Positions 1 through 64,000 of a stretch of 64,000 nt of DNA are shown here, piece after piece. Each line of letters starts with the position of its first letter. Within the stretch, counting starts at the first letter, position 1. The stretch comes from Vitis vinifera (Eukaryota > Streptophyta > Magnoliopsida > Vitales > Vitaceae). The stretch spans positions 2,326,501 through 2,390,500 of the forward strand of contig NC_081823.1 in the NCBI RefSeq assembly GCF_030704535.1, in the 5' to 3' direction. The notes under the pieces are model-generated. The model made no database searches. It was not told the origin of the DNA and saw only the letters and a program-made list of their open reading frames with translations. A program made the translations under genes and the position numbers.

Positions 1-277
1 CCCACCTGGAGAACTGAAGGATGTGCTTGATGACTGTGCCATGAACTCCTCCTTGGCTGCAGACGAGCTTGATGGGCTGATTGATTTGATTGACTCAAAA
101 GATTATCGTTCTGCTATTGATTACATTCCAAGCCAAGTAAACCATTTGGTGGATTATTGCTTCAACAACTTCTACATGCATCCAAAGCTGACCATGCCCA
201 AGCAGCTCTATGATGCTGCAGCGAATTCTGATAGGGATCTCAATACTATTTCTGCAATCTTGTCTACTCTTGTTTGA
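1..277 (+). CDS. PMEI/invertase-inhibitor-like protein, 3' part only
   Basis: The frame is open from base 2 to the TGA at 275-277 and gives the last 91 residues of a protein whose start lies before the window. The pattern fits the C-terminal half of the plant invertase/pectin methylesterase inhibitor domain: a Cys (DDCAMN) followed by an Ala/Leu helix (LAADELDGLIDLI), a DYRSAIDYI segment, then VDYCFNNF with the second Cys, and a final helix ending SAILSTLV. In that family the two Cys form the second disulfide of a four-helix bundle, and the proteins are usually secreted and inhibit cell-wall invertase or pectin methylesterase. The DLNTISAILSTL ending resembles the usual family C-terminus. The N-terminal half, signal peptide and first Cys pair are not visible, so target enzyme and localisation cannot be judged. 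An AATAAA at 443-448 could serve as its poly(A) signal. Confidence 0.55.
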   Translation, partial: PPGELKDVLDDCAMNSSLAADELDGLIDLIDSKDYRSAIDYIPSQVNHLVDYCFNNFYMHPKLTMPKQLYDAAANSDRDLNTISAILSTLV

Positions 278-1093
278 TAGTACATTTAGTGAGAGGAAAT
301 CAAGGGCAGAAACCCTAGGAGGGATTTCAGATTTTCAGTAGTTTTTTGGAGAAGAATAATGGAGTTTGTGTGTTGCAACTTTCTCTGAAATGTTATGAGT
401 TTTTTGCGGTGACTGCTTGATTTTTTCTTTAAAAATAATAATAATAAAGTAAAATAAAATATTATGAGTTGAGTGATATTAATCGGGATTCAAGTTCAAG
501 GGTTGTCACAGTTAAAAACCTACATATGCATATATAATTTTCTTCTTTATCTGATGTGGGATATCACGAGACAACATCTAAAAATTATATTATCATGTCT
601 CATATCGAAAATGGAAAAAAGTTTTTGACAATATATATATAGAGAAAGAGGTTTTTGACACAATTTTAATTATTTTTAATTAAATACATTAATTTTAAGT
701 ATGAAGTGAGATATAATTTCATATTTTTCCATATGTATCGATTCCAGTTATTTTCATTGAAGAAGAGTGTACACATAAAACTCTATGTATATAAACGTGC
801 CATTTTCCATGAACTTCATTTTGGAAGCTAGAACTTGGGGTACCTCAAAATAAAGACACGTGTCAAAAGTAGGTGTCCCGGAGAATCGACAAGGCCGCGT
901 AAATTGACTGCCCACACCTTCTGAATCTGCCACGTAATCGTCAACCTTCTCCACCAGACAGGCCCCCAATATTTCAGATACTCCGTCAACCTCCACAGCC
1001 AGAATAATAAATTGAAAAAATAAAAATAAAAACAAAATCCAGTAGTAATCGGAGTTATCATCGTCTCTTCATCTTCGACCTCGCAAATCTTCA
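278..1093. other. Intergenic: 3' UTR of PMEI-like gene and Di19 promoter
   Basis: No coding potential is seen. The first 200 bases are probably the 3' UTR of the upstream gene (AATAAA at 443-448). Bases 480-760 are AT-rich with short TA runs. Bases 840-1090 are GC-richer and hold ACGT-core motifs upstream of the Di19 start codon. Confidence 0.6.
855..864. promoter_or_regulatory. ABRE/G-box palindrome in the Di19 promoter
   Basis: GACACGTGTC is a perfect 10-bp palindrome with a CACGTG core, about 230 bases before the Di19 ATG. A second ACGT core (CCACGTAA) lies at 930-937. ACGT elements of this type bind bZIP factors (ABF/AREB, GBF) and mediate ABA and drought responses in plants. Placement before a drought-associated gene is consistent, but function is inferred. 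Confidence 0.5.
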
Positions 1094-4000
1094 ATGGACT
1101 CCGATCACTGGTCGTCGCGTCTTGCGGTTGCGAAGAGGCAGTTCATGCTTCATCAAACCAACAAATCTCATTCAGGTATTTTTTTTTTTTTAAAAAAAAA
1201 ATTGTTTGAAGCTCTAATGTGTGGAATATTTTTTTTTTTTGAGAATATTGTTGAATTTTATGTTTTATTTTTTTGCTTTTTGATTGGTAGATCGGTTGTT
1301 CATCGATGATTTGGAGGTGGAAGACGATATTCCGTGCCCGTATTGTTACGAAGATCACGATATCGCCTCGCTGTGCTCGCATCTCGAGGATGAACATTCT
1401 TTCGAATCCAGAGTCGCCGTGAGTTTTAGTTTTTTTTTTTTTTTTGGTTTTATTTATGTTTTTTGATATGGGAATGATGAATTTTGGCGTTTATATGTGA
1501 ATCAAGCTCTGTTTGTTTCCCGGTAAAATTATTTATTTGTTTTTTATGCATGAACAATAAAAGTTGACTTGTAGGTAACAATTTCTCAAGGAGACTGTTT
1601 TGGAGAAGTGAATAGCTGGAAAAGCTTTTGCAACGTGAAACACAATTTGTGTGTTTAGTTATTTATTTATTTTTGAGTTGTGATTTTATTGGGGAACAAT
1701 TGATTTGATTTTGATATCTGTAAGAGGAAACATAAAACAAAAAGGACAAAAGGGGTTAGATTGAGAGGAGGAGGAATTGAGCTGCTTTTATGAGGATTTT
1801 CATAGATTGATAGCTATTATGAGTTTCTTTGGGCGGAAAGATTGAAGAGAGCTGATTGGTTTCTACTGAATCTTACCGGCAAGCCCCACAAGTTCCAACA
1901 GTTGAATGATTGTGCGCAGTTGATACTTGATTATTCTAGGACAGCAATAAGCAATTCAATGCGGTTTCCTACCCTTTATCTATGAACACCCCCTTCCATC
2001 CTAGTGAAGATCAAATTGGAGCCTTGGTGTTTGATACAATCCCTTAGAGACTTTGTCAAAAGGAAAGTCAGCACGTTTGATCCATTAATTTTTTTCGTGT
2101 CATGAGTTGTGGAAGTTTGTGGTCTTTGATTGGGATTGGAGGAGGGCCTCTTGATTTCATTGGTGGCAGTGTTTATAAGCTCCATGGATTACCTTGTTGC
2201 TGTTTAATGCAATGGATCTTGTGTTATGCTGAAATATGTGATCTTGAAGGTCACCTTCCAGGGTGGTATTGAGATTGAGGAGTCTTCATTTGGGTAGGAT
2301 AGAAGGACTTTTGAATTCCCTTTAAGTCTTGAAGGGAACTGAAGTCAGAGATATGACCGACCATCTGGCCTGTCGGGTGAAGTTGGGGTTGGTTTATTTG
2401 GAGAAACAATTAAAGAAACTGTGTTGAGCTTGGGGCCTACCCTAGGGTCTGGATGGTGGTTCTTACTTCTTATACACTGAAGATTGTCTCATTAGAGTGA
2501 GTGAGTTTTAGAGAGAGATATGGAATAGATGAGGGAAACTTGGTGAAAGAGTGCTAAGAGGAAAGAGGGGTCCCTATAGTTCCTCTTGGGGGCCTATTTG
2601 TACTTTTGTGGTAGCGTATGTTACATAGGTTCGGGTATGGGTGTCAAATGCAGGTGTGTGTCTAGGTGTCTGATCCTTCACAGCTCAAGCTAAAATCACT
2701 TTGAAGTCAATTATAAACAAAAGATAACATATTCTTTTTTTTATATATATAGGCAAAGACGCAATAAAGAGTATATTAAAAGAAACAGGGCGTCCAACAG
2801 CAAGCCCAAAGCATACAAGAGGTATACAACGGGCGCCTATAGGCTAAAAACAAAAGGAAGAGGCATTCAAAAAACTTACCCACCCTCATCTATAGCCCAC
2901 CCACACAAAAAAGTTAAATAAAGAATTAGGCCTGTCAACAATACAACCCTTGGACCAAGACCACAAATTGCTAACAAAAGAAAAAAATTGGACCGACACT
3001 TGGACAAAAAAGTTTCTTTCTTTTATGTTTTACCCTTATTTTTAGGGGGGGGAAATCAACACAATGAATATCCAAAGCAAAACAGCGCAAGGATTTGCAA
3101 ACCCTTGCCCTTGTCGCGCCATATCAACACAGGTTCGTTGGATGAAATTGAAAGAGTCTGGATATCAAAGTTGGTAGTAACATGTCTCTCCATTGATTTG
3201 CTGTTGACAACCGTGGCAACATACCTCTAGCTAATGTCCCAGGTCTCAGTTAAGAGTCTGAATGCTGTTGGAGTGTGAGACTTGGATGTTAGGTCCTTGG
3301 TGAAGTTGCTTCATTGATAGTGTTCTAGGTGTCCCTTTTGCTAGATTACACAGATTTTGAGGGCCATGGGGTTCATCTCTGTTTGTGCAATGTCCTGAGG
3401 TGTCCATATGGGTTTGGTACTTTGAAGCAATATTTGGACGGAACTGTAAGTTGCAGCTTGGAAACTTGTGTTTGTACACTACAAGGGCCATTGGAGTTCT
3501 TGTATCAGTGTTCTTCCACATGCATTCCATTCCATGTGGGTTTTTCAATGTGGAAAAGGTTCTAGTACTATCCAAGCCTCAAAATACTAATACTTACTGA
3601 GATTGAAAAAACATTGTATTGCTAAACAAATTGAACCCTACATTGTTTAGTTTGTTGTTATCATTTATTTATTTTTAAATTTTAAGTAAGAGAATAAATA
3701 AAAAGAAGAGAAGTGAGAGAAGATATTGAACTGTTCTTGTGTGTATTTGTTGATTGGCTGGGTCATTACCAGATTCATCTATAATTAAATATTGCATATT
3801 TGTAGGATGATGAAGATAGTTGTTTTAGACATTATAATTTAGTTTAAGATCAACTCTTTGATAATTGAGAGGAGAATTGTTTTAATTACATTTGGGTTAT
3901 ATTTGGTTGGCTAGATATAGTATGTGATAGTTTAAGATTTTATCCCATGTTTGATTGACAATGGGATAGGATAAGTTATTTTGTCACTTATCTTATGTTC

Positions 4001-6513
4001 AACCAAACATGACATAGGATAAGTAGTAAGATATATTATCCATTTTTGTTTTATATCCCTTCTATATGAAATATGTTAATCCTAAACTGAGATATAGGAT
4101 ATGCATATCTCATGTATCATAATTTTTTTTAATCATTTTTTTATATTTTATATTATTTATTTTACAAAATAAATAAAAATGATTAAATAAATTGAATAAT
4201 GTAATATATAAAAAATTATAAATTCTAAATATTTTAATCATGAATATTATTAAATGTAAGAGATTTTTCTGTATTTTTTTTATTGGCAAATATTAGAATG
4301 CAATACAATTATTGAACATTGAAAAATAATATATATTCAGTTTCATTTTCTTATTTATTTTACAAACTAAATACAAACATAGCATATTACATATATTACT
4401 TCAAGATTTCATGTACATTTTATATGATATCCAAGGATATCATATGACATTAGAAATGATATCTTGGGATATGTATTTCTTAGCCAATGAGACATGATAT
4501 CCTAGAAATACATATTCTATCCCATCCTATCATATCCTATGCAATTCCACCAACCAAACGTATCCTTAATATCTATGTTGGGTTATGGATCATGAGTTTC
4601 TAGTTCTAATATATACAAAGAGGATATGTATCTTAGGATTGGATAAGACTCAAGGCGCTGCAAATCTAAAAGATTGATGGATAACTATATGTCATCAATC
4701 AACCTTTTAGTTAGGTGTCTTTGGATTCTGGATAGAAGTTATTCAATACATTATCTTAAATTTCATTTAGTTTTGAATCATAAATTCAGATAAGTCTGTG
4801 ACATTGGCAATTTGTTTATTGCTATTTTTTCTCTCTAAATTGACTAATTTTCATGATAGAAGAACATTTATTGAACCCAAAAGATACAAGACTGATTCTC
4901 CATTTTTTTTTGTCTTCCTCTCTTTCAGGTTTGTCCAATTTGCTCTGTTAAGATTGCAAGAGACATGCTAGGTCATATAACAATGCAACACAGGCACTTG
5001 TTTAAGATATCCTTTTCATATATTTGCTGCTGAAAAAGAATGAATATATATTTCTTTTAGTCCAGATGATCGAATAAACAATATTGGGTGCCTGTTCTTG
5101 GTGATAACCTTGTTCAACTCAAATAAAAAGGTCTTGTATCTCAACTACTTGTGGTAGGCTTTGAGAAGCATTTTTGCCATTCATCCCCATCAGCAACCAT
5201 ATCCTCTGCTGAAATCATAGCTCCTTAGGATTTTGGTTCTGAGAGATTTAACCAAAAGGCTTTTATGTTGGCTGTCTATCAAAATCCTTCTCCTTTCATG
5301 GCCATAACGTGTCCTTGACTCATTAATATTGCATTTCTGATGTCGTTTTCCTTAACTAAAAGTTACTTGCAGAGGCGTCGTAGATTACGCAGAGTTGCTA
5401 TTCCAAACAGCCAAGCTCTGTCCCTTTTGGGACGGGATCTCCGTGAGGCTCACCTGCAGGTGCTTTTGGGTGGTGGGGGATATCGGCCTAGCAATGCTAA
5501 TGCATCTAATTCACTCACTGAGTCATTGCTCTCATCTCTTGTTTTGAACTTCCCTTTATGTGAAGCCGAAGAGATTACAAAATCTGTGGTTCCTGACCTC
5601 GAAGATATTTCTGGAGCAAATTCATCAAAGAAAACCTGGAATACAAGGTAGTGGATTCAAGTTTCTCTTTATTCCTTTTGGCAAAACATGGACCCACAGT
5701 CTCTAAGACTTACCAAGTCTTGTAATTAGTTGCAGATAGTTCTTGTTTTCTGTTACACACACACACATCTTCTCTTGGGAAGTACAAACTAGATACTTCA
5801 AATGCTTGTTGAGATATGTGAGACCATTCAAGGATATACTGGATGAGACTTGGTGATGCATTAGCAATGACAGAGGTAAATGAGCATCTAGTAATAAGAA
5901 TTGTAAAGGATGTTTTATTTCTTTTAATTCTCAATTTCTTCTGTAGAAAATTTTCAGGAACCAACCGTTCTATACTTCTGTATGCATCTTTGCATTTTCT
6001 TTTTCAAGATGGAAATGATATAAAAACTTGATAACAAATTATCTTGTACTTATGTAAACCTTTTTTGATGTTTGCACTTTAATTTGTTCAAACCTTTTTC
6101 AATGGAGGTCGACCCCTGTGCTTGATAAGTACCAGCCAGAAGTTGCCATTAGGAGGCTTTTGGAATTACAACTTCCTTCATATCCGTTACTGATCTAAAA
6201 GACTATTCCATTGATTAATTATGCATTATAGCATGCGCTTTTATCGTAGATGAAATACTTCATACTTGCATGTAAAAGCCAATAAAATCCTAAAAACGAA
6301 TGGTTTTATTGGTCATTAACTAGAGGTTCCCTATTATATGTCAGCAGTAGAGCTGCATTTGGTCCCTTTGTAAGTTCTAACACTGTTTCTTTCTTGATTT
6401 CCAGTGTCTATTCTTCCTTAAGTTCTGAAGAACGAGAAAAGAAGATCAGACAAACTACTGCAAGAGCAGGGTTCATCCAAGATCTGCTGATTTCCACCAT
6501 GTTTGATGACTAG
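1094..6513 (+). CDS. DI19: Dehydration-induced 19 (Di19) zinc-finger protein, 5 exons
   Basis: Exons 1094-1175, 1291-1418, 4929-5006, 5367-5647 and 6405-6513 join in frame to 225 residues, close to the family's usual 200-235. The protein has two Cys2/His2-type zinc-binding segments, DIPCPYCYEDHD with a downstream His pair and VCPICSVKIARDMLGHITMQH. A basic stretch LQRRRRLRR follows (likely nuclear signal), then the family block SLLGRDLREAHLQVLLGG and a C-terminal Di19_C region (ESLLSSLVLNFPLCEAEE). Di19 proteins are nuclear, ABA/drought/light-linked regulators, some phosphorylated by calcium-dependent kinases; specific targets cannot be read here. Exons 1, 2 and 4 use GT donors. Intron 3 is AT-AC (separate entry). 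Intron 2 is 3.5 kb and carries an L1 tail and a MITE. Without removal of intron 3 the protein would end shortly after HLFK. The ATG at 1094 is chosen because MDSDHWSSRLAVAKRQ is the typical Di19 start. Confidence 0.93.
2735..2990 (-). mobile_element. L1-type LINE 3' end (antisense) in Di19 intron 2
   Basis: A T-run at 2735-2743 (the poly(A) tail read on the other strand) is followed by sequence whose minus-strand translation includes NLWSWSKG and NFFVWVGYR. This resembles NFWSWTKM...SFVDWSG encoded at 44712-44915 (-), the C-terminal end of a plant L1 ORF2. Surrounding intron sequence up to about 3600 may be more of the same or another element; no clear target-site duplication was found. Confidence 0.6.
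3894..4565. mobile_element. MITE-like element with terminal inverted repeats
   Basis: The left end GGTTATATTTGGTTGG (3894-3909) is inverted at the right end as CCAACCAAACGTATCC (4550-4565), 13 of 16 matching. The interior is AT-rich and full of GATATC/GGATAT palindromes, and no coding frame is seen. A related copy lies near 23.3-23.9 kb. It sits in Di19 intron 2. Length (about 670 bp) and structure fit a non-autonomous DNA transposon; superfamily is not assigned because no clean target duplication was identified. Confidence 0.6.
5007..5366 (+). other. U12-type (AT-AC) spliceosomal intron of Di19
   Basis: Exon 3 ends at ...HLFK, followed not by GT but by ATATCCTTTT (5007-5016), which matches the U12 AT-AC 5' splice consensus. 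Near the 3' end, TTCCTTAAC (5348-5356) matches the U12 branch-point consensus, and AC at 5365-5366 lies about 11 bases after the branch A, inside the usual 10-16 range. Removing 5007-5366 joins HLFK to LQRRRRLRR in phase 0. An alternative AG six bases further (5371-5372) would also keep frame and drop Leu-Gln. All three U12 signals are present together, so the class assignment is strong. Confidence 0.9.
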
Positions 6514-8327
6514 TGGAAGAATTGGTCCCATAAGTGAACTGTAAGTTAACTAGTTAATTATGCTGAAAGGAGGCTTTGGAGTGCTCCTAAGGTTCTTTAG
6601 GGCACTATGTATTGTTGGACTGCCCAGCAATACATGCCATTGCCCTCCCTGAATTCTTTTATTGAAGCAGTAATTAAAGTATGTGGAGTTGTTTGATCCA
6701 TCCAAATTGTTCTATATTTCTAAAGCATGTTGACCGACCATTCTAAAGTTTGATAATTTCATCATTACAGCTTAACTACATTTTCAGTGTCTAATTGTTC
6801 TTCTTCACAATTCTAGGCATGCCTCAAGCTTCATAATTTTAGAAATAAGTTCAATTTTCTCAACTTTTTCTGTTTCACTCCAATTTTTATCTTACAAAGA
6901 AAAAGGCTTTTGAATTATCAAGGTTATTTTTCTATACAAACTTTCATTTTCTAACATATTTCTGACATGGATAATATTGCTTTTTGTAGAAACGATCTTT
7001 TAGGTTATTAAAAAAAAAGGTCTATTTCATGTTTAATTAAACTTTCCATGAAATTATCATTTTCGCTTCCCTTCAAGGTGTATATAAACTCTTAACACAT
7101 TGGTAAAATTACCCACCCCATACCATTTTTTTGACTTCTAACAATCCAACCTGAGCAAGGGAACTACTTGAAGCCATGTTCAACAGTAAAAATGCCCATG
7201 ACCAAAGTGGAGGAATCACTCAGCCCTTGGAATCCACATATCTATCAAATAATTGGTGCCCAAGTTCATATTTGAGTGGATGGTTCACTCATTCAAGTTG
7301 GCTTACAGATGAAGTTAAAAGGACAAAATGTGATTCCATCACTTAATTGTTTTCTAGTCAAAATCATAGAATTCTAAAAAAATTGGCAGGCCATGTGGAT
7401 CTCGCCTGAAAAAGACAGACAGATGATGGGCAAAATTAATATGAAACTGGCCAAAACAAAACCAATGAAGAAGATGCTTTCTGGATGGTGTATAGTAGGT
7501 GCATTGTGCTTATCAAACAAATATATTTAAATACCCACATGGGTATCTCCATCTCTTCCATCAATTATGCATTTAACCATGTAAACGCTTTGAAATCCAC
7601 GATGGTTCATTGGGCCTAGAACAGAACAGACAATATAGACACGGAAGGGAGCAGGTTGTGAGCTTAGGGCTCAAGGTTGCAGTTTCCTTTCCATGGATAC
7701 AGAAGAGCAGGGCATTGTGCCCCATGCAGATTGATCGGTGATGTTTTTGTAAAATGTATCAGTGTTTCATGAAATGGAAATATGAAAGGATAATGAACTC
7801 CCAAGTTCATCAGCTAGAAATATGAGATGAGGGTCAATTTCAAGTTCAACTAGATATCAGCACATATGCTAGTTTTCACTATCTCCCCATATATTGTTTT
7901 GTGTAGCACAACTACTTGTTTGTGGGTGTGTACTTTGTATTTGAAATAGTTTACCCCAGAAAATCAAGGATATTGCTTCAAACTTGTATGATTCAGTTTT
8001 GGGAAAATGCCAGTATTTCACCATCTTCAAGCACTTGATGTCACGAGATAATGAACAATTAAGCTTCTAACAGTTCAACTGGCAACTGATAAGCAAAAGA
8101 AACCTTGATTTCCATAGAATTTGTTTGCACCAAGATTTAATGATCAGCTTTCTTTTTATTGTTTTATTCTATACTCTTTTCCCAAAGGTGATAAAACAGA
8201 GAAGGGACATGAACATAGAGCATGCCTTTGCTGATACTGATTGTGCTCAACAAGAACACACATCAAGATGAGAAGCAGGCTAAGAAATGCATTTCTCTGG
8301 CCTCTTCTGATTTGATTTACTGGTTTC
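6514..8327. other. Intergenic between convergent Di19 and transaminase genes
   Basis: Contains the two 3' UTRs. An AATAAA on the minus strand (TTTATT at 8155-8160) is placed well for the transaminase transcript. No further ORF of interest, no tRNA and no clear repeat were recognised. Confidence 0.6.
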
Positions 8328-10312
8328 CTACGCATAGGTGACCAGCAGCCTGTGTGTTTTAGGGCCTGCTACCATATCATCCCAAAGGAGATCCGAGAGC
8401 GCCATCGTTAACTCACCTACCAGTCCTGTCACAAATAAACACACAGTCAATTTGTTGATCAAAAAACTTCTGAGTAGCCCCAACTAGATAAACTGATCAA
8501 ACAAAAGCCAAAAGTTTTTCCATTTCTATTAGGCACCAATGTGGAAACATGTGGAAACCCCATATCAGAGGGGCACTCCTTTGGTGCAGAGAGGATGGGG
8601 TCCCTAAACCTTTGTTTTGTACCATGCAGAAGACTGATTTTTCGGTTTCTGAATGCCTTAGGAGGGAGTGTTCATAAAAAATGTGGGGGAAAGAGGATAG
8701 TTGCATACCATCTCCAATGGGCTTTTCATCCCACATGACTATTGGCAGCAGAGGAAGAGTACTTCCTACATACATCATTTCAGCTGAACCTTTAGCTTCC
8801 TCCACTGTAACATTGGCGGTTCGTACATCTTTCAGTCGTCCCTGCTCAACCAACTTGGGGGCCAGTTCCAGAAGCCTCTTCGCAGTGCACCCACTGAGGA
8901 TCTTGTCAAAAAATGGCAAGATAAGCTCCTTGTCATGAGTTATGAAAGCCACATTCACATTTGGACCTTCTGCAATGTAGCCTTCCTCATCAACCCAGAT
9001 GGAAGCAAATGCTCCCTTCTCTTCAGCTTCCATTACAGAAAGGACATTTGGGAGGTAGTTTACATTTTTCGTAGTGGCAAATAGAGGTGACTTCATGGGG
9101 ATGGTGGATGTTATCACTTTAACCCCTTCTCTGTGCTGATAAATCTTATCCTTTATGACTACAGCATAGAATGCAGATGTTGGGCATCCTGAGGGTGAGA
9201 GAAGGAAATTCCCAGGACCTGAAGTCAACCAGAATCTTAGAGTTCCTTCTGTGCATCGCGATGCTGCTGTCAGTTGAACAAGAATGCTGCGAAGCGTTGA
9301 CCGAGGAAATGGGGAGGAAATCTTTGCCTTTGCTGCTGATCTGAGGAACCGATCAAGATGGGCATCCAGCTCATATAAGTATCTGTGGAAGCAGCAGGTT
9401 CAGCGAGCTTAGTACTTGCTATATGCAAACAACCGAAAATTCTTTCCCAGACTCCCTCTTCAAATTCGTCATATTCCCCACAAGTTATGAAGTTGAAGAC
9501 ATGTGAATATATATACATAGAAGAGAATAATGATTCCTACCCATTGAGAATTATAGATGTATCAAACACACCATGCCCTCTGTGGACCATATGGTCATCT
9601 ATTGGGATCACCATCATGGCTGGATCAAGAATAATTCCACCGAAAACGCTGGAATACATTGCTGGATATGGCTTCTCCTTCCCAGAGTCCCACTTCTCAT
9701 GCAGCTTTTCAACCAACTGATTCATACAACAAAAGAAAGAGAAAACCAAACCAAAGACAGCCCAGATGTTAAAAATATAGTAAAACAACTCAGTGCCAGA
9801 CTTTGTGGCCATCTTGGCTAGTTCAGTGGATAGAAGCAAAGTCTAGACGTTGAATGAACTTCTCCAGAAAGTTTTCGGTTTAATGGTAAGGAATTGAACA
9901 ACTTAAAGCAGAAAGGCAAAAAGGCAGAAGGCAAAATGGTTTTTCCAATAGTATATTTTTTAATCCTGATCCAAATCATATTCCAAAACATTCCAAACTG
10001 TGATATAAGAGCACCTCCAGTGTGATAGTATGATGCTCATGAAAGAGAAATATGGGGGCTGAACTCCAGAGTAGCACTGCAGTGGCTAAAGAAAATCAAA
10101 ATCAAGCCTTACAAAACTAGGTTTTATACCTCAGATGATGATGAGAACACATGAACCCTAAACTCAGTGTCTCTCTCAACCTCTGCTCCAGTCACTGCAT
10201 CTTCATCAAACACATGGACTATCAGATTAAACCAAATAGAAAACCCACCAAAAACCCATAAAGAACAAGTATTACCTGACTTCTGATCTGAAGGGGAGTT
10301 GCAGTTTTCCAT
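8328..10312 (-). CDS. D-amino-acid transaminase / ADC lyase-like, fold type IV PLP enzyme
   Basis: Exons on the minus strand, in transcript order: 10312-10276, 10218-10130, 9716-9541, 9382-8709, 8425-8328; together 357 residues. The class IV aminotransferase domain runs from about residue 58 (PYPAMYSSVFGG) to the end. Visible landmarks are IDDHMVHRGHGVFDT (81-95), TTKNVNYLPN with the likely PLP Lys at 206, and EGPNVNVAF as cofactor-binding loop. Plant relatives include Arabidopsis At5g57850 (described as plastid aminodeoxychorismate lyase in folate synthesis and as D-amino-acid transaminase) and the BCAT-like proteins At5g27410/At3g05190. The N-terminus is acidic-polar (MENCNSPSDQKS..., then VHVFSSSSE) and does not look like a plastid transit peptide, so a cytosolic form is more likely. 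Substrate cannot be decided from sequence. The gene neighbours a fold type I aminotransferase on the same strand. Confidence 0.88.
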
Positions 10313-11079
10313 GGCTAGGGAAAGATCACTGAAAACTCAGCTATGAATGGAAAGGAAAAGGAAATGCTGGATAGTATCGATCAGATGATACCAACAATGA
10401 TTTATTGTCTGTGTTGATATAATATTTTATTCCCTGGGAATGAGGAGTGAGAATGAGCATTTCATCCCTTTTCTCCCAAATGATTATGGTAATGGAATAA
10501 AAATAGAAGGAAGGAATCCATTTTTTGATTTGAACAGCCAGTAATTTGTCTTGCCGTGTTTGGGCAGAACTCAAGCGTGGTCAACCTCCAAGACAAAGAT
10601 CAGGCGGCGACTTCCGTATTTTCTACCATGAATCTGTCCTGTAATAACTTGGCCTTGAATAGGCAATTGGGTTGGTGAGTTGGTTAACTTGGTTCATCCT
10701 CGTCACCATGCCACATCAGTTTGACAACGACTGATTACCTACCATCTGGTGGATCTCCATGTATTTGGTCACGCCAACAATTTGATCCTTATCTTCTATT
10801 TTCATGCTTGTGTAAGTTCAGCATGGTTTCGGAATATGGTGAGTTCTTCTATTTGGAATGGTCTCTGTTGGACCTTCTTTTGGAATTCACTCTACAGAAT
10901 GTAGAGAGCAAGAGGCCAGAAGTTGATGAGGGCTGAACCTAACATCAATCATCTAATGTTCTTTGAAGACAAAAAAACAGCAGAGGGTTCAGGATTTTTA
11001 ACTTAAGGTCACTAGTTTTCTTGATAAAAGATGAGGTTGGTGGACCTGATGTTGAATAAATGTTGTTTGGACTATTTAA
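10313..11079. other. Promoter side of the type IV transaminase and spacer
   Basis: Bases 10313-10440 are the proximal upstream region of the transaminase; a similar stretch recurs at 12002-12120 beside the exon 1 relic. Bases 10880-10960 weakly resemble 12250-12310 (GAGCAAGAGGC... core). No gene is recognised; the short plus-strand ORF at 10721-10936 has no family features. Confidence 0.45.
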
Positions 11080-11630
11080 GTCACTCAAATAGGTTAGGGA
11101 ACAAGCTCAAACCTGCCCAAATGATTTGGAATTCGACCATCCCAACCAACCTGGAAAGGTTCTTTAAAAATATAGTACAGTCAAGCATGGCTGCTCAGTA
11201 GGATAACCTTTGTTTTGTATTTATGCAGAGAAAGGCAAATGGTAAGACAAGCACAATCAGCAGTTGGATTCAAGCATGTTTTTTGATCAAGCTAAGTTTA
11301 CCTATACACAGCATTTGTTCCAGAATTTCATGCTTCTAGGGTGGTTTATTATGAGAAAGTTAACATTGTATTGATAACTTATCTAACTACGAGCTCTCTG
11401 AATCACTACTGGTCTCAGTGACAGTTGAAGCCCACAAGTGTTTGTACCAAATTCACCAAAAAAGGAAGCTCTAACATTAGCTATGACTTATTAGCAAAAA
11501 GCAGTACAAACGGAGCTGAAGGCGAACGATGATTCAATGTTGTGATTGAAAATAGCCATACAATGGAACAAGAATCCAAGGTGCAGGGGTGTCGGTTGCT
11601 GCTCTGTTGGTTGACTACAAACTTTTACTC
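11080..11630. repeat. Duplicated spacer, copy 1 (3' flank of a lost aminotransferase)
   Basis: This stretch aligns in the same orientation with 12370-12857, the 3' flank of the intact tyrosine aminotransferase gene. Shared landmarks include TTGGATTCAAGCATG, ACCAAATTCACCAAA and GGAAGCTCT. By eye the similarity is moderate with many indels, so the duplication is old. Confidence 0.7.
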
Positions 11631-12001
11631 TTCACTAATATCTTCCTGTAGTGAAAGTTTCTGCTTCACCTGCATGGCAGAAAGATATTAGTAGTAGTGG
11701 TTGACAATAAGCAGGACAGCTCCATAAAACCATATTCATATAAACATACAGAAAAGCAGATCTGCTATTTCCTCTCTATTACATCCATGGATTTCTATGG
11801 TTTATGCGGGCGAGTAATGAACAGGGTTCTCCTTTATCTTTTCCCAACAAATATCTGAGCCAAATTTTCATATATTGATATGCACAAGTTCAACAGACCA
11901 TCATATCAAACCAGTAGAAAAATTGCCAGAACCTGAACAAAGATAAGAAGACTCACCTGGCTTCATCAGAAGAGGACTAGCGATTTTCCATGGCTCTGAA
12001 A
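11631..12001 (-). pseudogene. Chimeric relic: TAT exon 6/5 piece joined to transaminase exon 1
   Basis: Bases 11631-11882 align with 13264-13500, i.e. the start of tyrosine aminotransferase exon 6, intron 5 and part of exon 5. Exon 7 and the rest of exon 6 are missing. From about 11890 the similarity switches to the type IV transaminase: the relic of intron 1, a GT donor and exon 1 (11957-12001) match 10218-10312. The relic's ATG at 12001 is followed by GAA AAT CGC TAG, a stop at codon 5, so it cannot encode the enzyme. The simplest reading is a tandem duplication of the whole pair followed by deletion from inside the first TAT copy into the second transaminase copy. Confidence 0.75.
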
Positions 12002-12369
12002 CAATCACAGAAAGCTTAGCAATGAATAGAGGAAGAGAAGTTATTGATTATGGAAAGGAATATGAATACTATCATCTGGATTGTCCAGATGATATACCAA
12101 TAATTAATGCTTACATCATAACAAAACTTACCAGATGATATACAAGCATGAAGAGGGGAATCCACTTTTATGTTGATCAACTTGCAGCTTTCTGGGTACT
12201 GTTTTCTTTCATGGGTATTGCCAAAACTTACCCTATGGCATCCAGAGAGGGTCCAAAAAAAGAACCTCAAGAGCAAGAGGCTGGAAATTAAAGACAATGT
12301 AGAATGATGAAAAAAAACAGTAAAGGCTTAAAATTTTGACTTAATTTAATTAAAAAAAATGTAATGCTA

Positions 12370-12857
12370 CCTGAAGAATTTTGACTTGATTAACTGCCTA
12401 AGCTTGATCCCTTCACAACCCACCTGAAGAATTCATAAAAATATAATGCGATCAAGTAAGCCTGCTCTGCAGGACAAACTTTGCATTATATATTTCTGCA
12501 CACTAAAGCATTTGGATTCAAGCATGTTTCTGATCATGCTAATTTCTACCTGTGAGGAACTTGCTCATGAAGTTTTAGACAGTTCCTGGTTCCTCATATT
12601 CATCCTTCTAACAATGTGACTACAAGCTATCTGAATCATAACCTGTCTCAGTAAACACAAAGCCCAGAAGTGTTCATACCAAATTCACCAAAGAGGAAGC
12701 TCTGAAGGTCCAAATATTTATTTGTTAAGGAATTATTACTACCATCACAAATAGAATTGTAGCAAAGAATTATTCAATGCGTCATTTACAAGAACTATAC
12801 AGAAGAACAAAAATCCAAGACGATGTTGTAGGTCACTGCTGTTGGATGACTTGATTT
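12370..12857. repeat. Duplicated spacer, copy 2 (3' flank of TAT gene)
   Basis: Partner of 11080-11630. It follows the TAT stop codon directly on the minus strand and therefore includes the TAT 3' UTR. The stretch 12002-12369 just before it resembles the upstream region of the type IV transaminase. Confidence 0.65.
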
Positions 12858-15800
12858 TTAGTTGCTATGTTGTATATTACTGTGCCTATGGTAGAAAGAT
12901 TTTATCCTCTCTAAACCTTCTTCAAGAAAGGATGGATCAGCAGCAAAGGTAATGCGAAGCCAATTCTTCAGTCCCACTGCAACTCCTGAAAAGAGAAAGG
13001 TCGATCTTGTCTGTTAGGAGTTGGGAAGATGCTTGAAACTTAAAAACAAGTTGGCTTGAAATTTATCTAATGTGCTACAATTTTGTCTGTGACTCAGGTT
13101 GTATTTGGAGCCAAAACAACCTAGAATTATGGCCAATGAACCCGACCTTCCGAGAAAGGCAACAAGAAAAAATTATAGTTTCAAATTTAGGGGTCTGATG
13201 TTCATTTCTCACCTGGAAGAATGATCACCGATTCCTCTTTGGCCAGCTTGAAACAGAAGTCAATATCATCATTAATATCTTCCAGTAGTGAAAGGTTCAG
13301 CTTCACCTGCATTTCAAAAAAAAAAATGATTAAACAATAAGCAAGATTACTCCATAAAAACCACTTTATAACATAGAGCGGAAATTTCAGTTATTTTCTC
13401 ACCATTACAGCCATGGATCCCTCTGGTTTATGTGGGCAAGTAATGCAAGGGATCTCCTGGATCTTTTCCAAACAAATATCCGAGGCCTGCTTTAGTATGT
13501 TGATGGTTTTCTTAAAGAAAGTCCCATCAGTTTGCTCCATGATACGAGGGACTGCAGCCTGAACACCAAAAATATTTTCACAAAAAAGGAAAAAAGAAAA
13601 TAAGCGAGTGGATTATTGGCATGCACAAAGTTTGATAATCTTTCAGCTCAAATTAAAAACCCCAGGAAAAAAAGAAAACCTTCAGACTAAAAGTCTATGG
13701 ATTTCAGTGTAAATGAACAATAACCATGAAAACTCTCTAACACGGGATAAAATTTTACCCAACAAAAATTTCTCAGAAATAATATAATGTCTAAGGCTCA
13801 GGATAAAGTCGATTAAGAGAAAAGATTGGTTGGATTGCATCCATGAACTTGGTACTTTTCTATGTTCTTGCTCTTGATCAGCTTGCTCTTTGTACTGTGA
13901 CTGCTATATTAGCAACCAATTTTCATATTTTGGTCCAAGAATAGTTAGCATCTACGCATGAATTAGTAGGTTCAATTGGTAGAAGCTAAGCACTAAATTG
14001 TCTAACAGAATGCTAAAAAAGAGCATGATCTTTAGAACAAGTTTGCAAGATACCATACCTGAATGAATGTTGCAGGACCTCCTAAAATATCAAAATACTT
14101 CTTCAAGCGCTCAACAATCTGAAAAGAAGAACAATAGGATGTATTGGCATTAGTGAGGGATAGTGAGTTAATTAACAAAACCATCACATGCCTGCATCAA
14201 CACTCAATGTTTCAACTATGAGATTTAAAACTCAGAAAGAAAACGAAAAATAAGTAAATATTGAATTGTTGATCCCACGTGGCTGCACAGTAGGCCATTA
14301 TCATCAATTTAGTGACAGAAAAAGAGTGCACAGACCCAGATAAGAAAATCTGAAGATAGAAATCATGCAGAGCAATCAAGTGAAGCTATCTCTTTTGAGC
14401 AAAGGCATCCTATTTTAGCATGGTGTGATCGTTCAATTATTGAGAATAATGAAGTCTGCTATTGTAAAATTAGTGTTCATATTGAAGCAGCCACATGTAA
14501 ACCAACCATAAATTAGAAATCATCTGGTGCAACCAAAGGCATAAGAGAAAGGCTATGTGTGATAGACAGATATAACCTTACATATTTATTGTCACTATTG
14601 AGCCGTGAAAGATCTTCATACAGACAGTGGAATAAATATTACAACACATGGATTATATGCTCATATGCTGAATACCCTATGGAAGTGATGGTTCAAGATA
14701 ATTGAGAAGCATTATGAGAGAAAGAGAGGGAGAGGAACCTTGGGAGTAATGAACAAGCAGCTGGGATCAGTTATCACAAACCAACCCAGGCGCCAACCAG
14801 GAACTATCCATCTCTTTGATAGAGATCCAAGAGTAAGAACTGGAACAATCGATCCAAAAACTCCCATTGGCACAAATGGGTTACCCCCAAAAGCAAGGTG
14901 CCCATAGACTTCATCAGCAATGACAGGAATGCTGAGCTTCCTTGCAGTTTCTGCAGTCTAATGGCCAAACACTTTTCAGTACAATTCTAATTGTAGAAAG
15001 TCTCTATGAAGCAAAGAACTGAATGTGCAGAGCTCAAAGCCAGTTCCTAAACACTAACCTTCTTCAAATGTTGATAAGAATATACACTCCCGCAAGGATT
15101 GTTGGGGTTTATAATTACCAATGCGACAGTATTCTGATCAGCAAGGGCTTTGATAGCATCAAGATCAGCTTCCCACCCCTTCTCAGGGAGAAGATCATAG
15201 TAACGAACTTCTAGACCTCTAAAAGAAGCAGAAAGTTGATAAATTGGGAAACCTGGATTTGGAATCAAGATATTTGCACCAGGACGAGCAAGAATTGACA
15301 ATGCAACATCAATAGCTTGTGTGCAGCCAGATGTGATAAAAACATCATCAAGCGATAACTTATATGGAAGATCCCGAGACAGATATTCAGCAATTGCCCT
15401 GTTAAAAGGGAAAACATGTTAGGATTAGAGATGTCAATTCTTAATTACATAACTGATCTCAATGTCAAATTTAAACCGAAACCCTATGAAATTGTAGTAT
15501 TGTTTGACACTAGTAAAGTGAAACATCTCCCCCAAAGAAAATAAAGAACTGCACAGAGAGAGATCCATATTAGTACTTTTTCCATTGATTTTAACAAGCA
15601 TTTAGCAATTTCTATTAAATCTTTTCGCACTTAATTTCTCAAGCAAAAGGAGTTGGGACTCAGTGCTGGAAATAGACTTACATTCACTGTAGAATTAAAC
15701 CACTGTTCCTTTGACATAACAGGATAATATGAAGCTTTGTTAGTAATGGGGACTTGAAGAGAGAGTGAAATACCCTAATACCCTCAACTTGATAGATTTT

Positions 15801-16642
15801 TATTTCATCATGCCTAATAATAAATTGTAGAATTTCTAATTTCAAACTCTCTACACAGAACTCATAAATTGGCAACTTGATGAGAAGACCAAGCCCAATT
15901 ACTTTTCAAGAACAAATCAATTGAAATTCTGGAATACTTTCAACTGCAATTGGGAGAAATAGGTAATAGGAGCTAGATTAAACAGACCCAGATTCATGTT
16001 TACAGATTACAGACCCAGGAAATTTTCCTAGCAACAATGAACTGCAACTACGAGAATAATAACCTATGAATTTAGGTCGTAATTAATGAGAAATTAAAGC
16101 ATTTATGAAATCAAGCCATCAAATTCTTCCATAAACAATGAATTGTAGCCTATAATGTAAAAATCTAGATGCAAATTATCCAAACAGAGTGAAGAGACAC
16201 CATCCTAAACCCAATTAAAAACAAACCCACAAAGAAAATCCCCAAATCAAAGAGAGGGAGGGTAGAAACAACAAATTCAAGAACAAGCACTTGGGAAATT
16301 AAAGCAAGAAAAACCCAGAAAAAAAAAATGCAGCAGAAGTATAATCAGAAAGAGAGTTATTTGCCATTACTTTCTTGCTTGAGGAAGACCCGAAGTTGGG
16401 GCATAGCCATTGTACTTGTTGGATTCAACAGCATCAACAACAGATTCTGTGGCAACATGGCTGGTGTGGAAGCAAGTGTAGACTGAAGGGTCACCCATAC
16501 CCAGAGAGATGAGTCTCTTGTTGTTGCCCTCATCAATGTTGGCCATCAACAGGCTGATAAGGCCTTTGATGGTGATTGTAGTTGTTGTATCAGGCCCGTT
16601 CTCAGCGTCCTCAAAACCCCATTTATTTGTTCCATTCTCCAT
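12858..16642 (-). CDS. TAT: Tyrosine aminotransferase-like, fold type I PLP enzyme, 7 exons
   Basis: Exons on the minus strand, in transcript order: 16642-16371, 15398-15059, 14957-14739, 14118-14059, 13558-13403, 13306-13213, 12985-12858; all phases agree and give 422 residues, the usual length of plant tyrosine/nicotianamine aminotransferases. Landmarks: [10 protein letters not shown] and [14 protein letters not shown] in exon 1, [36 protein letters not shown] (Asp that contacts the PLP ring nitrogen), SLSKRW with PLP Lys at about 252, PGWRLGW, and [11 protein letters not shown] with the substrate-carboxylate Arg. The family moves the amino group of tyrosine (or phenylalanine and others) to 2-oxoglutarate, yielding 4-hydroxyphenylpyruvate for tocopherol and plastoquinone synthesis or tyrosine breakdown. 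No transit peptide is seen, so cytosolic. Tyr versus other substrates cannot be settled here. A fragment of a second copy lies just downstream. Confidence 0.93.
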
Positions 16643-16860
16643 TTCTTCTTCCTCCTCTTTTTCTTGTCCCTCTTTTCGTACTCCTGGCCTCTTTATCTTG
16701 TATCTTGTCCCAGAGAATCAGGCTCTGGGCTGCTCAGGCTCTGACGTAGGGACAGTGACAGGATAAACACTAGTGGAAGGAGAATGGGAGTGCATGCCCA
16801 ACACCACACGTTGAAGTTGAAACCTCTGGGAGATTTGCATGGAAACAAAAAACACTCATC

Positions 16861-16870
16861 TCCTTTTATA
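16861..16870 (-). promoter_or_regulatory. TATA box of the TAT gene
   Basis: On the minus strand the sequence reads CTATAAAAGGA, a near-consensus plant TATA box about 220 bases before the start codon. The 5' UTR would be roughly 190 bases. It is the best TATA match in the upstream 400 bases; no transcript data support it. Confidence 0.45.
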
Positions 16871-16880
16871 GAGGCACGCA

Positions 16881-19489
16881 ACAGTTGTTTTCAAATCCCT
16901 GATTCTGTGCTCCTTCCTCTTGACACGTTCCAGGCCCTGGAATGTCATTTCACCAAATTTCTAAGGGTCCCCTTGAAGCCCAACTTCCACCCAATTTCAG
17001 AGTGCCAACCATACTTCAACATAAATGAATAGCATATCCCCATGTGATTTAGTAGATAGATATTTGTAGGCAGAAATAGGTCTTCGGATACTTCAGTCAA
17101 TCTTGCCTCTTATGAATCAAACTATTCTATCAAAAAGGGATCAAATGATCTCAAATTCGTAAACGTAACCTCTTTCATACATGTCATTAAAGTAGACAAA
17201 AGTCTCCAATTAGATTCCATAAATAGACATAAATCATACTAATACTACTTTAAATGGAACCTTTTAAAAAAAGTATAAGTCACATCTAACATAATTAATG
17301 TCAAACACAAAACGATTATGTCTTTCAACCGTCCGATTATAATACTAAAAAAATACCACAAATCAATTGATATCATATGTCTCATTCAGATTTTATTAGT
17401 CTATAGAATTATTTGATTAAAAGGGTTTCTCAAAACCCAATTTTTGAAATTTAATCTTTCACCCTTTTTTGATATCATTTGAACAAAAATACCTTCATTA
17501 TGTTCTTATAAAAATAACGTTAATACTTGAAATAGAAAAAGACATTTATATAAAATAAAAAATTGATTGTTTTTCTAAATAAAATATGGGATGATTTAGA
17601 TTTTTGATTTAGAAATTATTTCATCATTTTTAATCAAATATTTATATCATAATTTTTGTCTTCGATATATTTGGAAGATAAATTCAAATAAGAGAATGGT
17701 CATAAGTTATAACTACTATCAAGAATGAAAGAACAACTCCTCATTTTCCACTTAAAATATCGAGAATGATCCATTTTTCAAAAGGCATGACTTTACAAAG
17801 ATCCAAGTCCTTTTATTTGGGTTAGGTTTTCAGACTTTTTGGTGACACTAATTTTGGGTGATGCCCTACTTCCAAAATGTTATTTTGTCGTTTTGACTTA
17901 GTCAATGTGTAAAGGAGAATGAATTTTGGTGGATGTCACTTTCAAAGATTTTTAGTGGAATTATAATGGGCCAAGGAGCATATTTCGACCCACATAAATG
18001 AACCCTTTTTTTTATAACTCTTACTATAATTGTGGTAAACAATTTCTCAAATAAAAATGAATAAAACAAAAAGGGATGATTTTCATTGTCAAACCCAAAA
18101 GCTTTTTAAAATTTTTCAAAAAAAAAATCATTAAAAATGTCAAATATTCAACCATTTTAAAGAATAAACCATTACCACCAAAAATAAAATAAAATACAAT
18201 AAATAAATAAATTAGTGGAAAATAAATGGTTACACAAATTTAGTGTACACCCACAAAATTGAGACATCTACATCAATCTTCCTTTGGGATGTGACGAGAC
18301 AGACCCTACCCTCTTAATGGGTGGAGTTGTATTTAGGTTTTGGTTTATTTAATTAGTAGATAAGACTGAAAATAAAATAAAAACTATATAGCAACCTTTG
18401 AGTCTATTCGTCACATGCATTACACCTACAACTTTAAGATAAAGTTGGTCTTATGTCATTAATATTGCATCTATAAAAGAGGTGTGTTTAAATTTGGCCC
18501 TACAATAAATTAAATCATCTTCGATGTCAAAGAAAAGTTTAAGTAGGATTTAGAGAATGTTTGGCACTGATATAAAAAAATATTTATGGGTTTTATAATA
18601 CTTTAAAATTTTAATAATTCAAGTATTATAAAGTTTAGAAACACTTTCTATAATTATTGTTAAATGCAGTCTTAATTTTAGATTATATCTTAAATTATTA
18701 AGTTTTAATTTTAGATTACATGTTAAATTATATCTCATTGGACCAACCAACAACCCGTCATGACTTTGACCCCAAGCTAGGGTTTACTTTTGGTGCCATG
18801 GACATGGGTCTAATCTCCCAATTGAAGCATACAAGCCATAGGCCCATGTTGCTTGAGCTAGGCCCAATTGTGGAATGGCAAAGAAATAGTCATAACAAGG
18901 TCCAATTTCAGGCAGGCCCAATTGGAAAATGTAGGAAAATGAAAATCCTATTTGAGAGAGCTTCTAAAATGTTAACCTTGTGTTTGGCTCGGGACAATTT
19001 GAAGGAAAATGCCATGGAAAAATGATAGAATGAATAAAAATAAATAAATAAAATATTTGATTAAAATTGATGAAACAATCCTAAAAATTATAAATCTAAC
19101 TCTTTTCATATTTTGTCTCGAAAAATAATTTATTTTTTACACAAATATCATTTATTATTTTAAGTATTTATGGGTAGATTTTAAAACAAAATATTATTTT
19201 TATAATAAAATAATAAGAATATTTTGTTAAAATAAGATAAAAAAATATGAAAAGTTGAATTTTAAAATTTGGATTTTCATTAACCTTTTAAATTAAATAA
19301 TCCAAAATAAATAAATTTTAAACTTATTTTTATATTTTCTCTTTTATTTAAAGTTTAAATAATTAAAATATATATAGAGAGATATATAATTTGTGGAGAG
19401 AAAAAAAACATATCTTAGCATTAAATATATATATATATATATATATATATTATGTGATTAAGTTTTTAAGAGATTTATTAAAAGAGACA
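16881..19489. other. AT-rich intergenic DNA upstream of TAT
   Basis: No gene recognised. A plus-strand ORF at 18720-19025 (101 codons) includes two close copies of GGCCCAATTG but matches no family I know and is flanked by AT-rich DNA; it is more likely chance or a transposon scrap. An (AT)n run of about 27 bases lies at 19424-19450. Confidence 0.5.
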
Positions 19490-19960
19490 AGGACAGGACA
19501 CACCAAAAGATGATTGGACCAAATAACAACTCTAAAGATGTGGGACCCAATCAGGGAAAATTTAGCCACGTGTCAGGCTGGGGGAGGCATGCCTGCCTGC
19601 ACCTCCCAAAACTGGAGGAACCCCGAAACAGTAGAACAATGATTTGGTCATCAGAGGCTCAGCTTTTAAATGGCTACTGTTTATAGGTATTTGTAGCACA
19701 GTCACACCCTATGATTACTCTCCCCTCCATAAACATGAGTCCAGCTTTAATTATATAATTCGCACCCCATCATTTCAATCTACTCCCGTCCTCTTGTCAA
19801 CGTCATCCGATGGTGACTACACCTTCCTCCACTCCTTCCGTACCGTTGGATCTTTAAACACCCCCTACGGTTTCTAACTATTGCCGCCTCTACGGTTTGT
19901 CAGGTAACCAATGAGATCACGCCACGTTGGCATGAAAATAGTACTCATAAATGCATTAAG
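19490..19960. other. GC-richer island with CCAAT and G-box motifs, no clear gene
   Basis: In an otherwise AT-rich desert this stretch holds CCAATCAG (19547-19554), a CACGTG G-box (CCACGTGTCAG, about 19566-19576), the imperfect inverted repeat GGGAGG...CCTCCC (about 19581-19607), and a second ACGT motif near 19922. The 77-codon frame at 19644-19877 opens at TTG and has no family features. It may be an isolated promoter, the 5' end of a noncoding RNA, or the remains of a gene. Confidence 0.35.
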
Positions 19961-21179
19961 TTGTTAAAGGGCAAATTTAAACCAATCAAGGTGTTCCGAA
20001 CTATTACGTCATGTTTGGTTGCAAAAAATATAAGAAAAAAATTTTATTTTTTCCGATTTCACTTTATAAAATATATATTATTAAAATTTATATATTTAAA
20101 AATAAAGTAAAACAAGATTAATGAAACACATAAAAATAATTTATTATTTTTTTTTTCATATTTTTTTTTAAGAAAAAATTTAATCAACCCTACTAAACAT
20201 GTTTTATTTAATTTAATTAAATTAAAAATTCTCATTCACAATAATATAAAGTATTTCAATAGGAATTTGACATTTATACAATCATAATAATTAAATGGAA
20301 AACATAGATTTAATATATATATATATATATAATTGTAAAAAATATTAATTTTTTTTTATAAATATGAGTTTCTATTTTTCTTTTTTCTTTTTTCATATTG
20401 AAGCTTTTACTTAAAATACCTGATAGCATTTTGACATAGAACAAAATTACACTTTTAAGACCCCTATCCTAATATTTAGATATAAAATAAATAAATAAAA
20501 ATATTTTGATAATAATAAAGTGAGATTTTGATTGGTCCTTTAAGAATTATATGATCTCCATTTTCCATTGTATAAATTTTTATAAAATATTTAATAAATC
20601 TTTTATAATATTGCTTCGTCCTTTAAGAATTATAATTTGCCTTCAACTTCATTTTGCCATATAGCTAATTTTTATAAGAAAAAAAAAACAACGAAACTTT
20701 TAAATTTTCTATAATTGATTCGAAATAGACTCTTAAAAAAATAGTCGTAATTTTAAAAAGAATCTCGAATAATCAAAATTTAACAATGGAAAATAAGTGC
20801 AAAGGAAGAAGAACTCACTAGCAAAATACCCAAAAGAAAGTTGTGAAGGTTCCTCCTCAATTCCTCAAATGATCTCCACAAAATTCCCTTTGTGCCTTGG
20901 CCATTTATATAGAAAGCAAGGGAAGAGCAAGATAAGCTTCAAAGTATTGGTGGTTATCATCAAACCAACGACTATAACACATGATTGGATTATTGGGTTG
21001 ACGGAAAGTTGGGATGGAGGAAAGAATTACAAGTAGGATATTGAATACGTGTAGGAGTAATCTTCCTTTCTCTCCCTCTTGTCCTTTTTCACAAGTTTTA
21101 AGTTTGTAGGGCTAAAATTTCTATTTAAACCATTTAACAAAATTTTCTTCTTCTTCCTTATTTGTTTCTTTTTCTCATA
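19961..21179. other. AT-rich intergenic DNA
   Basis: No gene recognised. Long A/T runs and an (AT)n tract near 20312-20331. Bases 20790-21060 are less AT-rich (short ORF without known features) and may be an old transposon remnant. Confidence 0.45.
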
Positions 21180-21995
21180 GGTTTCAACTTTTTATTAAAG
21201 CAACTGATTTTCTAATTTTAAATATTTTATTTTATTTTTTTATTAATTTATTTATTGGTTGATTGGATATAGTATTAAATAGAATAAGAGATATGATTTT
21301 ATATCATGTTCCATGTTTGGTCGGTAAGAAAAAAATAAGTATTTACCCATTAATATGAAAATATGGAGAGAAAAAAAACTCAAATTTTTTTAAATCATTG
21401 TTATTTTTATCTATTTAAAAATAAATTAAAATACATATAATCACTTTATTTAAAAACAATAATAATAAGAGGTTTTAACTTTTTATTAAAGCAACTGATT
21501 TTCTAGTTTTAAATAATTTATTTTATTTTTTTATTAGTTTATTTATTGGTTGATTGGATATAGTATTAAATAGAATAAGATATATGATTTTATATCATGT
21601 TTCATGTTTGATCAATAAGAAAAAAATAAGTATTTACCCACTAATATGAAAATATGGAGAGAAAAAAAACTCAAATTTTTTTAAATCATTGTTATTTTTA
21701 TCTATTTAAAAATAAATTGAAATACATATAATCACTTTATTTAAAAACAATAACAATAAGAGGTTTTAACTTTTTATTAAAACAATTGATTTTCTAATTT
21801 TAAATAATTTATTTTTTTATTTTTTGTTAATTTATTTATTGATTGATAAGATATAATAAGAAATATGATATTATATCATATTTCATATTTGGTCAGCAAT
21901 GAGATATGAATCATACTAAATTGTGAAAAATGTGAGTAGTTGCTCACTAATATGAAAATATGGAGAAAAAAACTCAAAATTTTTAATGTGTCTAT
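21180..21995. repeat. 291-bp tandem repeat, three copies
   Basis: Copies begin at 21180, 21471 and 21762 with GGTTT(C/T)AACTTTTTATTAAA, a period of 291 bases. Copies 1 and 2 are nearly identical; copy 3 is more diverged and shorter at its end. Each unit contains TTGGTTGATTGGATATAG, which resembles the left end of the MITE family at 3894 (TTGGTTGGCTAGATATAG), so the unit carries a MITE head. The last clear shared motif is ATATGGAGA(G)AAAAAAACTC near 21960. Confidence 0.85.
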
Positions 21996-23299
21996 TTAAT
22001 TATTCCCTAAAATCCCTTTTACTTGTGATATAATTAACGTCAATTGACAATTAAACTTTTTCACATCAATATTTCACTCAAATAATAAATTTAAAAGGAA
22101 GTAATAATAATAAATCTAAAATGAGTTTTTTTTTTTTTATAATTGAAAACAAGTTAACAAAAATAAAAAATAATTAATTGATTAAAATGGATAAAAAAAT
22201 TCAAAATTTATAAAATTAATATTTTCCATTTTTGAACTTAAAGAATAATTAATTTTTTATATAAATACCATTTAATATTTTAATTATTTACATATGTGTC
22301 TTAAAATAAATAATTATTTAAAAATATATATATTTGTGTCTACAATTAGTATTTTTTTAAAGTGAAAAAAAAAAAAAAAAACTAGAGGTTTAATCTCATA
22401 GATGGGATTTCATCCCTTTTAATCAAATAATCTAATAAACAATTATTCATACCAATAGAGAAAAAAAGGAAGGTCAATGGTCAAAAACCAATGTTTTGAA
22501 GACTATGATAATTTCATGCAAGATTGAAAAGATGTGTACAAATCAACACACATAAAGAGGACTAGGTCAATGGGATCAAATCATCCATCCTCATCAAACA
22601 TCCAAAGGGCACAAGGGCCAAGCCCATATATGTTTAAATGATGGGTCCCTACACAAATCAAAGTCACATTGGGATTCTCATTTTCCCATCAACCAATCAC
22701 CCATCCAACTTTCGAGATAATCATCAAAACCCCCCTCCCCAATAGATCAATCAATTGGGAGATTTTGGTCCATGGTCCAATTCTCTTGTCGTGGGTTGAT
22801 TGATGTGATCTTCTTTTACTTCGCATCTAATTTTAGGAACCACGATTTTCCCATTCTTGGATAAATTTCAAAATCAACATGAAAAATCAAAACTATACAT
22901 TTTTGGGTCCACTTTTGCCTTTTTTATATGCCTAAAAGCATATTAAATTCATTAAAATATGTTGTAATTGTTTTTCTTTTTCCTAAATGTATATAATAAT
23001 TAATTTATTGGTAGAATAACTTAAATATAACCTATTTAGAATCATGTATTAGTATTATTAGAGTTATATTAGGGAGAGCTTCTCCAACACAAAAATAACT
23101 TATGATATTTAAATAAACTTTTTGAGAAAGTTTCAATAAAACGTGATTCTTATAATTTTGAATATAATATATATAACTATTTTTAGTAATATGATGTATA
23201 AATAAAAAATAATAACTTTCAAAATTAATATTTACCATATTATGTTTAGTGGATCCAATACAACATATGATAGGATAAAGGAAGTGTACATCGCATTGT
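21996..23299. other. AT-rich intergenic DNA
   Basis: No gene recognised. Bases 22440-22900 are somewhat less AT-rich and have no coding frame. Long A and T homopolymers occur near 22122 and 22363. Confidence 0.45.
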
Positions 23300-23875
23300 A
23301 TGGTATCCCATCCTATATTCAATTGGTGATAGGATAAGATAAATTATCTTATCACTTATTATATCTTATATTTAATTTACTTATGATATATTAATCTAGA
23401 GGTAAAATGTAAGATATGAATATCCTATGTATTATAATTTTTTTTTTGTCAGTTTTTATTATAAAATTAAAATTTAAAAATAGTTTATAAAATATATTGT
23501 AAAATTATATATATCGATATTATATATATATGTTATTAATTTATTGTTATTTCTATATATTGAATAACATGATAATAAAATTTAAATATCCTAATTAAAA
23601 ATATTGTTAAACATCATATAAATTTAATATTTTTAAAAATAAAAAATATTATAATATAATATATATTATTATAAATATTAAAAAATAATATATATTCTTA
23701 TATTACAAACTTTAAAAAAGAATGTAACAGTCTTATTAGATATGTTATTGGATTTAATATCAAAATATATCGTATTATATTAAAAATTATATCTTATAAT
23801 ATATATTTTCTATTCAATAGAATATAATATTTTAATATATATATTCTATCTTATTTTATCCTTAAAAACAAACAA
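23300..23875. mobile_element. MITE-like element related to 3894-4565
   Basis: Segments such as GATAGGATAAG followed by a TTATCACTTAT block, and GATATGAATATCC...ATGTATTATAATTTTTTTT, align in the same order with 3960-4130 of the first MITE. The right end (about 23840-23875, TATCTTATTTTATCCTTA) is less clear. Diverged and very AT-rich; boundaries are approximate. Confidence 0.45.
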
Positions 23876-25540
23876 ATATATAGGTAATAGATGGGAATAT
23901 GACTTTGTTGGAGGGGGATATGTTCTCTTGTGACAAAACAAATTTGTATCACGAAAAAGACCTTAAGTTAGTGGGTGGTGTAGACATAAAAATGGACACA
24001 CCGTGCCAATCATTGCGTTGCTAAAGATGGGTTTGGTCCAAGGGAAAACAGGTCCACTTTTTTATGCCCGAGCATAGAAAATCCAAATTCTATTGCCCAT
24101 TTTTCGAAGAAGTTTTTCTTGATTCAAGAAAGGAATCTCCTTCTTCGCAAAAATTGTGGAAAAATATTAATGATTTATTATTCATTCTTCACTTTATGAA
24201 CAATTGCAAAAATCATCATTGTATTTTCATTAGTGTTTTATTTAATTAATTATTCTTACTTTGGCCAAGAAGCATGAGTATTTTGTAAGAATTTTTATTT
24301 TTATTTTTTTACAATTAGAATTGCTTTTATTAAAATTATTGATATGTAAATTACATATCCCACTTAAAAAAATAGTTTCAAACTCTAATATTATATGATA
24401 CGCTTGTGATATTATCCGTTTTGAGTGTAAAGGGAATTTAATGATTTTAAAATACGTTTACAAGGTTAAGAGAATAATATAGATATATTATCTCAATAAT
24501 TTTCTCAAATATCTAATGTTGGATATTACAAATACCTCATTGTGCAAACACAAATTGACGCTATGTTACATGTGATTGATGATCAAATAGACAAATTTTC
24601 ACATCAAGATCGATAATCAATTTTGATACAATTTTATAACGACCTGCTCTATATTAAGGTCGAGAATCAACTTTAATACCATCTTATAACGACTCACTTT
24701 CAATTGTGTGAATATTATATGTTTTAAGCCAAATAAGTCATCACATATGTGAAGCACGCTTATAAAATTAATAGACACTCATATGTATATAGACAATATA
24801 ACTTTATATTTTATTGGAAGTGGGATGTCACATCATAGATGTTAAAATTAATAACTATTATAATTTCATTTTCCCTTCATTTTTATGATTAAAATTATTT
24901 TAAAAATAACCATTCAAGGTTTTGTTGCTTCTTAATTTTAATTTAAAAAAAAAAAAATTGGGAGGTATTGACAATTGGGAAAAGTTGAGTGGCATATAAA
25001 TAAATTGCATTGAAGAATACATGAATGAAATATCATTATTAATTATGAATGGAACAAGAAAGATACCCCAATTCATTTATTTTGCATCAATTAAATCTCC
25101 ACATTTATTGTCACCTTTTAATGTCCCAAAATATTATCCCATATCCCCTTCATCCATACTAATATAAATTTAGTTTGTCTCAAGTCTATTTAATTATTTT
25201 TATTTTAATTATATTAAAAAATATTATTTAAAAAATTATATTAAATAATTTGTATTTAATTTTTTATATAAAGCCACCACTATCTTAGTCCATTTTAAGA
25301 ATTTTCAATTATTATTCTAAATTTTTAATCATATTAATAAATATTTTATTTTTATTTATTGTGGACAATAAACTCACCAACTTTATTAATTTTTTTTTAC
25401 TGCAATACCTAAAATTTATTATAAGAAATAATCTATTTAATTTTTTTTTTTTTACTTTTAAAAAACAAAAAAATATTTTAAAGAATAATTAACAAACATC
25501 CCTAAAATTCTACTCTTAAATGATACAACCATAGAAGGGA
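23876..25540. other. AT-rich intergenic DNA with possible transposon scraps
   Basis: No gene recognised. At 24590-24720 a short unit (about 65 bases, with ATCAATTTTGATAC/ATCAACTTTAATAC and TTATAACGAC) is repeated twice in tandem. A GGGATGTCACA motif near 24823, together with a TTGGATATTACA near 24511, recalls plant non-autonomous elements, without proof. Confidence 0.35.
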
Positions 25541-25860
25541 TCCAACGGTTAGAGTTAATCCAGGGCAGGTGATTGAACCCCATCCGTCAATTTTGCTGAC
25601 TAGGACACAACGATGATGGCAGTGATGGTTGTGGGAGCGGGTGCGCAGTGCGCACAGAGCGTAAACTATGTGTCCACGCAAGAGCAAGAGAAAGCAGAGT
25701 GGGGCTGACTCGCACTACAAAGCGCCGTAGGTGGAGGGCGGCGGATGACTCAAGGTTGTCGTCACGCGCGATCCGCCTAGCAATCTCTTGGGGTTCGAGC
25801 CCCTACTTCGGATTTTAATATCACAACAAACCAAATCAAAACAAAACAAAAACACTTTTG
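25541..25860 (+). other. Isolated GC-rich island with pol III box B-like motif (SINE candidate)
   Basis: Bases 25641-25655 form the 7-bp-arm palindrome GTGCGCA-G-TGCGCAC. GGTTCGAGCCC at 25792-25802 fits the pol III box B consensus, TAGGTGGAGGG at about 25728-25738 resembles box A, and an A-rich tail with CAAAACAAAA follows. A tRNA fold was tried: the T arm pairs, but no matching 5' acceptor strand exists, so it is not a tRNA gene. A tRNA-derived SINE is possible; no target duplication was found. Confidence 0.3.
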
Positions 25861-27276
25861 TAAAACACTTTTTGTAATTTTTGACAGCAGATTTTTTTTT
25901 CCTTTCTAATAATTTTGCCAAAAGAAAAAGGGAAAAATAAAAAGTCAACTATCCCTCTCGTTGGGAAGCCAAAGGAGGACAAAACCACATTACCACACTT
26001 GGGTTGCTTTCCGTGAGCTGAACCGGCCGGTTCAAGTAGGGTTGTTAGAAATGAAATTAAATAAATTGTATGTATATATTATTTTAAAAATATATTAAAA
26101 AGTAAAAAAATAAATAAAAGTATTTAAAGTTTTCAAATAAATATTGTTTTATAAAATATCATAAAACAAATTTTTAAAATTGTTTTTAAAAAACACTTCA
26201 TAAATATAGCCAAAATTAGAAACCCATTACATGATTCTGAAAATAAAATAATTAAAAACCCAAAGTGCAGTTGAATTAAGTTTTCCCCAACTGCTATGCC
26301 AATTCGGTACAAATATATATATATTTTTTATATTAATTGATTTTTTTTTCTTATTTAAAGAAGCAATCACATCCAGTTGAAATTGAAGGGCCCAAGAGAA
26401 GGAAGTTACCATCATGGCTGAAACAGGAGAAGAAGGTGGGGGAATTTTTTGGCTTCTTATGGTAACTACTGTTACGGAACTCTTGACAACAAGAAAAGAA
26501 AAGAAAAGAAAAGAAAAGAAAAGAAAACGAAGGAAAGAGAGGGGGGAGGTGCTGAGATGCAGATTGAGGGGATGATTTGATGTAAAGCCTGTGGCATCTC
26601 AAAATCCGAGCATGACGCGTCAAAATCTCCATGCATCAACACTTCTCTCTCTCTTTCTCTTTGATGCTGATGTCTTTGATGTGATGATGATGATGTACGA
26701 TGGATGATGGATGATGGGATGATGGGATGTTGAGTTGATACATGCATGCTCCAAACAACAACATCATTTCCTGTTTTGAAAAGCAGTAAAAACAAAAAAC
26801 AAACAAATAAAAAAACATAAAAAAGGGAGAGCGCGGGGAGTGGTGGTGGTGTGTGGTACACTGTTTCTGTTTCCAAAAAACAAATGTGTTTTCCGAACCC
26901 ATTTTGATGGCTACTTTTTCATGTAAGATCAACACCATATCAACTTCACCAACAACTCCCACCTTTTCCTCTCCCCTCTTTTTTGCTTCCGCTTTTTCCA
27001 TCAATGGACTTGTCTCTTCCATCTGTCTCCAATCAAAATAAACTATTTAAATCTATGTTTTCCAAAATGTTTTCTTACAACAAATGTTTTCGGGAGAATC
27101 ACCCTGCCTCTTTATAAAACATTTTTAAATTTTTTTAAAATATTTTTAAAATTCTATGAATGACAATTTTTTTGAAAAATATTTTTTCAAATTAAAAATG
27201 CTTTCTAAAAACATTATCAAATGAATTCTTAATTTCTCTTAATTGCAAATATTTTATTTCAGATCATAAAAGTACA

Positions 27277-27307
<31 letters not shown>

Positions 27308-28349
27308 TAAAAAGGAAAGGGTGGAGTGAAGGGAATATCATAGAATGATGCATTCTTGATAATCTTCGCCCTCTGCAGTGTGTGAAATGTGAATTTGCAG
27401 TATGCAATAATTGTACTGCACCAAAAACAAAAAAAATAAAAAAATAAACAAAAGATGCATGCTATTTTAGTGCATTGCACATGTTTTCTCAATTTTAATT
27501 TCCTTCTTATTTTATTTGTGGAATATAATATTATATTAATAATATTATATATATATATATATATATATAAAATAAAAGTGTAAAATTACATATGATTATG
27601 TAAAAAGATAACATTTAACTTAAAAAAATAAACAGTTGGAAATAAAACATAAAAATATTATCCAAATGTATTGAAAATAAAAGATTTGTTCCAAAACTGT
27701 TTTTGAAAAAAGTTTTTGTTCTTATAAAAGAAAAATAATGGTTTGATGACCAAAAAATTGTTTTATATTTTAATTTATTTTTTATTATTGTTTTAATAAA
27801 TAATTATAAAAATATATAAAATAATTTAAAATTAAAGATTAGATATAATTTTTTTTAAATATATTAAAAATATTTAAGTTTTCAAACATATTTTTGTTTT
27901 ATAAAAATTTTAAAAAAACTTTTAAAAACTGTTTTTAAAAACCATTTTTTATAATCATTTTTAAAAATAATTACAAAATATACCTTAAATAACTATTTTT
28001 AATTGATTGCAATAGAAAGAAACCCTATTGAATTTTTTTACTCATTTATTTGCCTAACATGTCACCCTAGCATTAAGAATAAATTATTTAGAATAAAGTT
28101 AAAGGGACATGAGCATTAATTAATTTGCATTTCTTATTAGGAAAGTATATTACATCAAATAATAAATTGAAATTGATCCCATATTTGATAATTAATTGGT
28201 GGAAAAAGGCACTGGTGGGTGAAAGAGATGGAAAAAAAAGCTGTGACACCTGGAAAAAGTGAGGAAACGTTTGGCACAAATGGATCACCAGGGAATCCAT
28301 AATTGAAAAAAATTAGTATTAAATACTAGTTAATTAATTCTTTGATTTA
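25861..28349. other. AT-rich intergenic DNA with MITE-like A/T-run elements
   Basis: No gene recognised. Bases 26040-26220 and 27690-27980 share TTTTCAAA, TTTTATAAAA and TTTTTAAAA(A/C) runs typical of decayed MITE ends. An (AAAAG)n microsatellite lies at about 26492-26526, GATG repeats at 26680-26730 and (AT)n tracts at 27278-27293 and 27548-27569. Minus-strand frames at 26472-27022 are low-complexity Phe/Leu/Ser products of these tracts. Confidence 0.45.
26492..26526. repeat. (AAAAG)n microsatellite
   Basis: About seven uninterrupted copies of a 5-base AAAAG unit. It produces spurious FLFFSFLF-type frames on the minus strand. Confidence 0.85.
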
Positions 28350-28499
28350 TTATTTCTGATCCCTAAGTCTCCACCAAAACCCACAAATTCCAAATTTGTC
28401 TGTGTTCAAGGCTGAAAATGGAAGAGTTGGAGTAGGAAAAGGAGGGGGTGGAGAGAGGAGAACTGCATTATTGGAAGGTTGCACTGTTGCAGAAGCCAT
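28350..28499 (-). CDS. Possible small ORF or unidentified first exon, divergent to NAC gene
   Basis: A minus-strand ATG at 28499 opens 49 codons starting MASATVQPSNNAVLLS and ending with a Trp/Arg-rich tail (GFWWRLRDQK). The start is Ser/Pro/Ala-rich, somewhat like a transit peptide. Upstream on the same strand are a possible donor (GACAAG|GTAAAT near 28680) and a possible acceptor (CCTCAAGCCAG near 28521), as if part of a spliced RNA. No family is recognised and no continuation was found. It could equally be chance in a CT/GA-rich NAC promoter. Confidence 0.15.
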   Translation of the reverse strand: MASATVQPSNNAVLLSPPPPFPTPTLPFSALNTDKFGICGFWWRLRDQK

Positions 28500-28772
28500 C
28501 AAAACCAATCCCCAATTAACCTGGCTTGAGGACAAGGAAAATGAGAACAAATGAACAAAAACCCAGAAACAGATGATGATCAGTGAATCAGAGAGACAGA
28601 GAGAGAGAGAGAGAGATGGAGAGGGGAGGAGGGTGTGAGGGAGAGGAAAAGAAAATGAGAGAAAAGGATGGTGTGGATTTACCTTGTCTCTGTCGATCCG
28701 ATTATTTAATCTTGTACTGTGCTGACACATGAGATATGAAACAGCTTTATCGATCCATGGTGAAATCAATCT

Positions 28773-28853
28773 CTCGCTCTCTCTCTCTCTCTCTCTCCCT
28801 CTCCCCCTTCCCCTCCCCCGTCCCTCTCTCTCTCTCTCTCTCTCTCTCTTCTT
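28773..28853. repeat. CT-rich microsatellite upstream of the NAC gene
   Basis: Two (CT)n runs (about 28773-28797 and 28826-28850) separated by a CCCTCTCCCCC stretch; a (GA)n run at 28600-28616 lies further upstream. CT-rich leaders are common in plant promoters and 5' UTRs, and GA/CT tracts can bind BPC proteins, so a regulatory role for the NAC gene is plausible. Confidence 0.6.
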
Positions 28854-29476
28854 TATAATTTTTTCTCTTTCTAATTTTCTATTTTCTTTCTTCTTTCTCT
28901 CATAAAACTACTTTCTGTTCCCTCCCTTTCATTTTCTTCACTGACAGAGGAATACCTGCACACTTTCTCACGCACGCACGCATACTCAAAACAGAAGCAG
29001 AGCCCACTCCTCAGACACATACATCACCCCCCCTTTCTCTCTCCCTCTCTCTGTATCTCTCTAGCTATATGGATATGATAAGGGCCGCAGCAGAGCACAG
29101 AGAGACATCAGAGAACAGAAGAGGACAGGGCAGAGAACCCAGATTTTTTTCCAGCCAGATCATACCTTATTATTTCGCCTTTCCCTCTCTGCCACACCAT
29201 TCATCAAATCCCTATGAAACCCCTTATAACACTCTTCCCCAACCCCACCATCCAGACTCTCCTCCTCCTACTACTACAACTACATTCCCCACCATCCTCT
29301 CCCTCCCCCCTCCTCCATGATCGCTGTCCCTACTTTGATTCTTTTGGCTTTTTTCTGTCTGGGTTTTCATGGAAACTTGAGAAGCAAGTGAATTTTTAGG
29401 TTGGATTTTGTTGGGAACCCTAGGAATCAGAATCACCCACCTGTTCTTGGTTTTACTTGTTTCTGGTTTTTGGATC

Positions 29477-30969
29477 ATGGATGCTTACCATCACTTTGAC
29501 AACAGTGATGCCCATTTGCCTCCTGGGTTCCGGTTCCACCCGACCGACGAAGAGCTCATCACCTACTACCTCATCAAGAAGGTCCTCGACAGCAACTTCA
29601 CCGGCCGTGCCATTGCCGAAGTGGACCTCAACAAGTGCGAGCCATGGGAGCTTCCTGGTTGGTACCACCTACCTACCCTTCTACATTTTCTCTCAAACAC
29701 CCACACAATCCATTAATTTATAGCCATTTTTTTTAACATACAAACAGAAAAAGCAAAGATGGGAGAGAAGGAGTGGTACTTCTTCAGCCTCCGCGATCGG
29801 AAGTATCCAACTGGCCTCCGAACCAACCGGGCCACAGAAGCTGGCTACTGGAAGGCCACTGGGAAAGACAGAGAGATTTACAGCTCGAAGACTTGTTCAC
29901 TTGTGGGGATGAAGAAGACACTCGTTTTCTACAGGGGGAGAGCCCCGAAGGGAGAGAAGAGCAACTGGGTCATGCATGAATATCGCCTGGAAGGCAAATT
30001 CGCCTACCATTACCTCTCCAGGAGCTCCAAGGTAGCATTGCAGTTAGCTTCACTTATGATATCTGATTAGGGTTTCTGGGTTTTGGTTATTGAATATAAT
30101 TAATGCAGCATCAGGATACGGAGCTGCTTTTTGCTCTGGGTAGTTTATCAGAAAACTTCAGACTGATGTCAAGTTTTTAGTGCTGTCATGGTCATGTTAA
30201 GACACTTTTTCTGCAAAGACATGCTTTCTAAAATATCAATATGTTGCCGTAACTTTTTGTTTTCAAACTGTTTTTAGTGTTGCATTTTTCTGAAAGCCAC
30301 CCACGTTTCAATTTCGGTCGTTTAATTATGCTACTTTTGTAGGACGAGTGGGTCATTTCCCGTGTGTTCCAGAAGAGTGGCTCCAGCGGCGGCGGAGGGG
30401 CTACCGGAGGGAAGAAGGCGCGGCTGAGTTCCACCGTTAACCTTTACCCAGAGGTGAGCTCGCCCTCGTCGGCCTCCCTCCCGCCCCTCCTCGACGTCTC
30501 TCCCTACGCTGGTACTTCCGCCGCCGCCGCCGTCAATGACCGCGAGAGTTGCTCCTACGACGGCGGCGAAAGCAGCAACAACAGCAATGCGCGTGACCAG
30601 CACGTGCCCTGGTTCTCCACAATCGCCGCAGCGGCCGCAGCCGCTGCTGCCAACTCCTTCAACGCCCACCACCAACCCCCGCCGTTCGACCTTGCTCCCC
30701 CTTCCATCATCGGTTCAATCGACCCCTCCCGCTTCCCGCGAAACGGCGCCGTTCCAGCTTTTCCCAACCTGAGGTCTCTCCAGGAAAATCTGCACTTGCC
30801 TTTCTTCTTCTCCCAGGTAGCCCCACCAATCCCCAGCTCCGGTGACCCCTCCACCGAGATGGGCATCACCAATTCGGCTGGAAACTGGCCGGCCCCAGAA
30901 AATCAAAAGATGGACAACGGCAGATTACCAATGGGAGCCACTGAGCTCGATTGCATGTGGTCATACTGA
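29477..30969 (+). CDS. NAC transcription factor, NAM/CUC1-CUC2 type
   Basis: Exons 29477-29657, 29748-30031 and 30343-30969 give 363 residues. The NAC DNA-binding domain spans about 14-165: [65 protein letters not shown] (positions 67-101), [31 protein letters not shown] and [11 protein letters not shown]. Residues such as [12 protein letters not shown] and [16 protein letters not shown] place it with petunia NAM and Arabidopsis CUC1/CUC2 rather than with ORE1 or NAC100. The C-terminal part is the variable activation region, with a nine-Ala run, Ser/Pro stretches and the clade-typical end [14 protein letters not shown] factors are nuclear and set organ boundaries and the shoot meristem. Both intron positions are those usual for the family. 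The ATG at 29477 is preferred over an in-frame ATG at 29408 because MDAYHHFD fits the clade. A miR164 site lies in exon 3. Confidence 0.95.
30599..30619 (+). promoter_or_regulatory. miR164 target site in NAC exon 3
   Basis: AGCACGTGCCCTGG then TTCTCCA over 21 bases pairs with the plant miR164 sequence as I recall it, at 19 of 21 positions. The two mismatches are at miRNA position 21 (the end, usual in NAM/CUC targets) and position 8 (G opposite G, where other targets have C or T). It encodes QHVPWFS, residues 241-247; the family normally has HVPCFS or HVSCFS. Cleavage opposite positions 10-11 would fall near 30609/30610. Confidence 0.8.
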
Positions 30970-32463
30970 TCATGGGTTTAAACTTTTCTTAACCATCAGC
31001 TATGTAGTATGTGTAGCAACCTATCTCGTTATGGTTTGTATGGAATTAACCATGTTTTTCCGCCATTATTGGCATATTAAGTAATTAAGTAAGAAGTTGA
31101 ATGGCAACTGGGTGTGACGCGGATGGTTCTGAGCCATTGATGTTGACTACTATTCTCACGAGTCGTTGTAGAGTACAGTCCATAGTCTGCAGTGGATAGC
31201 ATGGGATCCCATGAGAAGAGGGGAAGCTCAGGTGTATGAGGAAAAATGGGGTTGGTGCAGTTGGAGTAGTGGTTGCATGGGGCCTGGGCCCTAGGGCTGA
31301 GCCCTAGTAGTGAAAGGGACAAATTAGCTCGTTTGTGTGTGGGAGAGTCTTGTTTCTTTGAGTAGGGTATGTCAGGGGGGAGTAGGTGTAGGGCAAAATT
31401 CACAGGCTAATAATTACGCAACGAGTAGGATGATGAATATCATGATTTGAAAGGAAATGGAGTCTTCATAAAAAATAAAAATAAAAATAAAGTTTTTGAA
31501 AATATAATATATAAATAATATTTTTGGAGTGAATCGAAAAGCCATAGCACACAAGGGCCATAGTGGTGCAAATTTTGGACGGGAATAATAGCGAGAAGTA
31601 GAGGGAGGAAGCATGCATGCATGCATATGGGCATTTGTGACGCGAAATGTGGAATGTATGGTGAAAAAATAATAATAAATTTATCTAATATCTCCCTGAT
31701 TATATAATTAAAAAAATAATTTAATTTTTTCCCTATTTTTAATACATATAAGATAATAGAAATCACTTTTCAATAAAATAAATTATAATATTTTAATTAT
31801 TATAAATATATTTATTTTTAATATAATTTAAAAAACTTCAAATTTATTTTTTAAAAATGTTAAAAAGGGGTTAAGCAAAATGGGTTTGGGAAATCCAAAC
31901 ATCCACCTCTTCAATTAATTTGTTTATATATAAATAAATCAAAAATCAATAATATTATTTTTATCTTTGATATTATCACATTAAATAATGCATGGTGTAA
32001 AAGTATTAATATTTTAAATTTTATTAAATGAAATATGTATAATATTTAAATATGAATATATTGAAAATAAAAAGATATTTAATTTTAGCTAATTTTTAAA
32101 AATATTAATATATTTTCTCATTTTTCTCCCATTAAAATATTTAAAAAAACATTATCCTTATATTTGATGAATTGAAATTATATTTACAATTTTTAAAAAC
32201 ATATAAGTTATATTTCAAAAGCAATTATATTGTTGATATTTAATTTAAAAAAAATAAAATCTCAAACCGACCCACGACCGGATCTTTTCATAGTAGCTCC
32301 ATTAGTACGGGTCGAATCGGGCCCCACCGGAATGACCTGGTCCATTTCCAAGATGCAGCTCACAATTTCCTTCTCACCAAAACAAAGCTAAAGAGTGACA
32401 CCTGCACAAGCGTCCCTCTTCTAGTCGGTCTGAGGAAACTTCGACAGCAAGCAAAGGAAAACA
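30970..32463. other. Intergenic: NAC 3' region and PSMD5-like promoter
   Basis: No gene recognised. Bases 31640-32260 are very AT-rich. The 200 bases before 32464 turn GC-richer (CGGGCCCCACCGG near 32317-32331), consistent with a housekeeping promoter. A GCATGCATGCATGCAT run lies at 31611-31626. Confidence 0.55.
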
Positions 32464-35400
32464 ATGGAGGAGTACACCTTGGATGATCCCACCCTGCTTC
32501 TCCAAGCTGCCTCCGATTTCGGTCACCATCCCGGTATCGCAGCATTCTTCATTTTCCTTTCACTTTTTTTTTTTTAATAATAATTTTAAATTAATTTTTA
32601 ATATTTATTTATCAGGAGTTCACAGTGACGCTTCAGCGAAGGCCTTCCTGCACAGATTCCCTCTTCCAGTCATCATCAAGTAAGCGCCGTGTTTGCTTGC
32701 TCAGAAACCTCGGGGAAATTGATAGAATTTTTTAATTTTCTATATTTCATTCTCAACACAGCAGTTTGTTTACTCTTTTGATGTTCAGTTTTCTGAATAT
32801 TTTTGAAATTCCATCCAGATTTTCTGAATTCATTCAACGATCAGATTGCTGAAGAATTAGAATGTTTCATGTTTTGTTCAGTTGGTTGAGGTTTGAACAA
32901 ATTTTGAAAAATGTTTATTACTGACTTGGTTGAATTTATAAATTTTGGTTAAACTCGGAGAAGTGCTGGATTTCTTGTATTGTCTGTCGCTTTCTGAAGC
33001 CAATGTTAATGGATTTCTTAGTAAGTGTGAATTTGGATTTTAAAAATGCATCTAGGTATTCTATTGATCGGATTATAGTAATGATTTAAGTTACAAGGCA
33101 TTTAGAAACATGCTTTGAGGGTTTGGTATGGACATTATATATGAAGAACCATAGATGAAATGGGTGGGCTGCAGAAAATTTTTTTTATTCATATTCCAGT
33201 TGCATATGAATTAGATACATGTCAAAAGAGATGCTGTAGTTATTTGGGGTTACTTCAAGCTGTGTCTGGGTTTAATGTAGTGTTTGCATATGAGCAAACT
33301 TTACTTCAATAAATTTTTTAGATTGTTTCTGTAAATCAGTGGAATCTCATTGTCTACAATGTGACTGAGGCAGGTATTTTGATCATTTTGACATTTCCAT
33401 GTAAAATAGCTCATATGTAATCACTCTTAGATGCTTTCAATCTATAAGTCTCTGTTTTGTTGGGGTGGGAATGAAAACTTATGCTTCCAACACTAAAATT
33501 TACCAGGACATGATTTACTATTTATTTTATGCATAGGAAATTAAGGTTCAGTGTACTATTAAAAAAGTGTAGGAAGGTCCTTTCTGTGGAGCGATGCATT
33601 TCCTTGAATTTGAATTACAAGAAAGTAGAGTTTTCCATAGGTCCTTTGTACGGAGCAATGTGTTGCGTGGATCTAAATAACAAGAAAGTAGAGTTTTCCT
33701 TGGACAGTGCATGGGTAATCCGGTCTAGTTATATGTTAGAAACTTCAACTCCCATGAGAAACACGGTATTTTTACTTTCCTTGAACTTTTTTCTAATCAA
33801 ATGGAGCCTAAGTGGCTTTTCATTTCTTTCTTTTTCTTTTCCTATTTGTCTATTTTATTATGCTGATCCAAGTACCCATCCCCATATATCCTTTTCTTCT
33901 GTGTTCCAGTATCTTAAAATTTGAGGGTGTAAAGGATCCAACTCCTGCACCTGAATCTGAGCAACATAATTTTCTTCCTTTTTTATAAAAAATAATTTTC
34001 AGCATTCCCCTTTCCCTGGTTCTTTGTAAAATCCAAATAGAACCTAAAGAAAAACTAAAAGCATTCTAGTTCCAAGAACATATTAGGGAACAGGGAAAGT
34101 AAGTAGGGATGATGATTTGACACTCCATTGAGTGTATTTTTGTATTATTTGTGTATTCCCTTACTCAAGACATGTATGTCCTGTTATTATTTGAATAACT
34201 CATTTATTTATTTTTTTGTGTTCAAACGTTTTGTTCTTTACTAGAGTTTAAATCCTTTAGTGTAACTCAAATTTTTTCTTTTGTAATAAGAAAATATACT
34301 GTTATGTCTCTCTTATAATTTTGTATGTTTCATTACTGCATTTTTGATAGGTTCCATTAAAGTTAAGAACTCAACACTTTTGTTAATGCAGTTAATGAGT
34401 TATTGCATTGCAGATTTTCTATCTTGGTCCTGATACTAGATTTCTTTGAGAATGTTTTGAGTAAATTTATTACCCTTTCAGAGAAGTAACCTACTTCATT
34501 TCTGAAGTGAGGTTGTAAATATTTAACTGTTAATACTGCATTTTTCCTTTTTATTTATCTGATTATGTTTTGATTTTATTTTTATTATATTTATTTTTTA
34601 ATTTTAATTTTATTTTAAATTTTTAGTTCCCTATGTTAAATTTCACCTTTTTCCCCTTTTGTTTGTGTGACACAATTAAATTGTGTTGCTTTTTTATTTT
34701 AGTTCTCTATGTTAGATTTCATTTTGACATTGTTTTTGGAACTTGAAGCATCTTCACCTAGAGTAGGATGTGGTTCTGATTTTACTTCTCTTCCTTTCTA
34801 GTGTTTTACAAACCAAAGCAGATGTGCCTGGTGTGGAAAGTACTCTAGTTGCTTGTCTTGAGAGGATATTTTGCACAAAACATGGAGCCTCTCTCATTCC
34901 ACAATATATGGTATGTAAACTTTCATAGTTAAGATGATCGTGTTCCTTTTTGTAACGTGATACACTTTTTCAACAACACTGAATGTTGTGTTACAATAGA
35001 GAGTGAGAGTATTGGCATTGACTAACCTTTAACATCTTTCAATTGTCAAATACTGGTTGTCACAGAAATTATCTAGTTTTCTACATGCTTCTTCTATAGT
35101 TGATTCCATATGAGTTTATATTTGCTACTATTCATTATAGACAGTTTTTTGCAATATGATGACTGTAAACCTAGTCCTTTAGATGATCTATTTATTTGGA
35201 ACACATAACACCAACAACTCTGTCATTCAAATACATGATGTTTCATGGTGCATTTTTGTATAGTTATTATCTGTGAATCCCATCACTTCTTTTGATGTAA
35301 AGTATTTTGTAGCAAAGGGCTAAAGGGGAAACCCATGCACACAGGAAGTATATGCATATCATGCTCATAGAAATACAAGATAAAAGGTTGACAGAAACAG

Positions 35401-38400
35401 AAGTAAGGACAAAAATATTTGAACCCTTGTTCAATCCAAACTACTGATGTACCATCCTTGGTCCAAACATGCAAAGATCCTGATGCAGTCTTGAAGAGAT
35501 TTTTTTTTTCAATGACTTGGTCCCCTCAAAGGTTCTGATATTTTGCTTCTTGCTTAGGCACCAATATAGTTTCTCAATCTCCTATTTCTTTTGATGCAGC
35601 TCCCATGCCAACTTATAAGTGACTCTTTCATTTTGCTCACAACACCCAGTTTCTCCCAGTTTCTCCAAAGCAGAGCTAAAACGTGTGGCCACCACTCCTG
35701 CATAACTGGGCAACAAATCAGAAGATGGTTTGCTGCTTTCTCTCTCATTTTGCACATGCCAAACCAATTGAGCATGCTCCTTCCTCTAAAACTTGTGATG
35801 GTCAATAGTCAAAATTTATTCCCTAAATGTTGTCATATGAAGGCCACTCTTGTGAGGACAGAAGATCTCCAAATCCCAAATGCTAGTCAATAACATATTG
35901 AAGAAAGACTTTATCGATAACTTTCCTTCATCAGAGCCCCATCTCAAACCATCCCCTCCAACCCATTAGCTTGCACATCATGGCTAACTTCTATAAAAGC
36001 CCACAAATCCTTAATAACTTATCTTGAAACTCCCTCATAAACCTCCAGTTCTAATGTGTATTACCCTCTAGCTGTCTGCAATAGTTATCTACCGAAGCTG
36101 CTCTATCTGTTAAAGTAGCTAAGAGATCCAAGAATCTTGTTTTGAAGAAGCAATACCATACCTGCCAGAATTTCACTCTTAGTCCAAAGAACAATTAATG
36201 AACTATGAGAACTCCTCCCACATAATCCTAATACTCTACCATAGACCTTTCCCAAGATTACCCCTTATCAGGATTGAACACCAATTCCTTCTCTCTATCC
36301 TATATTTACTCCAACCATCCTCCTCCACAAGCTATTCCATTTTGATACAATCCATAATGACAATTTTCCTAGAAGAGATATGTTCAACTTCTTCAGCTTC
36401 CCATCATTATGCAGATGGATAAGCACAATACCTCCCAATCAAGCCAATGAAGTTTTTTCTTCCTTTGTAACTCACACCAAAGAAAGTTGGCTGGATCTGT
36501 TCCACGCAAGGAAAGTGAAAGCAGGAATATAGTAGACTGGAAAACTTGGAAAGTGCATTAAATTAATGTACTCTACCTTTTTATAAATGTATATGTGGGG
36601 AAGAAAGATCTTTTCCTTTGGGGGTGGGGGGGCCAGATGCGGGTTGGTTTGGGTTTGTGGGGTTGGGACTCAGGTTGTTAGGGATGCTGAATTTCTGATA
36701 ACGAATGTACAAACTCTTTTGTATTACATGAAATGACAACATGAGCAGGTAATAACCTGCAGCATACATACTATTTAGCATGTTGCTTTGTGAATTTAAG
36801 CTGCAAATCAATACTTATCACAAAAAGTGTACTCTTGATCTGGACCATATTCTGAAAGAGTGAGTGGCCCTCCCTTTGTTGTTTTAGTTTTCATGATTAT
36901 ATGTCCTTGCTTATAATTGAAGGACATCATGTCTTTGACCATGTATAAGAGGCAATGCTTGATAAAATTGAAAACTTATACTGGAATTTTTTAGAGCTGA
37001 ATTTGTTGCATTGAAAACTCAAAACTGCTGAACCATAATTTGTCATTAGACTAAAATAAGGGAAAAATCCTAAACTTTATTTTAGTGGTTTAGAATCAGA
37101 AATATGGAGTGCATTCAGTGTATTCCACAATATTTTAGTGGACTTCAGAGTTCAGCTGATCATTTCAGCTCTGTTTGAGTGATTACTGTAACATGTTATA
37201 TAGTGCACTTTTAATGCAAAAAATTTCAGCGTTAAGTAGTAAAATATGTCAGACAGCAGCTCATTGGTATTGGATCATAGTTGACTCTTTTAAGAATTTA
37301 AACCCCTTTTTTTTCCCCAGCAATTACAATATGAATTTCAAATCAGAAGCTGTTTGCTTCTTCACAAAATGAAGCAGTGCGTGCATGGGCATATGCTTTT
37401 GTGTGCATGAGTGAGTGGGTAGGTGTTAGCACACACATGTAATGTTTTCTCATGGATCTGGATTGTTAAGCTGTTTGACTTCCCTCATGCTTTGATTTTA
37501 TATAGCCATATCAAGATATTTATAAACAGAAATTGTTTGATTCATCATGAACTGATGCAGTGTGTACTGAAATATCTTGAAACTAGATAATTAAGCAGTA
37601 TAATTGCCCATATGTTTTATTCTTCAGCCTTTTGTACAAGTTGGTCTCAGGGCAGATTCTCAAGTGGTCAGATGTTTAGCTTGTAAAACAGTATGTACTT
37701 ATAACTTACATATTTCATTTCTTTCTTTAAACTTTCTGAAATTCGTGCTTTTTCTTTTTTGTACTCATGGAGTTTGTGTCAAATAATTTGCTCTTTGTAT
37801 TTGATGGAGTAGTGTATGTTTTTGTTTAATGCTTAAAATTAAAAAACATATGATTTCATTGGTTTTCTGCTTGATTCCCAATGAAATGAAGTCTGATTTT
37901 GTTTATTGTTTATTGTCTTCTATCTTCATTTCTGCCTTCTCATTGTATCGCCAGTCTGCTTCTTTGGCTGTTCATGCTGTGCTGGTATTGAATTTCCCAT
38001 CTAAATGCTATAATTGTAATGAGGAACAGTGCTTAAATTTCGGAATAATGATGTTCAGAGTCACTTAATCGGAAGGATGGCTCTACAGTTTATGAATGAA
38101 AATAGCTGGAAGAATGTATGGTTTAAAGAAATTCAGTTGTCGTGGTTCTAAAAAATAGGTTGATGGAATTCCAGACGGCAACCAACTTAGGCTTTGTGAT
38201 GCTTTGGTAAAGGAGGAAGAAGGCTACTTTTTTCTTTTTTTCATTTTTTAAAAAGCAAACAGAGTGCATATTGATAAGTGCCGATCAGAAAAAGGTGGTG
38301 CAGCCCTCTAAAAGGCTATCATGGAACAACAACAATAACAATAATAATAATGGGACCTATGTGATCAATAAAATAAAACAAAGAGGAAACATCAACACCC

Positions 38401-41400
38401 AAACAATCTATGATTTTGCTCTTGCCAAATAGTCCAAAACAAACATAGAGGGATCATTCTCTAAACTTCATTTATTTTCTTCCCCAGAAAACTCTAATGC
38501 TACCCCAATAAAGTCTCTCAAACTAACCTTGGCAGCACTCAAGTGACTGCAAAAATCGCAAAAGCTAGCTGCTATAAACTTCCTGCTATGCCACAATGAA
38601 GGAGGAAAGTTGGAGTTCACAATAGAAAAATAAAGAAAAAAGTTGCGACATGTGTAGAAGTGTCCATACCAAGGCAGAAAATTGGTTAGAAAATAAGAAG
38701 AAAAATGAGCAATCATGCCTTAACATATAAACTAAGGCTTTCAAATATTTTGTTAAGCATTCACATCATTGCCATTGGAATGCTATTGCACAAATTTTCT
38801 TTGATTTTTTCTCTTTTTAGTAGTTATTCCAGTGGGTGATGGCAAAAAAATTCTTTTTGGCGGAGATATTTGGTGGGACATTAGCCTCTTTGTTTTCAAT
38901 TTCTGAATCTTTTCAGGGTTGCAAGAACTAGAGGGTCTCCTATCTCATCTATATTAGACTTTTCCTCTTCTATGTAGGTTTGGAATTTCAATTTTTGTCA
39001 TGATTTCTTAGACAAGAAAATCAATGTGTTTGCACATTCTGTTTGGAGAGTGCTTTCTATAGGTTTTGTGAGGTTAAATTTGATAGGTGCTCATTGAGGG
39101 AATCCAAGACAGATAGGGATTGGAGGAGTGCTTATAAATCGTGGTGGGGGGCTTTATGCAAACATACATGCACACAAGTGACAAAAGTATCACTAGAAAA
39201 TATCCAGAAAAATTGATAACTAATACGAAGGAACTGTCAATTTCTTTACAAAAATAATTAGATAACGAATTATTTCCTGAAATTTGAGCTAGAAAGCAAT
39301 TATTGTTTTACTTTATGCAATTTAATCTATCTATTGGATCTCACTTCCATATAAGCCAAAACTTGAAACACTGATGAACATTGATAACTTGATTATTGAC
39401 AGACTTACTGCATTTGCCATCATTTTTAAACTCAGTTGGTACTCATACAGTAACAAATGTAATCTTTTTCTATTACTTGATAATGGATGCAAATAAATGT
39501 TACTGACTAATTCATTCTAATGCCATAAATACGGAGTGCAGGTTTCTTGCCTACTTGAAAACTTTGGTGAGAATACTGTTCCTGCTGCACAGCTGATTGT
39601 TGAACATGATATATATCCACTTTTGCTTGATTGCCTCATTAATGGGTAAGTGTTGAAATTATTAGTCTGCAGTTTCTACATTTGTCCTTTCTGCTATTGT
39701 ATGTATATATATGCTTGATATGATGTTCTTTCATTTGCATCTTTGCTTAATGAGGGAAATTATGAAATCTATGGAGTCAGCCAGATAGATGGCTTTCACC
39801 ATAGTAGGAAATAATTAAGTAGATTCCAGCTACATCATGCTAGATCAGAGCACTCATTCTGGTCTTGAGACACTCCTTATGTGGTGAATGCTCATTGCAT
39901 AATTTTATTGCCAAGTCTGGGAGGTTGATTCGTCTATTTTTTGGGGTATAGGATCAATGATTCCTCAAAAACTAGACATTTCATTTTGTTCTTGCTGGTT
40001 GCTTGTAAGAAACACACGCTTAGAAGTTAAGATTACGACTAAGAGCACTTTTGAAGTCATGTTTTTATGTATCTTTTCATTTTTTTTAATAAAAATTTTG
40101 AGGGCTGTTTCCTGTTTATATTCTTGATTGCATTTCTTCTTTGTGTTCTCTAGCAATGAACAAGTTGCAACTGCATCAATGGATGCAATTAAGAGTTTGG
40201 CTGGTTCTTTTGAAGGCATGGTAAGGAATTGGGTGGTGGAATCCTCTCACTGTAGTAAACATAAATTAGCTTAGTCTACTGAAATCATGGCCACCATTTT
40301 TTTGTGCAAAATTTATGTAGGAAATCATCTTTCCAGCTAATGACAACGAAGCTACGCATCTCAGAAATTTGGCTGCCCGATGTTCATCACTGGTATGGCT
40401 GTTGATACCATGCAATTTGATTAATAGGTTTTTGGCAGTGCAAAGTATCCATATTGTTTTCTCCTGCGCATTGTTGCAGTAATGTTGTTAGGTTGTATTT
40501 TTTGCATAACAATATTGTGGCTATTTTTCACTTTCTTTGCCATGTAAAATTGCACGTGGAGGAACAAATTTCCAGTAACCTTGTTAGACAGGTTTTATCA
40601 ACCATTGAATAGATAAGAATTTTGCTTAATGGAGTTGGGCTTAGTTGAGAACATAAGATGTTTTAAGTTATGGTCAATGTAATGTTGAGTAATCATTAGA
40701 AAGGAGGGATAGGATAGCCTCTAAGCCATGCCCAGAAGTGGCTGTTGTAGCAAAAATGAGTATTTGTAGCATGTATTATTGTCTTTGATATTATTTATAA
40801 TATTATTGTCCAAAAACTATGGGCCTAGTCTCAGAAACTTATGCCAATAAGGTGTTGTGAATGTAATATACTAAAACTAGAGGTCACTTCATAATATAAT
40901 GAAGCAATCCATGCCCTGAAGTTTCAGGTTTTTGAGAAACTTGTAGCTGTGGGGCCCAAAAATCGTGTAGGAAGGCATGATTTTTCAGAGGCCTGATACA
41001 GTCGCTGGAAGGTGCAAGCTTGGCTGCTTGAGAGCCAAAGGTTGGTTGGTGAGGATGCTGAAAGCCTAAGGGACTTGTTAGAGTCCGAAAGCCCAAGGGC
41101 TTGAGATAGATAATGCAAGGGATCCAGGAGATTTGTTGGAGATTACATGCTTGTAGCATGGGCTGCGTGATAATACAGGACCTGATACAGTCTGGGGAAG
41201 CCCACTGGTCTGTTGACATGAATTGCATGGCAAGGCACATTTTCACTAAGCCATGCTTTTCCTGTGGGTTTAAATAGAGAGTTGATTTAGAGGGATAAGC
41301 TGCGCATTGATAAACTATGTTTTCTTGGGATGAAAACTATTTCCTAACTGAAAGTTGGTTTGGAGGGATATACTGCAGAAGATTTATGAAATAAGCTTCT

Positions 41401-44400
41401 CCCTGATTGGTTGCTTCATTTGAAGACAGAAACTTGTACAGAAATGTCAAGCAAGAAAGCACCAGCAAATCAGGCATGGACACATAGATCCAGGACTACC
41501 TTCTCCATTGTGTAAAGACAAGGGCTTTATAGGAGATGTTCTTGACTCTTTTTGGGGCATCTTGGGTGCTCCCTTCTTCAGTTAGTGTGACACTTTTGGG
41601 TTGGAATGGTTCCTTTGTGGGTAAAAAGTGTAAGAAAGTTTAGAGTGTAGGCCTCTTATGCATTTTTTGGACGGTTTGGAAGGTAAGGAATAGAATTGCT
41701 TTTGAAGACGATGTGCTTTCCATCCAAAGGCTAAAAGGATCTTTTGTTTGCTTTCTTTGGTCGGAAACTAAGATGTTTATAACGGATGGTCCTTTGACGC
41801 TAATTGGTTTTCATTGATTGGTTGGGCTCTCATTGAGGGTGGGGGGATGTTTTTTTACCTCCATTTTGGCAGCTATTTTTTGTTTGAGCTGTGTGGGGGT
41901 GGGTGTGTTTATCTTGTATATCATGGGTCACTATTTTGGTGCCTCTTTTTAATATTTATACTCTTCTTTACTAATAATAAAAAAATAAAAAAATCCAGGA
42001 TTACAAGCTGTTCTATTCTTCTTTTAATTTCATATTTTAACATATTTTAGCAAAAGAAGAGAAACAGAATAATTTTCTATTTTATGTTTTTCCAGATGTG
42101 ATGTGGCAAGCCAATTTTGGCATCAACTAAATAATATTACTTCATATATTTTCTTCCTTTATTTCTTTTATGCTTTATTCAAATTGGAGATATAACGAAA
42201 TATGTAAAACGGGGAATATCCTCAGAATAAAACAATAAACTCCATTTTTAAAATAATGAAGGATGTTTGATGGTGGAGACATTGTGTCAAGTTTATTTGT
42301 CAGAAATCTAAGTTATCATCTTGTTTAATTTGTATTCTTTTGGCTTCGACATCCTTTACTTGGTAGTCTTGGTTGCTTCAATGAGAAGTTCTTTCCCCCA
42401 AACAATGCCATCATGGAGGATGGTCCTGCTTAAAATCCAATGCATCCAAGTGTTAGTCTCAATTTCTTATTAATGAGCTGTATATGCATGGTCATGTTTA
42501 CCATACATGAACTGAGATTAGGTGTTATCTATTTGTGCTCTTGCCTTACCTTATGCAAATGTTACAGGGACGAGTTCGGGTTTTAGCTTTGGTGGTGAAG
42601 CTATTCTCTGTCTCCAGCTCTGTAGCGTCACTAATTCACAACTCTGATCTACTTAACTTACTGGAGGCAGAAGTCTGCAACACAGATGATACCCTTGTAA
42701 CTTTAAGTGTTTTGGAGCTATTATATGAGGTAGGACAACCTACCAATATTTCATATGATTCTGTGATCTCTCTCCCTTTCTCATCTAATTATCACATATT
42801 TTACATTTATTGATTCCTGTGTATAGTATTGTTGACTAAAAAAAATCATTTATCTTAATTCTGAATTTCGTTGGCATATATATAATTTTGTATTAATATA
42901 AGCGCCTAACAAAAGAAGTAGGCACAATCCATGTGCACATGAAATATATAGATAGTGCATGAACCAACAAGAAAGAACCAAAACCACAACACTGACCAGG
43001 TAGCCTATCCCTATATATATATTTTGTTTGAGAGGAAGAAATAGAATAAATGTATTGATATAAGTGCCCAACAAAAGTAGGCACAATCCATGTGCACATG
43101 AAATAAATAGATAGTGTGTGAACCAACAAGAAAGAACCAAAACCACAACACTGACCAGGTAGCCTATCCCTATGCCATCAACAAGATCTAACAAAGACAA
43201 AGCAGGCAGACAAGATCTCCTATACGTGCAAAGGAACAATGTCTTTAGAAACACATCTTTCACCACCAAACAAGACCACTGCACACCAGAAATTGTTGGG
43301 GGGCCAATTATGCTCACCTGAAGTGATCGAGAACAGCCCAAACCTCATTGCACTTGGCTCCAACAAAGGCACCTCACCAAATAAGCAAAACATCTCTGAC
43401 TGATTGAGGAATAACCCATGATAACCAAACAAAGAAAATACCATTAATCATAAACCAGATGGCCATTTGTAGTAAATGAGAATGTAATCAGCAGCTTCTA
43501 GATCTTCCTTGCAGAGGTAGTACCAATGCAAAGAACTTCATCCTCTTCTCATTAGTTGGTCAATAGTCAAAATCTTCTCCCGTGTTGCTTCTCATGCAAA
43601 AAAACCAACCTTGGAAGGCTCCTTAGAGTTTCAAATATTGTAATTCACTTGAAACTAGGGAATAATCAAAGGATCTTAGTTGGAGGATGTTGATGCCTTT
43701 TTTGGGAGGTTGCATGACTACTCCATTGTTTTGGGTACTAATGATGTCATGGTTTGGTTGGGGACTAAGAATGGAGATTTTTTGGTTCAGTCCTTCTATT
43801 TCTCTCAAGCAAGTAGGAGAGCAGAGCCTTTCCCTGCACAGTACAGAGTGGAACTCTTGGGTCCTTGTAAGAGCTAGCTTTTTTGCTTTGGGGGCAACTT
43901 GGGCTAAGATATTGACTTGGGACGAGCTCAGAAGAAGGGGATGGAGGATGCCAAACAGATGCTATGTGTGCAAAGCTGAAGAGGAAATGGGAGATCATAT
44001 TCTTTTGCACTGTCCGAAAGTGAGCATATTGTGGCAGCTGGTTTTTGCTCTATTTCATGTACAGTGGGTGATGCACTCTTCTGTGAGAGAGGTGCTCTTA
44101 AGTTGGAGTGGCTTCTTGGTTAGCCAAAAAAGGAAAAAGGCTTGGAAAGTTGTTCCTCTATGCAAATTTTTAGTTCATTTGGAGGGAAAGAAATAGGAAA
44201 ACTTTTGAGGATAGGGAAAGCTTAGATCAAACAATTAAAAGTTTCTTTTTGTATCTTTTTTGGGATTGGATTAGAGTGTACATGGGGGATAACATTACTT
44301 CTTTGATAGATTTTGTGAATGGATTAGGCTTCCTATAGGGTGTGGTTGTTTTTTGTGTGTATTCGCCCCTATTGGTTTGGTTTTTTTATATGTATACATC

Positions 44401-47400
44401 GTGTATTTTTTTTTCCTTAACACAATACCATTTTACTTATCAAAAAAAAATAAAAAAATAAAAAAAAATCAAAGGATCTTATTGAAAAGGACTCCCTCGT
44501 AGCAATTATCCATATTTGTTTGTCTTCTAGGCCTCTATGAATAGAAAAGGAGCTCAAAAACAATTGAAAGGACTACACCTAAGACAGCTCTTGATCTTGA
44601 AAATTTCTCATAAACCTAAACTTCCAACAAACAATGTTCTAATAATTTGAAGCCCAAGCCTCTTGATTTATATAAATAAAGCGACAGTGCATATATGAAT
44701 AAAAGGAAACACTAATAGAGTCCCCTAAAGTACATAGGAAGTATGCAATGGTTGCCTAAAGACTCAACCGAAAGCAAATAAGGGCTACAAAAAACAACGC
44801 CCACCCTCAATAAGAACCCACCTGACCAATCAACAAAGCTTATTAAAGACAAAGGACCATCATCTATGAACATCTTAGTCCAAGACCAAAAGTTGCAAAC
44901 AAAAGAGTGTTTCAACCTTTGGTTAGAGGGTTTCCAAGCTCCAAAACAGAATAAAGGGCTTTGACAAGAGACTTACCGCTCTTTAACTCTGTCAAAAATT
45001 GAATAGTCCTAGGAACCGATCCTTTAGATCCTTTAGAATCATGCCAAGACTTGACTCTATGTCCATTACTAATAGCAACCCTTGTTCTTAAGAAAAATTA
45101 AATGGCTATCCACTAGCTAGAACCATAAGTTTCTCTACCCTCTCCAATTCCCTATACTTCCCCACAATCATCTTTCTCTAGTAACTATATCACTTGAGTA
45201 AGTGCTTTAAAAGTCCATGGTGGTAGGCTATGCAAATTAAGCTTTAAGGCAATAACCTCAATATAGGGTAACCTCAAGGTGAGAGTATGCAAATTAGCTT
45301 TGAGGCTATAGCCTTAGTGTAGGGTAATCAAGACTTAAGCCTCACCTTGTTGACACTTACATCCTTACTCTATTGAGGCTTACAACCTTGAGGTTATAGC
45401 CTTGAGGCTATTGAGACTTAAGCTTCAAATATTGAAAGGATTTCAATGGGTTTAGGGCCTTTGCGGTTGTTTTGTATATATTTATTAGAGGTTTAAGCCT
45501 CCATATTCAATTGTTTTAATGAGTTATGCTTTTGTGGGTTTTTGGCATAAATTTATAAGTTTTGCTTTAAGTCAAACACTAGGGTTTGACCTTTTACAAA
45601 TTAAGGGTTTGGCTATTGATTTACCCTTTAAATGGAGATGTAAAAAGGAGATTTAGAAAAAGAAATAAGGGAGTTGTTGGTCACTGTAGTGGTTGAGTTC
45701 ATATATAATCATGATCTTGTTATTGATAGGTAAAGAAAAAAGATCATCATAGTTGATAGAAGAAGAAGGAGAAGAATAGATGAACATTAATACTAATTGG
45801 GAGGATAATAGTGTAAGTGGCCGAGTTCATATATAATCATGATCTTGTTATTCATAGATAAAGAAAAAAGATCATCATAGTTGATAGATAAAGAAGAAGA
45901 ATAGATGAACATTAATACTTATTGGGAGTATAATAGTGTAATTAGAGGATATGATTAGATTCCTTGAAGGTTCCTACCAAAGATAGTGATAGTAGTGTTG
46001 AAGATTATTTAATGAAGCCATGAGAGAGAGTTAGATTTTAGAAAAGAGGAACCAAATTGGAAATTATTAATGACAATAATTAATTTGATTATTACGAATT
46101 GTATGGTTTTCTTATTATTTAACTTTCATGTGATCCTATTAGTATTTTTTTAATATTTTTTCTTTTCTTTATTATATATATATATTTAAGTTGAGGCTTA
46201 CACATTGTTCTACCTTAAGGCTTATGCTTCGCCTCACTTCAGCTTAACTCCTCAAGACTGTATTTAGCCTTTTAAAACATTGTTTTATGCTAACCTCTAA
46301 TGTCGGGCCTTGTTGAGAGGACCAAGACCCCTGATGCGGTGATGCCCAATCCCCCCATTGTCTTCATAGAACAAATGATTAACCCACTTTACAAAATGAA
46401 TCTTTTTTTTTTCTTCTCCTGTAAGGCTTCCTCCCTAAGGGAAATTCTTTTATGATCTGTTCTAATTTGGTCTTCACCCTCTTTGGGATTACAATGCTGA
46501 TAAGAAATAAATCGGTAGATTGGTTAGCATGCTCTTCGGCAGAACAGGTCTCCCACCTTAGTCAAATATTGTTATTTCCGGGAAGCCAACCTTCTTTTAG
46601 ACCTTTCTTCAACCAATTCTGAAATTGAAGCAGATTGAAAAGGTGCACCGAAGTTCAGCCCCAAAAAATACCTAGTTAGAAGGCTATGCACTTTGCAACC
46701 CAACTATTAGCCGACCCCTCAATGTCATCCACTCTCCCTACTAGGATAAGCACACCCTTTTCCTAGTTGATTTCAGACCTGAAACTGCCTCAAAGCACAA
46801 AAGGCTCCCTCTTATAGTGATAGCTCCAATCTACTTCACAGAAAAGTAATGTGTCATCAACAAACAGAAGGTGAGAAATATCTACCCCCCAATCCCTGGA
46901 CCCTCCACCTTGAACCCCTTAAATAAGGCCTCCTTTTGTTTCTGTACGAAGGAAACAACTTAGGACCAGCATTACCAAAATAAATAATGTGTTTTCCTCT
47001 CTCAGTACAAAGATGAAAGGCGTTGTGCACTTCAATAATAGTGAGATATTTAGTCCCTAATCTTTGAATCAGTTTCCATCCTATGGTAGTAACCACAAAT
47101 TTTATGCAGAGACAAGTGGAAGTCATGGACTCTGTTAGTTCTTTTATTTATTATATAACATTTAAACAATATTGCTTCCTTTATAGGTGATACTTTATAA
47201 TTGAATATTTTCCACTTTTAACTTTGTCATCTGTTTTACTTGTCTGTCTTTCTTAATTTATCACCTAAGTTATGCTATAATTTGTTCTTGGCCCATCCAT
47301 CCAATGGATGAAGTTGGCAGAAATTCAACATGGTACAGAGTTCTTACCGAGGACCACCCTTGTTCAACTACTCAGTTCTATAATCGGGTAATTCCTATCA

Positions 47401-50400
47401 CAAAAGGGGTGAAAATTAAGCACTCATTAAAATTTTGTCTTTAATATTTCACATGTTTTTAAATATAGTTTTCTCTATCTATTTGTAGCAACACATCCAT
47501 GGAATCAATTTTAAGATCAAGAGCGATGATGATAAGTGGCAGGCTTCTTTCCAAGGAGAATATTTTCAAGTTCATTGATGAATCTTGTAAGACCTATACT
47601 CAACTTCTGAATTTCTAGATGCCATTGAAGTTTTTATTTGTTGGAGTGGCAATCTGGTTTTTATTCACCTGGAGCCCTAGACTTTCAGGAATCTGTAAAC
47701 ACACGACATAAACTAGTTACCTTCCATTGTTTCGGCTGAGTACTAAATATGCTGTAGCCTGGTGATTATAGATTGCAACTGCATCTGTGCAGTGGTGACA
47801 GCATGCGGCCTTTTTATGACATTGTCTGCTCCTCGATTCCATAGATTTCAATTGTTGCATGTGAAGCGCAGCCCTAATTTCATTAGTTTCATTTTTTCTG
47901 CCAAGTACTAAATATTCTGTAGCCTGGTGATTATAGATTAATTACACTATCTGTGCAGTGGTGAGTGCTTGCAGCCTTTTTATGACAATGTCTGCTCTGA
48001 GTTTCCATGGATTTCTATGGTTATGTTTGAAGTGCTGGGTTGCAGCCTTTTCACAGCATTGTCTGTTGGGCGGTGGTCCAGCATTTTCTTTATTACCTCA
48101 TATCCACCCCTAGATTCTGTTAGAGGTTGGAGAGTTTGTGCGATGCCTAACACAGGGCCAAAAGTACTGAACTCACCATAATCCATGAGGAGAATCAAAG
48201 TTCTAAAGCTTGTGGAAAGAGAACCATGAACCCTACTTGAGCACTGGCTTTTCTATGGCTTTATTTCTGCCATTCTATGATGCTTTCATGCTGAACCGGA
48301 ACCCTTCATTGCCCAGCTTGTTTTCATGCTAACTTTAATGATAAATCATTCACCACTATGCTCAGACCACCATGACAAACTTGAAACAATAACTCCTGTG
48401 CTGAGTGTGCTCCCTTATTAAAATAACTGGAATCCATCTCCCTTATGGCGCTATAATCAATCACCAAGCACTGGGCCACCAACTGATGCATGCACGCATG
48501 CAAGGGCAAGTGCATCCGAGCCCATTTATCATGCCAAACACCAAGTTGCATGGGCATGTTGCAAATGTTCTGTCTTAATGACATTCTGGCTATTGAGTCG
48601 CCTCAGAAATCTGATATCTGTTTTTAGCTTCCTTGATGCTTCTAATTTCTGCCATATGTGCTGTTTCTGTTCCAAATGGCTTAGAATAAGTGCTGATGTG
48701 CCTATTGTGGCCTCACACAGTGTCACTAATAAGCTTGCACAAGCAATGAAAGGATTTTGAGAATGGTGTAGAATATTTCTAGAAGACATGATGAAAATAC
48801 TCTGTTGTCCATGAAAATCAAACAGGCACACCTATAAACATGTTAGAAACAGAGGCCAAACTGAAATTGCATTATATTGTCTTTGATCCCAAAAATGAGG
48901 GGAATATTTGAAGATTATGCTATTAGCCCATGCCTACTACTTGATGTGGTTTTGGGTCTAACCAGTTCAATTGATACCAAGCTACTACTTGATGGACCAT
49001 GGCTTCATAGGTTAAAATTTTTGCATGGTGTGAAGTTTTTCAGTTTTTATAAGATGCCTGTTGGTTGTTCATATTACAAATTCAGCTGTTACTCTGGACA
49101 ATTTCGGTGCCTGAGCTTTTGGAACTCGTTGCATGAAGTCTTGGTTGAAGCCTCCATGATAGGATGCTACTTTGATCTTGAGTTGTGTTTTGTGGACAAA
49201 TCTGTAGGCGATACACTATAGCCTTATTTAGCTATTTTGTATATTACGGTGTCAAATATGGATTGTTGAAGAATCTCTAGTGACTTGAATCTATAATCTT
49301 TGTTTCCTATTCTGTAAGAGACAAACACTTGACTACTAAATTGCCCAAGTACCTCAAGGAATGTAACAAATGCAAAGCTCCCAAACAAATGCTGAATATG
49401 CAGAACAACACCAATAATTTTTATAATGTTTTAAACATGATCACCATTTCTTCAATATCATCTAGACTGCTACAGTGCACTAATCTTTATATTTGACCAT
49501 TTTTTTAATATCATTCAACATAATAGTGGGCTTGATGGTTCTTTTGCTGGTTCAGTCCAGATTTTATAACCTCATCCTGGACTTGCCTTAATTTCCACAA
49601 AGATGTAAGACAAGCATTTGTTAAATAAGCAAAAATGGTTGGGTTGTTAGATATAAGTGCCTGGTTAGGATCCTGCTGTTACTTATGCAGCATGAAAACG
49701 TTTTCCATTTCAAGTTGGTGTAGATGTTAGTGATTAGATGGAAAACTAGTTGCATTAAGCATTTACAATTACTAGGGGATCAGTTGTGAGATTTCTTATT
49801 TCTAAACATCAGATTGTTATTATAAATTCCAGTAGTGGTTTCTAACTGTATTCTTTGCTTCTGCATTTTAGGTGTTAAAACTGTTATTTCATTGATTGAT
49901 GGAAGACTCAGGTCATTGGAAAGTCAAGATGCAGATGAATGTGAATCCGCACTTGAAACATTGGGTCAAATAGGTTCATGTAAGTATGCCACTAACTGTA
50001 GTAGACTAGGAATTATTGCCATTAGTTGAACCAATAATTTAAATACTAGTATCTTTGATGATATATATATGTGTGTGTGTGTGTGTGTGTATAGGTATGT
50101 ATGTATGTATAGTTTGTTTTCCCAAATTAGCATTCCTACCTGTTTACATGTGACTGAACTTCATTCCAATAGGTGTAAGGGGAAGATGGTTTCTCAGTAA
50201 AGTACTAACCTAATTAGAGACCTATAACTTAGGTTTATTTGGTATTTAAGAACAAATACTAAGAGTATGCTCAGAGAGAAAGAAGAGAGGGGAGGGGGGC
50301 GCTTGGGTTTGAAATTCCTTACCAATCTTGACAGGAGAGTCATGTGGTTAAAGTTGTCTTGTCTTCACTGTCCTATTTGAGGAGTTTTTTTTGTTGGTCA

Positions 50401-53400
50401 ACAGTCTCAGCCCTGAGAATATAAATATTCAATTTTAGATCTGAAATCTGTTCTAGTATTTGGCTTTCCATGGGTGGAGCATTTTGAGGAGAAATAGAAT
50501 TTTTTTCAGAGGACGCTTGTAATTTGCACTTATGAGTTGCAGGAGTTAATTTATGCATAAAATTATGAAATCTGTTCTAGTTTGTAGTTTTCATAGGTAT
50601 AGCATTCTGAAGAGGGATAAGACTTTTTCAGAGGGTTCTGTGATGTGCATCTGTAAAGCTGCAGGAGTTAATTTATGCATGGTGGTAAAATCATCCTGGC
50701 CCACAGACAATGTTTCTGAGTAATCCAAGTTTCACATTGCCTGAAAAGATGAAAGCCTTTGAAAGATCTTGAAAAACTCCTGTCTACATTTGTGTGTTAC
50801 AATTAAATACTGCTGTTAACTAATGATTCAAACAGCTGAGACACTCATGGCAATTATTTGTTTTGTAGAATTTTGAAATTCAGAGAAGGTTGTTAAACAT
50901 GTGATGTTTTGTTGGTATAAAATTGTATTGCTACACTGATGATATGAATATGGAAAATTTTATTTAGACTTCATGTTGTACATTTCTTGAAGTCCTTTAT
51001 AATTTGCTATGCTTATAACAGTATGTACATGAGTCATGCACTACACTTTTTATTAGAAGAGAGAATTATAAATTGTTGGAAGTTAACATTTTTATATGAT
51101 CAACCTTGGGGGTGCTCATTCTTAGTGAGCATCTTGTCCTCCTCCTACCAACCATACAGTTGAAAAGAAAGCCAAAAATATCAAAGGCTAGAAAGACGGT
51201 ACACAAGTTAGAGGTTAAAAATCCCCTACAAAAGACACCCAATTGCTTGCTCCTTGCTTGGCTGAAACATCCACTTCATGATTTGTTAGTCATGGAGCCT
51301 AACTAAAAGTGCAATCAACCTCACTTGCAATATCTACAATTTGGTAGAGCCATACATCATCCTTAAATGGACCTCTTTTCTTTTTGGTCACCCTTGAAAT
51401 AACAATTGCAGCATTTTCTCCAAGCAAATATTGGAGAAACTCAAAGCTGTTGTCTGTTGAAGACCCTCCAAAAATAACAGATCTCTACCTCAATGGCCAA
51501 ACCCTCTCCAGTGAGGGTGGAATGAGCCCTCACTCAACTCTTTCTTCTATAATCTATATTTTATTAAAAAAAGAAAGATTATGGCACCTATTCTGCATCT
51601 AAGGTTTTTAGATTAGTTTTACCTTGTTTGATTCTTACACATTACTTATGTAGTTGTTTTGATGCTTTTATCATTCTAACAGTCGTCTTCATTTCTAGCT
51701 TGTGTTCTTCCCTAAACCTTTCCTTACTATCTTTGAAAGCTCAAATTTATTTCTACATTTTTTTTCCTGTATTTAGCAATTCATGGAGCTGAATTGCTAC
51801 TTTTAAGTTCACCACCTGCTGCTAGACATGTTATTGATGCTGCCTTTGATCGGCAAGGACGTGGTAGACATCTGGTAAGCACATCAGATCCTGTTGTTTT
51901 ATCTTTATATTCTTATCAGGTTTTATTTTTTTTTATTTTTTTATTTTTATTTCATTTTGTTTTAGCATGTTTAAAAGTAGGCAGACAGAGAAATATTTAA
52001 AGCGTTTTTTATTTTTATTTTTATTTTTATTTTTTATAATTAGTATATCAAGGGATCTTTATTACATCAGATCCTTTAAAATACAGATAGAGTTAGAAAA
52101 TTGTGGGCACCTTCCTTGGGACAAAAGATTTTAAGATAAGCAGGAAAGACAATATATGAAAGCAATTTTAGCAAGACTAGGAGTAAAGTGAAGTGATAAA
52201 GAAGATTAATGCCAAGAGATACAAAGGAAAAATTATTTTCATCATCTGGTTTTGGTCATTTATATAGGAAAGGGAGGTAGGAATGGATATTGCCATTGCT
52301 TGATTCAGTAGGCTAGGGGCCATAGGTTCCTTGGATGGTTACTTCTGGACTCTCAGGTAGGAAACTGCAGATTGGAGTCTGCATGTGGCCACTTCATACA
52401 ACAATATCTAAGCCGCAGGGTTCAAAATCTCGGTTGAGACCGGTACGACTCTGCCAAGTTGTATCTGCCTCTGCCATGGCCAGTACCGGACTGATACCTA
52501 AGTTGGATATTTTGTCAGCTTGTGAACAAACTTGGTTGAATTGAAGATAAATGAACAGTCTCAGAGTGAATCCCATGGAAACTTTGATACAACTCCAAGA
52601 TCATGTTGAGACTAAGCTATTTGGGTAATTGGTAATGGAAAAAAAAGGTAATATTGGAGTAGAAATGGTGGAGAAGATGAGAGGATCAAAACCCACGAAA
52701 ATGAAAAATACAGAGAGTTAAAGCCCTACATCTTCATCCTTTGGGTTTAGAGGAGAAATGGGTATCTTGAGAGAGAAGCAAAATAGAGAAAGCCGAATTG
52801 AAGCCCTAGGCATGGATTCACACAGAGAATAAGAAACATGTAGAGAGTGTGAAACGTAGAATGATCGGAACCGATGAAGAGAATGAGGAAAGCCATTAGA
52901 GGATTCCTACCAAGTAGATATTCAACAATGAATTTGAATTGTAGAGAGAAGTGCAAAAGCCCTAGCTCTTACACCCAACCTTTTCTCTTTGTTGTCTCTA
53001 TAAAATTCCAAACTTCTTTGTTTTCAGAAATTGGGAGGCAGCTGTTGCTATTTCTCAGCACGTGGTATATATGAGAAATTAATTTTATCTTAAATTCACA
53101 CGTGTTTCATTTCCTAAAGTTAAATGCAATATAACAAAACTTTTATTAATAAAACTATCAGTTCAAAGCGATCCACTGGTCATTACTCTGTGATAGGCTC
53201 TCTTGCTAGGGTTGGTGTTGGTTTTTCAAGCTATTTGGGTTTAGAGGAGAAATGGGTATCTTGAGAGAGATAGGTATTTGACCGGTGGATGGGAGTTATG
53301 GGTATCTAACAGAGATGAGGATTTGGGTTTTAAATAATATGTATTTGTTTTTTAAGTAGATAATGAGTATTTGGTGGGGATTTGGGTTTTAAATAATTTG

Positions 53401-56400
53401 ATGAAAATTATAATGATAAAAAATGAATATTAGACTTATATCAAATAAATAGGAAATGAATATTTATATAAAAATTAAAATTAATGAATATATTTTATAA
53501 GAAAAATTATATTTATTTTTTTAAAGATGAATCATGGTTTTATTTTTTTAATAATTGAAAATATTTAAAAAAAAATTCAAAATATTTAATTTAAACAATT
53601 TTTTATAAACAAAATTTACTTTTTATTATTTTCATCTTCAATAAGAAATATTTATTATCAAGTGATTAAATTAAAATATTTTTAGAGATTTTTAATATTA
53701 TTATAAATCATCCCAAAAGTATGCTTTTATTATAATTTGAATAATTTTAATATAATAGAAGTTTATTTTATTAAATTTTTACTCTACTTATTTGTATTTA
53801 ATTTTTTAATAATTTTCATAATTTTTTAAAATTATTTTGAGCTCTTAAATTATAATTTTTTGCGTATCACCCGATACCGAGACCGATGTGCCTCAGGACC
53901 TCCCAAGTCAATGACTGATACAGCGACTTTGAACTATGCTAAGCAGTTAATGGAATTGAAGAATTTGTGGGTCCCTTAAATGACCTATGCGTGAGAACTT
54001 TCTCTATTTTTTTTTTATTTATCCTTTTTCATGTTTTCATTTTGAATTCAAATTGAATATGTTCATTTCTCAAACATATTTCTTAGCTTTAGGTTCAAAG
54101 TAGCCGGTGCTGTTTATAGGTACTATTGTCTATCTATTATCTGCATAGTTTATGCTGGCTTTTATAAAATAGTGCCCTTTTTCTTTTTCTTTTTCTTTTT
54201 TTTTGCTTTATTTTTTGTTATTTATTGGGATCAAAAACAAGATAATCCATTGCATTAAACTTGTTAATTATGATAAAGGATGAGAAATCCTTCCAAAATT
54301 TACAAAACACTCATCAAAAAGAAATAGTATGCCTATAACTTGAAATCTCATGGAGGAACCAGAATAGAGTACAACCCAAGATCGTACCACACATTTCTCA
54401 CATGATGGATTTTTTATTCGATCTCTTGTATTTAGGGTATCGATCATTTGTTTGGTGGTGACAGTGTCCTGGGAGTCTATCTTATAAATTTCTGGTTTGT
54501 ATTTCTACATAAAATGCTTCTGGCATAGTGTCATGGAAAAAACTAATATCTGACTCTTGTAATTTACAATTTTACATTGCTAATATTGTTCCCTTAAATC
54601 ATGTTCCTTATGCAACACTCCCATTAGGTTTAATAATTTATTTAGTGCAGTTGGTTCTAATTGTGTCAAATAGTGGTCCTTGAGGTGTGGTTAAAGTGGC
54701 AAAGGGCTTGGTTGGGTATCTTGGAGGTTCCAGGTTTGATACTCAACAAGGGGAAAAAAGTTACCTATGAAAAAGTAAAATAAAAAAGTGTCAGTTTTTA
54801 GGAGAATGGCCCAGCTCCCAACTGTCACATAAGAAGCTAAGTGAGAATTGATAGACAGGTGGAAACAGTAGAATATCTCTTTTCCTGCTACATGTCACTA
54901 CAAAAACACAATGGCTATATAAATCACCCATAAGCAACAGTCATTATAAATCCAATGAAATCATAAGCATATAGAGCCCTCTCTTGTTCCCCTGGAGTAA
55001 TGTCTTTTAATATTTTTATAAAGGGGTGGGAAAATTCTGCTCTGCTAATAACCCGTCATTTTCTATTCCCTTTTTGTCTTTTTGACTGATTCCACACTTA
55101 AATCTTGCAATTCAAGCTTACACTTGTACCCATCAAGAGGAGTGTTAAAATATAAAATTTTGAAACTGATGTTTTGTAGGTTCAGGTTCATGAAAATGAA
55201 ATTAATATATATATATATGGAATACATGTATCCTGATTGATACTGCTCGCAAATTATGTTGCAGGCTGCATTGCATGCTCTTGGAAACATATCTGGAGAA
55301 ACTAGATCAGAAAACAAGATAATGCTGAACAATGATGCAGAAGAAAGCCTCCAGCACCTGATCTATGAATCAGCATCCAAGAGTCCAAAGCTGACTCCAT
55401 CAGTTAATAGTTTTTATTTTTCCTTTTACTGCTCATTTCTTGTTTCATTGCATTAGTTCAGTGACTCCAGTTTTCTTGTATTTTAATCAAATAATTTTTT
55501 TTTTTAAACCACTCCTCTAATTCAAATTTATGAATAAAAAATTATAGGCGACAAGTCACCAAATTTTGCTTCCTAGGGTGCTGATGGTGTTCCTGCATCT
55601 TGCACTTGAAGTATTTTATTTTTTTTTCCTATTTGGCATAAATTCAGCTAGTGTTAATATCATTTTAAGTGCTAATTCTACCGTTTTGGCTGAATATGAA
55701 TGTTTATTCCTTGCTATTCTTCTCTTTTCCTTTGCCTTTTATTGTTCAGAAATTTTACCAGTATGGTGGTGATTTTGGCAGGGTCTTTTTCTATCAGTTC
55801 TTCAACAGGATGCAGAAGTTCGTCTGGCGGTGAGAATCTTACAAGAGTAACAAATTTCCAGTTTAGTTGGGATCCATTTGATTCTCAGAAAGAACAAAGG
55901 AAAGAAAAAGAAAATTGTTAAATGAAAGTGGTTTCCTTCTTAAACATTTAATGCATTTTCCTTTATATCCTTCATTCTTTCTTAGAAACAAATGGAGGTT
56001 TAGTGGAGCCAAAGATATGGAACTGTAAAAAGCCAATGTATAAAAGCGGTTTCCTCTTTCAACCAATCACAGTTAAAATGACACCCTTAAAGCCACCCTT
56101 AAAGCCACCATTTCATCAATCATGACTAGTCCTTTGGAGCTTATGCTGCTGGGTTGTGAAGCATAACTCTTGCTTCTTGAACTGTCATATTCATTTTCTA
56201 TGAAATGAATTATTTGTTTGTGATATATGTATAAACATGTGTATGATATATATATATATATATATAGATGGATAATTCTATGTTCACCATATAAGTTGAA
56301 GTCAAGAAGGTTTTGGCCTAACTACCCAAGTGGCTGTACCTGCATGAGTCTATTTAATTAGGTCTAGTGTGTGCTTGGTGATTATAGTTTCCTGTCATCT

Positions 56401-57846
56401 TTTCTAAAAAAAATTTAATGTGCCATATGAATCTTTTCAGGGTTATAGAGTAATAACTGGCCTGGTGGCACGGCCATGGTGCCTGATGGAGATTTGCTCA
56501 AAACAAGAAATAGTAAACATAATTACTGGTGCACATTCTGAAACCACAAAAATAGGTATGCCTTCTTGTTGCTATATTCATCATCATTATCGCAGATTCG
56601 CAGCCATCATCTCATGTTACTTGTTTGGATATTATGGCATCCTTCTATGGTGAAATATTAATAAAAATATGAAGTAGACAAAATGGGTTATGGCATCTCA
56701 AATGAGTGCTGCTTGAACAACCGATCATTGTAATAGAAATGGGGCAACTATTTCTAATTAAGGAATTCATGAATTCCTTCCATATGACACCCACATTTCA
56801 GAACTAGAATACCATTGTCTAAACTAGCTAATATTTGATAATTTTGATTTTCAATGCTCCATTAAAGATGGGCTAAAGTGGCCATGTCAAATATGTTTTC
56901 TCTTTCAAATTTTATGCTACCAAGTGTTTGATGATCGGTGCACTCTGATTCATGTGTTTGAGATGGATAAAAATATTCAGTCTTCCAATAAGATATTTGT
57001 ATATTGGAGCCTTGCAGCAATGTTTTCATACAGAAACTGGAATTTCTTTGTTGTGGCCCTGGGTGAACCACTGGTGTCTTCTTTTTTGGTGGTGTGGGGA
57101 AGGGGGCGCGCTGGAATGTGATGCTTTTGATTAGTTTTCAGCTCTCCCACTAAGAAGATTGGAATGTGATGCTTTTGAATTAGCTTTTAGCTTTCCCGCT
57201 TCTTTTTGGTGATGTTTGTCTTATTGTTTGCTTTCATCTGTCATTTGCATTCTGTATTAGCACAAGACAAAATGATCTCCTCCTCTGTTGTTTCATGAAG
57301 CTTTCAACTGAATTTGTTGGATTCTTTTATTCTTTTAATGGGATTGATGAAAATTTTCAGGCATGGAAGCTAAATACAATTGTTGCAAGGCAATTCATTG
57401 GGTCTTCATGTCATCAAGTAAACTTACCAGTGATCCTGCTCTCACCGGAATAGCTGAAAAGGTGTGATTAGATCCCTCAATATACAAATTCCCATGCACA
57501 GCCAACTTGTCATCATGCTAAAACTCAACCCCAGATGCATCTAGACTAGCGTCATAGCATACATGTATTATTGGACCTAATACACGCTACATTTCATCAA
57601 AATGCTTGATGCATAAGGAACTCTGCACCTTAAACTTAAAGTAATGTGTGAGCATCAATCCTCACCCATAAAATAGAAGGAAAATATAGCATTAGAACTA
57701 TCTAGTTTTTGACTGATGGATTTTTTTTTTTTTTTTTTCTGTTCTTTTTCTTGTTGCAGTTGCAAGAAGCTGTTAGAAGGGGTCCTTATCTTGCAAGAAA
57801 GCTTCAGGAAGCTCAACCTGTAGTAATGACAGCTGACAGATTTTAG
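32464..57846 (+). CDS. PSMD5/S5b-like 26S proteasome assembly chaperone (ARM repeat), 17 exons
   Basis: Exons: 32464-32533, 32616-32679, 34802-34910, 37628-37690, 39542-39645, 40154-40220, 40321-40392, 42568-42729, 47314-47387, 47489-47586, 49872-49979, 51777-51874, 55265-55402, 55782-55829, 56441-56555, 57361-57461, 57760-57846. All phases agree; the sum is 1578 bases, 525 residues. The product is a run of Leu-rich ARM/HEAT helices (for example VPAAQLIVEHDIYPLLLDCL, VRVLALVVKLFSVSSS, HLAALHALGNISGETR, AGYRVITGLVARPWCL) and ends EAQPVVMTADRF. It matches the eukaryotic PSMD5/S5b family (yeast Hsm3 functional counterpart), which binds Rpt ATPases during assembly of the 19S base and is not part of the mature proteasome. 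Arabidopsis At3g15180 is the likely orthologue (from memory). Introns make up 94 percent of the locus and hold several L1 fragments. Exon 9 uses an unusual AAG acceptor just before LAEIQHG, the least certain junction. Confidence 0.92.
33577..33704. repeat. 64-bp tandem duplication in PSMD5 intron 2
   Basis: Two copies start at 33577 (GTCCTTTCTGTGGAGC) and 33641 (GTCCTTTGTACGGAGC) and both contain AACAAGAAAGTAGAGTTTTCC-like sequence. An ORF over this stretch (33529-33924) has no family features. Confidence 0.6.
35480..36580 (-). mobile_element. L1-type LINE fragment (zf-RVT region) in PSMD5 intron 3
   Basis: The minus strand of 35554-35805 encodes WFGMCKMREKAANHLLICCP followed by VLALLWRNW, the Cys-His zinc-binding module found after reverse transcriptase in plant L1 ORF2 (C-x2-C ... 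NHLL-x2-CP). Frame breaks are present. The right limit is approximate; upstream ORF2 sequence continues to about 36.5 kb in decayed form. Antisense to the host gene. Confidence 0.65.
38210..39180. mobile_element. Probable retroelement remnant in PSMD5 intron 4
   Basis: A T-rich run near 38228-38250, followed by AAGCAAACAGAGTGCATATTGATAAGTG, resembles the antisense tail of the L1 copies nearby, and (AAT)n-type repeats follow at 38327-38350. From 38820 a plus-strand stretch (GGCAAAAAAATTCTTTTTGGCGGAGA...TGGTGGG) looks like LINE ORF2 sequence. No intact domain is seen; borders are guesses. Confidence 0.35.
40860..41270. other. Less AT-rich segment of PSMD5 intron 7
   Basis: A minus-strand ORF (40884-41246, 120 codons) covers this stretch but shows repeated phrases (GFRTLTSPLGFQHPHQP) and no recognised domain. 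Probably repeat-derived; not called as a gene. Confidence 0.3.
41500..41992 (+). mobile_element. 5'-truncated L1 insertion with poly(A) and target duplication
   Basis: The stretch encodes the C-terminal end of an L1 ORF2 (NRIAFEDDVLSIQRLK, SFVCFLWSETKMF, DGPLTLIGF) with frame breaks, then an A-rich tail (TAATAATAAAAAAATAAAAAA). It is flanked by ATCCAGGACTAC (41488-41499) and ATCCAGGATTAC (41993-42004), a 12-bp target-site duplication with one difference. About 490 bp, sense orientation in PSMD5 intron 7. Confidence 0.8.
42891..43663 (-). mobile_element. Antisense L1-like fragment with duplicated 3' end
   Basis: Starts with a 162-bp tandem duplication (TATTAATATAAGCGCC at 42891 and TATTGATATAAGTGCC at 43053); both copies contain TAGGCACAATCCATGTGCAC and GACCAGGTAGCCTATCCCTAT. 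The sequence then runs on as antisense LINE-like DNA to 43663, where the next L1 insertion interrupts it; the fragment resumes at 44482. Confidence 0.6.
43679..44466 (+). mobile_element. 5'-truncated L1 insertion with perfect target duplication
   Basis: The element is flanked by identical 15-base AATCAAAGGATCTTA copies (43664-43678 and 44467-44481; the first As overlap the tail). It encodes the last part of L1 ORF2 including the zinc module CYVCKAEEEMGDHILLHCP followed by SILWQLVFALF, with one frameshift near 43830, and ends in an A-rich tail (AAAAAAAAATAAAAAAATAA). About 790 bp, sense orientation, nested in an older antisense LINE fragment in PSMD5 intron 8. Confidence 0.9.
44482..45200 (-). 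mobile_element. Antisense L1 fragments in PSMD5 intron 8
   Basis: Bases 44482-44660 continue the fragment interrupted at 43663. At 44712-44915 the minus strand encodes HSFVCNFWSWTKMFIDDG and SLISFVDWSGG, the C-terminal end of the same L1 ORF2 family as at 2735-2990 and 41500-41992. Beyond 44940 the origin is unclear. Confidence 0.6.
45695..45950. repeat. 128-bp tandem duplication in PSMD5 intron 8
   Basis: Two copies start with GAGTTCATATATAATCATG at 45695 and 45823 and share AAAGATCATCATAGTTGATAG and ATAGATGAACATTAATACT. The surrounding 45200-46280 is rich in short direct and inverted GAGGCTT/AAGCCTC motifs and looks like a decayed element. Confidence 0.75.
46280..47130 (-). mobile_element. 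LINE reverse transcriptase remnant in PSMD5 intron 8
   Basis: On the minus strand, 46740-46880 encodes ISHLLFVDDTLLFCEVDWSY. This is the reverse transcriptase catalytic motif of plant L1 elements, where (F/Y)xDD carries two catalytic Asp. Stops and frame breaks surround it (for example after REPFVL), so it is dead. It precedes, in minus-strand order, the L1 tail at 44712-44915 and may be the same insertion split by 45.2-46.3 kb. Confidence 0.75.
47741..48070. repeat. 165-bp tandem duplication in PSMD5 intron 10
   Basis: TACTAAATAT(G/T)CTGTAGCCTGG occurs at 47741 and 47906, followed in both by GATTATAGATT, CTGTGCAGTGGTGA and GCCTTTTTATGACA. A partial third copy of the inner part (GCAGCCTTTTCACAGCATTG) begins near 48043. 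Confidence 0.75.
50061..50090. repeat. (AT)5(GT)10 microsatellite in PSMD5 intron 11
   Basis: Five AT units run directly into ten GT units, followed by a short ATGT repeat. Likely length-polymorphic. Confidence 0.9.
52418..53936. mobile_element. Degenerate TIR element in PSMD5 intron 12
   Basis: The left end GGGTTCAAAATCTCGGT (52418-52434) is roughly inverted at the right end (ACAGCGACTTTGAACTATGC, 53920-53939). Next to both ends lie CGGT/ACCG-rich blocks (GAGACCGGTACGACTC on the left, CCGATACCGAGACCG on the right). No transposase is seen. An exact 36-base direct repeat occurs inside at 52741-52776 and 53235-53270. The ends are imperfect, so the call is tentative. Confidence 0.4.
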
Positions 57847-60239
57847 GTTCCTCCCAATAGCTGTAACCATATCAGTCAATCATGAGGCCTTTTTCCGCCC
57901 CTCAGGTGTGGCCTTTACCATCTAACATGTACAAATTACAGTATGTTACTGGAATTCTCTCTTAGGTTCAACATAAAACCACAGACCTTCTAATGTACTG
58001 GAAACACAGTGAGAAAGTTTCCACCTCAGTTGACATAACCATGGAATGTTTTAGCACTCTGAAGTAAACTTATTTTCACTGGATGAACCGCTCATGAAAC
58101 AATGGAAGAACCTTGCAAAATTAATTTTGTGCACCCAATTTCGAGTTTTGATATCATGAACCCAAATGCTGTTTGGGTTTGTGAGATTGAAACAAAAAGA
58201 GCAAGAGAATGGAGTACACAAAGGGAGAATTTGGAAGCTGATACCCACGACTCCCAACTTCTGTTGCAAGATCCCAAACTGCATGTAAGTCTTCTGTGAT
58301 TTCCCAGCTCCCAAATGGAGCTCGGGAACCTTTTGTTGGGATTCATTAGGTTCTTCCTAGAAATGTCAGGGCATGGTCTCAAGGTGGGAAAAAGAGACAG
58401 AAGCATTTCGAGAATGGCCCCCATTTGCCTATTTTAGTGCATCTAGAGAAAACATAATGCCAGAACTTTGAGAGGAGGAGCTCGAAATAATTTCCTCCTG
58501 TTTGGTTTATCATAGAAAATATGAAAGATAATTAAATATAAATTAAAATTTGATGTATTTTTAAATTATTCAATTAGTATGTAGGATAAGTTCGAAGAAT
58601 CATGTAAAAATAAGTTACTAAGTTTAAATCTAGTTTTTTTTTTTCTTTATTTTCTTTTTCTCCAATTTTAAACATAGCTTATAAGATTGGACCGACTCCA
58701 TCCCTAAGGGGGGCTTGTTCTCCCTATGTGGGATTTTATTGATAAGGTGGGTTTAGTGTATAGACTTGTTCTTACATTTCTTAGGGCCTTTCAAAATTTG
58801 ATACGGTTCTTATCAAACTTTTAATCTAAACTATTCAAAGTATATGTGATAAAATTTGAATCATTGCATGAAGGTATAAATAAATGAGATCAAAGTTCGA
58901 GTAAATGAGATTAGGTTAGAAAGAAAATGAAAAAACCAAAACACGAAGCAATGAAATCGTATAAGAGGATCAAAGTGATAGGGTGCAGATGCAATGCAAT
59001 GGGATCTTGTTTGCACACATGATAATCATCTGAAGGACGATGTTTAAGACCCATTTTAGTAGGGTCTGGGGTTCAAGGAAAAAATGTTCACACAACATTG
59101 AATGAAAATGAGTGTTGATCAAAGCACATTTAACAGATACAACTTGGCAAATCAATTCCCAAATGAACTCTCAAGGCTATCTTCATGCAGCATCAGTTAT
59201 ATATGTGAATATAAACACACGTAACTGCTATAAGAAGATCTACTTTATTAGAGAGCATCAAGTGTATTTTTGAGAAATTTAAAACAACAAAAACCAAAAA
59301 CAACAAGTTTGTTTGATTGCTGTTTTTGAAAATTGTTCTAGAAAATAGTTTTTGAGAATAATTTTTAAGAACGATTGTTTGTGTTTTCATAAAAAAAATT
59401 GTGTTTGAGAATTGAATTTTGAAAAACAGTTTTTTATTCTAAAAAACAAAAACAAAACATATTTGGTTGAGTTAATAATTTTTTTTTTAGAATAAATAAA
59501 ATAAAAAACATGTTTGAAAGTTATTTTTTTAAAATTAATAAAGTATTTTCTTCCATTAACTTGATATTATAAATAAATAAATAATTTTCATATACATAAT
59601 TCATTTAAATTAAACAAAAATTATTTCATTTTGAAATTTTTACACTAGTTATAATTTTCTTAAACAAATAATGAATTTATCATAATGTGTAAACATATTA
59701 ATTTCAATAATTTAAGGAAGAAGAAAGGGTTTGTGGGTAGGGGTGTGGTAGTTGGGTAGAGCTCACCTTTGAGGAAACACAAAAAACAACTAAGAAAACA
59801 AAAAAAAAAAAAAATCTATTCTTTAAACAGTGAAAAAACAATGAAAACATCTTTTTATTATTCTAAAAAAAGTGGTTTTTGAAAACACAGAAAACACAAA
59901 ATAACAAAAACACACCTCCTTCCCCAAACAAGTTTTTTGTGTTTTTTATTTTCAAGAACAAAAAACAGTTCTTGAAAATAGGAACTAAACATGCCCAAAA
60001 AGATTGTTGGGTAAGAGAATTCCTTATATCACCTCAACCCAACTCAATAAACACCCTTTTGGCCATTCTGCCCCAAAAGTCCCAGCACACTTGACTTCAA
60101 CACCTCTCATACGTATGGAGTCTCCAGTTCAAAAGAAGCTGAACGGTTTTGTATCTTTCAAAATAGGTGAAGCCAAGCTTTTTCTTTTCTATTCATTTTC
60201 TTCTTCAGTTCTCATTAAGTCCCAACTTCCAAGTAGAAC
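57847..60239. other. Intergenic between convergent PSMD5-like and PPR genes
   Basis: Includes the 3' UTR of the PSMD5-like gene. Bases 59300-60000 are A/T-run-rich; a block at 59307-59350 (TTTGTTTGATTGCTGTTTTTG) is roughly inverted near 59925-59995 (CAAACAAG...CAAGAACAAAAAACAG), as in a decayed MITE. No gene recognised. Confidence 0.5.
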
Positions 60240-61880
60240 TTAAAACGCCCTCTTCTTCTTCCCCCTTCTAGTTGAAGGCCTTATGGAATCAGCCTTGTTT
60301 CTCGCCCCCTTCCCCTCTGGTTCAGCTTCTCTTTCCTTTAACTTGATGTTCATGGCATTCACCAACAACGTTGTCCTTGGCTCTGGCACCATTCCCATCA
60401 ATGTCATCTGCTTGAAATAACTCAAGGCATCGTCCATCCTTCCCTTGTCATAAAGCCCATGAATCATAATAGTATATGTTCGCTGATCAGGTCCCATCCC
60501 ATTTCTCTCCATCTCATCCAAAGTAGACCTCAATTTTAATTCATAACCCCAGTCCATATACAACTTTAAAATTAAATTGTAGCAATCACTGTTCATCCTG
60601 CATCCATTTCTCTCCATCCTCTCCAAAATCCCAGGAACTTCCTCTGGTTTCTTTGTGGACTTCAACAAGTAACCATAAGTTCTAGCATTTGGCAAACAAC
60701 CCTTCTGTTCCATGTCATCCAACAGCTCATAAACCTTTTCAAACCGCTGAATCTTGCACAAATGCTTGATGAGCGAGTTGTAAGTCGCGACATCAGGCTG
60801 GCAATCTCGCTCATTCATCTCCCTCAAAACTTCCAGAGCTTCGGGAATCCGCTTCTTGAAACACAATGCATCAATGATGCAATTGCAGATTGCCACATCT
60901 GGATTGCACCCCTTCTCCCACATTGCTTGAAACAGCTTCACAGCAGTACTCAATTTCCCTGCCTTTGTCAATGAATTTATGAAAATCCCGTATGTGAACT
61001 TATCAGGTTTGCACTTAGATGTGATTATATCATTCCAAAACCTCTTGGCTTCACGCAAACTCCCAAGCACACACCATCCATTGAGGATGACATTCATAGA
61101 CTTTATATCAGGTGGGAATTCATTCTTCTTGGAATGGAACAAAAACTCAGCCATTTCAACATGTTTATACCTGCACAATGACATCAAAAGTGTCTGAAAT
61201 GCAATCAAATCAAGCTCGAATCCAAGCCCTTTCCTCTTATAGAAAATCTTCACTGCCTCTTCTGTCTTATGTGCAGCTGCATATCTATTAAGCAAAACCC
61301 CAAAAGTCCTCTCATTGACAAGGCCTTTTCTCTTAGACATTTCGTCGAACAATTGGGTCATTTCATGGAACCGCCTCATTCGACCTAGAATGTCAAGAAT
61401 TTCATTGTGGACGCCACACCCAGGTGAATATCCACTTTCTATACCACATCTGGACGCCCAATTGAAGAACACATATGCGGGTCTCCAGTCGGAACGGTGC
61501 CGTTTAAGCACATCGAGGACCAAATCATCGGTCAGTGAGAGTCTGCATTGGTGGAGAGCTCCCTCGATCTCAGAAACTGAGCTGTCTCTGTAAGTTTTGA
61601 GGAGATTTTGGACTTCGAGAGCGGTTTCGCCATCTGGGTCTCGTCGGAACACCTCGCGTTTGCCGGGATCAGCAACCAAGCCAACAAACTCGTCTCTTTC
61701 AAACCCTTCTCTGAAATTAAATTCAGAGTTCGGGTTCTGTGTGCTGTGAAAATGCTGATTGGGAATAATGTGAGGAAGGATCGGGTGCTTTCTTCTGGGT
61801 TGGGTTAGGAATTCGAATTTGAATTTCAGTTGGGTGTTTACGCGGGAATAGAGTTTCAACATTTGGAATCTGGAATGCAT
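60240..61880 (-). CDS. P-class pentatricopeptide repeat protein, intronless
   Basis: A single uninterrupted frame of 546 residues. The first 55 residues are rich in Arg, Lys, Ser and Gln with few acidic residues (LKLYSRVNTQLKFKFEF...), as expected of an organelle, probably mitochondrial, presequence. About ten 35-residue PPR motifs run from about 155 to 515, for example FTYGIFINSLTKAGKL and ATYNSLIKHLCKIQRF, ending in PD or similar. The tail is basic (RRGKKKRAF). There is no E or DYW domain, so this is P class: such proteins bind organelle RNA and act in processing, stability or translation. The RNA target is unknown. A second in-frame Met (residue 7) is an alternative start. Arabidopsis At3g15200 is a candidate orthologue by position and class (from memory). 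Confidence 0.92.
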   Translation of the reverse strand: MHSRFQMLKLYSRVNTQLKFKFEFLTQPRRKHPILPHIIPNQHFHSTQNPNSEFNFREGFERDEFVGLVADPGKREVFRRDPDGETALEVQNLLKTYRDSSVSEIEGALHQCRLSLTDDLVLDVLKRHRSDWRPAYVFFNWASRCGIESGYSPGCGVHNEILDILGRMRRFHEMTQLFDEMSKRKGLVNERTFGVLLNRYAAAHKTEEAVKIFYKRKGLGFELDLIAFQTLLMSLCRYKHVEMAEFLFHSKKNEFPPDIKSMNVILNGWCVLGSLREAKRFWNDIITSKCKPDKFTYGIFINSLTKAGKLSTAVKLFQAMWEKGCNPDVAICNCIIDALCFKKRIPEALEVLREMNERDCQPDVATYNSLIKHLCKIQRFEKVYELLDDMEQKGCLPNARTYGYLLKSTKKPEEVPGILERMERNGCRMNSDCYNLILKLYMDWGYELKLRSTLDEMERNGMGPDQRTYTIMIHGLYDKGRMDDALSYFKQMTLMGMVPEPRTTLLVNAMNIKLKEREAEPEGKGARNKADSIRPSTRRGKKKRAF

Positions 61881-63296
61881 GTTGCAAATTGTCAGTTGGG
61901 TCTGTTTGGATGCCGGGAAATTATTTTCCAGCCAAAAAGAAGAAGAGGAGAGTAGCTGCCATGGCCTCCATCATGGTGAATGAGCTGAAACACCATCAAT
62001 TGAGATAAGAAATTATAAAGCAATATTAAAGGAGTTTAGCTCAAAAGCTTATAATTATTTTTTCTTTTGGGCTAAAAATAAAGTGGATGATGATTTTTTT
62101 TTTTTAATTCTTGGGTGCTTAGTAAAATAATATTTTATTTATTATTTAATGATTTAAATTAATTATTTTAAAATTATTAATTTAAAAACTCCTCATCTTC
62201 TATTTTCTATTTTTAAAATTCAAAAATAGTATTTTTTTTTATATAAGATTTTAAATTTTAATTGATTACTTTAAAAAAATAATATTTCTAAAATTTAGTT
62301 TAAAAAATGAAAATTTAATATTTTTGAAATGAATAGAGACTTAAGGTTCCATTAGGTAATTATTTTCGAAAGCAATTTGAAAAATTAATTTTTAAAAACT
62401 CAATTTTCAAAATTGTACTATGTTTATAAAATAAAAGTTTATTTAAAAATCAAAATTATTTTTAATATTTTTAAATATATTTTAAAAATAATATTTATAT
62501 GTAGTATAATTATTTTTTAAAACAATCATAAAAAATAAAAATAAATAAAAATAAAAATAATATAAAACAATTAAAATATATTATTTAAAAACCTTATTTT
62601 TATTCTTGAAAATAAAAAATAGTTTTTTATTATTATTTTAATGTTTTGTCTTCTAAAAAATAGAAAATTATTTTAAAAAATAATTATTAATCAGGTTGTT
62701 AATTTTATTTTTAAGTATTAAAATTATTTAATAAAAGTAATTTATCATATTAATATATTTGCCCTTTGTAATTTTTAATTAATATTTATTTTTATTAATA
62801 TTAAATAATAAATTTATTTATTAAATATTTATATTAAAATTTTATAAATATAAATTTTATTTATAAAATATTTATTCTTAAAAAATACCATGTAGATGTA
62901 AAAGACACTCTTGCTCAACATATGTAAATAGAATAAAAGAGATTTGATATTCTAGATAAATTAATTATTTTGTTATAATATTTAAAATTTCTTTTACTTT
63001 AAATTATAATATTAAATTATTTTACCCAATATTAATATATTTTATTAATGATCTAAATTAAATTTATATGATTAATTCAGGTCTTATTATTTTATAATTT
63101 ATATTCGAATTTATTTTATATATTATAGATTTTTTTTCTAATTTTATCCTCCTAAAAAAACAAAATTGCAGTATATATTCCCACTAGAAAGGGCAAAAGA
63201 GAGATATCGTCTCACTCCACACTATTTTCCTTCCCTTTCTTCTCTGTGGATAAAGCAAAGCAGTAGCTGAGGAAGCTTTGAGGGTGAGAGAAAACC
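61881..63296. other. AT-rich intergenic region between divergent PPR and S20 genes
   Basis: Divergent promoters at both ends; the middle (62050-63180) is extremely AT-rich with long A and T runs and no coding frame. Bases 62340-62700 contain imperfect inverted A/T-run blocks of MITE type. Confidence 0.5.
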
Positions 63297-63963
63297 ATGG
63301 CCGGTGCTGCAATTGGGGTTGCCCACTGCTTGGCTCTTCCTTCCAAATTCAGAATCCTTTCACTTAACGCTTCTTCCTCTTCTTCTTGTTCAGTTCCTTT
63401 CACTTCTCTGGGTTTCTCCTCTAATCTGTCACAAACTGTCTTCTCCAAAGGTAATGCAATGCAACCATATAATTCGACTTATCCATCTCTGTTTATCTCT
63501 TTCTGCAAGTGGGTAATTTTGTTTTTATTGGTTTGGTTTGATTTGCCCTCCTCAACCCCTGTTTGGTTCCTGCGAAAACGAGAGAAAAAGGAAAGAAAAC
63601 GATTTTTTTGGCTCTTCCGTTTCGTTTGTTGTGGTGGGGAAACTCGACTTGACGAAGCGAAAGGGTTGCTTTAGGCTTGGTTGAAAACTTGAAATATCTG
63701 AGATTTAAGTTTTTGGTTTGCTTTATTTTTATCCTTTTTCCTGGATGCCAAACAGAGCGGTGTGGACTTAAAGTTCTGGGGTTTTTTCAATTTTAGGACG
63801 TTTGTCAATAAGCACAATCCGGGGGCCGACTCATCACTCCATTGTATGCGACGCTGCGCCGATGAGGAAAGCTGATTCAGCGGCAAAGAGAGTTCGCCAG
63901 GCTGAGAAAAGGCGCATCTACAACAAAGCCCGGAAATCGGAAATCAGAACCCGAATGAAGAAG
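63297..63963 (+). CDS. Plastid 30S ribosomal protein S20, 5' part (runs off window)
   Basis: Exons 63297-63450 and 63797-63963 are visible and give 107 residues; a GT donor at 63964 shows that at least one more exon lies beyond the window. The first 60-70 residues are a typical plastid transit peptide: MAGAAIGVAHCLALPS, Ser-rich, no acidic residues until late. The mature part begins near VCDAAPMRKADSAAKRV and shows the S20 hallmark of basic helices (RQAEKRRIYNKARKSEIRTRMKK), like bacterial S20, which binds 16S rRNA early in small-subunit assembly. The nuclear gene product would act in chloroplast translation. Arabidopsis At3g15190 is the presumed orthologue (from memory). Confidence 0.93.
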
Positions 63964-64000
63964 GTAATTCAGTTTGTGAAAAAAATTGTTTCGGATTGAT

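Follow-up and report, generated by a model that had tools for sequence, protein, structure and literature searches.

Arabidopsis Di19-2 has been treated as a U12-intron gene (PMC4892727, drawing on U12DB) and shows defective splicing in u11-48k plants. According to the same paper, the splicing of several U12 introns does not change in the 31k and 48k lines (PMC4892727). Work on U11/U12-31K counted Di19 among the U12-intron genes and described the protein as needed for most of them, Di19 included (PMC3422263, 2012). The available part of a further paper, PMC10639083, contains nothing on Di19. Across 121 plant genomes, AT-AC accounts for a mean of 0.06% of the splice pairs (PMC6310983). Di19 genes mostly have four introns, i.e. 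31 of 36 genes from seven species (PMC8954995). Both this intron number and the U12 intron of Di19-2 speak for the gene model given below.

A predicted U12-type intron in a five-exon Di19 gene

We analysed a 64-kb stretch of plant-like DNA, referred to here as the window, which contains a drought-response gene of the Di19 family on the + strand (1094-6513) with five exons that encode a protein of 225 aa. Judging from the sequence, the segment 5007-5366 is very probably a normally removed U12-type AT-AC intron, the third intron of this gene. The parts of the gene are as follows:

1094-1175, +, exon 1, coding part from the ATG, with a GT donor at 1176
1176-1290, +, intron 1, GT-AG, 115 nt
1291-1418, +, exon 2, first part of the zf-Di19 domain
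1419-4928, +, intron 2, GT-AG, 3510 nt
4929-5006, +, exon 3, second zinc finger, ending with ...HRHLFK in phase 0
5007-5366, +, intron 3, AT-AC, 360 nt, assigned to the U12 type by signals, frame and protein fit
5367-5647, +, exon 4, beginning with LQRRRRLRR and holding the start of Di19_C
5648-6404, +, intron 4, GT-AG, 757 nt
6405-6513, +, exon 5, C-terminal segment, with the stop codon TAG at 6511-6513

The joined protein matches two Pfam families, zf-Di19 (PF05605, 79.3 bits, cut-off 27.5) and Di19_C (PF14571, 89.2 bits, cut-off 29). The product of exon 5 also has a faint match of 2.8 bits to the C terminus of KCMF1, which is non-significant on its own.

U12 introns have the 5′ splice site consensus ATATCCTTT and the branch-point consensus TTCCTTRAY near the 3′ end of the intron. 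In AT-AC introns of this type the terminal AC lies about 10-20 nt past the branch A, and a polypyrimidine tract before the acceptor is not clear. Re-reading of the sequence confirmed the three signals that an earlier note on this DNA had described for intron 3; an additional candidate acceptor is given in the last line:

5007-5016, +, U12 5′ splice site ATATCCTTTT
5348-5356, +, U12 branch-point sequence TTCCTTAAC, branch A probably at 5355
5365-5366, +, terminal AC, 11 nt from the branch A, counted from 5355 to the last intron base, 5366
5371-5372, +, AG that might serve as a secondary acceptor, at a distance of 17 nt from the branch A and 6 nt past the AC

The boundary of exon 3 and intron 3 at 5006/5007 reads TTGTTTAAG|ATATCCTTTT, and exon 4 opens with TTGCAGAGGCGTCG from 5367. 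Donor and branch sequence are both exact matches to the respective consensus, and the donor stands directly at the exon end. The last 40 nt of the intron are 62.5% pyrimidine, the last 15 nt being TTAACTAAAAGTTAC. The note had also correctly stated that the exon ending in HLFK lacks a GT donor; the nearest upstream GT is at 5000 and leads to a different protein. Removal of intron 3 joins the coding exons 3 and 4 in phase 0. The minor spliceosome would be expected to recognise ATATCCTTTT via U11 and then U6atac, and TTCCTTAAC via U12, and would thereby join HLFK to LQRRRRLRR, yielding the 225-residue protein with both the zf-Di19 and the Di19_C domain. We infer that this removal is routine.

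The remainder of the window has a gene content that is likewise plant-like, including NAC and PPR genes in addition to Di19. Upstream of Di19, at the start of the window, a coding-like open frame without a Pfam match (2-274, +) represents the end of another gene. On the - strand, an open frame at 8497-9399 matches class IV aminotransferases (PF01063, 130.3 bits), and an exon-like frame at 15047-15418 contains an aminotransferase class I/II domain (PF00155); a frame without a Pfam match at 16367-16717 might, as a guess, be the first exon of the latter gene. A NAC transcription factor is probably encoded by exons at 29381-30969 (+), with the NAM domain PF02365 in 29381-29713. A fragment at 43666-44196 (+) carries a zf-RVT domain (PF13966), as found in plant LINE-type retrotransposons, and a pentatricopeptide-repeat protein of 576 aa is encoded by one long frame at 60240-61970 (-).

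Chance expectation for the U12 signals

Taken singly, the U12 motifs are no commoner in the window than expected from shuffled sequences. With up to one mismatch, ATATCCTTTT was found 16 times versus 17.6 expected, two of the 16 instances (5007 and 33886) being exact. TTCCTTRAY was found five times versus 5.9 expected. We scanned both strands for the complete triad, with intron lengths of 60-1000 nt and an AC 9-14 nt past the branch A. An exact, correctly spaced triad occurs once in the 64 kb, namely at 5007-5366, and this is still the only one when a mismatch is allowed either in the donor alone or in the branch site alone.

For comparison, 60 first-order Markov sequences of the same length were scored for the triad alone, without requiring an in-phase join of coding exons. 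The exact triad was found in none of the 60, and with one donor mismatch a triad was found in 10 of them (mean 0.18), figures that serve only as a guide because the spacing limits were set after the site was known. More telling than these chance figures is the position of the triad, which is flanked by a coding exon on either side and unites the two in phase 0.

One mismatch in the donor together with one in the branch site adds three combinations, all on the minus strand (donors at window positions 41742 and 32078); two of the three share one donor, starting with AG instead of AT. In addition, GTATCCTT at 4560 in intron 2 can be paired with three branch-like sites, and one of these pairings uses TTCCTTAAC at 5348 and the AC at 5366 and would skip exon 3. 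Both groups were set aside as chance occurrences, because none of them is tied to an exon end. An Rfam scan of the 64-kb window gave no matches at the gathering score and thus revealed no known snRNA gene of the minor spliceosome. Pattern stretches were also collected from two plant-free collections, 95 from genome_contigs and nine from viral_contigs, with no confirmed relative among them.

Protein test of the junction and alternative splice sites

The joined protein was compared with Arabidopsis DI19 (PDB 9qt9 chain C) using phmmer. The AT-AC model scored 109.8 bits, and the alignment crosses the junction ungapped, with LFKLQRKRKSRK against LFKLQRRRRLRR. Together with the Pfam domains and the phase 0 join, this bears out the proposal that the family reading HLFK-LQRRRRLRR is restored. 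A GT-AG junction elsewhere that yields the same protein would speak against the AT-AC intron. In-frame GT-AG and GC-AG junctions were enumerated with donors at 4940-5199 and acceptors no further downstream than 5439, and each of the 30 leads to a protein other than that of the AT-AC model. The comparison with solved structures covered two of these 30 junctions plus an AT-AG model, and the AT-AC model was ahead of these three rival models by at least 7.6 bits.

The intron might be of the U12 type and also, or even mainly, end at the AG at 5372, whereby LQ would be lost from the protein. This AT-AG junction keeps the frame, and its distance of 17 nt from the branch A is compatible with such use, but the AC comes first, 11 nt past the branch A. 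Moreover, LQ is present at this position in Arabidopsis DI19, and the score against that protein drops to 102.2 bits. The latter value concerns one homologue, and Pfam cannot separate the models (Di19_C scores of 89.2 bits for AT-AC, 89.0 for AT-AG and 89.1 for GT 5000 with AG 5374), so that, at the protein level, the choice of the exact acceptor depends on this homologue. Taken together, we regard the use of AG 5372 as unlikely. If the major spliceosome instead removed a GT-AG intron from GT 5000 to AG 5362 or AG 5374, the frame would be kept with either acceptor as well. However, these two models fit Arabidopsis DI19 less well (100.8 and 93.0 bits, respectively), and they leave the exact U12 triad without an explanation. 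The sequence GTTTAAG at GT 5000, which we take to be a poor U2 donor, is a further argument against them, and this reading is extremely improbable. The AT-AC intron 5007-5366 is therefore preferred over both.

Predicted consequences of intron retention

Retention of intron 3 would bring an early stop codon into frame:

5031-5033, +, TGA, first in-frame stop upon retention of intron 3, 24 nt into the intron

The truncation past the second zinc finger that had been proposed for the retained form holds by arithmetic, i.e. 96 residues are followed by ISFSYICC, giving a product of 104 residues. This product still matches zf-Di19 with 82.4 bits (Pfam); the part lost would comprise the basic stretch, a putative nuclear signal, and the C-terminal region. 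The TGA precedes the next exon junction by 614 nt, and RNA with such an early stop may be degraded or kept in the nucleus. Decay or nuclear retention must thus be weighed seriously against a short protein, and we think that retention would mainly result in less productive mRNA, not in a regulated short protein.

The earlier note had suggested a possible stress-sensitive switch. Spelled out as a mechanism, stress would lower the activity of the minor spliceosome, intron 3 would stay in the transcript, and the resulting short protein with its two fingers would be a competitor or an inactive form. The predicted retention product has the proposed features, as it retains the fingers but neither the basic stretch nor the C terminus. 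Activation in yeast by poplar Di19 requires the C terminus, and the N-terminal part of PtDi19-2 is without activation in yeast and still binds PtDi19-7 (PMC8954995). In human cells, U6atac is limiting and is raised by the stress-activated p38MAPK, the direction being more splicing under stress (PMC3728624). One review cuts both ways with respect to decay and translation: At-Di19-5 is listed with stress genes under alternative splicing coupled to decay, and a considerable part of the Arabidopsis retained-intron transcripts with premature stops is described as escaping decay and probably yielding truncated proteins (PMC3591102). The Di19-2 splicing defect of u11-48k plants (PMC4892727) does not count against the switch. 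What does is that an early stop of this kind, 614 nt ahead of the next junction, commonly triggers decay, and that Di19-2 splicing was reported as not significantly altered in Arabidopsis U11/U12-31K knockdowns (PMC5853960), a result that is not quite in agreement with the 2012 paper, which includes Di19 as 31K-dependent (PMC3422263). No case in which stress changes the retention of a U12 intron in a Di19 gene appears in the literature excerpts surveyed. A regulated switch at intron 3 is accordingly judged improbable, and loss of productive mRNA remains the preferred effect of retention.

Comparison with known Di19 genes

Through its C-terminal pin region, Arabidopsis DI19 has been proposed to correspond in plants to KCMF1 of the BIG/UBR4 complex (PMC7618180); PDB 9qt9 is among the entries of that study, which used Arabidopsis DI19. 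In the gene described here, the predicted U12 intron 3 lies between the part encoding the double zinc finger and that encoding the C-terminal region. Since the C-terminal region resembles the KCMF1 pin in Arabidopsis DI19, the activity of the minor spliceosome could set the supply of full-length Di19 to BIG and might thus link stress, splicing, and N-degron proteolysis. We consider such a link to be very improbable.

For gene annotation, a gene finder restricted to GT-AG introns would miss or misjoin intron 3 of this gene. The locus extends the set of plant Di19 genes with a minor intron by one, and the general understanding of these introns is unchanged unless regulated retention can be shown. 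The protein has the same domain order as Arabidopsis DI19 and an unbroken match to it across the junction; in contrast, the two sequences have clearly diverged, with gaps in the C-terminal half. The comparison with Arabidopsis Di19-2 covers gene family and intron class: both genes belong to the same family and have a minor-spliceosome intron, predicted in the present case, whereas the intron at 5007-5366 is from another species. As the U12 intron of Arabidopsis Di19-2 has already been published, intron 5007-5366 is a further instance of a described arrangement and not a discovery.
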